A stretch of DNA of 64,000 nucleotides from the NCBI RefSeq assembly GCF_004766055.1, contig NZ_SPQR01000004.1, forward strand, positions 248,001-312,000, written 5' to 3'. This document shows, piece after piece, positions 1-64,000 of this stretch; positions within the stretch are counted from its first letter, which is position 1, and each line of letters begins with the position of its first letter. Origin of the DNA: Desulfosporosinus sp. Sb-LF. GTDB taxonomy: Bacteria > Bacillota > Desulfitobacteriia > Desulfitobacteriales > Desulfitobacteriaceae. The position numbers and the translations under genes were made by a program. The notes under the pieces were generated by a model that was given only the letters and a program-made list of their open reading frames with translations, had not been told where the DNA came from and made no database searches.

Positions 1-2050
1 GGATTTTCCGCTCATCTTCAAGCAAAACAACGGTACGCCGGATGAATTCTATCATTTGGGGCTGCGGAACATCAGGCATGCGTAGACGCTTATCTAACCA
101 ATAGGACAACTGATTTACTGTCCAACCTGTATCCACAAAGTCAAGGTTTAGTTGTTCAGCGGGGGCTACAATAGATTGGCGGACATGCCCATCCAAAATA
201 TCAATCGCAAAAGTCATACCGTCTGGTTGTAAAGAAAATTCTGTCTCGGTTAGTTGGGCAGGACCAATTAGTTTCCAATCCGCGGCATAAAGAAAAATCT
301 CATCGTCTGGTAATTCTAGTTCACCATCAATGAATAGGCACAATTGTGGAATAATAAATTTCTCGCCACGATTGACGGGAGCGATTGCTCGTTGTGTGGC
401 GGATTGATGTAAATGCAGTTTAAGTCTGGTTTCAGCTTGACTTCCTTGGGCGACATGGGAAACAAGTTTTTCCAAAGCAACGGAACTAATAGCACTCACA
501 ACTGTGGCTATCATCTCACCCGTGTCGGATTTTGCCATAACTATGGCTTGTTTATCTGCGTCAGAGAGATCGCCTAAATCTACTTCTTGGAAAAGTGTTA
601 CAACAACCGGATCGGGCTGTCGGAACGGTTCATAAGGTTGATCGTCTGCGAAGTCAAAGCTAGGTTGACGGGGCTCCAAGCTCTCGTCAATTTCTTCTTT
701 TTCAAAACCCATCTTTTCCACAAGACGGTCGTGAAGTTGCGTGACAGCATTGGGCCAAGATATCGATGATACGTAGGCGTAAGCGCGATTCAATACTTCA
801 TTTTTGCGTCGCTTTGCGTAGGGCATCCGTAAAACACGACCTAAAATCTGTTCAACGTCTTTTGCGGAATGGATATTTGCAACGGAGCAAAATACATATG
901 CAAAAGAACAGTCCCAGCCTTCTTTTAATGCCTGCACCGTGATGATGAACTCAATCGGACATTTCGGATCGAATAGATTTATTCCGTCGAGTTCTCGCTG
1001 GTCACCTGTTACTATTGCGATTTTTTCTTCTGGGATATTTTCATTTGTTAACAAGTGATCCTTCAAGACCTGCCAAGTGGTTTCTTGACCCTGGTTTTCG
1101 GCCTGAAACAGAACAATTGGTCGAATATATTGTGTCTCTTTTTGGCATAAAACTTCAAGCCGTTTGCGTTGCAAAATACTGTCCCTAACCGCTTCAGGCC
1201 ATGTTTTATGTTCAGTCAGCACAATAGGGAGTTTAATCATTTCTTCGGCTTTAAGCTCCATCGCAGAAACACTATGCAACACATTGCTATTTGAGGCGGG
1301 AGTCGCCGTGAATTCGACAACACAAGCAGCGTTTACACGTTCAAACACCTCAAAGCCTAGACGGGTTGCGTTGTTGTGCGCTTCGTCCACTAAAACAAGA
1401 GGGCGGTGCATCCGCAGAAAATTTACAAAAGAAAATCGGATTTTCCCTTTGTCTTCACCGTTATTGATTGTGTCAAATCCGGTAAATCCTGCAGGAATTT
1501 TACTGAAAAGCGGTTCAAGATTTTCATTATGCGCATATACTTTACGCGAATCCGTATTAGCTTCTTCGGTTTTGATTGTTTGCATGGTGCCGAGGACAAT
1601 CACAGCTTTACTCGTTAAATCACGTGGACGGATTTGCGTGAAATCTGTTATGTCCAAAACTATAAAATTGCCATTGAACGCTTCTCGTAGAGTTTCGTAA
1701 TTATAATTACCTGGGGTCTTGAGGGTTTCCAGTGTCTGCGAGCGAATAGTGTTACTCGGGACCAACCATAGAACCAACGGAAATTCTCTTTCTAGATAGC
1801 TTTCCGATGCTATCCGAACTGTTTGCGCGGAAAGAAGGGTTTTTCCACCCCCGGTCGGTAAACGAAGGCAGATATAAGGAACACTATCGAGAGAGGCGGG
1901 CAATGAGTTAAACGCGCGAATGTTCACGACTCCAGGCTTTTTATGGGCATCATAAGCGGTTTTCGCGCCGAGAAAACGAGCCTGTTCCAGATAGGTTTTC
2001 AGACTGTCCAAGGCATTAATTTGGTATGTTTTTAGCGATATACTTGTCAT
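1..2050 (-). CDS. res: Type III restriction enzyme Res subunit, helicase/nuclease (3' end beyond window)
   Basis: The frame is open from an ATG at 2050 to the left edge, so only the first ~683 residues are visible. It shows a superfamily 2 Walker A (LPTGGGKT), a DEAH box in LVLVDEAHN, and a VQALKEGWDCS/ILGRVLRMP region typical of the second RecA fold. This is the layout of type III Res subunits, which translocate or switch on DNA and cut it when complexed with the Mod subunit. The start lies 3 bases after the mod stop codon, so the two are translationally coupled. The C-terminal PD-(D/E)XK nuclease expected in this family is off the window and cannot be checked. Confidence 0.93.
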   Translation of the reverse strand, partial: MTSISLKTYQINALDSLKTYLEQARFLGAKTAYDAHKKPGVVNIRAFNSLPASLDSVPYICLRLPTGGGKTLLSAQTVRIASESYLEREFPLVLWLVPSNTIRSQTLETLKTPGNYNYETLREAFNGNFIVLDITDFTQIRPRDLTSKAVIVLGTMQTIKTEEANTDSRKVYAHNENLEPLFSKIPAGFTGFDTINNGEDKGKIRFSFVNFLRMHRPLVLVDEAHNNATRLGFEVFERVNAACVVEFTATPASNSNVLHSVSAMELKAEEMIKLPIVLTEHKTWPEAVRDSILQRKRLEVLCQKETQYIRPIVLFQAENQGQETTWQVLKDHLLTNENIPEEKIAIVTGDQRELDGINLFDPKCPIEFIITVQALKEGWDCSFAYVFCSVANIHSAKDVEQILGRVLRMPYAKRRKNEVLNRAYAYVSSISWPNAVTQLHDRLVEKMGFEKEEIDESLEPRQPSFDFADDQPYEPFRQPDPVVVTLFQEVDLGDLSDADKQAIVMAKSDTGEMIATVVSAISSVALEKLVSHVAQGSQAETRLKLHLHQSATQRAIAPVNRGEKFIIPQLCLFIDGELELPDDEIFLYAADWKLIGPAQLTETEFSLQPDGMTFAIDILDGHVRQSIVAPAEQLNLDFVDTGWTVNQLSYWLDKRLRMPDVPQPQMIEFIRRTVVLLEDERKI

Positions 2051-2053
2051 CGT

Positions 2054-3574
2054 TCAACGCACCTTCACATCATAGGGTGTTTGCTTGAAAATAATATTGA
2101 GGTCTTTAAGGCGGGCTTGCCCGAGGCGACTGGTTTCACCATAAATCACTTTTGGCCCGTCATGGCTGGGAAGATTGGACAGAACTTTCGAAGTCAACAC
2201 ATTGCCTCCGTCTGGGCGCTTGTCCCCCAAAATCCCGTTATAAAGGAGGTAATAGGCCGTTCCGTTATGTGTCCCAAGGTATGGGCTATCCGCTTTTTCA
2301 TGAAGGGCTGAGCGAGTTTCAGAAAACCAGATATGGGCAGCGAGGTTAGCAAATTGAATTTGTGGATTGATCCGTCCCTCGGAATCAAACACCGCTGAGC
2401 CTAGCTGATAGTACCGAAATCCTCCGCCGCCTTTCCAATTCACCAATTCTGATATTCCGCCCTGTTCACCTTCAATCACTTTCTGCAAGCGCGGTACACA
2501 ATGGGTTTTCGCGTGTTCTCCCATTTCAATACCGATGTAACGACGGCCCATTTTATGGGCCACTGCGGCAGTAGTGCCTGAACCGAGGAAACTGTCTAGA
2601 ACGAGGTCATTAGGGTTGGTAGCAATTTGCAAAATACGTTGCATTAGACGCTCTGGTTTAGGGCTATCAAAAGCATTTACCTTACCAAACAAAGCATGAA
2701 TTTCTTTTTTTGATTCATCTGTGTGCCCAACCTCATCAGAAGGCCACCAAGTCCATGGGGTTACGCCGGGAACTTCTGATAAGTATCTTATAAGATTTGG
2801 CTGACTGTCACCATTCTTCCCAAAGTAAATTTTCCCTTCTGCAAGCAAGCGTTGATAAGTAGCTTTTGCCATACCCCAGCATCGACCCTCAGGAGGACGA
2901 TGGGTTTTCCCTGATGGAGTAGTTATTTCATAGAATTGCTCTGGTGTAGCATGACCTTCTTGAGCTGTCATCGGAACAGATCGCCACCTACCTCTAGGAT
3001 CATTGTTAGGATTTCTGTATACTTTTGCTTGTGCCTCAGTCATTGAAACAAGATTTCTGGTTTTTTTAAACTTATCAGGGTTGACAGCATAAACAAAAAT
3101 ATACTCGTGGACATCACCAATAGCTTCACGGTTTTCTCTAGAATATCTTTTTTGCCAGACGTTGCTAGCCAAAAAGTTCTTCCTCCCAAAAATTTCATCC
3201 ATTATTATTTTTAAATAATGAGCTTCGCTGTCATCGATTGAAACCCAAATACTTCCGTCTTCCGTAAGCATTTCACGCAACAGTTCAAGACGTGGATACA
3301 TCAATGAAAGCCATTGGGCATGTTCCAAGTTGTCGTCATAATGCTCAAATGCACTGCGTGTGTTGTATGGCGGATCAATATAAATACACTTAACCTGTCG
3401 AGCATAATAGGGCAATAAGGCTTTGAGTGCGTCTAGGTTGTCGCCCTGTACCAGCATATTCGATGTATCTGCAACGCCAAAGGAATAATCGTCTTGCGGT
3501 TCCAATAACCGATAGGGAATCTGTTCGGCAGCTCTGATATGCTTATCTCTATTAAGCCAGTTTAAAATTGGCAT
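2054..3574 (-). CDS. mod: Type III DNA modification methyltransferase Mod subunit
   Basis: 506-residue adenine methyltransferase. The catalytic motif IV DPPYNT (in KCIYIDPPYNT) precedes the AdoMet-binding motif I FLGSGTT (in VLDSFLGSGTTAA), which is the beta-class order used by type III Mod proteins. The region between them would hold the target-recognition domain. It starts with ATG at 3574 and ends 3 bases before res. It should methylate one strand of an asymmetric site and give the Res partner its specificity. It is somewhat shorter than many Mod proteins (about 600 residues) but both motifs and the C-terminal part are present, so it looks intact. Confidence 0.93.
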   Translation of the reverse strand: MPILNWLNRDKHIRAAEQIPYRLLEPQDDYSFGVADTSNMLVQGDNLDALKALLPYYARQVKCIYIDPPYNTRSAFEHYDDNLEHAQWLSLMYPRLELLREMLTEDGSIWVSIDDSEAHYLKIIMDEIFGRKNFLASNVWQKRYSRENREAIGDVHEYIFVYAVNPDKFKKTRNLVSMTEAQAKVYRNPNNDPRGRWRSVPMTAQEGHATPEQFYEITTPSGKTHRPPEGRCWGMAKATYQRLLAEGKIYFGKNGDSQPNLIRYLSEVPGVTPWTWWPSDEVGHTDESKKEIHALFGKVNAFDSPKPERLMQRILQIATNPNDLVLDSFLGSGTTAAVAHKMGRRYIGIEMGEHAKTHCVPRLQKVIEGEQGGISELVNWKGGGGFRYYQLGSAVFDSEGRINPQIQFANLAAHIWFSETRSALHEKADSPYLGTHNGTAYYLLYNGILGDKRPDGGNVLTSKVLSNLPSHDGPKVIYGETSRLGQARLKDLNIIFKQTPYDVKVR

Positions 3575-3769
3575 GAAGCATTCCCTCGTTTTCTATGGTT
3601 TTCTATACCCATTTGTATCTCATTTTACTAACATTTTAGCACAAGACGTGGACATCCACTTGAAATTATTTCTTTCTATTAAAATTGTCCTCCCCCTGAC
3701 AAGCCACTCCCCAACGTACCAGATATTCGTTTTTGAATAGCGGTGTGCGCTTGTGCAGTGGTGGGATAG

Positions 3770-5776
3770 TTAATTTCCAATTATCTCTTTTGCATTCTTT
3801 AGCCCAAAGCTTTCAATAAGTCTTCTTTCATTTTCTGTAAGTGTCGGTACTGCCCATACTAAGAGATATTTGGCTCTCGTACTTGCAACATAACCAACAC
3901 GTTTTTCTTCGCCAACTCCATTTAGCCAATGTGATTCCCAATGGCCCGCTTCACTTTTTTTAGATTTGCTTGATACTACCATAGTACTGTCGTAGGTACA
4001 GCCTTTGCTACCATGTACAGTTGTAACCTGGATTTTAAAATTATTTATATTAGTTAGGACATCTTCAATTATATCTTTGGAGTTTTGTGCGTTATACCAT
4101 CGACCTGAAAAAGTACTATCAAAATCTCGCTCCATTTTACTATCAAATATTTTTAATTCCGAATATCTTTGTTTGATAATGTTTGGCAAGGTACTTCTTG
4201 CTGTCTTATGCCAATTTCCATAGTTCTGATTAAAGTCAAGAAGTTTGCTATTGTAACAACAATCATTTAATACATTTTTTAAAAATATTCTCCACATAAA
4301 AACAGAATTAACATCTTTAGGGCAATAATAACTAACCTTATTCTTGCTTCCGCCTAACCACTTAGAGATTTGTTGACCTGCATATTCAAGTGCTTTTAGT
4401 CTCTGGTATGCATTGCCTTTATCCCATAGTTGTAAAGCGGAAATCATTAAATCTATATCATTTTTATTATGGATGCAAAGTAGCTCATCCTTCATTTTGT
4501 TTTGCTTCGCAATAATACATGACCTTTCCTGATCAATTTTCAGTTCACTCATAATTTTTATGTATTTCTCAATGACATCGAAATTACCATTGTACTCTAA
4601 ATAAAGTAAAGTGTTATCCTCACATTTATCTTCAGCATGAGCAGTTATACTGTCTACGGTGCTAATTAATTTTCTCGAAAAATCAACTATTTTTTGGCAA
4701 CTTCTAAAATTGTCGCGCAATATCATTTGAGTGAATGATGATACAAATTCAAGCGTATCATCTGGGTCCACTCTTTTAAATTCATAGACGCTTTGATTCA
4801 GATCGCCTATGAAATGAAGAGTTGTCCCGTGTTCATTAATCTTCTTAAGAATCTGTATTTCTATCCAAGACAAGTCTTGACATTCATCTACGATAATAAG
4901 TGGAAATTTTCTTGATAGCAGTTTTGTTATCTTAGTATTTTTTTCTAAAACGTTTAGTGCAAGTAAGTTGATATCTTCAAAGTTAGCAAAGCCATCTTTC
5001 CAAAAATGAGTTTTGCATTCTTTAAACTTTTTGTTTACATAGTCAAATTTATAATAACTTGGATTAGCGTATTTTTCTCTATTTTCTTTAATATGCTTTT
5101 GCATTTGTTGACTTTTATAGTAATCTTTTAAAGTGAAAGTAATATCCCCAATAACAAAATTAAATTGTTTGTTTTTTTTATCGTAGCTTATTTGATGTGC
5201 GTGCAAATCCAGTCTTTTATCATCTTTAGTTATAAAAGGTATCTCGCACTTATAACTATTTAACCAGTGATTTCCGAATGTCTTCGTTCTATTTTGTATG
5301 ATAGAAAACGACATGTCATCGTTTTTACCTTTGTAATTGGTGTATTTAGAAATATAAGGTTGTGCTATGTATTGATGAATAAAACTACTCAATGTTCCCA
5401 CTAAATGCGGATATGTAGTAGACCTTATATTGAATTGACTTATTCTATCTTTGATAACTTCCGTAGCGTCATTGGTAAAAGTCAGAATTGCGATTCCGCC
5501 AGCTTCAAACTTACTCCATTTTTTAATTTCATAAGCAGCTTTCATTCCGACGACTTCAGTTTTGCCACTTCCTGCACATGCTCTTAGAAAAATGTCCTCA
5601 TCTATTGAAGATAATATATACTCCAATTGTTCTTCTGTTTTTTCGGAAACTCTACAATGCTTATATCCCTTGCAGATATCTCTTGCCCCTTTTTGAAAAC
5701 ATTCTTTGCAAGACAAATTACTATTTTTATCACATAAAGTCATAGCAATTGAATTATGCATTTCTTCTTTAGTCAT
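3770..5776 (-). CDS. gajB: UvrD-like superfamily 1 helicase, GajB-like component of a Gabija system
   Basis: SF1 helicase with Walker A ACAGSGKTEV (about residues 71-80 counted from the upstream GTG), Walker B IIVDECQD (~299-306), motif III GDLNQSVYEFKR (~329-340), motif V TTVHGSKG and motif VI VASTRAK. An ATG at 5776 overlaps the stop of the upstream OLD-family gene by 8 bases and has GGTGG ahead of it; a GTG at 5791 is possible. The OLD nuclease + UvrD helicase pair is the layout of Gabija. It is clearly longer than the described GajB (about 490 residues). An N-terminal cluster of five cysteines (C20, C28, C31, C40, C46 in the GTG-started numbering) could bind zinc or an Fe-S cluster; this is inference. 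Confidence 0.85.
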   Translation of the reverse strand: MTKEEMHNSIAMTLCDKNSNLSCKECFQKGARDICKGYKHCRVSEKTEEQLEYILSSIDEDIFLRACAGSGKTEVVGMKAAYEIKKWSKFEAGGIAILTFTNDATEVIKDRISQFNIRSTTYPHLVGTLSSFIHQYIAQPYISKYTNYKGKNDDMSFSIIQNRTKTFGNHWLNSYKCEIPFITKDDKRLDLHAHQISYDKKNKQFNFVIGDITFTLKDYYKSQQMQKHIKENREKYANPSYYKFDYVNKKFKECKTHFWKDGFANFEDINLLALNVLEKNTKITKLLSRKFPLIIVDECQDLSWIEIQILKKINEHGTTLHFIGDLNQSVYEFKRVDPDDTLEFVSSFTQMILRDNFRSCQKIVDFSRKLISTVDSITAHAEDKCEDNTLLYLEYNGNFDVIEKYIKIMSELKIDQERSCIIAKQNKMKDELLCIHNKNDIDLMISALQLWDKGNAYQRLKALEYAGQQISKWLGGSKNKVSYYCPKDVNSVFMWRIFLKNVLNDCCYNSKLLDFNQNYGNWHKTARSTLPNIIKQRYSELKIFDSKMERDFDSTFSGRWYNAQNSKDIIEDVLTNINNFKIQVTTVHGSKGCTYDSTMVVSSKSKKSEAGHWESHWLNGVGEEKRVGYVASTRAKYLLVWAVPTLTENERRLIESFGLKNAKEIIGN

Positions 5777-7706
5777 TAATTTCACCACCACAAGACCATA
5801 TGATTGCGTCCTCTATGTACTTAGGAACATTAAATATAGTTTCTACATTTCGTATTTTTTCCTCTTTTAACATTTCCGAATCATATATTTCCTCTAACTT
5901 ATTGGCTAATTCTTGGGCATATGTACCTTTTCCAACTTCTTTACTTTCAATATGCTGTAGAATAAATTTAGAATCATCTCTCAATTGCTCATTAGAAATA
6001 TATTTATTGTCTTTATTTTCAATTTCTTGGCAAGTTATTTTTACCGATCCATCTTTACTCCAAAGTGTTCTAATTACTTCACACATAATTTTTGTGTTTT
6101 TTTTCATTGCCAAATCATATTCAAAAGTTTTAAACGGAGAAGAAAATAATCGTGCAAATTCACTTGAATTTATACTATCTTTTAATTCTAATGCACTGTT
6201 ATTTCCTTCAACTTCATCTTCTGTTATCGGATAGTACTCTTCTAATACTATTTTCTTATTATCATCCTTATCTGTTACTTCTAATTTTCTTTTCTCTGGA
6301 TCTTTATCCGTAATTCCACTGCACCTGTAAGGTAATCTAATTCCAAGACCCATGTCTATACTGCAAAAAAGTTTATAAAAATGTTTAAAATTAATGCCGT
6401 TTATGTTTATTACAGAGACACCAGCTTCTTCAAGCGTTGAAGGCAATGTTTTTTTATGTGATTTATTGTATTTTAGAAGAACAATTTTAGCTAATTCAGG
6501 TATTAGCATACACTCGCTTATACCTTCGACTAGTATGACGCCTTTTGAAAATAGTAATGTAGATTTTGTTACATCCAGCCACCTATCAATATAATTTTTG
6601 CTGTCTCCTAAATTCAACTTTGATAATTGATTTGCCATAATAGTTTCATTCTTTTGACTAGTGATGTGGATAAGATTATCAATGCTAATAGATGAAGCTA
6701 ATACAGGAGAATGTGTTGTTATAATAATCTGGATATCTGTTCTTTCTTTGGTGAGTTGTTCTAGATACTTTATTAATTTTACTTGTAACTGCGGATGAAG
6801 GTGAGCCTCCGGTTCTTCTATCAGTAGAATCGTAAACAGATTTTTTTCTCTTCCTACCGCTTCTATTTCAGCAAATACAGTTGCTATATAAAGAAGATTA
6901 TTGTAACCCAAACTGTTTATTGCTATGTCTCTAAATTTACTTATATCATGTTCGCCGATATTCGGGAAAAACACCATTTTTATACTCTGAAGAATAGACA
7001 TAAAAGATGTTTCGGAAAACTGTAAGTTTATACTTTGCCCGAACACAGTTCCCATAGAGTCTTTTATTCCAATATTAATATCATTTTTGGCTTTTTCAAT
7101 TTCACTAAATTCTTTATCCTTATTTCCTACGATAGATTGATTAAAATCTCGGACTACCTTTACTAAATTATCTTTCTCCGTATCACTTTTATATTGATGT
7201 TTTAGAAGTGTTGCCAATCTAGAATTTCTTCCATTTGTGAGTTTTTCCTCAGCATCACGAAGAGGAGGCAAGTAAATACAGTCTATACAATCAAATGTTT
7301 CTTCTTCAAAAGCACTTGCTTTTGAAGTTCCACCCCATATACTCTTTTTATAATAGCCTTTTTGATTAGGATTTTTATCTACTTCTAAATTCAGTTTTGC
7401 CTTATAATCAGGGTCACACCATGTTAAAAATGTAACTTCTTCATCAGGTGATAGTTCTTCCCATTCTAAACCAATCCTAATTTTTCCGGACATTGAATTA
7501 TTATAAAAAGAATGATAAAAATCAACTTCACTTATGTTCATATATGAAAACTCATTTTCTCTCAGAATCATTCTTAAAGCATTGATAATCGTAGTTTTCC
7601 CAGAGGCATTTTCGCCAACAAGAATATTCAACCCCTTGTTTAGGTTGATTACGCTTCTATTCTTACAATTTTTGTATCCTTCAATATATATTATTGAAAT
7701 ATACAT
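5769..7706 (-). CDS. gajA: OLD-family ATP-dependent endonuclease, GajA-like component of a Gabija system
   Basis: N-terminal ABC-type ATPase: Walker A GENASGKTT, a signature-like segment near NSLGYNNLLYIA, Walker B LLIEEPEAHLHP and the H-loop TTHSPV. The C-terminal TOPRIM domain has the catalytic Glu in LVEGISE and an acidic TDKD. This is the GajA architecture, a DNA-nicking nuclease held inactive by nucleotides. The likely start is ATG 7706 with AAGGTGG just ahead; a GTG at 7715 is in frame. It overlaps the helicase gene downstream, indicating co-translation. At about 645 residues it is longer than the B. cereus prototype (578). Base composition is AT-richer than the housekeeping genes of the window, consistent with transfer. 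Confidence 0.87.
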   Translation of the reverse strand: MYISIIYIEGYKNCKNRSVINLNKGLNILVGENASGKTTIINALRMILRENEFSYMNISEVDFYHSFYNNSMSGKIRIGLEWEELSPDEEVTFLTWCDPDYKAKLNLEVDKNPNQKGYYKKSIWGGTSKASAFEEETFDCIDCIYLPPLRDAEEKLTNGRNSRLATLLKHQYKSDTEKDNLVKVVRDFNQSIVGNKDKEFSEIEKAKNDINIGIKDSMGTVFGQSINLQFSETSFMSILQSIKMVFFPNIGEHDISKFRDIAINSLGYNNLLYIATVFAEIEAVGREKNLFTILLIEEPEAHLHPQLQVKLIKYLEQLTKERTDIQIIITTHSPVLASSISIDNLIHITSQKNETIMANQLSKLNLGDSKNYIDRWLDVTKSTLLFSKGVILVEGISECMLIPELAKIVLLKYNKSHKKTLPSTLEEAGVSVININGINFKHFYKLFCSIDMGLGIRLPYRCSGITDKDPEKRKLEVTDKDDNKKIVLEEYYPITEDEVEGNNSALELKDSINSSEFARLFSSPFKTFEYDLAMKKNTKIMCEVIRTLWSKDGSVKITCQEIENKDNKYISNEQLRDDSKFILQHIESKEVGKGTYAQELANKLEEIYDSEMLKEEKIRNVETIFNVPKYIEDAIIWSCGGEIND

Positions 7707-8231
7707 AATCTCCACCTTATAACCTTACATTATTTTAATTAAGCTTGCGATAGCAATGTTACATACCACACATGATTTGCCATCAGTTTGCTTTATCCAG
7801 CCTATACTAGGATACTAAATAAACTTTCATTCTTGAGACCATTCTTAAGTCAACCAAATCGTTTAACTCTAACATTTCTACATTTTCCTCTCATATCCTC
7901 CCACGATAGCAAAATTAATCCAAGAAAAAGCAAAAAACCGGACCGTTCAAATAAGATGATCCGGCCCAATATATATTCCCGCACACACCACGACGCGATA
8001 AAAATAACATTCAGCCCTACAACCCTCTCATACCAAGGCTTTCAGAAATCACAGCTATAGCACCATTAAGCACTCCACATGACCCGCCTCCGAGACATAA
8101 CATACAATGTGCAACTGGAAGTGCTCTTTCATCGGTCAGGGCAGGATTCTATTACCCAACATATTTTAAAACGCCCCAGTTTCCCAAGACAGATTTATTA
8201 GATTACAAGTTAAGTTCCCTTAATCTAACGT
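7707..8231. other. Intergenic region between the gajA-like gene and the zinc-ribbon gene
   Basis: About 520 bases with no convincing coding frame. It holds a minus-strand terminator-like hairpin (7938-7964) and should contain the promoter of the Gabija-like operon. The stretch around 7890-7965 resembles 11480-11551, another terminator region in this window. Confidence 0.5.
7931..7964 (-). terminator. Rho-independent terminator-like hairpin after the zinc-ribbon gene
   Basis: Read on the minus strand, a 7-bp stem (7958-7964 with 7938-7944, one G-T pair) is followed directly by six T residues. It would end transcripts coming from the small gene at 8232. Confidence 0.6.
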
Positions 8232-8429
8232 TCATGGTTGTCCCCCTTGACAGTTGGAGCACTTTCGCTGCCAAATATCTGTTCCGTTGGCTTTAAACTT
8301 GAAGTTACAATTTTGACATTCTATGGTGTAAAACCATTGCCCATGATCTATACCCTGTTCTTCTGTTCGCCCAAAGTTCATTTGTTTATTTTTGTTAATA
8401 TAGCCCGGATTAGTAGTTTCTTTATTCAT
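8232..8429 (-). CDS. Small zinc-ribbon protein of unknown function
   Basis: About 65 residues starting at ATG 8429; an in-frame TTG at 8450 would add seven. Two CxxC pairs (CQNC and CSNC) about 25 residues apart form a zinc ribbon, and the end runs IWQRKCSNCQGG. From memory of the family, small proteins with an NPGYINKN-like N terminus and this ribbon are widespread in bacteria and uncharacterised. Here it sits alone between the Gabija-like pair and the SIR2 module, with its own terminator, so it may be a stand-alone defence-island gene or a regulator. No function is assigned. Confidence 0.75.
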   Translation of the reverse strand: MNKETTNPGYINKNKQMNFGRTEEQGIDHGQWFYTIECQNCNFKFKANGTDIWQRKCSNCQGGQP

Positions 8430-8754
8430 GTTGTATCCGCCTGTCTCCAATTCCTTTTTCCTAGGCTAGTTATTTAGATGATAAGAATAGAAGGTGGACG
8501 GATTCAGTTCAGTTTGATACAATATGTTTCATTGTCCATGTTTGGATGCAATGCTTCATCATTAGAATTAAGCACGTGACTCGTAGGACGGCCACCCCGG
8601 CGTTCTTGCAATAATGAGCTACTATTCAGTCCCATCGACCGTCTTGCACTTCAGTCTCCGGTTCCGGGCAAAGAACCACGATAATTGGTGACTGCTTCCA
8701 ACCTTGATTTCTGAGATCTCCGTAATACTCTGTCTAACTCAAGTTATTGAGCAA
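8430..8754. other. Intergenic region with possible coding remnants
   Basis: About 325 bases downstream of the SIR2 gene. On the minus strand a frame of roughly 35 codons ends in DGRWD plus stop near 8629, and a second frame (ATG 8635 to TGA 8504, 43 codons) overlaps it. Neither has a clear ribosome binding site. They look like gene remnants, but I cannot identify them. Confidence 0.35.
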
Positions 8755-9981
8755 TTATTTCATCAAGTAATATAACATCCCTCTAATTGACTGGGTTAAA
8801 GATTTTGATTCCAATTTGTTATTAACAGTTCGCACATTGATACCGATTATTTTTAGATTTAATTTAGCATATGCTTGAATATCATATGACTCAGGATTTG
8901 CAACAACTATATAATGTTCTCCGCCAAGAAATTTTAATAAGTGACCATACATTTCTCTAAAATAGTCGTCGTTAAACGAAAAACCAATAAAAAGCAATTT
9001 GTAGGTTCCCATCAATGCTGCAAATCTATGTGTAAAACTATCATCATTATATAAAGCATCATAATCCTCTTGCGTTAATATCATCTTACCAGGCCGATCC
9101 CAGATGCCGTGGATATGAACAACACGATGCTCATCTTCATTGTAGAGCTTTTGGAAGTTTTCAATATCATTTAGACATAGAGGGGTACCGTTTAAATATT
9201 TACTTAGAGAAGTGTCATAATTAGTAGTTAGGTAAAATCTGGGATTAAACAGTTTTAGCTCCTCGTAGTTATGTAAATTTGAGTCAACCCCTGTATTAAG
9301 TAATCGCTTTAGTCTAAGACTAACCTCTTCTTTGATCTGTGAGTCTGTAGCTAATGATGCAGAGTAAGATTTTAGATACTTTACTGCCTCAAAATATTTT
9401 CCCTCCGCCACAAAATCCAAAAAACGCTTTTCATTATTCCTATTTATATCCTTTGCTAAGCCCTCGAAAAGACCGCGCCATGTTGGAAGCCCGAATGGAA
9501 TTGCTATACCAGCCCCCAAAAAAGGGATAATCCGATTCCTCGACTCTTTTAGTGAGCTAAAGTTATTAAGGAAATCCCTATGAACATAGGTAAACAACTC
9601 TTCTTCTTCTAGCTTTCTGAGTTCATCAGTAAACTCTGTCGTTAACTCGAAGATTTCTTCTATTTCATGACTTCCATCATTAATACCCGTAAAAATAGTT
9701 TTCCCGCAGGCTTCGCATAGTTCGTTTATGCTTTCAACCAACCCGGATGTTTCGTGAGCCAAACAGTCATAATGTATCTGGCCTATTACCATCTTGTGTT
9801 CTTGGGTAGCCTTAAGAAAAGTGCTTACTTCTTTTTGGTTTAAATCGTAGCTCATTAATAAACGTCTTGTGAAAAGATCATTCCTTGAAACCTCTTCTAT
9901 TTTAAATAAAAGGCTGAGTGCATCAGCTTCGGAAAGCGATAACTCAATAGCCACGGTATCTATTAATGGTTTCAATAACAT
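8755..9981 (-). CDS. SIR2-domain protein with N-terminal zinc ribbon, putative NAD-depleting defence effector
   Basis: 408 residues. The C-terminal ~260 residues are a SIR2-like domain with the nucleotide-binding FLGAGIAIPFGLPTW (~154-168), TTNYD (252-256) and the catalytic HIHG (His291); all key residues are present, so NAD+ hydrolysis is plausible. The N-terminal ~150 residues are helical and carry a CxxH (C73, H76) and CxxC (C89, C92), a likely zinc ribbon of the sort used as an adaptor in defence effectors. The gene overlaps the upstream 440-residue gene by 38 bases, so the two form one operon. In known SIR2 systems (Thoeris, DSR, SIR2-HerA, SPARTA) this domain destroys NAD+ on phage sensing. 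The partner here matches none of the partners I know. Confidence 0.85.
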   Translation of the reverse strand: MLLKPLIDTVAIELSLSEADALSLLFKIEEVSRNDLFTRRLLMSYDLNQKEVSTFLKATQEHKMVIGQIHYDCLAHETSGLVESINELCEACGKTIFTGINDGSHEIEEIFELTTEFTDELRKLEEEELFTYVHRDFLNNFSSLKESRNRIIPFLGAGIAIPFGLPTWRGLFEGLAKDINRNNEKRFLDFVAEGKYFEAVKYLKSYSASLATDSQIKEEVSLRLKRLLNTGVDSNLHNYEELKLFNPRFYLTTNYDTSLSKYLNGTPLCLNDIENFQKLYNEDEHRVVHIHGIWDRPGKMILTQEDYDALYNDDSFTHRFAALMGTYKLLFIGFSFNDDYFREMYGHLLKFLGGEHYIVVANPESYDIQAYAKLNLKIIGINVRTVNNKLESKSLTQSIRGMLYYLMK

Positions 9982-11266
9982 AATGAAAAAACTCCTTATC
10001 TAAATGTCTCCGAGCCAAAAATACTACTTTAAAGTAAGTAGACGTTGAAACTATGGTCGTTTGTATTACATCTTTATGGTCATTAGTAAGATGCTTATAA
10101 TCGCTGAACCATGATAAGGACCAATATGGCAATGCGACAGCTTGCTTGAAATCAATATACAGGCTATGAAACATTTCCGAACTAGCGATGGGTCTAGATT
10201 TATCGCTAGATTTTGTTGAGGATTGACTCGCTTTATTCGACTTGAAATTTATCCTAGTGGGATATCCAATCAGGTTAAGGTCTTTTGCCTTTTTCCTCAA
10301 ACTATCGCCTTTAATGCGTATATTTATGTAACTACCGAGTAGCAATGCCTGTAACTTTTCTGTTACAACTTGCTTTTCGAATGTTGGAACGCTTTCATCC
10401 ATAAATAATGTATTAAATATTTCATTTGTAAATATACCGATCTTTCTATGGACTTTTTTATTTACTTCTTCACGAATATCTTTCAGGAGCATTGTGTCAA
10501 GTTCCTCGCACATCTTGAACATGCCCCCTCGGTCGGTATTAACGTCTACATAGCCAGCAATCCGTAGATATTTCAAAATGGTTTCATTTATTTTCTTATA
10601 TAAACTGTTTATCGAGCTGTCCCATAAGCTTTCGTTCCCATCGGATTTCTCGATACCGACAAGATTTCTCACCATAATTAAGTAAACTTGGTTGGTAAAG
10701 TCAATTTCAACTCCTGCTAGAAAATAAGCCTCTGTTTCATTTTTTCTTGGAACTACTTCTACAAATAAAAAACGTGCATTCGTTACCTTGTCTTTATCTG
10801 TTTTATAGTCAAATCCCGCAATAAACTTTGTACCACTAACTCCAATACTTAAGCTATCCATTAAGTAGAAACCCTTTTCCGACATTGAATCATGGTAATT
10901 TACAGGGATAATAGGGTTATCAATGTTAATGTCTTTTATTAATAGCTTTACTGCTGTTCGGAAGTTTTTTGGAGTATATTGAACCGAACCTTTTATTTTG
11001 CTAACATAAACATTTTTCAATTGTCCGTATAAAATATTCTCGAAAAATATTTTATCGAAATCATTTTGTTTGTGTCTGTGATTTTCGAGAAAGCGACTGT
11101 AAAATTGGTCAAAGGGCTCTCCACTAATTGCTTTGAAACTTAACTCTTTTTCTACAACTTCTTTAAACTGCTTGTAATCTACATACTCAAGGAATTTATG
11201 TCCTCTAAATAGAGAAATACTCGGTTCAACTATCATTTCTTTCTTCTCCAATCTCTCTTCGATCAT
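9944..11266 (-). CDS. Unrecognised 440-residue protein, operon partner of the SIR2 protein
   Basis: I do not recognise this family. The protein is soluble with no signal peptide or membrane segment. It has a mixed alpha/beta N-terminal two thirds with a beta-rich stretch near residues 160-210, a Lys/Ser-rich linker near residues 345-360, and a C-terminal segment rich in aromatic residues (LPYWSLSWFSDY). No ATPase, nuclease or helicase motif is visible. ATG 11266 is one start; ATG 11236 has the better ribosome site (GGAG, 9 bases upstream). The 38-base overlap with the SIR2 gene argues for a stoichiometric complex, with this protein perhaps the phage sensor. That role is inference. Confidence 0.75.
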   Translation of the reverse strand: MIEERLEKKEMIVEPSISLFRGHKFLEYVDYKQFKEVVEKELSFKAISGEPFDQFYSRFLENHRHKQNDFDKIFFENILYGQLKNVYVSKIKGSVQYTPKNFRTAVKLLIKDINIDNPIIPVNYHDSMSEKGFYLMDSLSIGVSGTKFIAGFDYKTDKDKVTNARFLFVEVVPRKNETEAYFLAGVEIDFTNQVYLIMVRNLVGIEKSDGNESLWDSSINSLYKKINETILKYLRIAGYVDVNTDRGGMFKMCEELDTMLLKDIREEVNKKVHRKIGIFTNEIFNTLFMDESVPTFEKQVVTEKLQALLLGSYINIRIKGDSLRKKAKDLNLIGYPTRINFKSNKASQSSTKSSDKSRPIASSEMFHSLYIDFKQAVALPYWSLSWFSDYKHLTNDHKDVIQTTIVSTSTYFKVVFLARRHLDKEFFHYVIETINRYRGY

Positions 11267-11328
11267 AAACGCCCATGTTTCACCTTGCGCCTTGGGGAGA
11301 ACCTGATATTATTGACCGAATAAGGCTT

Positions 11329-11370
11329 CCTGCTTATATTACAAATGGTTTCATTAGTAATGTAAGCAGG
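11329..11370. repeat. 14-bp inverted repeat upstream of the SIR2 operon
   Basis: Arms 11329-11342 and 11357-11370 match over 14 bp with one wobble, separated by 14 bases. It lies about 60 bases ahead of the operon's first start codon, so it could be an operator or a leader hairpin. No T tract follows on the minus strand. Confidence 0.5.
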
Positions 11371-11510
11371 GTATACATAAGCAATATCATATTTCTTTCT
11401 AATTAGTTGTGCATCTCACTATGAAGAGGGATTTTTCAACTCCCCTAATAATTTAATACTTTCCACATATTACCTCAAATTCCTTCTCATATCGCAGAAA
11501 TAATCTAAGA

Positions 11511-11551
11511 TAAAACAAAAATGGCCAGACCGTCCAAAAGACGACCTGACC
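11511..11551 (-). terminator. Terminator of the vanY-like transcript
   Basis: On the minus strand a 12-bp stem (11540-11551 with 11523-11534, three G-T pairs) with a short loop is followed by a T-rich tail (11511-11521). It lies 245 bases after the vanY-like stop. Confidence 0.75.
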
Positions 11552-11562
11552 TTTCTTATTTA

Positions 11563-11590
11563 TACCTACAATGAGGTAACGCCAACGTGC
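11563..11590. repeat. 28-base motif, copy 1
   Basis: Matches 15757-15784 at 23 of 28 positions in the same orientation (shared core CTACAATGA / TACAATGA and CGTGC end). Both copies lie in intergenic DNA and flank the van-like cluster. Confidence 0.4.
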
Positions 11591-11795
11591 GTCGATGAAC
11601 TGAATTGAATAATGTCATCATTATAGTAATATCAACGTGCTATGTTCGCGGTTACATGAACAAAAAATATTGTTTTCCAACACTACTCTATATGTTTGAA
11701 GAAACATACTGTCGGACGATAACTAGGAAGGTAAATCAACTACATCATTTTGCAGTCATGCTGGAATTTAAACATATCTAAATCTTAACAAACTC

Positions 11796-12836
11796 CTATG
11801 AAGACCTTATCGTATTTCTAATACTGTTGTATACGGCTAATGCATCGGTAATATTATACTGTTCCGAATGGTGATCTCCTTTTGCACCAGCTGAAATCAG
11901 AATATATTCTTGTTTACCCACTTTGGCGAGACTCGCGAGACATAGACCGGCCTCATCGGTATATCCAGTTTTCCCTCCTAAGATTTCCCCACCAATAATA
12001 TTTTGATTGTTGAGTTCTTCAAACATAGTACTGTAAAAGGTTATCCCGCCAGGGTTCTTATTAGTAGGTTGTGTGGAATGACGGGATGATGTAAAAATCT
12101 CTCGGAAAGTATCATTTTGCAAAGCATAGCTTAGAAGAATAGCTAGGTCTTTGACTGTTGTGTAGTGTTTTATATTGTGAAGTCCAGTCGCATTTTCAAA
12201 ATGGGTATTTTTCATGCCAAGATCTGCCGCCTTTTGATTCATTAATTTTACAAGATTATGCTCTGATCCCGCAATCTGATCAGCAAGTCCAATACAGCAC
12301 TCCGCACCGCTCGGCAGCATTACTCCTAATAACAAATCGATTGCCCTGACCTGCTCACCCGGTTGAAAACCTGCCATTGATGCATCTGCTCCGTACAGCT
12401 TCTGAAACGTAGAATTCGTCAGTTTGATTTCTTCCTTCATATTAGGTAAATTTTCTATCGCAACAATGGTTGTCATCATTTTAGTCAAAGAAGCTGGATA
12501 GATTTTTTCTTCACTTTTTTTCTGCATCAGGGTGGTATGATCTTTTAAACGGATCAAAATCGCATTAGGACTATTCAGTTTATCGGGAGAGATAGGAACA
12601 GAGGGAGCGGGTTCTATCTTAGACGGAGGAACCGATGTTGTTCTATCGGCGGAAGAATCGGGTGTTGTCTTTAAAGAAGAATATGACGAGGTTTTAACGT
12701 CATATTCTTTCTCAAAGATGTGCTGGTATCCAGTCATAATGATGGATTTATTAACTAAAGCAGCCATTCCAAGCATCAACAGAAATGCTGCAAATATGCT
12801 CATTCCTGGATTTTTGTTTTTTACTTTTCGTACCAT
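11796..12836 (-). CDS. vanY: D-alanyl-D-alanine carboxypeptidase, S11/VanY(D)-type
   Basis: 346-residue penicillin-binding-type carboxypeptidase. An N-terminal membrane anchor (residues ~12-30) is followed by a Ser/Pro-rich linker and the S11 domain with SLTK (116-119; Ser116 nucleophile) and KTG (289-291). The middle motif reads SGAE (176-179) instead of the usual SxN. It trims terminal D-Ala from peptidoglycan precursors. It follows a VanRS-like two-component pair, the arrangement of the penicillin-binding-type VanY of VanD-like clusters. Its ribosome site AAGGAG (12845-12850) lies inside a 16-bp hairpin, so translation or read-through may be controlled. Without van ligase genes it may simply be a regulated cell-wall carboxypeptidase. 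Confidence 0.85.
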   Translation of the reverse strand: MVRKVKNKNPGMSIFAAFLLMLGMAALVNKSIIMTGYQHIFEKEYDVKTSSYSSLKTTPDSSADRTTSVPPSKIEPAPSVPISPDKLNSPNAILIRLKDHTTLMQKKSEEKIYPASLTKMMTTIVAIENLPNMKEEIKLTNSTFQKLYGADASMAGFQPGEQVRAIDLLLGVMLPSGAECCIGLADQIAGSEHNLVKLMNQKAADLGMKNTHFENATGLHNIKHYTTVKDLAILLSYALQNDTFREIFTSSRHSTQPTNKNPGGITFYSTMFEELNNQNIIGGEILGGKTGYTDEAGLCLASLAKVGKQEYILISAGAKGDHHSEQYNITDALAVYNSIRNTIRSS

Positions 12837-12844
12837 AATAAAAC

Positions 12845-12891
12845 AGCTCCTTGTTCTGTGTTGATATTATTCAACCACAGAACAAGGAGCT
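12845..12891 (-). promoter_or_regulatory. 16-bp perfect hairpin that buries the vanY ribosome site
   Basis: Arms 12845-12860 and 12876-12891 are perfectly complementary. On the minus strand the 3' arm contains AAGGAG, the Shine-Dalgarno of vanY, and is followed by GTTTTATT then the ATG. It may act as an attenuator between vanS and vanY or as a translational lock. Confidence 0.7.
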
Positions 12892-12929
12892 ATGTTGGAA
12901 TTCCATCTTAAGAACTTCTTAAGAATTTC

Positions 12930-14057
12930 TTATGACGGAAGTTTTACCGTAAAAGTAGTATTTTCCGTGTTGCTTTCCACAGAGATTGTACCGTCGTGAG
13001 CCTTGACAATTTCTTGGGCGATTGCCAAACCCAGTCCTGCTCCACCGGTGTTTGTGGAACGTGAAGAATCTAATCGGTAAAACTTTTCGAAAATAGTTTC
13101 AAGCTTTCCCTGCGGGATTGGATGTCCCTGATTAGTAAAAGTTATAAAAATATTTTCGTCCTGCCGTTCAGCAGAAATGTCAATGACGTTGTTTTCATAG
13201 CTATAGGCTATCGCATTTTTCAGAATGTTATTGAACACACGGGCCAATTTGTCTGCATCTCCCCACAGAGTGAGGCCGTCAGGCACATTAACGGACACCT
13301 GCTTATCCTGTGGAGTCAGCATTGGATAGAATTCATCGGCCATCTGCTGAAGCATGAACAGTAAATTGATTTTTTCTTTATTCAAAACAATCGTTTGAAG
13401 ATTAAATCTTGTAATCTCAAAAAACTCATTGATAAGCTGCTCTAATCGATAAGCTTTTTCCAAGGTAATACCGACATATTTTGCCTTCTGTTCAGAAGGC
13501 ATATCAGGGGCTTCATCCAGAAGACTTAAGTATCCTATAACGGAGGTCAGAGGTGTCTTTATATCGTGAGCCAAATAAACTACTAAATCATTTTTGCGCT
13601 GCTCGGCATCAAGGGCAGCTTTCTTTTGTTTTTGCAAGTTGTTTTTTATCTGATTAAGCTTGTTTTCCATAAAATCCAATTCCGGTGATAATGTAATTTT
13701 ATCATCGGATTCCTCAGCAAGTTTGTCCATTCCAGCGCTAATTTCGTCAAAATATTTTGTGAACCCAGAAACGGAAAATCGAAGAAAAAGGATAACTAAA
13801 AATATTAGGATTACAACAAAAAGAATCAAGTCCATATTGTTGCGAATCACCAACTGATAGATTGTCAGGGCGTCCGAATATTCAAAATTAAAAGCATTGA
13901 CTAAAAATCGAACGATACGATCTCCGATCTGTCCACGCAGGATATAGCGCAATAGATAAACAGTCACAGCGGCGGCAACTGTAATCAGAAGCATTTGAAA
14001 AAATACTTTCCTTTTTAATTTTGTATAATCATTCCTTTTTTCATCTCTCTTACTTCT
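12930..14057 (-). CDS. vanS: VanS-type sensor histidine kinase
   Basis: Membrane histidine kinase with two N-terminal transmembrane segments flanking a short extracellular loop. A HAMP-like linker, the phosphoacceptor H-box in LAHDIKTPLTS, an N-box NILKNAIAYS and the G boxes in GGAGLGLAI follow. The LVVYLAHDIKTPLTSVIGYL context is characteristic of VanS proteins. The frame is open upstream to 14117, but a TTG at 14057 followed by an N terminus ending YTKLKRKVFFQM fits the family better and overlaps the vanR stop by only 8 bases. It should phosphorylate the VanR-like regulator encoded just upstream. The ligand cannot be read from sequence. Confidence 0.87.
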   Translation of the reverse strand, partial: RSKRDEKRNDYTKLKRKVFFQMLLITVAAAVTVYLLRYILRGQIGDRIVRFLVNAFNFEYSDALTIYQLVIRNNMDLILFVVILIFLVILFLRFSVSGFTKYFDEISAGMDKLAEESDDKITLSPELDFMENKLNQIKNNLQKQKKAALDAEQRKNDLVVYLAHDIKTPLTSVIGYLSLLDEAPDMPSEQKAKYVGITLEKAYRLEQLINEFFEITRFNLQTIVLNKEKINLLFMLQQMADEFYPMLTPQDKQVSVNVPDGLTLWGDADKLARVFNNILKNAIAYSYENNVIDISAERQDENIFITFTNQGHPIPQGKLETIFEKFYRLDSSRSTNTGGAGLGLAIAQEIVKAHDGTISVESNTENTTFTVKLPS

Positions 14058-14748
14058 CAATTTTATAGCCAATCCCCCATACCGTTTTGATATATTTAGG
14101 ATGTTCCGCGCTGTCATGCATTTTTTCCCTTAAATGCCTGATATGAACCATTACCGTATTATTGCTATTGGTGAAATACTTGTCTCCCCATACCTCATGG
14201 AACAATTCTTCCGAACTAACCACCCGTCCGCGATTGGAACAAAGGACCCAAAGAATGGAAAATTCCGTAGGAGTGAGAGATAGCCTTTTTTCATTCAGCG
14301 TACATTCATGGGTCTTCATGTCCAATACCAAGCCGGAAAAGGCAATCATGTGTTCTTCCTGGTTTGGCACCGCAGAATTATATTTGGTAAATCTCCGGAG
14401 CTGTGCCTTTACACGGGCAACGAGTTCCAAAGGGCGAAACGGTTTAGTGATATAGTCGTCCGCACCTAATGTCAGCCCGGTAATCTTAGCGATTTCTTCT
14501 TCTTTAGCTGTCAGCATAATAACCGGAAAATTATGTTTTTCTCTAATTTTCCGACAGAGAGTAAAGCCATCAATATCCGGTAGCATGACATCAAGTATTG
14601 CAAGCTCTAACTGTTCCGACTCAACACACCGGAACGCATCTTGACCGTTATAAAATTTGTATACTGTAAAACCTTCATTTCTTAAATAAACTTCAATTAG
14701 ATCCGCTATGGACCGCTCATCGTCTACAATTAAAATATTGATGCTCAT
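14050..14748 (-). CDS. vanR: VanR-type OmpR-family response regulator
   Basis: Receiver domain (ILIVDDE, phospho-Asp in LAILDVMLPD, Lys in ITKPFRP) followed by an OmpR-type winged helix (TPTEFSILWVL, HIRHLREKM, GIGYKIEK end). ATG 14748 is preceded by AGGGA at a good distance, and a TATAAT box at 14784-14789 lies just upstream, so longer N-terminal extensions are unlikely. It is the first gene of a vanR-vanS-vanY unit and presumably drives it. The preceding vanZ gene ends in its own terminator, so it is a separate transcript. Confidence 0.9.
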   Translation of the reverse strand: MSINILIVDDERSIADLIEVYLRNEGFTVYKFYNGQDAFRCVESEQLELAILDVMLPDIDGFTLCRKIREKHNFPVIMLTAKEEEIAKITGLTLGADDYITKPFRPLELVARVKAQLRRFTKYNSAVPNQEEHMIAFSGLVLDMKTHECTLNEKRLSLTPTEFSILWVLCSNRGRVVSSEELFHEVWGDKYFTNSNNTVMVHIRHLREKMHDSAEHPKYIKTVWGIGYKIEK

Positions 14749-14783
14749 AAGTTCTATCCCTTCTTCCTGGATAAACACTCATT

Positions 14784-14789
14784 ATTATA
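14784..14789 (-). promoter_or_regulatory. -10 element of the vanR promoter
   Basis: A perfect TATAAT on the minus strand about 36 bases ahead of the vanR ATG and directly after the vanZ terminator. No good -35 is visible at the expected distance, as is common for promoters needing an activator. Confidence 0.5.
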
Positions 14790-14800
14790 GTACTGCAAAA

Positions 14801-14834
14801 CAAAAATTAATAAAACCTTAAGGTTTTATTAATT
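14801..14834 (-). terminator. Terminator of vanZ, 30-base perfect palindrome
   Basis: 14805-14834 is a perfect palindrome overlapping the vanZ stop codon. On the minus strand it is followed by TTTTTG. It separates vanZ from vanR. Confidence 0.75.
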
Positions 14835-15330
14835 AATAGTTTAGTCTCAGTATATGGATACGGATATAGAGCAATAATACGAGCAAAAGTATACCAACAA
14901 AATTAATAACTCTGTCTAATTTTTTATTATTAATAAACTTATTGCTTAAACCATATAATGTCAGCCCGAGAAAGCCTCCAACAGTATTTGTAATTAAATC
15001 TGTTATGTCTGCTGCCCCAATAGCGAAGATAAATTGAATTAATTCGCAAGTAAGGCTAAAAACCAGTATTAAAACTAACTTAGGTGAAAATCCAACTTTT
15101 TTGAAATTGACATTCAAAAGCAAGCCAAAAGGAATAAAGATTATAACGTTATCTCTCATCTCTCCGAAACTTCCATTTACTATTGAAGGAGCAGCAAATG
15201 GAATCAAGTTAAGACTTCTATGGTGATAATTAAATACTGACAAAATATTGTATTGTAATTTGAATAACACTAACCAGATTAGTATCACTAAATATAAAGC
15301 TAGCAATCCTCTAGATAATATTTTTTCCAT
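14833..15330 (-). CDS. vanZ: VanZ-family membrane protein
   Basis: 165 residues with about four to five transmembrane segments and the family hallmarks LNLIPF, RDNVIIFIPFGLLL and ADITDLITNTVGG. VanZ-like proteins lower teicoplanin susceptibility in some van clusters and are otherwise of unknown biochemical role. The start is ATG 15330 behind GAGGAG. It lies immediately upstream of the VanRS-like pair but is transcribed separately. The neighbourhood suggests a cell-envelope stress function. Confidence 0.85.
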   Translation of the reverse strand: MEKILSRGLLALYLVILIWLVLFKLQYNILSVFNYHHRSLNLIPFAAPSIVNGSFGEMRDNVIIFIPFGLLLNVNFKKVGFSPKLVLILVFSLTCELIQFIFAIGAADITDLITNTVGGFLGLTLYGLSNKFINNKKLDRVINFVGILLLVLLLYIRIHILRLNY

Positions 15331-15546
15331 ATAATATAATCTCCTCTAATTCTTTTTTGTTAATTTACTCCAGTTAATTGATTGCATGCTGTCATTGATA
15401 TACTTAGTATCTCTAAGATAATTATTGTTAAGACCTTTCTTATTATATCTAATCTCCTTTTCTTTTTGTATTACATTTCAAATTGATGTATAAGTAAAAT
15501 CTATTTTCTTTTCGTATGAGAGAAGCCCCTTTCTGAAATTACGAAG

Positions 15547-15597
15547 GCCTATCCGATTCGATAACTTCATTCTACCGAAATGGGATAGGCTTTCTTT
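15547..15597 (+). terminator. Terminator-like hairpin of unclear direction
   Basis: Stem 15547-15554 with 15583-15590, extendable inward, followed on the plus strand by TTTCTTT. No plus-strand gene precedes it, so it may serve as a weak minus-strand terminator of the GGDEF/HD-GYP gene. Confidence 0.35.
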
Positions 15598-15756
15598 AAA
15601 TAAGTGCTTATAAATTTCTTAAGTTTTCCTTATGAATGCCTTATTTTTAGGTTAAGCAAATGGCGCTTTGGAAATATGTGGACACTCTGTACCTTCACCG
15701 CAGACACTTGTTAAGCAGGTCAATCTTTACTTGAGCAAAGTTATATACTACGTAGA

Positions 15757-15784
15757 TACTTACAATGAAGTAACATCATCGTGC
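15757..15784. repeat. 28-base motif, copy 2
   Basis: Same orientation as 11563-11590, 23 of 28 identical. It may be a relic of a duplicated intergenic segment. Confidence 0.4.
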
Positions 15785-15830
15785 CCTGTCACGTTGAAAG
15801 AGCTATATTTCTCTGGCTCAGCTCTATATA

Positions 15831-17540
15831 TTATCCACTGATTTTTCCTAATACTTTTTCAATAAATATCCTTGCCAATTCAGGATCAAATTGAATACCT
15901 GCATTTCTTTGTAATTCCGCTATTACTAATTCATTTGGTAGTGCACCTCGATAACTTCTCTCACTAGTCATTGCATCATAGGCATCCGCTACAGTTATTA
16001 TTCTAGACACAAAGGGTATCTCTTCCCCTTTTAAGCCTTTTGGATATCCTTTCCCATCCCATCTTTCATGGTGATACAATACGTAGTTAGCCATGTCGGA
16101 CATATCATTGACCGTACTTAGAATTCTATAGCCTATTTCAGGGTGGCGCTTAATTTCCTTCCATTCATCGTCTGTAAGGTTACCAGTCTTATTAAGTATA
16201 TTTTCGTTAATAGCTATTTTACCTATATCATGTAGTAATCCAACAGTCTTAAGTTCCTCAATATCATGCTCAGGCATCCCAAGCACTTCTCCCATGCTTT
16301 TGCATAACGCCGAAACTCTATGTGAGTGCGCCTCTTCTCTTTTGTTTTTCTCATGAAGCGTATTAATGATAGCACTCATTGTTTTCCCTCTCATACTTGG
16401 ACTTTCAAAGAGTTTTTTCTTATACATATGATCCTCAGCCTTTTTGAATATTTCTTGATTGTTTTCTTCCTCATTATTCTTAGTTTCATAACCAATGGAA
16501 ATAGAAATATCAACGGATCCTACTTTTTCTTTTAATGACAGATCCTTGATCCGTTTAATGATTTTCTCTGTTTCAAAAGCATCCGTTTTAGGTAATATAA
16601 TAACAAATTCATCCCCTCCGAGTCTGGCAATGATGTCATCAGCTCGGCATCCCTTCTTTATTACTTCTGCTACTTTCTTAAGAAGCTCATCACCCATGAC
16701 ATGTCCAAAGGAATCATTGATAAGTTTTAACCCATTTACATCAGCCATAACAATGGTCATCGGAAGGTTTCTTTCTGTATCTAACCGTTTTAACTCATCT
16801 TCATAAAATCTTCGATTGAATAAACCTGTTAAGGGGTCTGTGTATGAGACCCACTCGAGCTTCTCCATATTATATTGCAGAGATATTATTTGAGATGCTG
16901 ACGATATCCCTGCAAAAACAAATACATATCCTATAATAATAAATACTAAAAACAATAGCATGTCCCATGTAGAGTTAAAACGTTTCAAACGTTCGAAGGA
17001 TATCGTATAGTTATTAATTAACAACAAAAATGCAAGAATTGGGTACAAAGACATAAAGCTTATGGTTTTATTAGATACTTTGTTAAGAATCATTTTGTAA
17101 GGTTTACTGATAAAGTAATATGTCGCTAATAACAATAAGATTTGAATACAAATTCTAAAAATATATATACGGTTTAAAATATATTTCAGATCATCCATAC
17201 CTGAAAGTAATTGTGCGGATGATATGGCAATAACTAAACATATTGTAGAAAACATCCAAATACTAAACATTGCAAATACTTTTTTTGTTATTGATTCTTC
17301 AAATACTAAATTAATATATGATATATACAAAAAGGAATTGAAATATAATACATATTCAATAATTATGGGATCATGTATATATTCATTCGCACAAATATTG
17401 GTAATATAGATGAATAATGTAGTTAATATGAAAGCGTTCAAACAGAATTTAACTGGTTTTCTTCTTGAGAGCAAAATATGTGTTGTTAAAACATTAAGAA
17501 TAGCAATGAAAAATAAGTACAAATTTTGAGGTGATATCAA
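15831..17540 (-). CDS. Membrane protein with GGDEF and HD-GYP domains (cyclic-di-GMP turnover)
   Basis: 569 residues. The N-terminal ~210 residues hold about seven hydrophobic segments, a membrane sensor region. A GGDEF domain follows with an intact RLGGDEF and an upstream RADD that fits the inhibitory I-site. The C terminus is an HD-GYP domain (LLHDIGKIAINE, YHHERWDGKGYP, DAYDAMTS). Both synthesis and hydrolysis of cyclic-di-GMP are possible; proteins of this layout often work mainly as phosphodiesterases. The start appears to be TTG 17540 behind AAGGGAAG. It is monocistronic and unrelated in function to the neighbouring van-like genes as far as can be seen. Confidence 0.9.
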   Translation of the reverse strand: MISPQNLYLFFIAILNVLTTHILLSRRKPVKFCLNAFILTTLFIYITNICANEYIHDPIIIEYVLYFNSFLYISYINLVFEESITKKVFAMFSIWMFSTICLVIAISSAQLLSGMDDLKYILNRIYIFRICIQILLLLATYYFISKPYKMILNKVSNKTISFMSLYPILAFLLLINNYTISFERLKRFNSTWDMLLFLVFIIIGYVFVFAGISSASQIISLQYNMEKLEWVSYTDPLTGLFNRRFYEDELKRLDTERNLPMTIVMADVNGLKLINDSFGHVMGDELLKKVAEVIKKGCRADDIIARLGGDEFVIILPKTDAFETEKIIKRIKDLSLKEKVGSVDISISIGYETKNNEEENNQEIFKKAEDHMYKKKLFESPSMRGKTMSAIINTLHEKNKREEAHSHRVSALCKSMGEVLGMPEHDIEELKTVGLLHDIGKIAINENILNKTGNLTDDEWKEIKRHPEIGYRILSTVNDMSDMANYVLYHHERWDGKGYPKGLKGEEIPFVSRIITVADAYDAMTSERSYRGALPNELVIAELQRNAGIQFDPELARIFIEKVLGKISG

Positions 17541-17636
17541 GTCAATCTTCCCTTATCTAAATAAAATATTTGCATACCTTACAAATCCATTCATTTGCTA
17601 TTATTCTACTCTAACTTTCAAAATTCCTTTTTAACG

Positions 17637-17846
17637 TCATAATTTCCCAACCCTCATCCCGCGCTTTAACTCAAAAACAAAATGAGCTGGTGCGATGACT
17701 TCTATCTTCTCAACCAACTCATTAAATACTTCATCATCAAACTCTTCAAGCAGTGAATCCCTGCTATTTATTGTCTCTAGGATCTCATCGAATCTTTCAA
17801 CTTTCAATATAGAGACCCTCGCTTTCTTACTCTGTTGGATCCCCAC
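17637..17846 (-). pseudogene. Remnant: C-terminal tail of a large serine recombinase
   Basis: Only ~65 codons remain. The segment with FDDEVFNELVEKIEV and HFVFELKRGMRV matches the typical end of large serine (resolvase/integrase) recombinases. The catalytic N terminus is missing. Its reading frame begins inside the truncated glycosyltransferase gene next door, so the two fragments are joined by a deletion or integration scar. The family assignment rests on recalled similarity of this tail. Confidence 0.6.
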
Positions 17847-18069
17847 TAGAATAGAAAAGATAGCCAGTTAAATCGAGCCTTTCTATAGTATTAGCAAGAT
17901 CAAGTAGACAGTCCACATGAAATTCGGCACATTCTCGTCTCGTCAAACGTTTCATGAGACGGGTCTTGGTATATCCGGCGCGTGGCACTTTACTCATCAA
18001 AATAAAAGCCGGTCCGAAAGCAGGTTTCCTTCCCATCTTATATTTGCCAGCATTTGCTAAGCTCTCCAC
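17827..18069 (-). pseudogene. Remnant: N-terminal part of a DUF2064 glycosyltransferase-like gene
   Basis: About 80 codons containing FILMSKVPRAGYTKTRL and ECAEFHVDCLLDLANTIE, the usual start of DUF2064/TIGR04282 proteins (about 200 residues). The frame stops shortly after YLFYSSGDPTE where recombinase-like sequence begins. The remaining ~120 residues, including much of the active site, are absent. It is probably not functional. Confidence 0.6.
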
Positions 18070-18107
18070 GATCTAGATCTTATCCCTAAGTAAGCCTTGT
18101 ATACGGC

Positions 18108-18501
18108 TCAAAAACCAAACCAAGTAACCGGAAGTGTCAAAAAGGCAATTCCGGTAACCATAAAATTAGCCGTGTTTAAAGTCAAGGAAAGGACTAAGAT
18201 CCCTTCCCTGAACATCGACCCCAAAAGTATTCGCATATTTTCTAGTCCTCGGCCCAGCACTAAACTTGTCAACAGAAGGACTACAACTGAGAGCCAACCC
18301 CATAAACGTGGGCGCTTTAGGTTTATAAAAGAACCACAGATAAACCCAATGAACAAGCCAAATTAAGATAAACAAACCCACATTAAACCTCAATTCTAGC
18401 CATGTTCAATGGGCCAGGAGAAGGGCAATGCAAAATCCCTGAACCAAGCAAATTAATGCACTTGATAGTATATTGAACGATTTAAGATCACGAACGTTCA
18501 T
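18108..18501 (-). pseudogene. Broken small membrane protein gene
   Basis: An ATG at 18501 with GGAGGT ahead opens a hydrophobic frame that meets an in-frame TGA at codon 32. The same frame then continues (LFILIWLVHWVYLWFFYKPK) and shifts near 18290 into a second hydrophobic frame (LWGWLSVVVLLLTSLVL onward) ending in TWFGF. Reading through both lesions gives a protein of about 130 residues with three or four transmembrane segments. It lies directly upstream of the DUF2064 remnant, so the whole former operon is decaying. Family not recognised. Confidence 0.55.
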
Positions 18502-18814
18502 GATACCTCCACGTCAGTTAACGTTATTTGAGTTTAAAGGTTACGATTACAGGTGTCCCATCTGCCGGGAGAACATTTACTATGGTTCAGATCAAGAGCA
18601 AAATTAACGTTGGGGGGCAATGTATACTGAATTCATAAAGTTAAAAGATTCCAATTCAACATTAAATGGAGTATCATTGACAAACAGGCTTTCTATTTTT
18701 TTAAGTTGAAGGAGTCTTTCACTTAAAAAATAGTTAGTTTGGTTGGGTATGGGAAACTTTAACCCAACAAGGTTCTCAATGGCGAGAGCTTTTAACCAAA
18801 AGGGGGATAATTAG
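18502..18814 (+). promoter_or_regulatory. gdhA upstream region and leader
   Basis: A TTGACA at 18677-18682 could be a -35 box, but no good -10 follows it at 17 bases. A hairpin (18693-18706 with 18721-18733, one bulge) and a second small one (18742-18748 with 18762-18768) precede the gene. The ribosome site is AAAAGGGGG before ATG 18815. Confidence 0.4.
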
Positions 18815-20149
<1,335 letters not shown>

Positions 20150-20209
20150 ATATCACGTGTGAAGCCTAAACTGAGTACTTCATAGTAATCTTCAATATTA
20201 TATCACCCT

Positions 20210-20250
20210 CCCTACATAGTCACTTGTGTGTGATAATGTAGGGTTTTTTT
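20210..20250 (+). terminator. Terminator of gdhA
   Basis: 8-bp stem 20210-20217 with 20236-20243 followed by seven T residues. Confidence 0.85.
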
Positions 20251-20299
20251 AGCTTTAAGTACAAAAAACTAATCCCATTTTGACCATAGTTTCAATAAA

Positions 20300-20340
20300 A
20301 GAGCAAGTAGCACGCATCCTAACAGATGGCTACTTGCTCT
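20300..20340 (-). terminator. Terminator of the C_GCAxxG_C_C gene
   Basis: Perfect 12-bp stem 20300-20311 with 20329-20340. On the minus strand it is followed by TTTTATTG. It lies 40 bases after the stop codon. Confidence 0.75.
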
Positions 20341-20380
20341 TCTTGATGACCGTTTGTCTCCGCACCCTATTCCCTTCTAA

Positions 20381-20839
20381 TTATGCCGGCCAAGAAACAC
20401 CATCGTCTAATAACTTCTTTTCTTGAATGAACTCCATTAATAACTTAGCAGTTCCACCCGTTAGTTTTAGACAACGGCGCAAATGTTCGGGTGAGTCAAA
20501 CTCATGAAGATTTAAGCCCCGGCAACAAGTGCCCCCGAATTCATTGACAAACCGATCGTGGAATTGATGTGCAAGATCATAGCTTGGTTCTCTTGATTGC
20601 CCAGGATCTACACGCCCCTTAAAAAGCCCTAGAATCATTGTTGAGCCTGTCAATGCTCCACACATACATCCAGCATGTCCTAAACCTCCACCAAAACCGG
20701 TTGCCATTTTCAACCCTTCATGATTTAAGGGATTTTTTAATATCTCATTAAAAGTATGAACAATAGCCTCGGCACAATTTAGGCCATCTTTGAATTTGTT
20801 ACCCGCTCTTGAGCGAGCATCTAAAGCAAGGTCCGCCAT
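20381..20839 (-). CDS. C_GCAxxG_C_C family protein (putative redox protein)
   Basis: 152 residues with conserved cysteines spaced as in the C_GCAxxG_C_C family: the N-terminal LNCAEAI, then GCMCGALTGS and GGTCCRGL, and a last Cys in RRCLKLTGG. Members are small cytosolic proteins of strict anaerobes and metal or sulfur reducers. They are thought to bind a cofactor or take part in redox chemistry; no member's function is settled to my knowledge. It starts at ATG 20839 and stands alone between gdhA and the HdrD-like gene. Confidence 0.85.
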   Translation of the reverse strand: MADLALDARSRAGNKFKDGLNCAEAIVHTFNEILKNPLNHEGLKMATGFGGGLGHAGCMCGALTGSTMILGLFKGRVDPGQSREPSYDLAHQFHDRFVNEFGGTCCRGLNLHEFDSPEHLRRCLKLTGGTAKLLMEFIQEKKLLDDGVSWPA

Positions 20840-21324
20840 TTGCTATCCCCTCTTCCCTAATTATTTATCTATAAATTACTATTCCACACCAAATGTCATA
20901 TTCCTACTATTCAGAAAAATTAAATTTTAGTTATCTCGCACTTCTATCACCAAATTCAGTAAATTTTATTACAACAGAAAAAGATGATAATTCGATAGGT
21001 TATATTTATCGCTAGATGGTTTGACAAATCATATATCTCGATTTCAAGAACGTAAGACTGATGATTCGCAACATTAAAAAAGGGTAAAAATCTAAACCTA
21101 TTTCTGTTATATATTTACATATTAACGCATTTTAATCAGTTAAATTGAACAATTCTCTTGCTATTCTAAGATAAATAACCATTATCAACCAATTAACGAA
21201 GACTATAATGACTCTGAATTAATCATTCCCAACGTTCCGTATGTGAGAAATTCACCCTTATTGCGACAAAAAAAGTGTGATTGTGACGTAAAAACTACCA
21301 TATGTTAAATTAATTACGAGGATA
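20840..21324. other. AT-rich intergenic region
   Basis: About 485 bases upstream of the HdrD-like promoter. No coding frame with a ribosome site and no clear hairpin. It should hold the promoter of the minus-strand C_GCAxxG_C_C gene and perhaps activator sites. Confidence 0.4.
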
Positions 21325-21353
21325 TTGACTTAAACTGACCTCAATGCTAATCT
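21325..21353 (+). promoter_or_regulatory. SigA-type promoter of the HdrD-like gene
   Basis: TTGACT (21325-21330), a 17-base spacer and TAATCT (21348-21353). It predicts a start near 21360 and therefore an untranslated leader of about 310 bases. Confidence 0.5.
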
Positions 21354-21359
21354 TTATTT

Positions 21360-21670
21360 ATAAGGAAATACGGCTTATCCTTTAGTAATTTAGTTAAAGG
21401 CAGGCGAACTAACGAAACAGTGTACCTCAAATGTTCGACCACCGTCCTAATCACGACTAATTAGTGAAGTAGTTCACAATAATCGTGGATAAGTCGCTTA
21501 TCCCCTATTCCTGGATTTCGTCATGAAAAGGAGACGTTACGGATGTGGCATGGAGGTTGAACTCAAGGTTCTTAGGTCTTCGGCGACAAAGTAGTAAACT
21601 TGAAGTGACGTAGTAGTCCTTATGCCTCGGCGAATCCGTCGAGAGTCTATTTTATAGGGAGGGTTTGAAA
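21360..21670 (+). ncRNA. Long structured 5' leader, candidate cis-regulatory RNA
   Basis: About 310 bases without a supported gene. Hairpins include 21487-21503 (7 bp, 3-base loop), one around 21584 with a GTC/GAC stem, and 21626-21643 (7 bp, one wobble, 4-base loop). I do not recognise a known riboswitch. No T-rich terminator is visible before the gene, so control at translation would be more likely than attenuation. Confidence 0.35.
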
Positions 21671-23722
21671 TTGCGTTTAGATTGGCTACTAATATTCTCT
21701 TTAATTCTTGTCGGTGCAATTCTAGCCTTTAGTTATGCCTTAAAGAAAAAGATCGGCATTTTAACTTTAGGTGCCAAAGATGAAAGGTTTGATAACCCGG
21801 GTAAGCGTTTTATGAATTTTGTTTCCGAGGTATTAGGTCAGCGTAAAATGCTTAATGAACCCTACGGATACATCCATTTCATTATTTTTTGGGGATTCAT
21901 TTTTATCTGTTTAGGTGAGTTGCCTTTGATCTTTGAAGGACTGTTTCCCGCTTATTCCTTTCCCATTTTGGGAACAAACCCCTATTTTTATATGATTAAA
22001 GATGTTCTGACAGCACTGGTGGTCATAGGCTTAATTATAGGAGCTATTCGAAGATGGATCATTAGACCAGCACGTTTATATCGGACACCAGAAGCCGCAA
22101 TTATTGTATTATTAATCTTGGGTGTAATAGTAACGGAATGGATATCAAGTGGCGCAAAGGTAGCGATAGAATCCAATAGCGTATACGCACTAGCGATTAT
22201 GTATAATAGCATGGCCTATCTTTTTAAAGGACTTAGCCCTGATACATTGGTGATCATTCAAGATAGTTTTTGGTGGATTCATATGTTGATTGTCTTTGGT
22301 TTCTTAGTTTATATTCCAAACTCCAAGCATATGCACCTTGTGGCAGTCCATCCTAACGTTTACTTCTCATCCTTAAAACCTATTGGTGCGCAGATCACGC
22401 CGATCGACCTAGAAGACGAAGAACTAACCGAGTTAGGCGTTGCAAGAATAGAGAGTTTTACATGGAAACAATTATTAGACAGTTTCGCTTGTGGAGAATG
22501 TGGAAGGTGCATGGACAACTGCCCAGCCAATATTTCCGGTAAGCCCTTGAATCCCAAACGATTGATCAGTCGCCAGTTGAAAGAGCATCTTCTAGAAAAA
22601 GGCGCGGTCATGAATCTTAAAGGGCTAAAATCTACGGGTGACGAGAGTGCCGATGCCTTAGCCGAAATCGCTGAAAATGATCCTCAAGCAGCTGAGATTT
22701 TGCAAAAAACATTAATTGGAGATATTGTGACTGAAGATGAGATTTGGGCTTGTACTACGTGCATGTCCTGTCAAGTACAATGTCCAGTATCCAATGAGCA
22801 CGTTAGTAAGATCATCGATATGCGTCGATCTCTAGTCATGATGGATAGTAATTTTGCGCCAGAATTACAATTAGCGTTCCGTAATGTTGAGAATAACTAC
22901 AACCCTTGGGGTATCGGTTATAGTGACCGAGCAAATTGGGCTTCTGAGTTAGACGTTAAATTAATCAGCGAAGATGAAAATGTCGAGTACCTCTTCTGGG
23001 TTGGTTGTGCTGGTTCTTTTGATAGTCGAGCTCAAAAAGTATCGGTTGCTATCGCTAAGATTCTTAAAGCCGCTGGTGTTGACTTCGCGATTCTAGGCAC
23101 TGAAGAAAAATGTTGCGGTGACTTTATACGTCGATCAGGGAATGAATATATGTATCAATCCATGGCTGCCGAAAATATCGAAGTCTTAAATGGTTATAAA
23201 GTTAAGAAAATAATCACAGCTTGCCCTCACTGCTTAAATACTTTGAAAAATGAGTACCCAGAATTTGGTGGCAACTATGAAGTAATCCACCACACCCAAT
23301 TGATTGATCAATTAATTAAGGATGGTAAATTAGTTCTCAATACTAAGGGCGAATTTGAACCCCAAAAGATTGTCTACCATGATTCCTGTTATTTAGGTCG
23401 TTACCAGCAAGAGTATAAAGCGCCTCGTGCACTTTTCAACTTAGTACCGGGTGTCGAGTTAGTGGAAATGGAACGTAACCATAATAAGAGCTTCTGCTGC
23501 GGAGCCGGAGGTGGCCGGATGTGGTTAGAGGAGCATCTTGGTGAAAGAATTAATAATCTGCGAGTTGAACAAGCTCTCGATAAGAATGCGCAAGTCATCG
23601 GCGCCAACTGCCCCTTCTGTATTACCATGTTAGAAGATGGGGTAAAAGACAAGGTCGATGCAGACAAACAAACGGTTAAAGTCGTGGATCCTGCCGAGCT
23701 TATTGCTAAAATGATTAGTTAG
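21671..23722 (+). CDS. Membrane-bound HdrD-like Fe-S oxidoreductase (EMO-type, CCG domains)
   Basis: About 683 residues. The N-terminal ~230 residues carry five to six transmembrane segments resembling the nitrate reductase gamma/cytochrome b fold. Two 4Fe-4S motifs follow: CGECGRCMDNCP (~273) and CTTCMSCQVQCP (~360). Two CCG domains (CCGDF ~481, CCGAGGG ~609) are of the HdrB/HdrD type that bind noncubane clusters. Such proteins pass electrons between soluble carriers (often electron-transfer flavoprotein in acyl-CoA oxidation) and menaquinone. TTG 21671 is the likely start because AGGGAGGG lies 7 bases ahead; a TTG at 21665 would be too close. No etfAB genes are adjacent, so the electron donor is not shown by context. 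Confidence 0.88.
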   Translation: MRLDWLLIFSLILVGAILAFSYALKKKIGILTLGAKDERFDNPGKRFMNFVSEVLGQRKMLNEPYGYIHFIIFWGFIFICLGELPLIFEGLFPAYSFPILGTNPYFYMIKDVLTALVVIGLIIGAIRRWIIRPARLYRTPEAAIIVLLILGVIVTEWISSGAKVAIESNSVYALAIMYNSMAYLFKGLSPDTLVIIQDSFWWIHMLIVFGFLVYIPNSKHMHLVAVHPNVYFSSLKPIGAQITPIDLEDEELTELGVARIESFTWKQLLDSFACGECGRCMDNCPANISGKPLNPKRLISRQLKEHLLEKGAVMNLKGLKSTGDESADALAEIAENDPQAAEILQKTLIGDIVTEDEIWACTTCMSCQVQCPVSNEHVSKIIDMRRSLVMMDSNFAPELQLAFRNVENNYNPWGIGYSDRANWASELDVKLISEDENVEYLFWVGCAGSFDSRAQKVSVAIAKILKAAGVDFAILGTEEKCCGDFIRRSGNEYMYQSMAAENIEVLNGYKVKKIITACPHCLNTLKNEYPEFGGNYEVIHHTQLIDQLIKDGKLVLNTKGEFEPQKIVYHDSCYLGRYQQEYKAPRALFNLVPGVELVEMERNHNKSFCCGAGGGRMWLEEHLGERINNLRVEQALDKNAQVIGANCPFCITMLEDGVKDKVDADKQTVKVVDPAELIAKMIS

Positions 23723-23766
23723 TTACACCCTTCATCTCTAATCCACTCTCATTTCTCCATGTTTAA

Positions 23767-23833
23767 GGCTTTATCGACTGCAAATGGGCGTAATAAAACC
23801 CATCGTCAGTCAGTCGATAAAATGCCTTTTTTT
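23767..23833 (+). terminator. Terminator of the HdrD-like gene
   Basis: Outer stem 23767-23780 with 23811-23826, an inner stem ATGGG/CCCAT at 23784-23803, followed by seven T residues. Confidence 0.8.
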
Positions 23834-23937
23834 CATTTTGGAGCATTCATACTGTAATTATAAAGAATTTCTGGATAGCGTGATAAAAGCTCCTCAAATG
23901 TACACACTATTTTTAACATCACAAGGGGGTTTTAATA

Positions 23938-24417
23938 GTGTGGAAAAAATGGATATTAGGTTGCCTTATACTGCTTGTAGGTCTATACGTTTTGTTTCAA
24001 ATCGGCTATGTTGCAACGTCTGGGCCCATGTTTTGTGCTAATTGTCATGAAATACAAAAATATGCCGTATCATGGCAGACATCTCCCCACAAAAGTGTAA
24101 CGTGCTTAGAATGCCACAAACCTAGGGGCGAATTGGGTAAATTCCACGCAAAGGCTAGAGGGTTAAATTATGTGTTTCAACATTTTAGTGGTGACTATAC
24201 CATTCCTACCCGAGCAGTTCTTTCTGATCTGAACTGTATTGAATGTCATTTAGGTGACAATAAGACCTTTCCTAATGCAGTTCGACTAAAGAACACACCT
24301 CAAATAAATCATTACGAAACAATTAAAAAGAGCCAATCTTGTTTAGATTGTCATAGAGAAGCAGGACATGCTGTCGATATTTATCTAACACCTGAATTGA
24401 AGAGTGCCAAGCCTTAA
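23938..24417 (+). CDS. NapC/NrfH-type membrane tetraheme cytochrome c
   Basis: 159 residues with one N-terminal membrane anchor (residues ~5-22) and four CxxCH heme motifs: CANCH, CLECH, CIECH and CLDCH. This is the NapC/NrfH/CymA architecture: a quinol dehydrogenase that delivers electrons from menaquinol to an extracytoplasmic reductase. GTG 23938 follows AAGGGGG at 8 bases. No nrfA or other terminal reductase is adjacent, so its partner is elsewhere or it serves several. Placed after the HdrD-like gene, it suggests a menaquinone-centred electron route, although the terminator between them shows separate transcription. Confidence 0.9.
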   Translation: MWKKWILGCLILLVGLYVLFQIGYVATSGPMFCANCHEIQKYAVSWQTSPHKSVTCLECHKPRGELGKFHAKARGLNYVFQHFSGDYTIPTRAVLSDLNCIECHLGDNKTFPNAVRLKNTPQINHYETIKKSQSCLDCHREAGHAVDIYLTPELKSAKP

Positions 24418-24551
24418 TTCCCCCCCTCTCCAGCACTCTTTACCTTTGAGACACTATCCGATACAATATTATTGCTCGCTATAACCGAGTAATAGCAGTC
24501 CTAAGAAGTTGTTTCTGGGAGCACGTCACTTCTTAAAAAAGGAGATAGATC

Positions 24552-25715
24552 TTGTTAAACTTTAATTATTCAATTCCAACCAAAATCTTCTTTGGTAAAG
24601 AACAAATCCAGTCATTAATCGGGCAAATCAACCAATATGGTACCCGAATTCTCTTGGTTTATGGTGGAGGAAGCATCAAGAAAATTGGACTATACAATAA
24701 AGTAGTAACGCTTTTAAAAGAAAACAACCTTCCCTATTGGGAGCTTCCTGGCATCGACCCCAATCCGCGGATTGAGAGCGTCAGAAAAGGAATTGCCCTA
24801 TGCCGTGAAAATCAGATCAATTTCGTATTAGCTATTGGCGGAGGAAGTACCATTGATTGTGCCAAATTGATCGCTGCGGGATTCTTCTATCCAAAGGATC
24901 CCTGGGATTTAATGATAGGTACAGCGAAGTTCGAAAAGGCCTTACCGCTCGGAACCATTTTGACTCTCGCAGCAACGGGTTCCGAAATGGATCCTATTGC
25001 AGTCATCAGCAATCCCGAAATCAATCAGAAAATTGGGACGGGACATCCGACAATGGCCCCGAAATTTTCTATCCTAGACCCTACATATACGTTTAGTGTC
25101 CCCAAAAGCCAAACCGCAGCAGGCACAGCCGATATTATGAGCCATGCTCTCGAATCCTTTTTTAGTGGAATAAGGAGTGCCTATTTACAAAGCCGGATGT
25201 CTGAAGCAATCTTAAAAACCTGTATTAAATATGGTCCTATAGCAATGGTGGAACCGGAGAATTATGAAGCTCGAGCCAACTTAATGTGGGCCTCCAGCCT
25301 CGCCATCAATGGACTCTTAAGTTACGGTAAAGAACGAAAGTGGAGTGCTCACCCCATAGAACATGAACTGAGCGCCTACTATGATATTACCCATGGCGTC
25401 GGGCTAGCGATCATAACCCCACATTGGATGGAATATGTCCTAGATGACAGTACTGTCGATGTCTTTAAAGACTATGGAGTCAATGTTTGGGGCTTAAACC
25501 CAGAGTTGGAAGCCTATGAGATCGCACGTCAAGCGATTGAAAAGACTAAAGCCTTTTTTGTATCTTTAGGTTTACCGACCACCCTGAGTGCGGTAAATAT
25601 AAGCGAAGAAAAACTTGAACTTATGGCTAACGCTGCCACCAAGCACGGGCCGCTAGGCGAATTCCGGCCTATTAACGCCCACGATGTCCTTCAAATCCTA
25701 AAGGCATCGCTGTAA
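24552..25715 (+). CDS. Iron-containing alcohol dehydrogenase (butanol dehydrogenase-like)
   Basis: 387 residues of the group III metal-dependent alcohol dehydrogenase family. The NAD(P)-binding GGGS segments (YGGGSIKK, AIGGGSTIDCAK) and metal-binding histidines in ADIMSHALESFF, HPIEHELSAYYDITHGVG are visible. Its length and pattern match the clostridial butanol dehydrogenase/YugJ group, which reduces aldehydes to alcohols. TTG 24552 has AAAGGAG ahead; a small hairpin (24502-24545) precedes the site. It is followed after 39 bases by a nitroreductase gene and a common terminator. Confidence 0.92.
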   Translation: MLNFNYSIPTKIFFGKEQIQSLIGQINQYGTRILLVYGGGSIKKIGLYNKVVTLLKENNLPYWELPGIDPNPRIESVRKGIALCRENQINFVLAIGGGSTIDCAKLIAAGFFYPKDPWDLMIGTAKFEKALPLGTILTLAATGSEMDPIAVISNPEINQKIGTGHPTMAPKFSILDPTYTFSVPKSQTAAGTADIMSHALESFFSGIRSAYLQSRMSEAILKTCIKYGPIAMVEPENYEARANLMWASSLAINGLLSYGKERKWSAHPIEHELSAYYDITHGVGLAIITPHWMEYVLDDSTVDVFKDYGVNVWGLNPELEAYEIARQAIEKTKAFFVSLGLPTTLSAVNISEEKLELMANAATKHGPLGEFRPINAHDVLQILKASL

Positions 25716-25754
25716 CGAATATTTATGAAATCTTAAGTTAGGAGATGTCTATTG

Positions 25755-26363
25755 ATGGAATTACTAGAAGCTATTCAGTCCAGACGAAGTATTCGAAAAT
25801 TCTTATCCAAGCCCGTCCCTGAAGAGTATATTACTCAACTTATAGAAGCGGCACGACTCGCTCCATCTGGGAGCAATCTTCAACCCACTCGTTTTATTGT
25901 CATTAAAAGCGACGCAGCCAGAACACAATTGAGCAGTGCAACGTCTTTGCCATTTGTCACACAAGCCCCTGTAGTTATAGCCTGCATTGTTGATACTGAA
26001 TCTTTTGGCAGTATGGAAACTCGGGCACGGGAGCTCAAAGAAGCAGGAGCCTTCACGGATACCCCCCTCGATAACATGGACCCAAAGCTCTATGCAAAAC
26101 GAAAACCCATGGATCAGGCAACAGCAGAAGGCTATCTGCGATTAAATGCGGCCATTGCCATTGACCACATAACCTTGCGTGCAGTCGACTTAGGTCTCGG
26201 AACCTGTTGGGTCATGATGTTTGACCAAGAGAAAGCGAAGCAAGCCCTCGGACTGGACGACAACTACAATGTTGTAGCTTTAATCCCTGTTGGGTACCCT
26301 GACCAATCTCCAGGACCCCGCCCTAGACTTGAACGAGATCAAATTTTACTAAAAGAAATGTAA
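25755..26363 (+). CDS. Nitroreductase family protein (FMN-dependent)
   Basis: About 202 residues. The N-terminal RRSIRKF with LAPSGSNLQPTRF is the FMN-binding signature of the nitroreductase family, and LGLGTCWVMMFD near residue 155 completes the flavin site. A ~30-residue insertion after TESFG is typical of several clostridial members. It reduces nitro compounds, quinones or similar acceptors with NAD(P)H; substrate unknown. ATG 25755 is favoured over the adjacent in-frame TTG 25752 by the TTAGGAG spacing. Probably co-transcribed with the alcohol dehydrogenase. Confidence 0.88.
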   Translation: MELLEAIQSRRSIRKFLSKPVPEEYITQLIEAARLAPSGSNLQPTRFIVIKSDAARTQLSSATSLPFVTQAPVVIACIVDTESFGSMETRARELKEAGAFTDTPLDNMDPKLYAKRKPMDQATAEGYLRLNAAIAIDHITLRAVDLGLGTCWVMMFDQEKAKQALGLDDNYNVVALIPVGYPDQSPGPRPRLERDQILLKEM

Positions 26364-26389
26364 AGTTTACACTAATAAGAAATACGAAT

Positions 26390-26435
26390 GGGGTTGTAAC
26401 AAAACTTAGTTTAAAGTTTGTTACAACCCCATTTT
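26390..26435 (+). terminator. Terminator of the alcohol dehydrogenase-nitroreductase unit
   Basis: Perfect 14-bp stem 26390-26403 with 26417-26430 followed by ATTTT. Confidence 0.75.
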
Positions 26436-26538
26436 CAATATCCCTTATCTTAGGCGGAAATTCCAACTGCGACAAGGGATCGTCACTTCGTGAGTGTTTA
26501 ACCCTTTTTTGAGATACACACCAACTCAGAAAACTTAC

Positions 26539-28233
26539 TTAAAACTTTGTGTCATCAACCTCGTCCAGCCATTGCTCAATCACAGCGATCACTGACAAAA
26601 CACATTCCTTGTCAAAAGGGGACATTAAGTGAGCCAATTCCACCAATTCGAGGAAGGATTTGCTCCCACCTGCTTGACAAAGCTGCAAGTAGTCCTGCCA
26701 TGCGCCCACTCTTCCCTCCTGGGACCTCTTCCAAAATTGAAAGGCACAAATCTGGGCCAAGGTGTAATCGATATAATAAAACGGAGCACTAAAAATATGC
26801 CCTTGCTGATGCCAGTAACTCCCCCGTTCTAAGTATTCGTTGTCACCGTACTGACGATGAGGTAGATATTTCTTTTCAATTTCCCGCCAAGCATCTTTTC
26901 GTTCTTGTGGGGTTGCTTCTGGATGAGAATATACGAAATGTTGAAACTCATCGACTGTTACACCATAGGGAATAAATAAAAGCGCTTCGCTCAAATGAGT
27001 GAAACGATATTTATCGGACGCCTCTTCAAAGAACAGATCCATCCACGGCCAGGCCAAAAATTCCATGCTCATCGAGTGAATTTCGCACGATTCATAGGTT
27101 GGCCATTGGTATTCAGGTAAGGCATACTTCCGGCTGCTGTACACTTGAAAAGCATGTCCGGCTTCATGAGTTAACACATCGACATCGCCCGATGTCCCAT
27201 TAAAATTAGAAAAGATAAATGGGGCCTGGTACTGACTGATAAACGTACAATACCCACCGCCAGCCTTCCCCTTTTTGCTCACCAAATCCATAAGCTCGCG
27301 TTCTGTCATGAAACTGAAAAATTCGTCTGTCTCCGGAGAGAGTTCTCTGTACATGCGCTGCCCATGCTTAAGAATCCAGTCTGGATCTCCCTGGGGTTTC
27401 GCATTCCCTGTAAGGAAGCTGAATTTTTCGTCATAATACATCAGCCTATCCAACCCAAGCCGACGTCGTTGCCGATTGCGCAATTTCGTCGCGACAGGGA
27501 CAATATGCTCTGCCACTTGCTCACGGAAATTTGCCACCTCATCCGGCTGATAATCCGAACGTAACATCCGCGCATAACCAAGTTCGACGTAGTTTTGGAA
27601 ACCCAATCTTTTGGCAATCCGCGTCCGTACGCTAACGAGTTCATCAAAGATCTTGTCAAGGGCCTCTTCCTGTTCGGAGAAGAATGTATATTTCGCCTCA
27701 TTTGCTTTTTTCCGCATCCCTCGATCCGTGGACTGCTGGAAAGGTCCCAAGCCTGGAAGATTTCGCTCCTCCCCCTCAAACATGATCTTAGCTGAGGCGA
27801 TAAGCTTGGTGTACTCAGTCGCGAGTTTATTTTCCAACTGTAGATCTTCGATAATCTCTGGTTTAAAAGTCTTTATGGTCAATTCGGCGATTGTGAAAAG
27901 CTGCTTGCCCCATTTCTCCTCTAATTTGCTACGAAACTGCGAATCCACTAAAGCCTGGTAGAACTGTGAGATCAGTCCTTGATAGATCGGCGTAGTCTCA
28001 TCAAAATATGCTTGCTCTTGCTCGTAATACTTGTCAGTTGTATCCACCGTATGTCTAATTGAGGCAATTTGGGACATCGACTCAAACTCTCCACGTAAAA
28101 AGTTGATCTCAACCATCGCCGCGTTCTGCACATCCATGCTTGATGATTGTGAGAATTTCTTGATCAAAGCTGCAAAACTTGATTGCATTTCCAACATATC
28201 TGGTCTTTTATAAACAAACTCCTTAAATTTCAT
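26539..28233 (-). CDS. pepF: M3 family oligoendopeptidase
   Basis: 564 residues, the usual size for clostridial M3 oligoendopeptidases (PepF/M3B). The zinc site is HEAGH at about residue 356 (in LTHEAGHAFQVYSS), with the third ligand Glu in the ESCEIHSMSMEF helix. The enzyme is a cytosolic metallopeptidase that cleaves short peptides and takes part in peptide turnover or sporulation-associated proteolysis. It starts at ATG 28233 and is a single-gene unit. No export signal is present. Confidence 0.92.
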   Translation of the reverse strand: MKFKEFVYKRPDMLEMQSSFAALIKKFSQSSSMDVQNAAMVEINFLRGEFESMSQIASIRHTVDTTDKYYEQEQAYFDETTPIYQGLISQFYQALVDSQFRSKLEEKWGKQLFTIAELTIKTFKPEIIEDLQLENKLATEYTKLIASAKIMFEGEERNLPGLGPFQQSTDRGMRKKANEAKYTFFSEQEEALDKIFDELVSVRTRIAKRLGFQNYVELGYARMLRSDYQPDEVANFREQVAEHIVPVATKLRNRQRRRLGLDRLMYYDEKFSFLTGNAKPQGDPDWILKHGQRMYRELSPETDEFFSFMTERELMDLVSKKGKAGGGYCTFISQYQAPFIFSNFNGTSGDVDVLTHEAGHAFQVYSSRKYALPEYQWPTYESCEIHSMSMEFLAWPWMDLFFEEASDKYRFTHLSEALLFIPYGVTVDEFQHFVYSHPEATPQERKDAWREIEKKYLPHRQYGDNEYLERGSYWHQQGHIFSAPFYYIDYTLAQICAFQFWKRSQEGRVGAWQDYLQLCQAGGSKSFLELVELAHLMSPFDKECVLSVIAVIEQWLDEVDDTKF

Positions 28234-28533
28234 GTATTTACCTTCCCCCCTTGTTTCATACCTGACCCCTTTTGCTTTTTAATTCAGAGCAATTCTAGTA
28301 TACAAATAATTCTATAAGACTATCCTTAATCCCTCTTTAAAGCTATGCCATCAGTGGTTTCTTACAATAGAAGCCTATGTTCCAACGTCTCTGACTATTT
28401 ATTAGACCACTCTTTATATTATTTGAATCATCGTTCAGTTTTGGTAATATTTCGACATCGTTTGAATTTAATTTATGGTATTATTCTAGAGAATCGACAA
28501 GCAGCGTGAATATGGAAAAATGGGGGTTATAGA
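28234..28533. other. Divergent promoter region pepF / crotonase
   Basis: About 300 bases between two divergent genes. AT-rich, with the crotonase ribosome site AATGGGGG just before 28534. No clear operator or hairpin. Confidence 0.4.
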
Positions 28534-29316
28534 ATGAGCTACGGAAAACATTTGGCATTTAATAGGGATGGCAAGGTTGGTATTATAACTCTGGATAATG
28601 CTAAAGAATTCAATCTGGTAGGCACCGATTTCCTTTATGAATTAGAGGAAATCCAGAAGGAGATTAATGTCGATCGTGACCTAGGGGGAATCGTCATCAA
28701 TGCTAACGGAGATAACTTCTCGGCTGGAATTGACCTCAAGTTTTTGAAGGGTGTCAGTTCTCAATTTATCATGAATAATTTAGTTTGGTTGCAAAAGCTA
28801 TACTCATACTGGCAGGAACTGAATATACCGGTCATTGCTGCGATACAAGGTCTTTGCTATGGTTCCGCTACAGAACTAATTCTGGGCTGCGACTTCAGAA
28901 TCGCTGCTGATAATGCTAGATTTTCACTTCCCGAGGTTCGTTTTGGTTTAGCTCCTGATATGGGAGGTACTACCCGCTTAACCCATCTTGTTGGTATTGG
29001 CCAAGCTAAGCGTCTCATTATGGGATGTGAAGAGATCGATGCTCAGGAGGCCTTGAGAATTGGGTTGATCGAAATTTTGGTTAAGCCAGAAGAACTTAAC
29101 GAGCGTGCAATGAAACTAGCCCAAAAAATGGCTAGTTTACCTCCAGTAGGTATCCGTTTTGCTAAAAAAGGGATTAATATGGCCAATGAAAGCAGTGTTG
29201 GAGCAGCATTGCTTTTCGAACAAGCGCAATCAACGTTTTGCTGCGGTACGGACGATTTACGTGAAGGGGTTACCGCTTTTCTCGAAAAAAGAAAACCGGA
29301 GTTCAAAGGAAGATAG
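28534..29316 (+). CDS. Enoyl-CoA hydratase/isomerase family protein (crotonase)
   Basis: 260 residues. The oxyanion-hole segment NFSAGIDLKFL and the AIQGLCYGSATELILGCDFRIA core mark the crotonase fold. The acidic residues (Glu in SATEL, Glu in LPEVRFG, Asp in APDMGG) sit where dienoyl-CoA isomerases carry theirs, so delta3,5-delta2,4-dienoyl-CoA isomerase activity is possible as well as hydration. Monocistronic. The HdrD/EMO-like gene 5 kb away could take electrons from the same fatty-acid or aromatic-acid beta-oxidation, but that link is inference. Confidence 0.88.
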   Translation: MSYGKHLAFNRDGKVGIITLDNAKEFNLVGTDFLYELEEIQKEINVDRDLGGIVINANGDNFSAGIDLKFLKGVSSQFIMNNLVWLQKLYSYWQELNIPVIAAIQGLCYGSATELILGCDFRIAADNARFSLPEVRFGLAPDMGGTTRLTHLVGIGQAKRLIMGCEEIDAQEALRIGLIEILVKPEELNERAMKLAQKMASLPPVGIRFAKKGINMANESSVGAALLFEQAQSTFCCGTDDLREGVTAFLEKRKPEFKGR

Positions 29317-29357
29317 TTTTATACGCACAAAGGAAGGTTTTAAATCCCTTATCATTG

Positions 29358-30284
29358 TTACTTACTGTGGCTTATTGTATTCAAAAGCTTTTGATGAGTG
29401 TTTGCTATAACGGACATGATTGTCGGACCCATAACCACGAAAATAATCGCAACAAAGATCAGTGTGCAACCTAAAAGCCCTCTTGCTGTGATTGTTTCAC
29501 CCCATATCAAGATAGAAAATAGTAGCGCCAATGGAGCTTCTAACCCATAAAGCAACGCAGCTTTAGAAGAAGACGTGTATTTTTGGGCAATGTTTTGTAT
29601 GAGATAGGCGATGCACGTTCCTAGGATAATTGTGTAGATCAACGCACCCCAAACAAAACCGGGCACCTGGAAGGTCATCGATTCAAAGACTACGGAATAT
29701 CCCATACTTAGAATTCCGGTAAAAGCAATCTGGATAATGGTTAGATTATAAACATTATACCTTGGGGCATAATGCTCTACCGCAAGAATTTGTAAGGCAT
29801 AAAAAAACGCACAAACAAGTGAAAGTAAATCACCCTTATTTATCATAGAAATGTCATCCATCGAAATCGAAATCAAGCATAAACCAATAAAGGCTAAAAT
29901 TGCGCCGCCAATGGGCATCCATCCAACAAACTTCTTATGTAAGAATGAAACTAAGAAGGGAACAATCACGATATAAAATGTGGATATAAAGCCTGACTTT
30001 CCTGGGGTCGTATAAAGTAAACCGACTATCTGAGCAAGTGATCCGATAAAAAGGAAAATTCCAATAACACAACCCGCTCTTAATTCAGAGCGGGTTGTAG
30101 TTTTTAAGATCTTGAAGAAAAATACCCCAAGAATTGCCGCTGAAATAATATATCTCAACCCCGTAAATTCCATGGGCGGCATCAAACTTATAGAAAACTT
30201 CGTGAAAGTAAAATTTAAGCCCCATATCACGGCAGCGAGAATCAAAGCTAAATCAGCTAGTAAGAATTTGGATTGTTTTCCCAT
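29358..30284 (-). CDS. EamA/DMT-family transporter
   Basis: 308 residues with ten hydrophobic segments and the two EamA repeats (first with AAVIWGLNFTFTKFSI, second starting near LVCAFFYALQILAVE). These inner-membrane proteins export metabolites or amino acids by proton exchange; the substrate cannot be told. It is convergent with the crotonase gene, 41 bases apart. A second, different DMT transporter lies at 32.3 kb. Confidence 0.9.
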   Translation of the reverse strand: MGKQSKFLLADLALILAAVIWGLNFTFTKFSISLMPPMEFTGLRYIISAAILGVFFFKILKTTTRSELRAGCVIGIFLFIGSLAQIVGLLYTTPGKSGFISTFYIVIVPFLVSFLHKKFVGWMPIGGAILAFIGLCLISISMDDISMINKGDLLSLVCAFFYALQILAVEHYAPRYNVYNLTIIQIAFTGILSMGYSVVFESMTFQVPGFVWGALIYTIILGTCIAYLIQNIAQKYTSSSKAALLYGLEAPLALLFSILIWGETITARGLLGCTLIFVAIIFVVMGPTIMSVIANTHQKLLNTISHSK

Positions 30285-30668
30285 TTTTTCCTCCTAAATA
30301 ATGTTATAACATATACGGTATTTTCAAGAGTTACGACTATAGGTTGGGTTTTCACCCCTGATCTGAGCCTAGAGAATTTTCTCCTTTGGAACAGGAAATC
30401 TTTTTGTTGTTCGCCATGTTCTTTCACATTACTATATAGTTCTAGGTGCTAGTCTGATTTCCTACCCACTATCCCGAAAATCGACGAACTTTCATATCTA
30501 TGAAATAGGCATTTTAAATAAGGTGAACTCTTGTACGGAATATTCGTAATAGAAGGAAAGATGATACTCCCCTCTTGGCTCGAACTTGAGACGAAATGAC
30601 CTTTAGAACTATATAGGTTCCCAACGAATACTATGGTAAATAAAGGATATATCCAAAGGAGAGTTACT
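30285..30668. other. Intergenic region upstream of the small membrane protein operon
   Basis: About 385 bases. Divergent promoters are expected. The segment 30625-30650 (CTATATAGG ... GAATACTATGG) vaguely resembles a sporulation sigma-factor promoter but does not meet a strict consensus. The ribosome site AAAGGAGAG precedes 30669. Confidence 0.35.
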
Positions 30669-30797
30669 ATGATTGCTTGTGAAGATAGTGCTTTGTGGCT
30701 TATCCAAAGCTACTGGGTTATATGGCTGATATTCTCTGCCGTTGTTGCTATGTTTTTAGGTGGAGTCATTTTCAAAAACTATGAAGAAATTAAGTGA
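30669..30797 (+). CDS. 42-residue single-pass membrane protein
   Basis: ATG 30669 with AAAGGAG at ideal spacing and stop TGA 30795-30797. An N-terminal acidic stretch precedes a long hydrophobic segment (LIQSYWVIWLIFSAVVAMFL) and a charged KNYEEIK tail. It opens a run of four tightly spaced genes. I do not recognise it. Confidence 0.65.
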   Translation: MIACEDSALWLIQSYWVIWLIFSAVVAMFLGGVIFKNYEEIK

Positions 30798-30801
30798 TAG
30801 T

Positions 30802-31014
30802 ATGTCATACGGAAAGAATAATACCCCACGTTTTACAAAGGAAAAAGCTAACAACTCTAACCCTAACACTAAGTTTTGGGGAGTCTGGTTACCTGTGCCC
30901 ACCGTTCTCGCTATCATCGTTTCTCTCTTTTTCAATTGGCTAATAACGCAATCCGTTGGGTACGTTGAATCTCCGATTGAAAAAGCTGCGAAAAACATTA
31001 TTGAGGAATTTTAG
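30802..31014 (+). CDS. Small single-pass membrane protein of unknown function
   Basis: About 70 residues if it starts at ATG 30802, four bases after the preceding stop; in-frame ATG 30781 and GTG 30760 would overlap that gene. A polar Asn/Thr/Lys-rich N terminus is followed by one membrane segment (VPTVLAIIVSLFFNWLI) and an amphipathic charged tail. Its stop codon merges with the ribosome site of the next gene. Not recognised. Confidence 0.6.
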   Translation: MSYGKNNTPRFTKEKANNSNPNTKFWGVWLPVPTVLAIIVSLFFNWLITQSVGYVESPIEKAAKNIIEEF

Positions 31015-31027
31015 GGGGGGGTTGCTG

Positions 31028-31876
31028 ATGCGGCGCATTGAAACTAGCAATAAGTTGCTGAAGGCCCTCAATCAATATTTGCCCCCTCTCCTTTCACGCT
31101 GTCCTTCACCGGAACAACAAAGGCTTATTTACGAAAAATACTATCCGCTCATTCTCCAGCATGTACGCAAATTGTATTCCCAAAGTCTTAATCCCTTCTA
31201 CTTGTGTCCGGAGTCGATTCTGGTTTGGCTTATCATCCCACCTCATAACGCCATTGGAATTAGTTTGCTGGGGCTCCGCAAAATAGCGATTTATTGGCGA
31301 CAGCAAATTGAACCGAATGAAACCATTTTTTTACTGTTTAAGATCATAGATTTGCATGTGCCCTTTCCCGTAATGTTGTTCATAATGTTTGCAAGCATTG
31401 GACTAATTATCACGGATGGTGCGAATCGACTTGTGAAAGCAGCGCAAATGCAATCGGAAGAAATTTTAGGCGACATTAAAGAAACCTTAAATAAGTTATC
31501 TGATGTAACGGAGGATTTCCAACAGTCTATTGAAACTTTGAAAACCCTAAAAAATACCCAAAGAGCTCGCCAATTACTTGATCCTTTTAATATAACCCCA
31601 CGCATGTCTGTCTTTTTCCCAATCTATGACAACCATACCACCTTAGGAATACTCTTAATTGATTTTAGACATCTGGAAGTGACTCTTAAGCAGTCCTTAG
31701 AACCCAATGAAACAATTGTTGGTCTAATTCGCTCTGTTGACATTTACAGTCCTTTTCCACTCCCGATTATGGTCATGTTACTATCGATGGGTCTTTTCTT
31801 AGTGAGCAAAATTCAAGAACTGAATCAAGCAACGCGTGAGGAAGTATTAAGTGACGTAAAACGAAGTATACCCTAA
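31028..31876 (+). CDS. Unrecognised membrane protein with an internal duplication
   Basis: 282 residues from ATG 31028, six bases after a very strong GGGGGGGG site. Two halves repeat: residues ~62-154 and ~191-282 share EPNETI (95-100, 225-230), PFP (112-114, 242-244), a hydrophobic segment right after it, and an EE-L-D-K end; the offset is a constant 130 residues. Each repeat has a soluble alpha/beta part, then one membrane helix, then a charged helix. The spacer (~155-190) is predicted coiled coil. No family is recalled. The operon with three tiny membrane proteins suggests a membrane complex. Confidence 0.75.
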   Translation: MRRIETSNKLLKALNQYLPPLLSRCPSPEQQRLIYEKYYPLILQHVRKLYSQSLNPFYLCPESILVWLIIPPHNAIGISLLGLRKIAIYWRQQIEPNETIFLLFKIIDLHVPFPVMLFIMFASIGLIITDGANRLVKAAQMQSEEILGDIKETLNKLSDVTEDFQQSIETLKTLKNTQRARQLLDPFNITPRMSVFFPIYDNHTTLGILLIDFRHLEVTLKQSLEPNETIVGLIRSVDIYSPFPLPIMVMLLSMGLFLVSKIQELNQATREEVLSDVKRSIP

Positions 31877-31903
31877 TGCAAAACGATGATAGGGGTGGTC
31901 AAC

Positions 31904-32065
31904 ATGTCATTCGAATATCTTTGGGCCCATGGTACAACCTTAGGCATTCAACCTTTTCCTTATTTTGCGCCAATGGCATCATTAGGTGTCTTCCTTTTTA
32001 TCGTCTACATTATCACTGCAGTACAACAAGTGTTGGAAAACCCGAACCAGCACCTTTTATGGTAA
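31904..32065 (+). CDS. 53-residue single-pass membrane protein
   Basis: ATG 31904 with AGGGGTGG ahead, stop TAA 32063-32065, 27 bases after the duplicated-domain gene. One hydrophobic segment (FAPMASLGVFLFIVYIITAV) and a short polar tail ending in HLLW. A longer overlapping frame from 31876 lacks a ribosome site. It closes the operon. Confidence 0.6.
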   Translation: MSFEYLWAHGTTLGIQPFPYFAPMASLGVFLFIVYIITAVQQVLENPNQHLLW

Positions 32066-32094
32066 GCGCCACGAATTCATTAAAGCTTCCTTTG

Positions 32095-32140
32095 AAAAAT
32101 CCCTCGGGCCTTTCTTTATTAAGGGTTCAGGGATTTTTAT
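32095..32140 (+). terminator. Probable terminator of the small membrane protein operon
   Basis: 10-bp stem 32095-32104 with 32129-32138, the 3' arm ending in five T residues. Confidence 0.5.
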
Positions 32141-32265
32141 ATTCGATAGTTTGCATTTCGCAACAGCTAAATGAAAAGCCCTATCGATTCTATTCAGAGA
32201 TCCCCTTTTCTAATTGCCCATAAAGGGTTAAAATATATTAATTACTTAGATATAAGGAGCACACA

Positions 32266-33219
32266 ATGCAACAATCACAGATTGTACATCCTCAAAGCAA
32301 CCGAGTCAAGGCTTATTTACTCACACTCCTTTCCTCACTGATTTATGGTGGAAACGTCATCGCTGGTCGACTAATTGCTGGGCATGTTCCACCGTTTACT
32401 TTGTCTGCCATTCGAGCGGTATTAGCTCTTATTATCCTTCTACCATTAGCCTGGCCCCAGATGAAAACCGCTCCTAAACCTAATAAATCAGAATTTCTAC
32501 AACTCATCGTAGTGAGTCTCTTAGGAATTACGGTCCCCTACGTTTCATTACTACTAGGTTTGCAGCACACAACCGGGACAAATGCCTCTGTTATTTTCGC
32601 AACACTTCCAGCTGTCACGAATACTTTATTGTTTCTTCTTTATAAGCTGAAACCTTCTAGATTTCAAGTATTAGGCATGATTACTTCCTTTTTAGGTCTA
32701 GTGATCGTATTTACCCAAGGCTCACTCCTACACTTACTGACGTTCAAATTAGGACGTGGCGAGTTATTTCTATTCCTCAACGTTCTATGTATAGGATTGT
32801 TCAATCTAATGGGGCAAAACATTATGAAAAAATTCTCTTCCCTCGTCACAAGTGTTTATGCCCTGATTTCCGCATCGATCATGTTGATTCCAGTGGGAGC
32901 TTGGCAACTTAGATCATCCGGATGGAACGTTTCCATGTCAGATTGGTTAATTATTATGTATATGGGTTTCCTAGCAGCTGGGGTGGCCTTTTTTCTTAAT
33001 CTTTACGGTATTAACAAGATAGGAAGTTCCAAAGTTTCGATACTTAATAATATGCAACATGTATTTAGCGTTACCCTGAGTGTTATTATACTCAACGAAT
33101 CCTTGGCACTCTATCATTGGATTGGATTGACCTTAGTGGTGTCTGGGGTGGTTCTTTCCTTATCGAAGCTTTCTAAGAAAGGAACTCCCTACCTGATTAG
33201 ACAGCGGCAAAAAGCTTAG
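32266..33219 (+). CDS. EamA/DMT-family transporter
   Basis: 317 residues, ten transmembrane segments in two EamA repeats (LLSSLIYGGNVIAGRLIAG; LNVLCIGLFNLMGQNIMK). The N terminus has a short polar leader before the first helix. ATG 32266 follows TAAGGAG. It is a probable exporter; the sequence does not show the substrate. It is only distantly similar to the DMT protein at 29.4 kb. Confidence 0.9.
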   Translation: MQQSQIVHPQSNRVKAYLLTLLSSLIYGGNVIAGRLIAGHVPPFTLSAIRAVLALIILLPLAWPQMKTAPKPNKSEFLQLIVVSLLGITVPYVSLLLGLQHTTGTNASVIFATLPAVTNTLLFLLYKLKPSRFQVLGMITSFLGLVIVFTQGSLLHLLTFKLGRGELFLFLNVLCIGLFNLMGQNIMKKFSSLVTSVYALISASIMLIPVGAWQLRSSGWNVSMSDWLIIMYMGFLAAGVAFFLNLYGINKIGSSKVSILNNMQHVFSVTLSVIILNESLALYHWIGLTLVVSGVVLSLSKLSKKGTPYLIRQRQKA

Positions 33220-33313
33220 CCTACCTGGAATCGGACATCCTTTCACCATTGCTCAAACATTAGCATAGCATAGATTAGAACAAGCCAAATCTAAGCTAAG
33301 GTGGTGAAACTTT

Positions 33314-33406
33314 ATGTCAACAGTATTCCCTTTCCTTTCATTCGTTGTCGTGCGTAGCTTAATACTAGCGCTGATTGTATTTATCGCTGCGGTAATATTA
33401 TTCTAA
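33314..33406 (+). CDS. 30-residue hydrophobic peptide
   Basis: ATG 33314 with AAGGTGGTG at good spacing and TAA at 33404. Nearly the whole peptide is one membrane helix (LILALIVFIAAVILF end). The C-terminal pattern resembles the spore-type small membrane peptides at 42.3 and 58.1 kb. A strong hairpin follows. Confidence 0.5.
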   Translation: MSTVFPFLSFVVVRSLILALIVFIAAVILF

Positions 33407-33455
33407 TTCGAGAAATTTCCTCACATTTAGGCGTTCAGGGAGTGCAGTACGAATA

Positions 33456-33490
33456 CTAGAGGAGGCTCGCTAAGTGCGAGCCTCCTCTAG
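33456..33490. terminator. 15-bp perfect hairpin between convergent units
   Basis: Arms 33456-33470 and 33476-33490, 5-base loop. No immediate T tract on either strand. It lies between the 30-residue ORF and the convergent MoaD-like gene and probably acts as a bidirectional terminator or RNA end. Confidence 0.6.
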
Positions 33491-33538
33491 TAAGTGAATT
33501 ATATATTTTCATTAAGTACTACAATAAGACTTTCTCCT

Positions 33539-33763
33539 TTACATGCCGCCGACCGGCGGGGAAAAGGCAACTGTATCTTGGTCTTGTAGAACCTGTTCAA
33601 ATTCCGCCTGACGATTGTTAACCATACATATGGCGACTCTTTCTTCGGGGAGATTGTGCTTATTGATGATATCAATCACACGGCTGTTTTCTTCTAGCTG
33701 AGTCGCTTTTTCTTCAAATCGTCCTTCTCGAAAATCTCCAAAGAGTTTTACATTAACTTCCAA
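33539..33763 (-). CDS. MoaD/ThiS-family small sulfur-carrier-like protein
   Basis: 74 residues with the beta-grasp pattern and end of MoaD/ThiS proteins (DTVAFSPPVGG). It differs in having a Met after the GlyGly, so the terminal Gly needed for adenylation is not exposed unless processed. TTG 33763 follows AAGGGGGC. It lies 64 bases downstream of the aldehyde:ferredoxin oxidoreductase gene, a common pairing. It may help build the tungstopterin or act as a protein tag; this is inference. Confidence 0.85.
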   Translation of the reverse strand: MEVNVKLFGDFREGRFEEKATQLEENSRVIDIINKHNLPEERVAICMVNNRQAEFEQVLQDQDTVAFSPPVGGM

Positions 33764-33827
33764 CGTTTAGCCCCCTTATCAAACTCATTTTTGCATGATG
33801 GCGTTTAGTTATGATTTAACGAGACAC

Positions 33828-35552
33828 CTAAAAATTAAAAACCTGATCGAGCTCTTCACCGGAAAAATCCCATGTAGCATTATGTGGAGGCACTGGTTCG
33901 CTGAAGAATTCTGGTAAGCGATCATCCTTATTGGTAAATCCAGCAGCTTCATTGAAAGCCCTCTCCGTTTTAAGCACAAAGCGCCCCATATTAAACCAGT
34001 CGTCCACGGACCAACTAGTTCCATACTGGGCGTTAATCATCTCGATTACGGCATGAGACACCGGTTCAGAGTCCAGAATAGCAAAGGCAGTGAAAACGCA
34101 GAGGCCCGCACTATCAATGGCCGCAGTCGCGATTTGCAAATTTCGCGACAGTTCAATCTGCCCATCTTTAGCTAATGGGTCAGTGTGACCACCTACATTC
34201 AAAATATTCGAAGTCACTGAGTACCCTGCTGTATGATCGGCCCCCATCGTCGTAGTAGCATAGGTTACACCAATACCCTTTACAGATCGTGGGTCATAAG
34301 CCGGCATGCTTTGACGTTTCACCGTAGGAATTCGAGTCACTCCAAACGCTTTTCCGGTGAAATCAGCTCCATTGCCCAGAATGCGGCCAAGTGGGGTGCC
34401 TTCTTTAATTTCTTCTTTAAATAATTTTAAAATACCCTTACCATCACCCCAGGGAAGGATCCCAGCTTCCATAGCTACCATCATGGTTCCCGCAGTTTCA
34501 ATGGTATCAATGCCGATGTCATCACAAATCTGATCGATATTAGCAATAATATCCAGATCATCGACGGTACAGCCCGCCCCAAATCCCCAAATTGTCTCAT
34601 ATTCAAAACCAGAGGTGAGGTATTTTTTATCTTTGTCATTGTAAGTCTGGGAGCAACGAATGACACAACCGACATGACATCCATGAGTGGGATCTCCCTC
34701 TCTGCTCATAATCGTGTCATACATGGTTTCGCCACAGATCTTCTCGGCTCCATCGAATTGACCCATCCTGAAGTTCTTGGTTGGCAGTCCACCAGCCTCG
34801 TTAAGAATGTTAACTAAGACATTCGTTCCATATTTTGGTAGGGCATTACCGCTGACAGGATGACTGAGCAATCCCTTATTGAAAAGTTGCGCAGAGTGTT
34901 TGAATTTCCCCTTGTCAAGTATCTGAATTCCTTCCCCGTCGTTATCATCTAGCGTTATGTACTTTATCCGTTTAGAACTCATCACAGCGCCAAGTCCGCC
35001 ACGCCCTAAGCTACGAATATGCCCTTTAGGATCTTTAACTGAAATATTCGCAGCAAGCATTTTATGCTCTCCAGCTTGCCCAATGGTCAAGACTCCCGTA
35101 TTTTCTCCATATCTAGCGGTTAGGGTATGGATTACTTCATAATTGCCTTTGCCCAAAAGTTCAGTCTCTTCTTTGATTTTTACCCCGTCTTTATGAACGT
35201 GGAGACTATACCATTGATCTCCTTCTGGAATCTCTTCAATGATTAAAGCTTTTACCCCAAGCTTCGCTAATCTTTGAGCCGCCGTTCCACCGGAGTTGCA
35301 CTCTTTGATTCCACCTGTCAAAGGACTCTTTGCACCTGCAGATAATCGTCCTGAATTAGCGGCCATAGTACCCGCAAACAACCCTGGTGCAAAGACTAAT
35401 TTGTTTTTATTGCCCAGAGGGTGACAGGCCGGCTCTACCTCTTTGGCTACAATGACGGAAGTCAACCCTCGGCCCCCTAGCAGCTTCCACTCCTCAGGTA
35501 CTTCCTCAGCCACAAACGAGAGATTTGACATGTTAACACGATAAATTTTCAC
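33828..35552 (-). CDS. aor: Aldehyde:ferredoxin oxidoreductase (tungstopterin enzyme)
   Basis: 574 residues, slightly short of the archaeal enzyme (605). N-terminal AOR domain with NSGRLSAGAKSPLTGG and RGGLGAVMSSKRIK pterin contacts; 4Fe-4S ligands in GCHVGCVIRC (spacing CxxxCxxxC) and the distal AIDSAGLC (DxxGLC). It oxidises aldehydes to carboxylates with ferredoxin, or runs in reverse. GTG 35552 has GGAGGG ahead. It lies 58 bases after the hydrogenase cytochrome gene, with no terminator seen, so read-through from the hydrogenase operon is possible. The MoaD-like gene follows. Confidence 0.92.
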   Translation of the reverse strand: MKIYRVNMSNLSFVAEEVPEEWKLLGGRGLTSVIVAKEVEPACHPLGNKNKLVFAPGLFAGTMAANSGRLSAGAKSPLTGGIKECNSGGTAAQRLAKLGVKALIIEEIPEGDQWYSLHVHKDGVKIKEETELLGKGNYEVIHTLTARYGENTGVLTIGQAGEHKMLAANISVKDPKGHIRSLGRGGLGAVMSSKRIKYITLDDNDGEGIQILDKGKFKHSAQLFNKGLLSHPVSGNALPKYGTNVLVNILNEAGGLPTKNFRMGQFDGAEKICGETMYDTIMSREGDPTHGCHVGCVIRCSQTYNDKDKKYLTSGFEYETIWGFGAGCTVDDLDIIANIDQICDDIGIDTIETAGTMMVAMEAGILPWGDGKGILKLFKEEIKEGTPLGRILGNGADFTGKAFGVTRIPTVKRQSMPAYDPRSVKGIGVTYATTTMGADHTAGYSVTSNILNVGGHTDPLAKDGQIELSRNLQIATAAIDSAGLCVFTAFAILDSEPVSHAVIEMINAQYGTSWSVDDWFNMGRFVLKTERAFNEAAGFTNKDDRLPEFFSEPVPPHNATWDFSGEELDQVFNF

Positions 35553-35610
35553 GAATACACCCTCCAGAGACCTAAATTTTGTGAATTCCAGCCAGCTTCA
35601 CATAGACATA

Positions 35611-36321
35611 TTATTTGACATGAGACTTCTTATTATTCAAAGCATCATCCTTCTTAATTCCCTCAGAATTGACCAATTCGAATTTATAGCCATTAAGCAT
35701 GGAAGACACAGTACCATCATCATCTAAAATATCCTGTCTAAAGACCATGTATAAATGCCCCAAGACGAAGATGGAAAATCCCCAGGATATCAAACGATGC
35801 AAACTTCTAACTTGATATTCTCCACCCAAGCCTGGGACAATCCACCCCAATAAACTTTGCCAAATTCCCTGAGGATCCCCACCCCCTCGCATGGTTAAAC
35901 CCGTTAAAATCATCATACATCCCCCGAGCCATACGAAAATAAAGTACATTAACTGAGCGATCGAATTATGCCCTGCATTAAGTGAATGTTCCTTACTAAT
36001 AAAGCAATAATATCGGACTGTTTTTAACGCATCGCGCAAAAAACCTGGTCGCCAAAATCCAAATCTAGCGTAATCGTTTCCTGCCCAAAACCAATAAGCT
36101 CGGAACATCAAATTCGCACTAAAAACAAAGGATGTAATGCCATGCCAAAATCGTACCCTTCCCATCACAAAATGCAGGGTAGCCTCACCCTGCGGCGCTA
36201 AAACAGGGTGGGCAATATAGAGCCCTGTTATAAAGAGAATCGTGATTGCCAAAGCATTTATCCAGTGAAATAGCCGCACTGGAAGCTGCCAAACATAAAT
36301 AGGACTTCTCAATGAATTCAT
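35611..36321 (-). CDS. hyaC: NiFe hydrogenase b-type cytochrome subunit
   Basis: 236 residues, four transmembrane segments and heme-binding histidines including HWINALAI near the N terminus and HRLISWGFSIFVLGHLYMVF near the C terminus. It anchors the group 1 uptake hydrogenase and passes electrons to the menaquinone pool. It starts at ATG 36321, 18 bases after the large subunit stop, in the order small-large-cytochrome. Confidence 0.93.
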   Translation of the reverse strand: MNSLRSPIYVWQLPVRLFHWINALAITILFITGLYIAHPVLAPQGEATLHFVMGRVRFWHGITSFVFSANLMFRAYWFWAGNDYARFGFWRPGFLRDALKTVRYYCFISKEHSLNAGHNSIAQLMYFIFVWLGGCMMILTGLTMRGGGDPQGIWQSLLGWIVPGLGGEYQVRSLHRLISWGFSIFVLGHLYMVFRQDILDDDGTVSSMLNGYKFELVNSEGIKKDDALNNKKSHVK

Positions 36322-36339
36322 AGAACATCCCTTCCTTTT

Positions 36340-38046
36340 CTAAAGGACTGATGATAATTTCTCGCCATTGGGACTAATCAAGTGGGTTGCACAAGCCAAG
36401 CAAGGATCAAATGAGTGAATGGTCCGTAATAATTCTAAGGGTTGATCTGTGTTCACAACAGGTGTGTCTAACAACGATGCCTCATAGGCTCCTTTTTGTC
36501 CTTGGGCATCCCGTGGGGACGCATTCCAAGTCGATGGAACCACAATCTGATAAGCACTCACTTTACCATCCTTAATCTTAACCCAATGTCCTAACGCTCC
36601 ACGAGGTGCTTCACAAATACCCACTCCCTGCGCTTGGCTTGGCCAGGTTTTCGGTTCCCATTTTTGACCGTTAAAAACGGTACTATCCCCCGCTTTAAGA
36701 TTGGCAATAAGTTCCGCATAAAAACCTGCCAAGTGGTCAACACAAAACTTTGTTTCTAACCCCCTTGCTAAGGTTCGACCCAACGTCGAAAAGACAGCTG
36801 AGACCGGCAAATCGAGTTTACGCAAGGCACTATCGACCAGTTCCTTAATTTCTTGGTTCCCGCGAGCATAGCCGACAACAAAACGTGCTAGCGGACCCAC
36901 TTCCATGGCATGCCCTTGCCAACGAGGGGTTTTTATCCAGCTATAGCCCTTGTTTTCGTCTAACGTGGTATAGGGGGGACGAGGACCGTCATAATGCGGA
37001 TCTGTCCTACCTTGCCAAGGATGAAGGCCACTATGTATATCATCATACTGATACCAGGAATGGGAGACAAACTCCTGAATTTGTTTTGGATCCTTAAGAT
37101 CAACATCGTAGACTTTACTGAGATCTCTATCGAGAACAACCCCTCCGGGAAACAAATAACTATCCGCCTCCCGAATATCCGTCGTTGGAATCCCGCCATA
37201 CGCTAAATAGTTGCTAACCCCGCCCCCATAAAGATCGTTTTTATAAAAACCGGCAATCGCTAACAAATCCGGAATCAAAACCTGATCAACAAACGTCTGA
37301 GCCTCCTCGATTTTTGCTTTTACAAGGTTCAAGCGTTCTATATTGATGACATCGTTGTCATCGAGATTAATAGCACTAGCCATCCCCCCCACTAAATAAT
37401 TAGGATGAGGGTTTTTACCCCCAAATACAGTATGTATCTTCACAATTTCCTTTTGCCAATTTAAGGCTTCAAGATAATGGGCAACACCCAAAAGGTTCAC
37501 TTCTGGTGGCAAACGATAAGCCGGATGACCCCAGTAAGCATTTGCGAAAATACCCAACTGACCGCTACCGACAAAGTCTTTAAATTTTTTCTGGATATCC
37601 GTAAAATAACCGACAGAGGATTTAGGCCAACTGGAGATTTTTTGGGCTAAATTACTGGTTTGTTGCGGGTCAGCTTTCAAGGCACTCACGACATCGATCC
37701 AATCAAATCCGTGTAAGTTATAAAAATGGATCACATGGTCATGAGCAAATTGAGCCGTTGTCATGATATTGCGGATTAAGTTCGCATTTTTAGGGACCCG
37801 GATATCTAAAGCATCCTCCACTGCCCGGATTGAACCAATAGCATGAATATGCGTACAAACTCCACAAATTCGTTGGACAAATGCCCAAACATCCCGCGGA
37901 TCTCGATTTTCCACAATTTTTTCGATTCCTCTAAATACCGTCCCTGAACTCAAAGCATCGGTAATCTTAGTACCATCAACCACAGCTTCTATGCGTAGAT
38001 GCCCTTCTATTCGAGTAATTGGATCAACGACAATTCGCTTGGACAT
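36340..38046 (-). CDS. hyaB: NiFe hydrogenase large subunit
   Basis: 568 residues. The NiFe ligands are present: RICGVC (C61, C64) and DPCLACATH near the end (C549, C552). The residues after His555 are the propeptide removed by a maturation endopeptidase. It matches group 1 membrane-bound uptake hydrogenases, which oxidise H2 outside the membrane. No hyaD-type protease or hyp genes are found next to it in this window, so maturation genes must be elsewhere. ATG 38046, 28 bases after the small subunit. Confidence 0.96.
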   Translation of the reverse strand: MSKRIVVDPITRIEGHLRIEAVVDGTKITDALSSGTVFRGIEKIVENRDPRDVWAFVQRICGVCTHIHAIGSIRAVEDALDIRVPKNANLIRNIMTTAQFAHDHVIHFYNLHGFDWIDVVSALKADPQQTSNLAQKISSWPKSSVGYFTDIQKKFKDFVGSGQLGIFANAYWGHPAYRLPPEVNLLGVAHYLEALNWQKEIVKIHTVFGGKNPHPNYLVGGMASAINLDDNDVINIERLNLVKAKIEEAQTFVDQVLIPDLLAIAGFYKNDLYGGGVSNYLAYGGIPTTDIREADSYLFPGGVVLDRDLSKVYDVDLKDPKQIQEFVSHSWYQYDDIHSGLHPWQGRTDPHYDGPRPPYTTLDENKGYSWIKTPRWQGHAMEVGPLARFVVGYARGNQEIKELVDSALRKLDLPVSAVFSTLGRTLARGLETKFCVDHLAGFYAELIANLKAGDSTVFNGQKWEPKTWPSQAQGVGICEAPRGALGHWVKIKDGKVSAYQIVVPSTWNASPRDAQGQKGAYEASLLDTPVVNTDQPLELLRTIHSFDPCLACATHLISPNGEKLSSVL

Positions 38047-38074
38047 ATACCCAGCCCTTTCAATTCCTAATTTA

Positions 38075-39148
38075 CTATTTTTCTTTCTTTTCGTTTCCCT
38101 TAACGACCGCAGTAGCCCCAGCGTGGGCTAAAATTCCTACCCCAGTTACACCTAAGGTTGCCAAGCCCAGTTTGTCAGCCCCCCTACCGATCACATTATT
38201 AGGAATTGCCGCAAGGTGGGTGTAAATAGGGGTATTATCATAAAAATTTCCCTCAGAACATCCAATACAAGGGTGACCGGATTTAATGGGATAGCTCACA
38301 CCATCATTCCACTGGGTAATAGCACAAGCATTGTAGGTGGTAGGTCCTTTACATCCCATTTTATACAAACACCAGCCTTGCTTGGCGCCTGCATCATCGA
38401 AGGCTTCCACAAACTGTCCCGCGTCAAAAAAAGCCCTCCGATTACAATTGTCATGGACGCGGTGTTCATAGAAAGCCCTAGGCCGACCTAAATTCGTTAA
38501 TTCTGGGATCTTCCCGAAGGTCAGATAGTACACAATAGTACCAGTTATTACTTCTGCGATTGGAGGACAACCGGGCACATCAATAACCGGTCGATTTCGG
38601 ACAACCTTTCGAACAGGAACCGCCTCAGTAGGATTAGGGTAAGCAGCTTGAATACAGCCGTTCGTAGCGCAGGACCCAAAGGCAATAACAACCGCTGCCC
38701 CATCAGCAGCCTCTTGGAGAACACTTGTAGCGGTCTTACCGCCAATGGTACAATAGACTCCACCATCCCCTAGGGTAGGACTTCCCTCCACGACTAATAA
38801 ATACTTTCCTCGATAATCGCGCATTGTCTTCTGTTTGGCTGCCTCAGCTTGCTCCCCTGCAGCGGCTTGAAGCGTTTCCATATAATCCAACGAGATCATA
38901 TTAAGAATCAAATTAGCCACTAATGGATGAGCAGAACGAATAAAGGACTCACCACAACAAGTACACTCTTGAAGATTAAGATAGATTACGGGCATCCGAG
39001 GCTTCGACTCTAAAGCTTGCACTATTTTAGGAACTGCCCCTATGTCAAGGCTGAGTAAACCCGCCGTTATAGTGCAAAATTTTAGAAAATCCCGCCTGGA
39101 TACCCCTTTGCTCTGAGCCCATTGATAAAAACTTTCCGAAGCGGACAA
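38075..39148 (-). CDS. hyaA: NiFe hydrogenase small subunit, Tat-exported
   Basis: 357 residues. The twin-arginine signal SRRDFLK (17-23) with a hydrophobic stretch exports the folded dimer. Fe-S ligands include ECTCCGES, GSCATNGC, VPGCPP and the distal HDNCNRR, KMGCKGPTTYN and CIGCSEGNF. A C-terminal membrane helix (~325-345) tethers it. TTG 39148 is used, behind GGGGAGGG. It is the first gene of the hydrogenase operon; an imperfect TTGTT/AACAA palindrome at 39168-39182 lies at the probable promoter. Confidence 0.95.
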   Translation of the reverse strand: MSASESFYQWAQSKGVSRRDFLKFCTITAGLLSLDIGAVPKIVQALESKPRMPVIYLNLQECTCCGESFIRSAHPLVANLILNMISLDYMETLQAAAGEQAEAAKQKTMRDYRGKYLLVVEGSPTLGDGGVYCTIGGKTATSVLQEAADGAAVVIAFGSCATNGCIQAAYPNPTEAVPVRKVVRNRPVIDVPGCPPIAEVITGTIVYYLTFGKIPELTNLGRPRAFYEHRVHDNCNRRAFFDAGQFVEAFDDAGAKQGWCLYKMGCKGPTTYNACAITQWNDGVSYPIKSGHPCIGCSEGNFYDNTPIYTHLAAIPNNVIGRGADKLGLATLGVTGVGILAHAGATAVVKGNEKKEK

Positions 39149-39576
39149 GTCTCATCCCTCCCCAGTGTTGTTAATTGAACAATGTTTATTAAAGTTTCAC
39201 CTGGGCATTGTTGCTCATTTTTTCTTATTGTACCCGTTTACCCTTGCTTATACCCTTATGGAATCTAAAAAGCTCCGCTACAAAGCGGAGTACTCCTATG
39301 GTATAATATTGTCGAAAAGAAGGGAAAAAGAATGCAAGTGCAGTCGCCGTAAGAGACCTGCCGGGAGTAGCAGCCGCAGGTGAAAAGTTCGAGATATATG
39401 CTGTTAAACTCTACATCTCTTCGTAGAGAATTCTAAGTTTCTTATCTTTACACCTGAAGAATGGAGATGGGCATTTGCATTTCGCCTTGAAACCTCATTA
39501 CGAAAGCCCCCATCACATTGGGGCATTGATATAGGCCTTTCCCTATCTAAATTTCCGATTGCAAACTAGAGCCCCT
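39149..39576. other. Intergenic region upstream of hyaA
   Basis: About 430 bases. It holds the hydrogenase promoter region and a small hairpin CTCCGCT/AGCGGAG near 39274-39291. A plus-strand open frame crosses it but has no ribosome site and an odd composition. The 39320-39440 stretch is GC-richer and may be structured; I cannot identify it. Confidence 0.4.
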
Positions 39577-39990
39577 TTATGACTCCTCCGAGAAGTACCT
39601 CCGCGCCTTATCGTTTCTATCTTTGTTACCCAGACGAGTTCTGGGCTGCGTTAATTCCTCACCGTCTGGTAGTTTAACTGCAAAGTGAGCGCCCTCAAGA
39701 ATCTGGGCCAGAACGTTCAATGGGGTCGTCGCTACTTCGCGGTACATTCGATGGGTGTACATGTGACGAACGTTGGGAAACTCTTGCTTAAATAAACGCC
39801 TGGCCTTGTCGCCTGAATCATCAGCATCCAGGAGAATGCAAACCTCATCATCACTAAACTCCGCGATTAACTGTTCCAACTTAACCAGACCCAACGTCCC
39901 ATAGGTGCAAGCGATCTCCACTGGTTCATCCAGAAGCTCCAGCAAACGCAGTTTATCAGTTTTTCCTTCAACAATAATAACTCTACCCAT
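39577..39990 (-). CDS. Small Toprim-domain protein (YusF-like)
   Basis: 137 residues. The Toprim fold shows the catalytic Glu in IVEGKTDK and the DxD in ILLDADDSGDKARR. Stand-alone Toprim proteins of this length are common in Firmicutes (for example B. subtilis YusF) and are related to the RNase M5/primase nucleotidyl-transfer fold. Their role is unknown. ATG 39990 follows GGTGGG. It precedes no obvious partner; the cupin gene upstream ends 42 bases away and may be in the same transcript. Confidence 0.82.
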   Translation of the reverse strand: MGRVIIVEGKTDKLRLLELLDEPVEIACTYGTLGLVKLEQLIAEFSDDEVCILLDADDSGDKARRLFKQEFPNVRHMYTHRMYREVATTPLNVLAQILEGAHFAVKLPDGEELTQPRTRLGNKDRNDKARRYFSEES

Positions 39991-40032
39991 TATCCCACCT
40001 ATACCTTCAGGCCACGACGTTGTTTGTCGTGC

Positions 40033-40374
40033 TTATACTTCTATAGAATAAACAGGTGATGGATTTGGCGCAAGGACCACGAAACATGTCATATCTTTAT
40101 CTCCAGTGTTTGTGAGACTAAATACTTCCGAACCCTTGCAGTGTATTACATCACCTTGAGTAATTTCATGATTTGTCCCATCGACCCCCATTTGTCCTTG
40201 CCCAACAAGTACATGAATTAGAAGGTCGCTTTCTTCATGATTATGAGGAGGTACTCCTTGGCCAGGTCTAAAATTTAGAACAAAGTTAAGAATTCTACTT
40301 TCATTATAAAGAATCCTCTTGGTAAGGTTTTCATCCATATACACGATTTTCTCCGATAATTTCTCGATGTTCAT
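40033..40374 (-). CDS. Cupin-domain protein
   Basis: About 113 residues from ATG 40374 (AAGGTGG ten bases ahead; a TTG at 40383 is in frame). One cupin domain: the metal-binding motif 1 appears as GQGVPPHNHEESDLLIHVLVGQG and motif 2 follows near GDVIHCKGSEVFSLTN. Small cupins bind a metal and serve as isomerases, dioxygenases or ligand sensors. No specific function is assigned. Confidence 0.8.
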   Translation of the reverse strand: MNIEKLSEKIVYMDENLTKRILYNESRILNFVLNFRPGQGVPPHNHEESDLLIHVLVGQGQMGVDGTNHEITQGDVIHCKGSEVFSLTNTGDKDMTCFVVLAPNPSPVYSIEV

Positions 40375-40492
40375 GATGTTCAACCACCTTTATTTATTTA
40401 TTACAATAGTGTTTACGCGAACTTATAAATACTAAATTAAAGGTCATAACTAATGTTTCCATTCGTTTCATTTCTGATGCAAATTACCCTTG

Positions 40493-41404
40493 TTATGTTT
40501 GGCAATGCGAGCAAAAAAACGCATTTCGTCCCCCAACCTCGGCCTTTTGGATAGCCTCGTGGCAAACTAAACACGGTTTGTCGGCCCGATCATAAACCTT
40601 AAAAAACGGGTTATATCCACCGGTAAAATCATCCCATGGTGCAAAATGTTCCTCCATATCTCCTCCAAGACGGATAGAATCCTGAAGAACGGAGACCAAG
40701 GAATGATATAACGTCATCTTGTCAGCTAAATCTATCCTAGAAATCGATCGAGTCGGCAAAATGCCCGCACTAAACAAAGCTTCATTTGAATAGGCATTAC
40801 CCACTCCAGCGATATTTTTGGGATTCATTAACCAAGGCTTAATCATACCCTTTTTACCATCAAGCAATTGAGCAAAACCTTGGGCATTAAAGTTAGGGTC
40901 TAAGGGGTCGCTTCCCAGTTTGAGCAATTTTGTCTCAAGCTGCTCCTGCGCAAGGTAATGTAAATAACCCAATGTGAGACTACAGAATAAGAGCATTGAA
41001 CCGTCCGATAAACCGAATACAACGCTTGCCTTTCCTGGCAGTTCCTTAATCCTTTGTCGTAAATCCTCTACATTATTCTGGACAATTTCAGAAATTACGG
41101 CCTTTTTCGATGGGTTCGCAATAGGCCCATAAAGTGTTTCTACATTTTCTGGGGGTACATAAAAAAGCCTACCATCAAGCATCATATGTGTCAGGAGAAA
41201 ATGGCCATCATCAAGCTGAAAAACAAGGTATTTGCCCCTACGAATGATATCTTTGATAAGCTTTCCGGTAACGACCTTGCAAAAATCCGTACTTTCTATG
41301 TTAACGCTTTTAATTCGTAAGACATTAACGGCGTCAACCCGTTTATCCTTAACACATCGGTTCAAATAGTCTTTGTATATCTCCATCTCAGGTATTTCAG
41401 GCAT
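40493..41404 (-). CDS. Fpg/Nei-family DNA glycosylase
   Basis: 303 residues. The N-terminal PEIPEMEIY gives the catalytic Pro2 and Glu3 after Met removal. A helix-two-turn-helix with NPKNIAGVGNAYSNEALF and a C-terminal zinc finger (CLVCH ... CSHC) complete the family. It removes oxidised bases and cleaves the abasic site. Whether it acts as formamidopyrimidine glycosylase or endonuclease VIII cannot be told. A middle region of ~30 residues longer than E. coli Fpg is present. Single-gene unit. Confidence 0.88.
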   Translation of the reverse strand: MPEIPEMEIYKDYLNRCVKDKRVDAVNVLRIKSVNIESTDFCKVVTGKLIKDIIRRGKYLVFQLDDGHFLLTHMMLDGRLFYVPPENVETLYGPIANPSKKAVISEIVQNNVEDLRQRIKELPGKASVVFGLSDGSMLLFCSLTLGYLHYLAQEQLETKLLKLGSDPLDPNFNAQGFAQLLDGKKGMIKPWLMNPKNIAGVGNAYSNEALFSAGILPTRSISRIDLADKMTLYHSLVSVLQDSIRLGGDMEEHFAPWDDFTGGYNPFFKVYDRADKPCLVCHEAIQKAEVGGRNAFFCSHCQT

Positions 41405-41494
41405 GATACCCTCTCCATTTTTGATTTATTATTCCACTCACTCCGATTATTAATTCGCGACATTCCTAGGATATAGCATTCTCCCACTTCTTTT

Positions 41495-41597
41495 CAGCAG
41501 ACAAGGGTTATAACAAACTTTTTTACAGTTTGTTATAACCCTTGTCTGCTGAAGAATATTTGAAGAGAGGTAATCACTTACCTCTCTTCAAATATTC
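41495..41597. repeat. Two perfect hairpins in tandem
   Basis: Hairpin 1: arms 41495-41519 and 41527-41551 (25 bp, 7-base loop). Hairpin 2: arms 41554-41573 and 41578-41597 (20 bp, 4-base loop), only 2 bases away. They lie after the peptidoglycan-binding gene (stop at 41605) and before the Fpg/Nei gene. Probably a terminator array; the length and perfection are unusual. Confidence 0.8.
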
Positions 41598-41604
41598 TAT
41601 ATTC

Positions 41605-42078
41605 CTAAAAACAATTTACTCCAAGAGCGGTCCAAGTCTTGATACCGACGATTCCATCTTGGACTAAGCACATGCTCCCTTGAAACGATATTACAGCTGC
41701 TCTAGTTATTGGTCCGAAAATCCCATCAACGTTGCCTGTGTAAAATCCTCTTGTTTTTAGTAACCCTTGGAGCTTTACGACTGCTGGCCCGGAACTCCCT
41801 ATTGCAAGAGTCGGACAGTGGTTGACCGGTGGTATGTGACAGTTTACGCCAAGAGCAGTCCAGGTCTTGATACCGACGATTCCATCTTGAACCAAGTTCA
41901 TGCTCCCTTGAAAAGCGATCACAGCTGCTCTGGTCATCGGTCCAAAAATCCCGTCAATTTTTCCCGGGTTAAAACCGGCAGCTATCAAGTGATGTTGTAA
42001 ATTTCTGACGGCAGGACCAGAGGAACCCTCTCTTAAAACTGGGCAAGGCGATTGGCCTGGAGTGTGGTCATGATGCAA
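41605..42078 (-). CDS. Protein of two peptidoglycan-binding domains
   Basis: 157 residues made of two PG_binding_1 repeats of ~70 residues, each with GSSGPAV, DGIFGP(M/I)TRAAVI and DGIVGIKTWTALGVNC. No catalytic domain and no signal peptide is visible, so it may act in the mother cell or spore, or leave by a non-classical route. TTG 42078 is the likely start behind AAGGGGGG. The near-identity of the two repeats points to a recent internal duplication. Confidence 0.88.
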   Translation of the reverse strand: MHHDHTPGQSPCPVLREGSSGPAVRNLQHHLIAAGFNPGKIDGIFGPMTRAAVIAFQGSMNLVQDGIVGIKTWTALGVNCHIPPVNHCPTLAIGSSGPAVVKLQGLLKTRGFYTGNVDGIFGPITRAAVISFQGSMCLVQDGIVGIKTWTALGVNCF

Positions 42079-42324
42079 GTTAAAGCCCCCCTTTTTTTAT
42101 ATCCTATGTTGAGCTAACAATTGATGTTAAAATAGGACATCACCCAAATTTAGGGTATTCTAGTAGGTATGACACTCTCTGGATCATCTTTCTAGCGACT
42201 GAATTCACTCCTACGCAGTACCGCTCATAAACCTCTTTATTGGCCGTTTAATTTTTACCATATTATTCCACATACCTCAAATGCTGCATATTATGTCGTA
42301 TCACCGGAAAGGGAGGAAATGCAA

Positions 42325-42444
42325 ATGGCATTTGGAAACGTTGTTGATGGAGCTGCTTGCGGCTGCGGGAAAGGCTTTGGCGCTGGAATCGCTGCAGTTG
42401 TGGTAATAATTCTTCTTCTGATCGCAATGGGAATCGTATTCTAA
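42325..42444 (+). CDS. 39-residue Gly-rich hydrophobic peptide, cassette copy A gene 1 (YjcZ-like)
   Basis: ATG 42325 behind GGGAGGAA; stop TAA 42442. A CGCGKGFGAG turn precedes one membrane helix ending in IAMGIVF. It resembles the YjcZ-type small spore membrane peptides. A near-identical gene lies at 58148-58264, and the 60 bases upstream are also conserved between the two copies, including a CATAT(T/C)ATG box that may be a sporulation promoter element. Confidence 0.7.
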   Translation: MAFGNVVDGAACGCGKGFGAGIAAVVVIILLLIAMGIVF

Positions 42445-42475
42445 CAATAGAAACCATAGAAAGGTAGAACTTCTT

Positions 42476-42586
42476 ATGTACGGAATGGGTTATGCTGGTG
42501 TAGGTGTAGGTGTAAGCGTAGGCTTGGGCGTGGGAATTATCGCAGTAGCTATTTTGATTCTTATCGCTTTAGGCGTTATCTTCTAA
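42476..42586 (+). CDS. 36-residue Gly-rich hydrophobic peptide, cassette copy A gene 2 (YjcZ-like)
   Basis: ATG 42476 behind AAGGTAGAA; stop TAA 42584. A repeated Gly-Val run leads into a helix ending IALGVIF. Its paralogue at 58293-58445 has 14 extra residues, including a CCPQP segment. It follows gene 1 by 31 bases. Confidence 0.68.
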   Translation: MYGMGYAGVGVGVSVGLGVGIIAVAILILIALGVIF

Positions 42587-42603
42587 AAAAAGCGTTTTAT
42601 AAA

Positions 42604-42638
42604 AGAGGCTACCACGTTTAAATAGTGGTAGCCTCTTA
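42604..42638. terminator. Bidirectional terminator after cassette copy A
   Basis: Perfect 13-bp stem 42604-42616 with 42626-42638, 9-base loop, between the peptide cassette and the convergent rlmN gene. Confidence 0.7.
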
Positions 42639-42704
42639 GGGTTAGAATACTCTGTTTCAAGTTTTTCAGAAACCTCTAACCAACTGACCATTGAATTTAT
42701 GACA

Positions 42705-43769
42705 TTACGGAGTCATAGATTTGATTTTTTTGCTTCTTAACTGCCCACAAGCAGCATCGATATCTGCCCCATGTTCAAGACGGATACTGCAATTAATTCC
42801 TTGCTTTTTCAACGTATCATAAAAAGCCAGCATCGTCTCTTGCTCGCTTCTTTGGTATTGACTATGTTCATCCACCGGATTGTAAGGAATTAAGTTGATA
42901 TTTGTGAGATGTAGCTTATCCCCAATCAGGGCCGCAAGTTGAAGGGCATGTTCCCTCTGATCATTCAGATCCTTGAGTAAAATATATTCCAACGTAATTC
43001 TACGATTCGATGTTTTCAAATAGTAGTCAACAGCCTGCATTAATACGTCGATTGGATAGGCGCTGTTTATTTTCATGATCTGTGTCCGAAGTTCGTTCGT
43101 CGGCGCATGTAATGAGATCGCAAGATTCACCTGTAAATTGGTATCGGCGAATTCATATATTTTATCGGCTAAGCCACTGGTCGAAACGGTAATATGCCTG
43201 CCACCAATGGCAAGTCCTTTGTGATCTTTAATAATCTGTAACGAGTTTACGACATTATTAAAATTATCAAAGGGCTCGCCAATCCCCATCACCACAACGT
43301 GTGTCACTTTTTCATCTTGTTTCGCATGATCCAGATGATGTTGGACTTGTATAATCTGTTCTACGATTTCGCCACACGATAAATCGCGATTTTTTGTTAA
43401 TAACCCACTAGCACAAAAACTACAGCCAATGTTACAGCCTACTTGGGTTGTAACACAGACCGATAAACCGAATTTATGCCTCATCAAGACCGTTTCAATC
43501 AGATTATCATCTCTCAACTTGAACAAAAACTTAATCGTGCCATCCGTCGATTCTTGCTTATAGTGTTCACTTAATGATTGAAGAACAAAATGGTCCGCTA
43601 ATAATTGAAGACACTCTTGATTAACATTCAACATTTCTGAGAAGTGGGTCACCCGCTTCCTATAAAGCCAATCCCAGACTTGTATTGCCCGAGACTTTTT
43701 ATGTGAATATCCCAACAACCATGCTACGAGTTGATCAAAGGTTAATCCATAGATAGATTTTTTAGTCAC
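42705..43769 (-). CDS. rlmN: 23S rRNA (adenine2503-C2)-methyltransferase RlmN
   Basis: 354 residues. Radical-SAM motif GCNIGCSFC (C112, C116, C119), the SAM-binding GIGEPFDN segment, and the C-terminal catalytic Cys in DIDAACGQL (C341) are all present. It methylates A2503 of 23S rRNA and A37 of some tRNAs. The Cfr lineage is less likely because the sequence is RlmN-like throughout and no resistance context exists. ATG 43769; single-gene unit. Confidence 0.93.
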
Positions 43770-43860
43770 TCTTTACCCTCTTTCCAAAGGAATTCTACGA
43801 TTCGTTGGAACCTTCTTGCTTTATTCTTTTCATGTTGGTTTCAAGATCCCAAGAGCAGGT

Positions 43861-44790
43861 TTAATAGCCTTTATCCACTTCTACTTGGTTCATTAACGGA
43901 AACTTTCCTAGTTCGATAGTTTTAAGGGTGTTTAGAAAACAATCAACAGCCGCTTCAGGAGACGTTAGGGCCGATATATGCGGAGTAATGATTATTTCCT
44001 CACGACTCCATAGGGGAGAATTACAAGCCAATGGTTCGTTACTGAAGACATCCAAAACGACTAACCGCAAATTTTTATGATCGAGTGCTGCAAATAAGGA
44101 AGACTCGTCAACTGATAAACCCCGACCTACATTGATAAAACAGGCACCCCTTAAATGTTTAAATATTTCATGGTTGAATAATTTAAACGTACTGGGTGTT
44201 AGCGGAAGAGTATTAATCACCCAATTTGCGTCTTCTAGAACATGACCAACATTTTCTATGGGCACTACTTGGTTAAAATGCTCGTTCTGTGATCCGCTGA
44301 GTGAAACTCCTATTACACTGGCTCCAAACAATCTGAAATTCCTGGCAACTTCTTGGCCTATCGACCCAGTCCCAAAGATAACAATTTTTTGAGTAGAAAT
44401 AGCGAACGGTTCAAAGACCTTCAATAGTTTAGTCTCTTTTGATTGATGAAACATATCATGGAACTGTATAACCCTAAGAACGTAACTAAGGCAATACTCA
44501 CTAATTTTTTGCCCAAAAGAGCATATAGTGCGTGATAAAAGCACGTCCTTTTTCCATTCTTTATTGAATAGAAAAGCATCTACCCCAGCCCCAAGTGAGT
44601 GGACCCATTTCAAATTCCCAAACTGGAAGTTAGCTGTCGGTCTAAAAGAAACGAAAGCATCTGCCCATTTTAGGTCAGACTCTGAAACTCCGTCTTCAGG
44701 CAAAAACCTTAAATCTTTATTGAGTTTGCCGACTAAAAGGGTCTCCATAACCTTGTATAGGCGGCCAGTAATAAGGATCTTCTCTATCAT
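43861..44790 (-). CDS. D-isomer 2-hydroxyacid dehydrogenase family protein
   Basis: About 309 residues from ATG 44790, which has GGAGGAAAAAAG ahead; an upstream in-frame ATG at 44811 lacks a site. The Rossmann motif is FGTGSIGQEVARNF, and the catalytic Arg, Glu and His lie in INVGRGLS, SNEPLACNSPLW and ITPHIS. It uses NAD(P)H to reduce a 2-keto acid (glyoxylate/hydroxypyruvate-like group). Substrate uncertain. Confidence 0.9.
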   Translation of the reverse strand: MIEKILITGRLYKVMETLLVGKLNKDLRFLPEDGVSESDLKWADAFVSFRPTANFQFGNLKWVHSLGAGVDAFLFNKEWKKDVLLSRTICSFGQKISEYCLSYVLRVIQFHDMFHQSKETKLLKVFEPFAISTQKIVIFGTGSIGQEVARNFRLFGASVIGVSLSGSQNEHFNQVVPIENVGHVLEDANWVINTLPLTPSTFKLFNHEIFKHLRGACFINVGRGLSVDESSLFAALDHKNLRLVVLDVFSNEPLACNSPLWSREEIIITPHISALTSPEAAVDCFLNTLKTIELGKFPLMNQVEVDKGY

Positions 44791-44875
44791 CTTTTTTCCT
44801 CCGATTAACAATTTGCTTGCCCCTTATGTATCGCTTTGAAAAACTCCGCCAAAATCCAAAGGTGACGAGCCTTGC

Positions 44876-45439
44876 CTAATTCAGAGCTGATTCAAATATT
44901 ACGCTATAGAAATTATCGCCTAATGAAACTTTATTAATGGTTTTAAATCCCTTACTATTACTTATTTCTTCTACATACTCTTCAGAAATCCTTTGGTCAA
45001 CGGATGGACCCATGGGTGTTTTTCTCTTATGAAACTCGATGATCATAAGCCTTCCTTTTTGCTTTAAAATTCGCTTGATCTCATCAAGCATTATTTCCTT
45101 TGTTTCTACTTCATGCAATACCGTGACCATAATTGCCATGTCACAGCTATTATTATCTAAGGGAAGTGTCGTAGAATCAACCTTCTTAAGTTTGAGGTTT
45201 TTAATATTGCGCTCAGCCATTCTACTCGATAGTAATTCTAGCATATTATCGGAGATCTCTAGCGCATAAATATCATTGTTGCTTAGTTCCGTGGCAGGAA
45301 ACGTAAATACCCCCGTACCAGCGCCAATGTCACATAGGGTCATGTTCTCTTTAAATCCTGCTTTTACTAATGAATTCTTGGGGCTAAGTTCTGCTAGCCT
45401 TAGTTCACTTTCGAATTTGGTAATTTTATTGTCATTCAT
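44876..45439 (-). CDS. Class I SAM-dependent methyltransferase
   Basis: About 187 residues. The AdoMet site CDIGAGTGVF and the acidic loop (YALEISDNM) followed by DMAIMVTVLHEVE identify a UbiE/COQ5-like Methyltransf_11 domain. ATG 45439 is preferred over 45448 because AGGAG then has a normal distance. Small stand-alone members may methylate lipids, metals or small molecules; the sequence does not show which. Confidence 0.87.
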   Translation of the reverse strand: MNDNKITKFESELRLAELSPKNSLVKAGFKENMTLCDIGAGTGVFTFPATELSNNDIYALEISDNMLELLSSRMAERNIKNLKLKKVDSTTLPLDNNSCDMAIMVTVLHEVETKEIMLDEIKRILKQKGRLMIIEFHKRKTPMGPSVDQRISEEYVEEISNSKGFKTINKVSLGDNFYSVIFESALN

Positions 45440-45809
45440 TGAACTCATCTCCTCAACTTCGCAAACCTTGCTACTCTAGTATACCACTAATTCCCAGGCT
45501 ATAAAATTGAGATCAACTCCCTCTTGTTACTAGTCTTAGGGGTAGTAGAACAATCTAATCGATTCCGAGATATTTGAAACTATCTCCCTTTTACTCGAAA
45601 TAAAATACAAATGAACAGAGGTCCTAGCACTGTACCGTCAAAAGAAGTTCGGTGATAGGATTTTTGGTGATAATGAGAAATATGTGGTAATATAGGGGGA
45701 GCTTTGCCCCTTACGTGTTGCGGATATTAAGTTTTAACTATGTATTATAAATATATCATCAATGGATTAGAAATGTTGTGGAATGAATGAATAGATTGGA
45801 ATTACTAAA
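45440..45809. other. Divergent intergenic region
   Basis: About 370 bases between the methyltransferase and the pseudouridine synthase. A short GGGG/CCCC hairpin near 45700-45716 is the only structure noticed. The rluA-like gene has no strong ribosome site. Confidence 0.35.
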
Positions 45810-46712
45810 ATGAAGTCATATACTGCATACCCAATCGTTGAGGAGCATCAGGGCCTGACGGTTGAGGTTTACTTAAAACAGATTCTGAAATATTCGGGAA
45901 GAAAAATCCAAAAGCTGACCCGGCAAAAGGGAATTTTGCTGAACAAAAAAGCCGTCTTCTTGCAAAAGAACGTTAAAAAGGGAGATATTTTGCGCGTTTT
46001 GACTCTTGAGGACTCATCCTACGGGGTCGAACCAGAGCCAGGGCCAATCGAACCATTATATGAAGATAGCTATCTAATCGTCTTGAACAAGCCCTCCGGT
46101 CTTCTGGTGCACCCGACAGGCCAAACTTCCCAGGGTACGTTAAGCAATTACCTTGCTCATTATTATCAACAACAGGGAGCCATCTGCACAGTTCGTCCAA
46201 TCCACCGTCTGGACAGAGAGACTTCGGGGTGTGTTGTATTTGCCAAAGACAGCCAAACCCAAGCCCAATTAGAGAAATTCCTGAAGGAAGGAAGCCTAAA
46301 GCGCACTTACAAAGCCGTGGTGGATGGAATTCTGGACCCTCCCGTCGGCACAATCAATGCGCCGATTGGCCCCCATCCCACTAAGCCGAACCGTCGTGCG
46401 ATCAACCAAAAAGGGGATCAAGCCATAACACACTATAAGACTGTTCAAAGCTTTTCCAGAGCTTCCCTCTTGGAACTAACTCTAGCCACCGGCAGGACGC
46501 ATCAGATCCGTGTTCATTTAACCCATATAGGACACCCCATTATCGGGGACAGGATGTACGGAAAAAGCTCAGCTCTCATTTCCGGTCAAGCCTTACACGC
46601 CTTTTCTTTGCACTTCCCGCATCCAGTTGAGCCACTCGAAATTGCGGTCGAAGCTCAGTTCCCAGCAAGCTTTTTACGAGTGATTGAGAATTACTCAAAA
46701 ATAGAAGGGTAG
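45810..46712 (+). CDS. RluA-family pseudouridine synthase
   Basis: 300 residues. An S4-like N-terminal RNA-binding region (~15-70) precedes the catalytic domain with HRLDRETSG (Asp135 catalytic) and the family motifs LNKPSGLLVHP and TGRTHQIRVHL. It isomerises uridine in rRNA or tRNA. It is closest in layout to RluD/YjbO-type enzymes; the target site cannot be assigned. ATG 45810 with only a weak GGAAT site. A terminator overlaps the stop codon. Confidence 0.92.
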   Translation: MKSYTAYPIVEEHQGLTVEVYLKQILKYSGRKIQKLTRQKGILLNKKAVFLQKNVKKGDILRVLTLEDSSYGVEPEPGPIEPLYEDSYLIVLNKPSGLLVHPTGQTSQGTLSNYLAHYYQQQGAICTVRPIHRLDRETSGCVVFAKDSQTQAQLEKFLKEGSLKRTYKAVVDGILDPPVGTINAPIGPHPTKPNRRAINQKGDQAITHYKTVQSFSRASLLELTLATGRTHQIRVHLTHIGHPIIGDRMYGKSSALISGQALHAFSLHFPHPVEPLEIAVEAQFPASFLRVIENYSKIEG

Positions 46713-46735
46713 CACTGCCACCCTTCTATTTTGTA
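46700..46735. terminator. Bidirectional terminator between rluA-like gene and deoR-like gene
   Basis: 11-bp stem 46700-46710 with 46720-46730, followed by TTGTATTT on the plus strand and TTTTTGAG on the minus strand. Confidence 0.75.
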
Positions 46736-46795
46736 TTTAACTACTATATCTATTCTGCTATACCGGTTAAAGCTCTAATGTATGAACTTCGTAAG

Positions 46796-47548
46796 TTAGG
46801 AAATTAAAACGTTGATGCCCATACTCTTAAGTTCTGCTCTTATGCTTGTAGGTAGACCAGAGTCGGTCACAAGTGTTTGCACACGATCCCAAAGGGCAAA
46901 CGTATGAAAACTAACTTGCCCTATCTTGGCACTATGGGCAACAAGGATTACTTCCTTGGCTACTTCAAGCATGGCTTGTTTAACTTCAGATTCTAACATG
47001 TTGGAAGTCGACAAACCCCGTTCAAGGTTTACCCCCGTAGCTCCCAAGAACAACTTATCGGCATTAAAGCCCTTGAAAACGTCTCTTGCCATCGGCCCGA
47101 CAAGCGCAAATGTGCCGTTTCGAACTTCTCCCCCTGTCAATAGCAACGTAATCTCATCCAAATTACCGAGTACACTGGCAATAGGCAATGAATTAGTAAT
47201 CACAGTACATTTTGTATTCAGGGCTTGTGCAATCGCTAGTGTTGTAGTACCGGCATCTAAAATAATTGAATCTCCTTCTGAGATCAACGAAGCAGCTAGA
47301 CGGCCAATTCTGGCCTTCTCGCGTTCAGCCTCGCCCATTCTCATCATTAATAAGGTATCCTTTGGGGGTACCGGAGGGTAGATTGCTCGTCCGTGTTCCC
47401 GTTGAATTAAACCCAACGTGGCAAGGCTCTTGAGATCTCGGCGGATTGTCATTTCAGATATATTAAACCGCTGCGCTAATTCAGTCACGGTTAATATCCC
47501 ATGTTCTTGCAGTAAGTAACGAATCTCATTCTGCCTTTCTGAACTCAC
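46796..47548 (-). CDS. DeoR-family transcriptional regulator
   Basis: About 250 residues. N-terminal winged helix (LTVTELAQRFNISEMTIRRD) and a C-terminal phosphosugar-sensing domain (LDAGTTTLAIAQAL, FLGATGVNLERGLS). GTG 47548 with AGGAG 8 bases ahead is favoured; it lies 22 bases after the pyk stop. As the last gene of a gap-pyk-deoR unit it may sense a glycolytic sugar phosphate and repress its own operon. That loop is inference. Confidence 0.88.
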   Translation of the reverse strand: MSSERQNEIRYLLQEHGILTVTELAQRFNISEMTIRRDLKSLATLGLIQREHGRAIYPPVPPKDTLLMMRMGEAEREKARIGRLAASLISEGDSIILDAGTTTLAIAQALNTKCTVITNSLPIASVLGNLDEITLLLTGGEVRNGTFALVGPMARDVFKGFNADKLFLGATGVNLERGLSTSNMLESEVKQAMLEVAKEVILVAHSAKIGQVSFHTFALWDRVQTLVTDSGLPTSIRAELKSMGINVLIS

Positions 47549-47570
47549 GATCTTACTCCTCTCGTAATCT

Positions 47571-49304
47571 TTAAAGAATACTAACAGAGCCCTCATACAT
47601 CATGCCACTCAAGGCATCGACCGTCAATGTCTGACCATTAGAGACTATGGCAAAGGCTTCTTGAGCACCAACGATCGCCGGAATCCCATATTGTAAGGCG
47701 ACAATCGCAGCGTGCGATGTCAAACCGCCCTCTTCTACGACTAATGCTCCAGCTCGGGCAATCAGGGGTATAAAACTCGCGTCCGTCGATTCTGTGATGA
47801 GAATGTCCCCATCATTAAAAGGGTCCTGCTCAGGAAATTTAATTTTACGTGCGCAACCGGAATAGGACTTGCGTCCGATTCCGACCCCCTTAGCCAAGAT
47901 ATTTCCCATAATTTGAACTTTAATCATATTCGTAGAGCCGACCTTACCAATAGGAACGCCCGCTGTAATAACCACCACATCACCGGCATGAATATAGTTT
48001 TGATTTAACGAGGTATTCACAGCAACTGACAACATTTGATCAGTTCCTGAACTTTCAGGCACAAGCAAGGCTTGAACACCCCATTGTAACGCTAATTTTC
48101 TTGCAGTGGTAGCAAATGGGGTTGCAGCGACAATCAGGGCAATGGGTCGATACTTGGAAATCATACGCGACGTTAGGCCCGAATGCGTCGGCGTTAAAAT
48201 AGCAGCCGCTTCAAGGTCTTTTGCTATGGAATAACTCGCAAAACAAATCGCCTCGGCAACATTGAGCTGAGTATGTCGAGTGGCCAGATTAACCAAACTC
48301 GTCTTTTCCGTCCGTTGTGCAATTTTATCCATCATTTGAACAGCTTCCACTGGAAAAAGCCCAGCTGCTGTTTCACCCGATAACATAATGGCATCCGTTC
48401 CGTCCAAAATTGCGTTGGCAACATCACTTGCCTCCGCCCGGGTAGGCCTAGGTTGACGAATCATGGAATCAAGCATCTGAGTTGCAACTATAACAGGCTT
48501 ACCTAACAAATTGCACTTTCGAATCATTTCTTTCTGGCTGATAGGTACTTCTTCGACCGCAATTTCAACACCAAGGTCTCCGCGTGCCACCATCAGTCCG
48601 TCAGCGACCTCAAGAATATTATCTAAGTTAGTCAGCCCCTCTTGGCTTTCGATCTTAGCGATAATATGGACATCTGCTCCCATTTCCTCAACGACCCGAC
48701 GTACGGCCAAAACATCTAAGGCCTTACGAGTAAAGGAGGCGGCAATAAAGTCAATCCCTTGAGAAATACCAAAACGGATATCCTCTATATCCTTTTCTGT
48801 GACAGCCGGTAAATCGATTCGGGTGCCTGGTACATTTACCCCCTTTTTCGACTTAAGCACTCCACCGTTTCGGATAAGGGTTTGAATAATACCTCTGTCT
48901 ACAGAGGTCACTTCTAAATCGATTTGACCATCATCAATGAGGATATGAGTACCTGGGGTAACTTCTTGCCATAAATCAGCATAAGTAATTCCGACCCGTT
49001 GCTGATTACCCAGACTTAGATCTGTATCCAGACTCAAGACAGAGCCATTTTCAAGAGTAATACCCTCATCCGGAACCTTTCCAGTGCGTACTTCTGGCCC
49101 TTTGGTATCGAGCAGGATGCCTAGATGCTTCCCTATTCTGGCAGCTTCCTCTTTTAGAATTACGATTCTACGACCATGTTCTTCATGGGTTCCATGTGAG
49201 AAATTGAGGCGAGCGACATCCATACCCGCAGCTAGAAGAGCTTGAACCTTTTCCTTGGACTCACTTGCCGGACCAATAGTACAGACAATTTTTGTCCTTC
49301 TCAT
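47571..49304 (-). CDS. pyk: Pyruvate kinase with C-terminal PEP-utiliser-like domain
   Basis: 577 residues, longer than the ~470 of E. coli enzymes. The core has the substrate and K+ site (KIVCTIGPAS; LARLNFSHGTHEEH), the catalytic Lys in IIAKIESQEG and the MLSGETAAG loop. The extra ~100-residue C-terminal domain (VVEEGGLTSHAAIVALQYG) resembles the phosphohistidine domain of PEP-utilising enzymes, as in Bacillus pyruvate kinases; its TSHA holds the His. It converts PEP to pyruvate with ATP formation. It is 18 bases downstream of gap. Confidence 0.96.
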   Translation of the reverse strand: MRRTKIVCTIGPASESKEKVQALLAAGMDVARLNFSHGTHEEHGRRIVILKEEAARIGKHLGILLDTKGPEVRTGKVPDEGITLENGSVLSLDTDLSLGNQQRVGITYADLWQEVTPGTHILIDDGQIDLEVTSVDRGIIQTLIRNGGVLKSKKGVNVPGTRIDLPAVTEKDIEDIRFGISQGIDFIAASFTRKALDVLAVRRVVEEMGADVHIIAKIESQEGLTNLDNILEVADGLMVARGDLGVEIAVEEVPISQKEMIRKCNLLGKPVIVATQMLDSMIRQPRPTRAEASDVANAILDGTDAIMLSGETAAGLFPVEAVQMMDKIAQRTEKTSLVNLATRHTQLNVAEAICFASYSIAKDLEAAAILTPTHSGLTSRMISKYRPIALIVAATPFATTARKLALQWGVQALLVPESSGTDQMLSVAVNTSLNQNYIHAGDVVVITAGVPIGKVGSTNMIKVQIMGNILAKGVGIGRKSYSGCARKIKFPEQDPFNDGDILITESTDASFIPLIARAGALVVEEGGLTSHAAIVALQYGIPAIVGAQEAFAIVSNGQTLTVDALSGMMYEGSVSIL

Positions 49305-49322
49305 GGAACATTCCCTCCTAAC

Positions 49323-50333
49323 TTACAAGCCTGAGTTGACAATATGCTTCACAAGATCCAAAACGCGGCACGAATAGCCCCATTCGTTATCATACCAAGC
49401 CAGTACTTTAACCATGCGATCTCCAATCATCATGGTTGATAAACCATCTACGATCGAGCTAGCAGGATTACCATTATAATCATGTGAAACAAGGGGTAAT
49501 TCCGAATATTCGAGATATCCCTTCATTTTACCCTCTGCAGCTCGGCGTAAGGCAGTATTAACTTCCTCTTTCGTCGCAGGTCTGGATAAATTAGCAACGA
49601 AATCAACAAGAGAAACATTCGGTGTTGGCACGCGAACAGCTAGTCCATTCATTTTTCCCGCCAATTCGGGGATGACAAGGGAAACCGCATTAGCCGCACC
49701 CGTCGTTGTTGGGATCATGGATTGATAAGCGGCCCGGGATCTACGCCAGTCTTTATGCTTTACGTCCACAGTGCGTTGGTCATTTGTGACTGAATGGGTC
49801 GTTGTCATCATCCCTTGTTCAATTCCAAACGTATCCACTAAAACTTTAGCAACCGGTGCAAGACAGTTGGTTGTGCAGGAAGCGTTCGAAACGATATGGT
49901 GCTTCTGTGGATCATATTTATCGTCGTTAACACCCATAACGATCGTGATATCTTCTTTTTTAGCCGGAGAAGAGATTACAACCTTTTTCGCTCCAGCGGT
50001 AAGATGTTGTGCTGCGGCATCGCGTTTCGTGAAATGACCGGTGCACTCGATCACTATATCTACTCCGAGTTCACTCCAAGGCAAATTCAGAGGGCTTCTG
50101 TCTGCAAGAAGTTGAATACGTTTTCCATCAATAAGCATTGTGTGGCCATCGACTTCCACTTTATTAGGAAGGATTCCATGAACCGAATCGTACTTAAGCA
50201 AATGTGCCAACATATCGGGGCTTCCCATATCATTAATGGCCACCACTTCGAAGGGCAGTGATTGATTTAGGGCGGCACGCAGTGAAAGTCGACCAATTCT
50301 ACCAAAACCTGTAATTGCTACGCGGACACTCAT
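49323..50333 (-). CDS. gap: Glyceraldehyde-3-phosphate dehydrogenase, type I
   Basis: 336 residues. NAD-binding GFGRIGR, catalytic Cys in SNASCTTNCLAP, His in the MTTTHSVT segment, and the NEWGYSCRV end. The Asp after VAIN (residues ~31-33) favours NAD+. It oxidises glyceraldehyde-3-phosphate in glycolysis. It heads an operon with pyk and deoR; pgk and tpi are not linked, unlike in many Firmicutes. ATG 50333 with GAGGAGG ahead. Confidence 0.96.
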   Translation of the reverse strand: MSVRVAITGFGRIGRLSLRAALNQSLPFEVVAINDMGSPDMLAHLLKYDSVHGILPNKVEVDGHTMLIDGKRIQLLADRSPLNLPWSELGVDIVIECTGHFTKRDAAAQHLTAGAKKVVISSPAKKEDITIVMGVNDDKYDPQKHHIVSNASCTTNCLAPVAKVLVDTFGIEQGMMTTTHSVTNDQRTVDVKHKDWRRSRAAYQSMIPTTTGAANAVSLVIPELAGKMNGLAVRVPTPNVSLVDFVANLSRPATKEEVNTALRRAAEGKMKGYLEYSELPLVSHDYNGNPASSIVDGLSTMMIGDRMVKVLAWYDNEWGYSCRVLDLVKHIVNSGL

Positions 50334-50683
50334 GATTAACCTCCTCTTAATAACCAGTCAATACGAAAAATTGCTCATCATATACCCTATTCGGTGCAAA
50401 TTTAATAATTCCTGCTTTTATTTTTTCACAAAGCTCCATGATACGAACTTGTACTATAGCTAGTCCTTACCCAATTTAAGTCTGATAAGGGTCTTATCCC
50501 CCTAACTGTTCATCTTCACCTAGAATGGCTGACCCTTATTCTATTTATTGTTTCCCGGGAACAAAAAGTCTCGTGCATTTTTAATTCTTGAGAATAAGGA
50601 TAACTCAAGCTGTCTATTTAGGTAGAATTTATCTATAATGTACTTGGTAGCTAGTCGAATAATAACGTCCTAAAGGAGAAGTT
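50334..50683. promoter_or_regulatory. Divergent control region gap / ABC exporter
   Basis: 350 bases. Two operator-like palindromes: 50484-50498 (GATAAG/CTTATC, 3-base spacer) and 50587-50609 (CTTGAG/CTCAAG, 11-base spacer). A TATAAT at 50634-50639 lies 45 bases ahead of the ABC gene, whose ribosome site is AAAGGAG. The first palindrome is nearer the centre and could serve either unit. Confidence 0.5.
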
Positions 50684-51604
50684 ATGCAGCAAACCGCAGT
50701 ATTAGAACTCACCGACTTAAGAAAAACAATTAAAGGAAAGGAAATAGTCAGAGGAGTAAATCTCACTCTTTATCCATCCCAAATTTTCGGCTTTCTGGGC
50801 CCTAATGGCGCAGGAAAAACAACAACGATCCGTATGATCGTAGGATTAATTAAACCCACGCAAGGGTCAGTAACCATCTGCGGCTATTCTGTAGCCCATG
50901 ATTTTGTAAAAGCTCTGTCGAATGTCGGCTGCATCATCGAGAGCCCAGATATGTACAAGTACCTAACAGGTATGGAAAACTTGTTACAATTTGCTGCTAT
51001 GAATAAAACGATAACTCAGCAACGGATTAAAGACGTCGTGGAAATGGTGGGTCTCCAGCATCGGGTTAAAGACAAAGTAAGCACCTATTCTTTGGGCATG
51101 CGCCAACGCCTAGGAATTGCCCAAGCTATCATGTCTAGACCTAAGCTTTTAATTCTTGACGAACCAACCAATGGCCTCGACCCTGCTGGCATTACTGAGT
51201 TTAGAAATCTGATCAGAAAACTTGCCTATGAAGAAGGTATGACGGTGTTTGTATCGAGCCACTTACTGTTGGAAATTCAGCAAATGTGTGATGTCGTCTC
51301 CATCATCAAGCAAGGAAGCGTCATCAAAACCGCCAGTGTACAGGAAATCATAAAAGATGAAGCTCGGATCGAGTGGCAGTTAAATAATCCTGAGAAAGCG
51401 ATAACACTTCTCCGGGAACATTGGAATATCGAAGCTGTTCAGTTAAAAAAGACAACCATTAGCGCTTCTCTTAGCCAGCAACCTCTTGATAAAATCAATG
51501 AATTTTTGATCAGAGAAGGCATATCACTCACCTATTGCACTACCAAACAAAACAGTTTAGAAGATCTATTTTTAGACCTTACGGAAGGGGATCAAATTGT
51601 TTAG
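50684..51604 (+). CDS. ABC transporter ATP-binding protein (BcrA-like)
   Basis: 306 residues. Walker A GPNGAGKTTT, signature YSLGMRQRLG, Walker B LLILDEPTNGLDP, and the H-loop VFVSSHLL. The YSLGMRQRLGIA signature and the C-terminal extension of ~90 residues are typical of the BcrA/drug-resistance exporter group. It overlaps the permease gene by 8 bases. It should power export of an antimicrobial or lipid; no substrate is shown. Confidence 0.93.
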   Translation: MQQTAVLELTDLRKTIKGKEIVRGVNLTLYPSQIFGFLGPNGAGKTTTIRMIVGLIKPTQGSVTICGYSVAHDFVKALSNVGCIIESPDMYKYLTGMENLLQFAAMNKTITQQRIKDVVEMVGLQHRVKDKVSTYSLGMRQRLGIAQAIMSRPKLLILDEPTNGLDPAGITEFRNLIRKLAYEEGMTVFVSSHLLLEIQQMCDVVSIIKQGSVIKTASVQEIIKDEARIEWQLNNPEKAITLLREHWNIEAVQLKKTTISASLSQQPLDKINEFLIREGISLTYCTTKQNSLEDLFLDLTEGDQIV

Positions 51605-52601
51605 TCTAATTGAAAATGAAGTCATTAAAATGATATCCAAGAAACGACTTGTGTTTGTCTTGGCAATTCTGGTTGTGCTGATCTCGGTCTTTGCTTATGG
51701 TCAACAAAAAACTCTCGAAAGAACCAAGGCCCAACTCTCTCAACGCATGGGAGTTACAGCGACGGATGACTGGCGAAAGCTGGCGAATCAACAATTAATC
51801 GATTTGAAGAACAGGCTTGATAGCCCTTATGCGGATGATAAAAGTAAATCCTCCCTTCGGGTAAGAATGGAACAACTCCAGTATAACGTGAACAATAATA
51901 TTAACCCGCTCGAACAGTCCGCTGCAAAATTTACCACCAAATTCATGGAACAAGCTATTTTCTTATTCTTGCCACTATTAATTATTATGTTATCGGCTGA
52001 TATGGTGTCAGGGGAAGCCTCTAGCGGAACCATCAAACTACTTCTTGTCAGGAACGTTCCAAGGTGGAAGATTCTTTTGAGTAAATATTTGACCCTGGTC
52101 ATCTTAGAAATCGTTGTTATCTTCTTTTCGTTTGTGCTCTCAACAATTATTTCGGGATTCTTCTTTGGTTTCGGAGGATGGCTAGCCCCAGTAGCGACTG
52201 GTTTCAAAGTCCTGGCAGGGAAATTGGATACCACCACTGTCCTCAACGTCCCCCAATGGCGTTATTCGCTCATGGTTTATGCCTTGGCTTTTTTTGTATC
52301 CGTCGTCGTGGGCAGTATCTCATTTATGATCTCCATCTTAGTCAAAAGCACCGCCGCCTCGATAGGCATAATAATGTCCACCCTCGTAGCGGGTAATTTT
52401 ATTAGCTACTTTCTCACAGATTGGAAGATTACGCGCTATATGTTCATGGTCAATTTACGACTCACGGATTATTTATCAGGATCCTTCCAGCCGATTGAAG
52501 GAATGACGATGCTATTTTCGATTACAGTCCTTTTAGGATGGGCTATCGCTTCGATCCTTATTAGCTTCGTCTATTTTACAAAACAAGATATCCTTGTCTA
52601 A
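51597..52601 (+). CDS. ABC-2 type transporter permease
   Basis: 334 residues with a first hydrophobic segment at ~17-35, a long extracytoplasmic loop (~36-115) and five more segments. The VSGEASSGTIKLLLVRNVPRWKI stretch after the second helix is characteristic of ABC-2 permeases. Coupled to the BcrA-like ATPase by overlap, it forms the membrane half of the exporter. Confidence 0.9.
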   Translation: MFSLIENEVIKMISKKRLVFVLAILVVLISVFAYGQQKTLERTKAQLSQRMGVTATDDWRKLANQQLIDLKNRLDSPYADDKSKSSLRVRMEQLQYNVNNNINPLEQSAAKFTTKFMEQAIFLFLPLLIIMLSADMVSGEASSGTIKLLLVRNVPRWKILLSKYLTLVILEIVVIFFSFVLSTIISGFFFGFGGWLAPVATGFKVLAGKLDTTTVLNVPQWRYSLMVYALAFFVSVVVGSISFMISILVKSTAASIGIIMSTLVAGNFISYFLTDWKITRYMFMVNLRLTDYLSGSFQPIEGMTMLFSITVLLGWAIASILISFVYFTKQDILV

Positions 52602-52607
52602 GGAGAA

Positions 52608-53426
52608 ATGAACGTGTTAAAAAAAAGCATGTGGTACTCTATTGTTACAATTGCCTTTGTGGGCTTCATCGTTTTATCGATCGGTTTCTATCAGGCGATC
52701 ATCGTCACGACAATGACTGATCCTCAGCCACCAGATACCTCAACGACTCAAACCACAGGAAACTCGACAACAAACCTATCGTCCAAGAATGCCAGCTCGT
52801 TTAATGTGCTCATTCTGGGAGACTCTGTCGCTAAAGGGACTGGTGATGAAAAGGGCAAAGGGTTTTCTGGATATCTACCCGAGTCTTTCAAAAACAACAC
52901 CTCTAAAGAAATCGTCGTCAATAACGCAGGAATAGACGGGCTTGAAAGCCTAGGCCTTTTAGAACAGCTTCAAAGCAAAAAGTTGGAGAAAACTATCATA
53001 GATTCAGAGATGATCCTAGTCTCGATTGGTGGAAATGATATAAGAAGCATCCTTTCCCTCAACGATCTCGCTAAGGAAGATCAATTCAAAGTGAGACAGG
53101 ACAGTTATCTTGCCAATTTAAAGCAAACTCTAAAAGTCCTACGAACCACCAATCCCAATTCCAAGGTCATTTTTGTAGGGCTTTACAATCCGTATGAAAA
53201 AGCAAACAGTCTTGAAGATATCCGACTTTTGCATACCTGGAACTATAATACCCAACAGCTCGTCGAAGACGATGGAAAAGGAATTTTCATACCAACCGAC
53301 GACCTATTGAAGTTTAATCTCGGTAAATTTATCGCCAAGGATGGTCTACACCCAAATTCTGCAGGGTATCAAGCTCTATCCAATAGAATTAGCAAATCTG
53401 TAGAAACGATCATAGCGGGATATTAA
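52608..53426 (+). CDS. SGNH/GDSL-family hydrolase, exported
   Basis: 272 residues. An N-terminal membrane/signal segment (~8-30) and a Thr/Ser-rich linker precede an SGNH esterase domain with block I LILGDSVAKG, block III GGNDIR and block V DGLHPNSAGY, so Ser, Asn, Asp and His are all in place. It acts outside the membrane on an ester such as an acylated polysaccharide or lipid. It is 6 bases after the permease, so it belongs to the exporter operon. GTG 52614 is an alternative start with better site spacing. Confidence 0.9.
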   Translation: MNVLKKSMWYSIVTIAFVGFIVLSIGFYQAIIVTTMTDPQPPDTSTTQTTGNSTTNLSSKNASSFNVLILGDSVAKGTGDEKGKGFSGYLPESFKNNTSKEIVVNNAGIDGLESLGLLEQLQSKKLEKTIIDSEMILVSIGGNDIRSILSLNDLAKEDQFKVRQDSYLANLKQTLKVLRTTNPNSKVIFVGLYNPYEKANSLEDIRLLHTWNYNTQQLVEDDGKGIFIPTDDLLKFNLGKFIAKDGLHPNSAGYQALSNRISKSVETIIAGY

Positions 53427-53481
53427 TTCAAATAATATCTCTACCACATTCTAAATCATCCACATCGAATCATGCTCACAT

Positions 53482-53528
53482 TCATTAAAAATGCCGCTGT
53501 TTGTCATAAACGGCGGCATTTTTAATGA
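53482..53528. terminator. Bidirectional terminator between GDSL and GH18 genes
   Basis: 15-bp stem 53482-53496 with 53514-53528, arms with A and T runs that serve both strands, plus an inner GTTT/AAAC pairing. Confidence 0.8.
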
Positions 53529-53534
53529 CAAGAT

Positions 53535-54668
53535 TTATTTGCGTGAAGCATACCCTTTTAAGACATCGGTCCACAAGGTTGGATCTTCGATACCCATTCG
53601 CCAAACGGCGACTCCATGCAGTTGATTCTTCTTAGAACTCGTTAACTTTGAAGTTAGGCTACGAACATTCTCTAAATAAACTTCATGACGCACTCCGGCC
53701 TCGGTGAAGGTATAGTGCGCAACTTGTTGATTTTCATCATACAGAATGCTTACGTTTTTTGTCTTAGCTAACTCAATGGCTTTAGCATAGGTTAAATACG
53801 TTGGCAGAAGTGGTTTGTTCGAAGCCCAGTTACTACCATAGACAGGCAGACCCAAAACTAGTTTCTCTTTAGGAATTTTGCCAATAGCAAACTTAATGAC
53901 GCGATCAACCCACCCCTGAGAGGCAATAGGGCCTTGAGTTGTGCCCACACCATGTTCTTCATAAGTCATTAAAACTATTTGATCCGCTGCCTTACCTATA
54001 GAAGCGTAGTCAAATGCACCCGACCATAAATCGTTAGGATCGTCTATATATTTTGCTGGAATCGAGACATTCAGAATCTTGCCATTTGCTTTGAGCACAC
54101 TATGCAGCTCATTCAGAAATGCTGTGTAAATGTTACGGTCGTTAGGAAGAACTTTCTCTATATCGATCGCAATACCATCCCAGTTATCGTGGGTCGTCAA
54201 AGCCACTAGATTTTTAACAAAGACAGCACGAACTGTGCTATTCGCCAAAACCTGATGAGCCAATTGCGGGTTAAATCCCTCATCACCACCCAGATTATGG
54301 ACCAAAGCATAGGCTTTTGCTCCACCCTTCTGAGCTGTTTCCTTTAGGCTTAAGTCAACATTACCAGTACTTTTAATCTTTCCCGCTCCATCAAAGGAGT
54401 ACCAGAAAAACGCTACTTCATCGAGTGTTTTAATATTTTTAGCCAAGGAATCCTTTGATTTTGCTCCGGCATCCGTATAAAAACCCAAAACAACTCGCTT
54501 ACCAGCTCCCAAAACATCGTCACGGGAAGCCTCAGCTTGTGGAGGTTGACCATTGACTCCCATTTGTGCGGGGGGAGTCTGCGGTGCAGGCCGAATGCCT
54601 GTACACCCACTGAGTGCTGTACCTAGGATTGAAAGGGATATAACGATTAAAGTCAGATACCGTTTCAT
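53535..54668 (-). CDS. Glycoside hydrolase family 18 lipoprotein
   Basis: About 377 residues from ATG 54668, which has AAAGGAG at 7 bases; the longer frame to 54731 lacks a site. A lipoprotein signal ends in LSGC. The GH18 catalytic motif is WDGIAIDIE (DGxxxDxE), and an SLTSKLTSSKK segment near the end with a GVAVWRMG C terminus matches the YaaH/YdhD-like spore peptidoglycan hydrolases. It probably cleaves N-acetylglucosaminyl bonds in the wall or cortex. No LysM repeats are present. Confidence 0.88.
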   Translation of the reverse strand: MKRYLTLIVISLSILGTALSGCTGIRPAPQTPPAQMGVNGQPPQAEASRDDVLGAGKRVVLGFYTDAGAKSKDSLAKNIKTLDEVAFFWYSFDGAGKIKSTGNVDLSLKETAQKGGAKAYALVHNLGGDEGFNPQLAHQVLANSTVRAVFVKNLVALTTHDNWDGIAIDIEKVLPNDRNIYTAFLNELHSVLKANGKILNVSIPAKYIDDPNDLWSGAFDYASIGKAADQIVLMTYEEHGVGTTQGPIASQGWVDRVIKFAIGKIPKEKLVLGLPVYGSNWASNKPLLPTYLTYAKAIELAKTKNVSILYDENQQVAHYTFTEAGVRHEVYLENVRSLTSKLTSSKKNQLHGVAVWRMGIEDPTLWTDVLKGYASRK

Positions 54669-54739
54669 GCGTTTACTCCTTTTATCATTTTTCGGTTCAC
54701 TGACATTTATCTTTCCCACTTCAATTTTCAATATGTGAT

Positions 54740-55288
54740 TTAGTAGTTCGTTTTGGGAGGGGGTACCACGGAGCGGCTTAAAACAATATCTAATGCCTCT
54801 TTCGCCGTCTGGGCATATTCGAGTTTGATGCTTTTTCGTTCATCCAGAAATGCCTCTTCATACGCAATCGTCCTTACCTTTTTGGCCCATCCGCCCGAGG
54901 GTTCAAGGATTACGACCAGTTTGAGATTTAGATAGGCAGCCGACAATTCCCCCAGCGTACCATTACCGCCACCCACCATGATCAGCGCATCGGAAGAATG
55001 GACGAGAATCAAGCTCCGATAATCAAAGCTTAATCCCGTGTTGATCGGAATATCGATATATTGATTGGCTCTATCCATGGTGTCTCCCGGTAAAATTCCT
55101 ACCACGAGCCCATTGGCCTCTTTAGCACCTTTAGACGCCCACTCCATCACCCCGTTCGTACCACCCGTTAAAAGTATAGCGCCTCTTAGAGCAATCTCCC
55201 TTCCTACTTCTTCAGCCGCTTGCTGAAGTTCAAGGGGTATATCTCCCGACTGTCCGATGACTCCGATACGTCTCATCGATTCATTCAC
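54740..55288 (-). CDS. LOG-like / TIGR00725 family Rossmann protein
   Basis: 182 residues with GGTNGVMEWASKGAKE, PGGTMD-like LPGDTMDRA and MVGGGNGTLGELSAAY, the features of the TIGR00725/lysine-decarboxylase-like family. LOG proteins hydrolyse nucleotide 5'-monophosphates (cytokinin riboside phosphates in plants); bacterial TIGR00725 members are uncharacterised and possibly carry molybdenum cofactor in related lineages. ATG 55288 or 55276. Confidence 0.82.
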   Translation of the reverse strand: MNESMRRIGVIGQSGDIPLELQQAAEEVGREIALRGAILLTGGTNGVMEWASKGAKEANGLVVGILPGDTMDRANQYIDIPINTGLSFDYRSLILVHSSDALIMVGGGNGTLGELSAAYLNLKLVVILEPSGGWAKKVRTIAYEEAFLDERKSIKLEYAQTAKEALDIVLSRSVVPPPKTNY

Positions 55289-55431
55289 TCCTTTTTCCGC
55301 AAATTAAAGAAAGCTCCCGCCATATACAGCAGCTAAGTTTTCGTTACCTCTATTATATCCACATGTCATCTTGTATAATAGCTATAATCAAGGTCAGACC
55401 ATTGACCTTTAACATAAAGGGGGATCTAATC

Positions 55432-56148
55432 ATGAAACGAAAAATCATAACCATTGATGAAGAAAAATGTAATGGCTGCGGCCTTTGTGTTGGTGCCTGT
55501 CACGAAGGGGCTTTACAACTGATCGATGGAAAAGCCCGGCTTATTTCTGAAAGCTATTGTGACGGTCTCGGGGACTGTCTGCCCGAATGCCCGACCGGAT
55601 CCATCACTCTTGAGGAACGAGAAACTGCCGATTATGACGAAGAGGCCGTCCAGAAACACCTGAACAAAAGCAAGGCAAAGTCTGAAGGTTGTCTAACCTC
55701 TGGTTGTCCAGGCACTCAGGCAAAGCTCCTTGCCAAAAAACAGCCTGAATCTGCACATGTTCAATCCAATGAAGCCTCACAGTCGCAGCTTAGTCAGTGG
55801 CCCTGCCAGCTAAAATTAGTTTCGTCAAACGCACTTTACCTTGATAACGCCCATTTACTGCTAGCAGCCGACTGCACTGCGTTTGCTTATCCAAATATTC
55901 ACCAACAGTTCATGCGGGATAAAATCACCCTAATTGCCTGTCCTAAGCTAGATGATGTTGATTACTCGGAAAAATTAGCGACTATCTTGAAACTTCACGA
56001 AATTAAAAGCCTAACGATTCTGAAAATGGAAGTACCTTGCTGTGGTGGACTTGTTAACGCTGTAAGAAAGGCCATGATTAACAGCGGGAAAATGGTTCCC
56101 TGGGAGGTCGTAACGATATCAACCAACGGGAAAGTAATAGAGGCTTGA
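55432..56148 (+). CDS. 4Fe-4S ferredoxin-domain protein
   Basis: About 238 residues from ATG 55432 (AAAGGGGG ahead). The N-terminal ~60 residues bind two 4Fe-4S clusters: CNGCGLCVGACHEG and CDGLGDCLPECPTG. The rest carries further cysteines (GCLTSGCPGTQ, AADCTA, ACPKLDDVDY, VPCCGG) and resembles a family of iron-sulfur proteins found in anaerobes, possibly cluster-bearing or metal-binding. It presumably shuttles electrons; partner unknown. Confidence 0.86.
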   Translation: MKRKIITIDEEKCNGCGLCVGACHEGALQLIDGKARLISESYCDGLGDCLPECPTGSITLEERETADYDEEAVQKHLNKSKAKSEGCLTSGCPGTQAKLLAKKQPESAHVQSNEASQSQLSQWPCQLKLVSSNALYLDNAHLLLAADCTAFAYPNIHQQFMRDKITLIACPKLDDVDYSEKLATILKLHEIKSLTILKMEVPCCGGLVNAVRKAMINSGKMVPWEVVTISTNGKVIEA

Positions 56149-56216
56149 TATAGGGCCATTCAATACTTAATTTATAACTAGACTTAATACTCGACTTATA
56201 CTCGAACTCGAACGAA

Positions 56217-56285
56217 CTTCATACCCTATAGAACGAATAAACCCCGGCAATAGACCGGGGTTTATTCGTTCTATAGGGTATGAAG
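56217..56285. terminator. 31-bp perfect hairpin, bidirectional terminator
   Basis: Arms 56217-56247 and 56255-56285 with a 7-base loop, no mismatch. The GC core with AATAAA/TTTATT flanks fits a terminator for both the ferredoxin gene and the convergent gamma-glutamyltransferase gene. Confidence 0.8.
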
Positions 56286-56302
56286 CAAGCCTTTAATGAG
56301 CT

Positions 56303-57913
56303 TTACCACATAGCAATATGCCCATCCGCTCTCGGCTCAGTACCACCCACCAATACCCCATCCTTCGTTCTCCAGATAATTTGACCACGTCCAAAACTAG
56401 AGGTATCCATGGACCATCGGATGTCATGTCCCCTTCGTGCTAGCTCTTGGGCAATATGCTCAGGGAAAGAGTGTTCAACCTCTATAGTCTTCCCATGGGT
56501 CCATAGCCAACGTGGTGCATCAAGACTCGCTTGGGGATTCAAATGATAATCTACCGTGTTCATGATCACCTGCACATGCCCTTGGGGTTGCATGAAACCT
56601 CCCATCACACCAAATGGGCCCACTGGAAGGCTATCTTTCGTCAAAAAACCGGGAATGATGGTATGGTAAGGCCTTTTACCTGGTTGAAGACAATTGTCAT
56701 GGTTCGGATCCAGAGAAAAGTTATTTCCGCGATTATGAAGGCTAATTCCTGTTTCAGGGACCACCAGGCCGGATCCAAAGCCCATATAGTTACTTTGGAT
56801 CATCGAAACCATGTTTCCCTCACCATCCGCTGTTGCTAAATAGACCGTCCCCCCCTTCGGTGGATTGCCAGGTTCAGGCAGAAGCGCTTTTTCTCCGATT
56901 AGCTTTCGACGTTCTGCAGCATACCCATCTGATAGCAGATCTTCAATCCTTACGTTCATCTGAGAAGGATCAGCAATGTATTTTTTTCCGTCAGCAAAAG
57001 CCAGCTTTAGAGCTTCAATTTGCCGATGATACGAATCGGGGCTTTCTTTCACCTCGAAATCAAACCCTCTTAAACTATTTAAGGCCATTAAAGCAACGAG
57101 TCCATGTCCATTGGGCGGAATTTCCCAAACCATATATCCACGGTAATTAATGGAGATCGGGGTTACCCATTCCGGTGTGTAGGTCGCCAAGTCGTCTTTT
57201 CTCAGAAAACCATCATACAGTTTAGAAAATTGATCGATCTTATCCGCGATGACTCCACTATAAAACGATCGGGCGTTTGTTTCTGCAATCGATTGTAACG
57301 TGCGGGCGTGATCTTGTGAACTCCAAATCTCACCAATTCTTGGAGCGCGTCCTTGGGGAGCAAACGTCTTAAACCATTGCTTAAATTGCTCGTCTTTAAG
57401 GTCTTGAGCATATCGATTGAAATCAATTTCCCAATTCCTCCCAACCGTCGGTGAAACGGGATAACCTTGTTCAGCAAATGTAACTGCAGGTGACATGACT
57501 TCGGTCAGAGGAAGCTTACCGAAACGGGCAGATAACTCAGCCCAGGCTGCTGGCGCCCCAGGAACGGTGACAGGAAACCATCCATATGTAGGCATTTCTT
57601 GGTGTCCAGCTCTTTTCAAAGCTTGCAACGTAAGTTGTTGAGGTGCTGGGCCGCTGGCATTGAGTCCAAAAAGTTGTCCCTTTGTCCAGACCAAGGCAAA
57701 AGCATCTCCTCCTATTCCATTGGAGGTTGGCTCAACCACCGTCAGACTGGCCGCTGTAGCAATCGCTGCGTCAATCGCATTTCCACCTTTTCTTAAGACC
57801 GACAACCCCGCTTCAGCAGCAAGAGGCTGAGAAGTGGCCACCATACCATTTTTAGCGTACGCGGTCATTCTGCGTGACGCATAAGGATTATAAAGCGTAT
57901 CAAAGTTTAGCAT
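56303..57913 (-). CDS. ggt: Gamma-glutamyltransferase family protein (YwrD-like)
   Basis: About 536 residues from ATG 57913 (AAAGGGAG ahead). N-terminal ATSQPLAAEAGLSVLRKGGNAIDAA is the family signature, and the autocleavage Thr lies in GGTVYLATADGEGN; GFGSGLVVPETGI and GGFMQPQGH contact substrate. No signal peptide is present, as in YwrD-type proteins, so it is likely cytosolic. It may break down glutathione or gamma-glutamyl peptides. Confidence 0.9.
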   Translation of the reverse strand: MLNFDTLYNPYASRRMTAYAKNGMVATSQPLAAEAGLSVLRKGGNAIDAAIATAASLTVVEPTSNGIGGDAFALVWTKGQLFGLNASGPAPQQLTLQALKRAGHQEMPTYGWFPVTVPGAPAAWAELSARFGKLPLTEVMSPAVTFAEQGYPVSPTVGRNWEIDFNRYAQDLKDEQFKQWFKTFAPQGRAPRIGEIWSSQDHARTLQSIAETNARSFYSGVIADKIDQFSKLYDGFLRKDDLATYTPEWVTPISINYRGYMVWEIPPNGHGLVALMALNSLRGFDFEVKESPDSYHRQIEALKLAFADGKKYIADPSQMNVRIEDLLSDGYAAERRKLIGEKALLPEPGNPPKGGTVYLATADGEGNMVSMIQSNYMGFGSGLVVPETGISLHNRGNNFSLDPNHDNCLQPGKRPYHTIIPGFLTKDSLPVGPFGVMGGFMQPQGHVQVIMNTVDYHLNPQASLDAPRWLWTHGKTIEVEHSFPEHIAQELARRGHDIRWSMDTSSFGRGQIIWRTKDGVLVGGTEPRADGHIAMW

Positions 57914-58147
57914 CTTACGTAGTCTCCCTTTACTTAGTATTTCCATATCACCTTGGCCAGCGGCCACCTAGTTGCTCAATGATTACACATACACTATAGA
58001 TTACACAAATTGTATAAGCAAGCAAGAAAAACACACTCAGCAAACAAGATATCTAGGATTAAATCAGCCCTAAATATTTTGCCATATTGTTCCATATTTG
58101 ATGTACCTTGCATATCATGTGGTATCACTGGAAGGGAGGAAACGCAA

Positions 58148-58264
58148 ATGGCATTTGGTAACGTTGATGGAGCAGCTTGCGGTTGCGGAAAAGGCTTTGG
58201 CGCAGGGATCGCGGCAGTTGTGGTAATAATTCTTCTTTTGATCGCAATGGGAATCGTATTCTAA
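58148..58264 (+). CDS. 38-residue Gly-rich hydrophobic peptide, cassette copy B gene 1 (YjcZ-like)
   Basis: ATG 58148 behind GGGAGGAA. It differs from the copy at 42325 mainly by loss of one Val, with the CGCGKGFGAG turn and the IAMGIVF end unchanged. The upstream 60 bases are also conserved. Likely spore- or sporulation-associated. Confidence 0.7.
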   Translation: MAFGNVDGAACGCGKGFGAGIAAVVVIILLLIAMGIVF

Positions 58265-58292
58265 ATCTAACTATAGAAAGGTGGAACTTCTT

Positions 58293-58445
58293 ATGTATGG
58301 AATGGGTTATGGTGGAATGAGCGGAGCATGTTGTCCTCAACCTGTTGCAGCCCCAGTTGCTTCTTATGGCGTGGGCGCAGGTGTAGGAGTAGGAATTATC
58401 GCAGTGGCTATTTTGATTCTTATCGCATTAGGCGTTATATTCTAA
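58293..58445 (+). CDS. 50-residue Gly-rich hydrophobic peptide, cassette copy B gene 2 (YjcZ-like)
   Basis: ATG 58293 behind AAGGTGG; TAA 58443. MYGMGYGG start, a CCPQPVAAPVA segment missing from copy A, then the same Gly-Val run and helix ending IALGVIF. Follows gene 1 by 28 bases. Confidence 0.68.
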   Translation: MYGMGYGGMSGACCPQPVAAPVASYGVGAGVGVGIIAVAILILIALGVIF

Positions 58446-58746
58446 AAAATCACTTCTTAAAAATAAGCTTGATAAGAAAACCGACTTAAGTTAAAAGGCT
58501 ATCACAAAATTGATAGCCTTTTAACTTATGCCAATGTTATAGCTTCCTTGAACTCTTCGTTGACATCTTAACTCTTGATAATTTCCTTAAGAAGTTGTCC
58601 TAAAATTGCTCATTGAAAACGCCGCCCTATGTGCGTAGGCCAAATACCTATCTGTTGCGAAAAGTGGTAACATGAGTTAAAGTAATTGATATTATTCACT
58701 ACTTTATTTCCCATTAACGCTACTATCTTACTAGGAGGTTTAATCA
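58446..58746. other. Region between cassette copy B and the homocysteine methyltransferase gene
   Basis: About 300 bases. A 17-bp hairpin (58488-58527) ends the cassette. The remainder carries the promoter of the next gene, whose site is TAGGAGG; no box could be placed with confidence. Confidence 0.4.
58488..58527 (+). terminator. Terminator of cassette copy B
   Basis: Perfect 17-bp stem 58488-58504 with 58511-58527, loop of 6, 3' arm containing TTTTAA. Confidence 0.7.
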
Positions 58747-60042
58747 TTGAAAAATTTTCTAAGTTCCATCCAGGAAAAGGTTTTATTATATGATGGTTCT
58801 AAAGGGGTTATGCTCCAAAGGAGAGGTCTAACCGGAAATGAAGCATCAGAATCGTGGAATTTATCCAATCCGGAGGAAGTTAAAGACCTATATCGTCAAT
58901 ACCAACAAGCCGGTTCCGATGTGATTCAAACAAACACGTTTCCAGGCAATAGAGTTACCTTAGAAAAACACGGTATAGGGGATAAAACATATGAACTAAA
59001 CTTTGCCGGTGTGAAATTAGCGAAAGAAATAGCCGGTGAAAATACTTATGTTGCTGCTTCAGTGGGTCCGACTGGTTCGTTTTTAGAACCCTCAGGCAAT
59101 TTAAGCTTTGATAAGGCCTATAGTATTTTCAAAGAGCCTTTAAAGGCCATCGAAGATGCAGGCGCAGATCTTGTAAATTTTGAAACGTTTACGGATTTAA
59201 ATGAATTAAGAGCCGCTATCTTAGCAGCGAAAGAAACTACAAAGCTTCCGATTATTGCTTCAGTAACCTTTAATGCAAATAGTCGAACGTTGTTTGGTAA
59301 TTCAGCAGAGGTATGTGCTATTGTCTGTCAATCATTAGGCGTGGCTCTCGTTGGGGCTAACTGCTCAGGGGGTCCCGATAGTTTAATTGAACCCATTAAA
59401 AAAATGTTTTCTGTTGCATCCATTCCTCTTTGCGTAAAAGCAAATGCCGGGATGCCTGAACTAGTGAATGGAGAGGTAATCTATCAACAGAAACCCGAAC
59501 AATTTAGTTCCTACACCCAAGAATTTGTAGAGAATGGAGTACGACTTATTGGTGGATGCTGTGGTACTACTCCAGAATTTATCAGTGCGATTAAGCAAGA
59601 TCTTGCTGAGATCAAAACTCCAAAGTTAGAGTTGAACGTTAATCCAACCCTTGCTTCAGCCTATAATCATCTTGTTCTTTCTAAAGACCAGAAATATTCA
59701 GTTAAAAGGCTTTCACAAGATGCTATAACTATGTTAATTAACGGTGATTTTCATAATTTAATACAAGACTCTAAATCAGAATCGATCGATTATCTTTTAT
59801 TAGAATTTGGTGATATGAAAGAAACGTTTGATGTGTGGGAATTTGTTAGCCAATTTAGCTTATTAATTAAAAAACCCATCATCCTTAAATCCGAATCCGC
59901 TGAACTTCTCAATAAATTCCTAAGATATTATCCCGGAAAGGCCGGAGTAGTTTTCTCTGATAATACCACACTCTCTCTTTCTGATTTAAAACACTATGGT
60001 GCTTTAATTGTCAATGATGAATTAAAACCTATTGCACTCTAA
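58747..60042 (+). CDS. Homocysteine S-methyltransferase family protein with extra C-terminal domain
   Basis: 431 residues. The N-terminal ~290 form the homocysteine-binding barrel of MetH/BhmT: DGSKGVMLQ, NTFPGN, the zinc Cys in GANCSGG and the Cys pair in IGGCCGTTPEF. It can bind homocysteine with Zn and accept a methyl group. The last ~140 residues are not the folate domain in full length, looking at most like a truncated barrel; I do not recognise them. TTG 58747 with TAGGAGG ahead. A strong terminator follows, so it is alone. Confidence 0.87.
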   Translation: MKNFLSSIQEKVLLYDGSKGVMLQRRGLTGNEASESWNLSNPEEVKDLYRQYQQAGSDVIQTNTFPGNRVTLEKHGIGDKTYELNFAGVKLAKEIAGENTYVAASVGPTGSFLEPSGNLSFDKAYSIFKEPLKAIEDAGADLVNFETFTDLNELRAAILAAKETTKLPIIASVTFNANSRTLFGNSAEVCAIVCQSLGVALVGANCSGGPDSLIEPIKKMFSVASIPLCVKANAGMPELVNGEVIYQQKPEQFSSYTQEFVENGVRLIGGCCGTTPEFISAIKQDLAEIKTPKLELNVNPTLASAYNHLVLSKDQKYSVKRLSQDAITMLINGDFHNLIQDSKSESIDYLLLEFGDMKETFDVWEFVSQFSLLIKKPIILKSESAELLNKFLRYYPGKAGVVFSDNTTLSLSDLKHYGALIVNDELKPIAL

Positions 60043-60058
60043 CTCCGCGAAACTTAAC

Positions 60059-60099
60059 ACAACACGCTGCCAAGTTATAATAGGCAGCGTGTTGTCGTT
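60059..60099 (+). terminator. Terminator of the homocysteine methyltransferase gene
   Basis: 13-bp stem 60059-60071 with 60083-60095 followed by CGTTTT. Confidence 0.8.
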
Positions 60100-60174
60100 T
60101 TATAGGTATGTAACGTTTTTGTATCGCCGTGTTATTGTAATTTTTAAAACGTTTAATCAGGACTGAAATCATCG

Positions 60175-60426
60175 TTAATTTGTTTGTTGAGGTGTGTGGA
60201 AAAAAGGCTTGTACCAGTCCTTGTTCGAAGCTAGGTCTGACAACTTCTGAAAAGGCGACCATTTTCTTGACCATTTTTCCACCGATTTGGCCACATTCAC
60301 GAGATGTCATATTGCCGAAACCTTTTCTTGAATATCATCGTCTAACTGTAGTTCCTCTGCTGCTTCGGACTTAAGTTCATCCAACTGTTTTTCGGATTCA
60401 GGTACTCTAGGTCTATTGCTACTCAT
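60175..60426 (-). pseudogene. Alpha/beta-type small acid-soluble spore protein gene, frameshifted
   Basis: ATG 60426 behind AAGGAGGAGGG opens SNRPRVPESEKQLDELK with SEAAEEL, the first conserved block and germination-protease site of alpha/beta SASPs. The frame ends at a stop overlapping ATG 60310. The second block (TSRECGQIGGKMVKKM) continues in another frame; one missing A in the A tract at 60323-60326 would join them. The region after the second block may carry another shift, since a frame change gives a stop at 60175. Either a pseudogene or a sequencing error. Confidence 0.65.
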
Positions 60427-60482
60427 TTAGCCCTCCTCCTTTTTCAGTTGTTATCTTCTCCATGAAAAAAGCCTCTATACGC

Positions 60483-60514
60483 CTAGGACCATTCTTCATG
60501 AAGAATGGTCCTAG
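60483..60514 (-). terminator. Terminator of the ferritin-like gene, 32-base perfect palindrome
   Basis: Perfect palindrome that overlaps the stop codon of the ferritin-like gene. On the minus strand a T run (GAGGCTTTTTTC) follows about 10 bases later. Confidence 0.7.
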
Positions 60515-60924
60515 CAACGGAGTTTTGTATAGTAGTATAAAAACCAGACGGCATGATTTTGCTCGTCTGCAGCAGCCCTTTTAAACTTTTCTTTAATATA
60601 AGGATCTTGAGCTTTTTCTGCAATATCTAGATAAAAATCCACAGTATTTTGCTCATCTTTAAACGCACTTTGTAAACCATCCTTGTAACTTGATGGGCAG
60701 GATTCTGTTATCTGTGGGGTCGGCCGTGTCCCGGTGATAGCAAGATATATTTGGGAAAACACTTGATAATGGGCAATCTCATCCTTTCGAATCTCAAGTA
60801 TTTGCTTTCTTTCTTCCTCAGTCGAAGCTATTTGGGCCAACTTGGTATAACAAGCAATAGCACTGTACTGACCGTTTATCGCCTTGAAAATATCTTGGGT
60901 TAGAGTGTCTGTGCAAGGATACAT
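60511..60924 (-). CDS. Ferritin-like (rubrerythrin-type) four-helix protein
   Basis: 137 residues with ferritin-fold helices. Probable iron ligands lie in the pairs ARKDEIAHYQVF-like RKDEIAHYQ and FKDEQNTVDFYLDIAE, then AADEQNHAVWF. The EIAHYQ / DEQNHAVWF pattern is that of small ferritin-like domain proteins in Clostridia. A role in iron or oxidative-stress handling is likely. ATG 60924 with AGGAAT ahead. Confidence 0.82.
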   Translation of the reverse strand: MYPCTDTLTQDIFKAINGQYSAIACYTKLAQIASTEEERKQILEIRKDEIAHYQVFSQIYLAITGTRPTPQITESCPSSYKDGLQSAFKDEQNTVDFYLDIAEKAQDPYIKEKFKRAAADEQNHAVWFLYYYTKLRC

Positions 60925-61015
60925 ACATCCAATTCCTCCCCGACATATATTATTCTGGTTTATTCTACATAACTAACAGTAGAAAAGTGCCTGGCATTAT
61001 AAAATTTCTCAACAA

Positions 61016-61059
61016 CAAGAAAAGGATTCAGCCCAAATTAGTGCTGAATCCTTTTCTTG
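61016..61059 (-). terminator. Terminator downstream of the CDGSH gene region
   Basis: Perfect 17-bp stem 61016-61032 with 61043-61059; on the minus strand the 3' arm ends in TTTTCTTG. It overlaps the end of a short interrupted frame. Confidence 0.7.
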
Positions 61060-61172
61060 ATAAACGGGATTAGTGTCGGTACGTCCTCTTGATGCTGCTT
61101 GTATGCGGAATCAAATTCGACAATCGTCCGATGAAGCTAGGCTACAATAGCCAATGTGTTGACTTCATCCAT
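61038..61172 (-). pseudogene. Short frame interrupted by one TAG codon
   Basis: ATG 61172 with GGGAG eight bases ahead opens a frame that meets TAG at 61137-61139 (codon 12) and then continues open for 32 codons (LHRTIVEFDSAYKQHQED and more) to TAA 61038. It is 43 bases after the CDGSH gene. It could be a pseudogene, or much less likely a decoded amber codon. Family not recognised. Confidence 0.35.
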
Positions 61173-61215
61173 GAAAACTACTCCCATTTATAAGCTTAAT
61201 GAGAGGCCAAAATTC

Positions 61216-61455
61216 TTAAAGACTGTCGTGTGTTCCATCGCAGTAAGGAGGATTTTTAGTGAACTTGCATGCACATAAATAAGCAGTTTCATCTTTTTTA
61301 GCAGTAAATGCTAATGGTGTAAATGAAGTTCCTTCATGTGCGCCGTTACAAAATGGTTGATTAGAGCTTTTTCCGCAAGTACACCAATAATAAGTTTCAC
61401 CATTCTTAAGATCAACGGGAATAGGCGATTTTTGAGCTACTACAGGCTTTTCCAT
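61216..61455 (-). CDS. Dual CDGSH iron-sulfur domain protein
   Basis: 79 residues with two CDGSH-type sites: CTCGKSSNQPFCNGAH and CACKFTKNPPYCDGTH, each with three Cys and one His for a 2Fe-2S cluster. It belongs to the mitoNEET-related dual-motif bacterial class, thought to take part in redox sensing or cluster transfer. ATG 61455 behind AAAGGAGTG. Monocistronic except for the interrupted frame just downstream. Confidence 0.92.
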   Translation of the reverse strand: MEKPVVAQKSPIPVDLKNGETYYWCTCGKSSNQPFCNGAHEGTSFTPLAFTAKKDETAYLCACKFTKNPPYCDGTHDSL

Positions 61456-61674
61456 AATTTCATCACTCCTTTCTATTATGTTTCCTATAATCGTTATATT
61501 TTATTTATTAGATTTAAGGGAATTATGAGGTATATATAAGGTAATTTTAACGAGCCGTGCTCGACTTTATATTCGGAAATAATATTAGAGTAGGCTTTGT
61601 AATAATGGCTAACCTAATAATACATATTTTTGGGGTCATTACTCAATTAACAGTTAACCAAAGGAGAGTATAAA

Positions 61675-62799
61675 TTGGTCAATCATATACGTATCTTAAA
61701 TGAATTCCTTGAATTGGTGCGCATTACGAGTCCAACTCTTTCAGAGCGGGGAATTGCCGAAGTACTTAAACATAAACTAGAGGCAATAGGATTGAGAGTA
61801 ATTGAGGATCGTGCAGGACGATCCATCGGAGGAAACTGCGGCAACTTAATCGCTTCAATGCCGTCAACCTTAACATCTGCCCCGGTTCTCTTATTATCAG
61901 CACATATGGACTGCGTTGAGCCTTGTCGGGAAGTTAACCCTATTGTCGTTGATAACATTGTCAGATCGTCCGGAAAAACAATTTTAGGTGGAGATGATAA
62001 AGCAGGGTTGGTCTCGATCCTTGAGGCTTTACGGGTCATACAGGAACAGAGTATTCCCCACGGTGAAATACAAGTAGTCTTTACAGTTGCTGAAGAAGGA
62101 GGACTATTAGGCGCTAAAAACATTGATCGGTCTCTTTTACATGCGGATTTCGGATATGTATTAGATTCGAGCGGTTCTCCCGGTAAAATTATTAATAAAG
62201 CTCCTGGAGAAAACAGCCTAATATTTAAGATATTTGGGCGACCTGCTCATGCTGGTATTGCTCCAGAAGATGGACTTAACGCAATCATATTGGCGGCAAA
62301 AGCTTTATCGCAGATTCCTGATGGCCGTATTAATGAAAAAACCACAGCAAACATAGGCATAATCAATGGTGGAGTTGCCACAAATATCGTACCGGAAGCA
62401 GTGGAGATCAATGGAGGAACACGGAGTCATAATTTAACCGAACTTCAATTGATAACGGAAAAAATTATGAACATTATAGAGCGCGTGGTGAATGAACACG
62501 GTGGCAAATCTCAGGTAACGGTGCTAAAACTCTATGACCCCTATGAACTTACCATGGATATGCAGGTAATGGCCATCGCAGAGAAAGCTATTCGCTCACT
62601 CGGATGGGAACCGGACATCAAAGCATCAGGTGGGGGGAGTGATGCCAATTATTTAAACTATTATGGTATTCCTTGTGCAAACTTAGGAATAGGGACTCAA
62701 CAAGTACATACGAATGAAGAGTTCATTGAGATAAATGACCTTTATAAAACCGCAGAATTGTTGGTAGAGATAATCCGGCGTACTCCATATCTTTTGTAA
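61675..62799 (+). CDS. M20-family metallopeptidase (PepT-like)
   Basis: 374 residues. Metal ligands: His and Asp in LLSAHMDCVEP, GGDDKAG, the catalytic Glu pair in AEEGGLLGAKN, the Asp in VLDSSG, and the last His in QQVHTNEEF. The lid domain lies in between. The pattern fits the tripeptidase T-like PepT2 subgroup: a cytosolic dinuclear zinc aminopeptidase on short peptides. TTG 61675 behind AAAGGAG. Confidence 0.92.
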   Translation: MVNHIRILNEFLELVRITSPTLSERGIAEVLKHKLEAIGLRVIEDRAGRSIGGNCGNLIASMPSTLTSAPVLLLSAHMDCVEPCREVNPIVVDNIVRSSGKTILGGDDKAGLVSILEALRVIQEQSIPHGEIQVVFTVAEEGGLLGAKNIDRSLLHADFGYVLDSSGSPGKIINKAPGENSLIFKIFGRPAHAGIAPEDGLNAIILAAKALSQIPDGRINEKTTANIGIINGGVATNIVPEAVEINGGTRSHNLTELQLITEKIMNIIERVVNEHGGKSQVTVLKLYDPYELTMDMQVMAIAEKAIRSLGWEPDIKASGGGSDANYLNYYGIPCANLGIGTQQVHTNEEFIEINDLYKTAELLVEIIRRTPYLL

Positions 62800-63002
62800 C
62801 AAAGTATTTGTTTTTGTTACTGAAAGGTGAACTGTCACATGGTCACATAAGGTTCATTTTCTCCAGCCCTAAATAAACTCTCATAGTTATTAAATTAAAG
62901 TAGATCTGCAAATCTCGTTTTGAACTGTTTAATATGCTTAAGTAATGATTGGCTTCTCTGAATATATGATCTGCTAAGAGTGGAATGATTATTGATTTTA
63001 TT
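62800..63002. other. Short AT-rich spacer
   Basis: About 200 bases after the M20 peptidase with no gene, terminator or repeat that I could identify. Confidence 0.35.
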
Positions 63003-63305
63003 TTAATATGTTAGTAAGCCTTCTGTACCGGTTGCGTTAATGTAACATCGTTTATGATACCTGTTGTCACAGAATAGATTGTTATTGGTTGCAGAAAAGC
63101 ACCGGTACATGCCGATCGGGGCTTTTTCATTGTTTAAGAAATTCTTAGGATTTTTTGTAAAGATCAGGTATTTCTGTTTAGTGTTATCCTCAAAGGGATT
63201 CCAGGCATCTGATCTGTCTCCTTTTATTAAATAAACATTCATTAACCAAGAGTTCACAAGGTACTTTAAAATATAAATTTCCTTTTTTAAAGAAGACACT
63301 TTCAC
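63003..63305 (-). CDS. Hypothetical protein, possibly a fragment
   Basis: 100 residues from GTG 63305; the start is unsure. The C-terminal half has spaced aromatic residues and ends YINATGTEGLLTY, loosely like repeats of the DUF5648 kind (YR-F ... G-EG), which occur at the ends of secreted proteins. There is no signal peptide. It may be the remnant of a larger gene or chance. Confidence 0.3.
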   Translation of the reverse strand: MKVSSLKKEIYILKYLVNSWLMNVYLIKGDRSDAWNPFEDNTKQKYLIFTKNPKNFLNNEKAPIGMYRCFSATNNNLFCDNRYHKRCYINATGTEGLLTY

Positions 63306-63390
63306 TATCCAAATTAAAACTAATCCGTCTTAATTATTGAAGTTTAGGTTGGACCATCTAGGCAAGAATTAAGTAGGATAGGGAGTACAG

Positions 63391-63826
63391 TAATCCAATT
63401 AAGTGCTTTTGATGGAATCAAGAACCCTGACTATGTTGGTGTCAAGGAAAAGTTTATGATGCCTCTAATGTATTCAAGGATGGCGAACATGCTGGGGTTA
63501 AAGCAGGCAAAGATTTAACCGGTGATTTTGGTAAAAGTCCTCATAAAGAAGAAGCCCCTCCAATAGCGGGTTTGGTAATTTTACTTGAGTTCTTTGCCGG
63601 AATAGCGCTAATCATAGGTTTTTTAACTAGACCTGCCGCTCTGGGAATAGCTATAGTTATGTTAGGTGCTGCTGTTACCGTTCATCTGCCTAATGGTTTC
63701 TTTCTGGACAAAGGTGGAGTCGAATATGTCTTTGTGCTTGTGTTAGTCGCACTCTTCTTATTTATTAACGGAGCTGGAACTGTTTCTATCGATTGGCTGA
63801 TTAGGGCTCGAAATCAACGCAGATAA
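63391..63826 (+). pseudogene. Chimeric remnant: cytochrome b5-like N terminus joined to the DoxX C-terminal part
   Basis: A frame from ~63393 reads SAFDGIKNPDYVGVKEK and shifts at about 63451 into the next frame (YDASNVFKDGEHAGVKAGKDL ...), which then runs unbroken into a hydrophobic DoxX-like segment (ILLEFFAGIALIIGFLTRPA ...). One missing base would restore the b5-like part. The first membrane helices of DoxX and the heme ligands at the b5 C terminus are missing. A deletion between two genes seems to have joined them. No start codon with a site is evident. Confidence 0.55.
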
Positions 63827-63923
63827 ATTTACTTCAATTTAATTGTGACAGACAAAACCCATTGGACCACCACATCCGGGGGTTCTCTGTTTCAATCTAT
63901 TAATAACAAACAATTAATCTATT

Positions 63924-63939
63924 GTCCAATTTATTGGAC
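63924..63939 (+). promoter_or_regulatory. Operator-like palindrome
   Basis: GTCCAAT-TT-ATTGGAC, 7-bp arms, 40 bases upstream of the last start codon of the window. It could be a regulator site for the gene at 63979. Confidence 0.45.
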
Positions 63940-63978
63940 ATCCTAAATTTAATGTTAAATCCTGAAGGAGTGAACAAC

Positions 63979-64000
63979 GTGAAGATCAAGGAAAATATTT
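63979..64000 (+). CDS. Start of an unidentified gene (runs off the right edge)
   Basis: GTG 63979 with GAAGGAG eight bases ahead. Only seven codons are visible, so no function can be given. Confidence 0.4.

Follow-up and report, generated by a model that had tools for sequence, protein, structure and literature searches.

The window analysed here is a 64,000-nt stretch of contig NZ_SPQR01000004.1 from Desulfosporosinus sp. Sb-LF. The original prediction placed four frames for small membrane proteins at positions 30669-32065, and all four are found there on the plus strand (Table 1). Three of them encode short peptides (pep1, pep2 and pep4), each with one hydrophobic segment of membrane-spanning length. 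The fourth encodes a longer protein, here called the main protein. Ribosome sites, read by eye, are good 5′ of pep1, main and pep4, so that the earlier claim of strong sites holds for these three of the four genes and fails for pep2. No clear ribosome site precedes pep2, and its translation may be coupled. A start at 30781 is possible as well and would lengthen pep2 to 77 aa. In the window, EamA transporter genes flank the cassette on both sides. A run of genes on the minus strand at 33539-36321 of the window consists of a MoaD-like small frame, identified by eye, and, by Pfam, genes for an aldehyde ferredoxin oxidoreductase and a protein of the cytochrome b561 type; hydrogenase-like frames lie beyond them (by eye).

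Table 1. Features of the four-gene cassette and its surroundings, in window coordinates.
Feature	Position	Strand	Remarks
Predicted sigma-K-type promoter	30608..30635	+	-35 AC at 30608-30609, 17 nt, -10 AATACTATG at 30627-30635; relaxed consensus
pep1 ribosome binding site, AAAGGAGAG	30655..30663	+	Read by eye
pep1	30669..30797	+	42 aa; one membrane helix; conserved LIQSYWVIWL core
pep2	30802..31014	+	70 aa; one membrane helix; conserved KFWGxWLPVPT; acidic C-end with final F
Main protein	31028..31876	+	282 aa; internally duplicated four-strand-plus-helix unit
Main protein, unit 1	31187..31423	+	Residues 54-132
Main protein, unit 2	31577..31816	+	Residues 184-263
pep4	31904..32065	+	53 aa; one membrane helix; conserved QPFxYF; C-terminal LLW
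Terminator-like hairpin and T run	32106..32128	+	3′ of pep4; weak (3 such sites against 1.7 expected in the scanned region)

The two halves of the main protein had been described as repeating at a constant offset of 130 residues. In the translation, this is correct for EPNETI (95 to 225) and PFP (112 to 242) but not for the EE-x-L-x-D-x-K motif, which recurs after 127. Profiles of the N-terminal and C-terminal units match each other with 99.6% probability (E 7e-24, 79 columns), and by this comparison the duplication is not due to chance. A model of the whole protein contains two sets of four strands plus a helix (pLDDT 72, built from 11 sequences). Unit 2 modelled alone again gives four strands and a membrane helix (pLDDT 82, from 23 unit sequences). 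A joint two-unit barrel is not relied on because of the pLDDT of the whole-protein model and the number of sequences behind it. Basic residues follow both membrane helices of the double-unit protein (by eye).

Foldseek finds nothing at E 0.001 or better for the whole model in the PDB or a viral library, nor for the single unit in the PDB, and these absent matches are no proof of a new fold. In a fold search, the whole model reaches Z scores of up to 6.5, to unrelated helices. A likeness to the LigD phosphoesterase (Z 5.8), with a match spanning both units, was rejected. The single unit is closest in structure to Borrelia Pur-alpha (Z 6.1, rmsd 4.9 over 70 aligned residues), for which the Foldseek E value is 1.7 or worse; the best for any chain is 0.59. 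Like the PUR, PC4 and Whirly folds, the modelled unit consists of four strands and then a helix, in two repeats, but in the cassette unit the helix is hydrophobic. This match is below the level expected of kin, and the strand-strand-strand-strand-helix arrangement is common and would not indicate kinship.

No family had been named for these proteins in the original prediction, and this result is unchanged in Pfam, NCBIfam, PHROG, PADLOC and the PDB. None of the four has a match above the curated cut-offs of Pfam and NCBIfam, at E 0.001 in PHROG (best E 0.0072, to a family of no known function) or at E 1 in PADLOC. Pfam assigns none of the 16 main homologues (alignment A1), and a profile of these homologues matches no PDB chain at E 10; no profile that was searched places the 282-aa protein in a known family. 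Several candidates were considered and rejected. Pfam DUF948 scores 18.9 bits against a gathering cut-off of 37.2, covers only residues 130-174 and matches one of the 16 members. DUF948, ZapG-like, DUF4229 and a PHROG family are all sub-threshold and limited to coiled or single-helix stretches. T3SSipB matches one of 16 members (0.0056), and among eight single-unit-form proteins compared with Pfam there is one weak match to Stevor (0.013), under the cut-off. The literature matches listed, with subscription papers outside their coverage, include no paper on the cassette.

Matches to the unit profile at E 0.01 are present in 27 of the 82 genomes of the host's class (17/54 among the high-quality genomes). 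A sample of 398 genomes from the phylum yields six matches at E 0.001, five of which are from the class, including the window's own; the sixth is marginal and comes from outside the class. To date, a single group of spore-forming anaerobes is the only known source of the cassette. There are 18 double-unit loci in 17 genomes. All 17 of those uncut by a contig end have the order pep1-pep2-main-pep4, and the remaining locus (L031), which starts inside main, shows main and pep4. Many double-unit sequences seeded the profiles, so their detection is partly by construction, whereas the order and adjacency of the genes are not. The four frames all recur in other genera, and the small ones are conserved between species. 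The view of the locus as a dedicated four-part unit is supported by this constant content and order, and also by the existence of a single-unit form that is diverged but has corresponding partners.

The window's genome contains a second cassette (L073:10789-12165, contig C27), in which the main protein is 47% identical and pep4 is split over two frames. This copy is near a contig end, among frames that by eye resemble transposase fragments. At L041:5887-6444, a 185-aa main protein is without most of helix 1, the linker and the start of unit 2, and may be an assembly artefact. This locus and the second cassette of the window's genome are both counted among the 17 uncut double-unit loci.

The single-unit form is found at 13 further loci in 11 genomes. 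Six of these (L082, L086, L088, L128, L129 and L130) have the order pep1-pep2-unit-pep4; the unit frame is broken in L086, and the pep4 match in L082 is only weak. In four others (L083, L084, L085 and L087) the order is pep2-unit-pep4-pep1, with the pep2 upstream of the unit read by eye in L085 and L087. In L079 and L080 the unit comes first, after a DUF2935 gene. L080 ends before pep4, and L081 ends after the unit. When the peptide profiles of the two forms are compared, pep1 matches pep1 with 99.0% probability, pep4 matches pep4 with 97.6% (no L079 sequence among the seeds of this pep4 profile, whereas the pep4 profile for the locus scan includes one) and pep2 matches pep2 with 17.7%; every mismatched pairing is below 10%. 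The kinship of pep2 between the forms thus appears weak in the profile-profile test. The double-unit pep2 profile itself matches the single-unit loci L079 (1.7e-8), L080 (2.9e-8) and L086 (2.9e-15). Judged by eye from charge, the orientation of pep1 seems to be opposite in the two forms.

Relative to G047, which has the nearest complete cassette, pN/pS is 0.52 for pep1, 0.29 for pep2, 0.31 for main and 0.24 for pep4. In a comparison of two closely related Desulfosporosinus genomes, dN/dS is 0.11 for pep2, 0.20 for main, 0.02 for pep4 and 0.83 for pep1. Since pep1 offers few sites for this ratio, its constraint is taken from the conserved core and not from the rates. Selection on pep1 alone is not well shown.

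A shared box is present approximately 20-40 nt 5′ of pep1 in most loci. The pattern AC-N16/17-[CA]ATANNNTR occurs in 17/17 double-unit loci, within 150 nt before the conserved pep1 core (QxYW codons), with a relaxed -10 ([CA]ATA) that was set after inspection of the sequences and in loci that are related, not independent. In 200 rounds of dinucleotide shuffling, this pattern appears in a mean of 0.6 loci and a maximum of three. Five of the 17 loci, including one near-identical pair, contain the textbook CATA form (shuffle mean 0.19, maximum 1). With AATA allowed at -10, the cassette has the promoter pattern of a sigma-K regulon member, in the window in the relaxed form only. When the last -10 box before pep1 is picked without regard to the -35, AC is found at a spacer of 16 in four loci and of 17 in seven (11/17), while none of the other spacers between 8 and 25 has AC in more than two loci. 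ATA has no spacer peak in the same -35-blind test. The sigma-F pattern is found in one of the 17 loci, and sigma-G (strict and relaxed) and sigma-A patterns are found in none of them before pep1. In C. difficile, the -35 contains AC in sigma-K promoters and ATA in sigma-E promoters, according to PMC3789822. The AC at the cassette -35 therefore points to sigma-K.

Among 316 called genes of at least 100 aa in the fetched loci, a background that includes cassette main genes, 14 match the relaxed pattern within 100 nt of the start. These 14 include pep2 of L041 and two DUF2935 genes beside cassettes. Within 160 nt of the first gene of the single-unit loci, the strict form is present in 3/13 and the relaxed form in 8/13, and five are without the pattern; the first gene of L080 is the DUF2935 gene, and the gene starts in L085, L087 and L088 are approximate.

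Control genes were compared within Desulfosporosinus. Of these, spoIVA is a sigma-E gene and spoVAC a sigma-G gene; in B. subtilis, dpaA is a sigma-K gene and yabG is sigma-K-driven. The strict sigma-K form precedes dpaA in 27 of 28 genomes, the window's genome among the 27 (one locus per genome, with five extra copies left out, and promoters that are orthologous to one another). The sigma-K pattern is found at spoIVA in 0/28, also over about 500 nt, and at spoVAC in 0/30 loci, of which 20 have sigma-G-like sites. The intended positive control, yabG, failed, with 0/26 strict and 1/26 relaxed matches. The strict pattern is missing from every one of these yabG loci (L131-L156), hinting at different control in the genus. 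CotJB, the intended second positive control, has no match in the genus (0/28).

The promoter might instead be read by sigma-E, in which case the module would act earlier, at engulfment and cortex formation. Depending on its width, the sigma-E pattern matches zero to three of the 17 double-unit loci. The three come from the widest pattern, which was used because the narrow one missed spoIVA itself (0/28 in 180 nt); it matches spoIVA in 27/28, in unequal windows of about 500 nt for spoIVA and 150 nt for the cassettes. These three loci are in favour of sigma-E, but the -35 distance is enriched for AC and not for ATA, the arrangement at dpaA is the same as that of the cassette, and spoIVA has the sigma-E and not the sigma-K pattern. 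Reading by sigma-E is accordingly considered quite improbable, and sigma-K is preferred. The suggestion in the original prediction that the genes are perhaps sporulation-linked was a guess that is now backed, at the level of sequence only, by the sigma-K-type promoter.

The neighbours of the cassette differ between genomes. Two cassettes, one single-unit and one double-unit, lie in tandem in G047. DUF421 and DUF4363 genes come after them, a GerA gene is located upstream, and downstream there is a gene for a spore permease. A GerA gene also adjoins the single-unit cassette of G028. The neighbours of the window cassette are not spore genes. The spore genes near some cassettes thus speak for a link to sporulation, and the surroundings of the window copy speak against it.

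A tree built from 16 main proteins joins the window copy to those of G042, from another genus, and G047, from another family (100/99), and separates it from the second copy of its own genome. Desulfosporosinus fructosivorans groups with two Gracilibacter genomes (100/100). Several genomes in the tree were assembled from metagenomes, and part of this lateral signal could therefore come from contamination; the cassette is apparently an accessory element that has been passed between spore-formers. The patchy spread, the disagreement between gene tree and taxonomy and the transposase-like fragments seen by eye around the second copy would also be expected of a mobile membrane cassette related to competition, toxins or phages, which would account for the small hydrophobic proteins too. 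This is very unlikely, given that a threshold of E 0.01 gives no match among 50,697 phage records or 72,556 plasmid records, that none is confirmed in viral contigs, that PADLOC and PHROG are without matches at the thresholds above and that the late-sporulation promoter is conserved.

The cassette is probably a laterally moving late-sporulation operon, driven by sigma-K, whose products would form a membrane complex of the mother cell that is probably located in the outer forespore membrane. The four genes would be transcribed as one operon from the sigma-K promoter just 5′ of pep1, so that their products would appear in the mother cell once engulfment is over. Given the constant company of the four proteins, the most likely arrangement is a single complex of the main protein with the three single-pass peptides. 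At that stage, a protein synthesised in the mother cell has access to the mother-cell membrane, of which the outer forespore membrane is a part, but not to the inner membrane. For this reason the complex is placed, with moderate confidence, in the mother-cell membrane, where it would be most useful in the outer forespore membrane round the spore. The main protein would contribute beta platforms that are folded and anchored to membrane helices, with the peptides packed against these platforms. The job of the complex is conjectural and may be spore-envelope maturation, through anchoring on the coat or cortex side or through altered passage across the membrane.

Each modelled unit has a single helix, an odd number, so the two beta units of the window protein could lie on opposite membrane faces, an arrangement that is unproven. 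A multi-subunit machine of the outer forespore membrane might be built in this manner, with units of four strands and a helix and with three one-helix subunits as obligatory parts. Its two copies on opposite faces would be like those of inverted-repeat channels and transporters, and its role would be to carry something into the developing spore or out of it. This machine is a tentative and rather doubtful reading.

The four proteins might also act separately, as late spore membrane or coat-associated proteins that are together by co-regulation only. Spore coats contain many lineage-specific small proteins, which is in keeping with this view, as is the permuted gene order in some single-unit loci, and the sigma-K promoter evidence is the same for both. 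The presence of all components in every uncut double-unit locus, and the recurrence of pep1 and pep4 beside the single-unit form, make separate action unlikely and favour one mother-cell membrane complex.

The cassette resembles several known systems in part. The dpaA (spoVFA) gene of the sigma-K regulon has the same promoter layout in the same genus; its product is a soluble enzyme subunit, whereas the cassette products are membrane proteins without any family match. SpoVM and CmpA are very short mother-cell proteins at the forespore surface and are sigma-E products. Like them, pep1, pep2 and pep4 are very short and are predicted to be mother-cell proteins, but each cassette peptide is one single-pass helix and belongs to a fixed set of four genes, and the family searches name neither SpoVM nor CmpA. 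The 2Duf / spoVA2mob accessory spore operon (PMC10126465 and PMC5133452) encodes a spore membrane protein on mobile DNA, and 2Duf is likely in the inner spore membrane. The cassette is likewise accessory and apparently mobile, and a DUF421 protein adjoins the G047 cassettes, but the outer membrane would be expected for a sigma-K product. DUF421 and DUF1657 have no Pfam match in the four cassette proteins.

Most of what is known about the membrane components that act in the mother cell during sporulation comes from Bacillus and a few Clostridia. The cassette would add a mother-cell membrane module of four parts, of no recognised family, in one class of environmental spore-formers that have apparently exchanged it. 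If the proteins do form a complex, three peptides and one protein would be a small system for how one-helix subunits build a membrane assembly. The predicted promoter gives a testable time and place of expression.

DUF2935-type proteins are encoded beside the cassette at L078:7738-8736, L079:8511-9332 and L080:1326-2138, the first two assigned by Pfam and the third by likeness to L079. The relaxed sigma-K pattern at two of the three (L078 and L080) suggests a late-sporulation role for these genes here. Clusters of tiny glycine-rich hydrophobic proteins lie near three cassettes (L039:4731-5381, L073:6740-7222 and L089:16424-16885). They resemble the YjcZ sporulation type, and the one such protein that was run against Pfam has no match. 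In three Desulfosporosinus genomes, the cassette is immediately followed by a gene for a PlsC-like acyltransferase, which has the same orientation (L074:8786-9505, L075:8793-9512 and L076:8255-9043; Pfam on the L074 copy).
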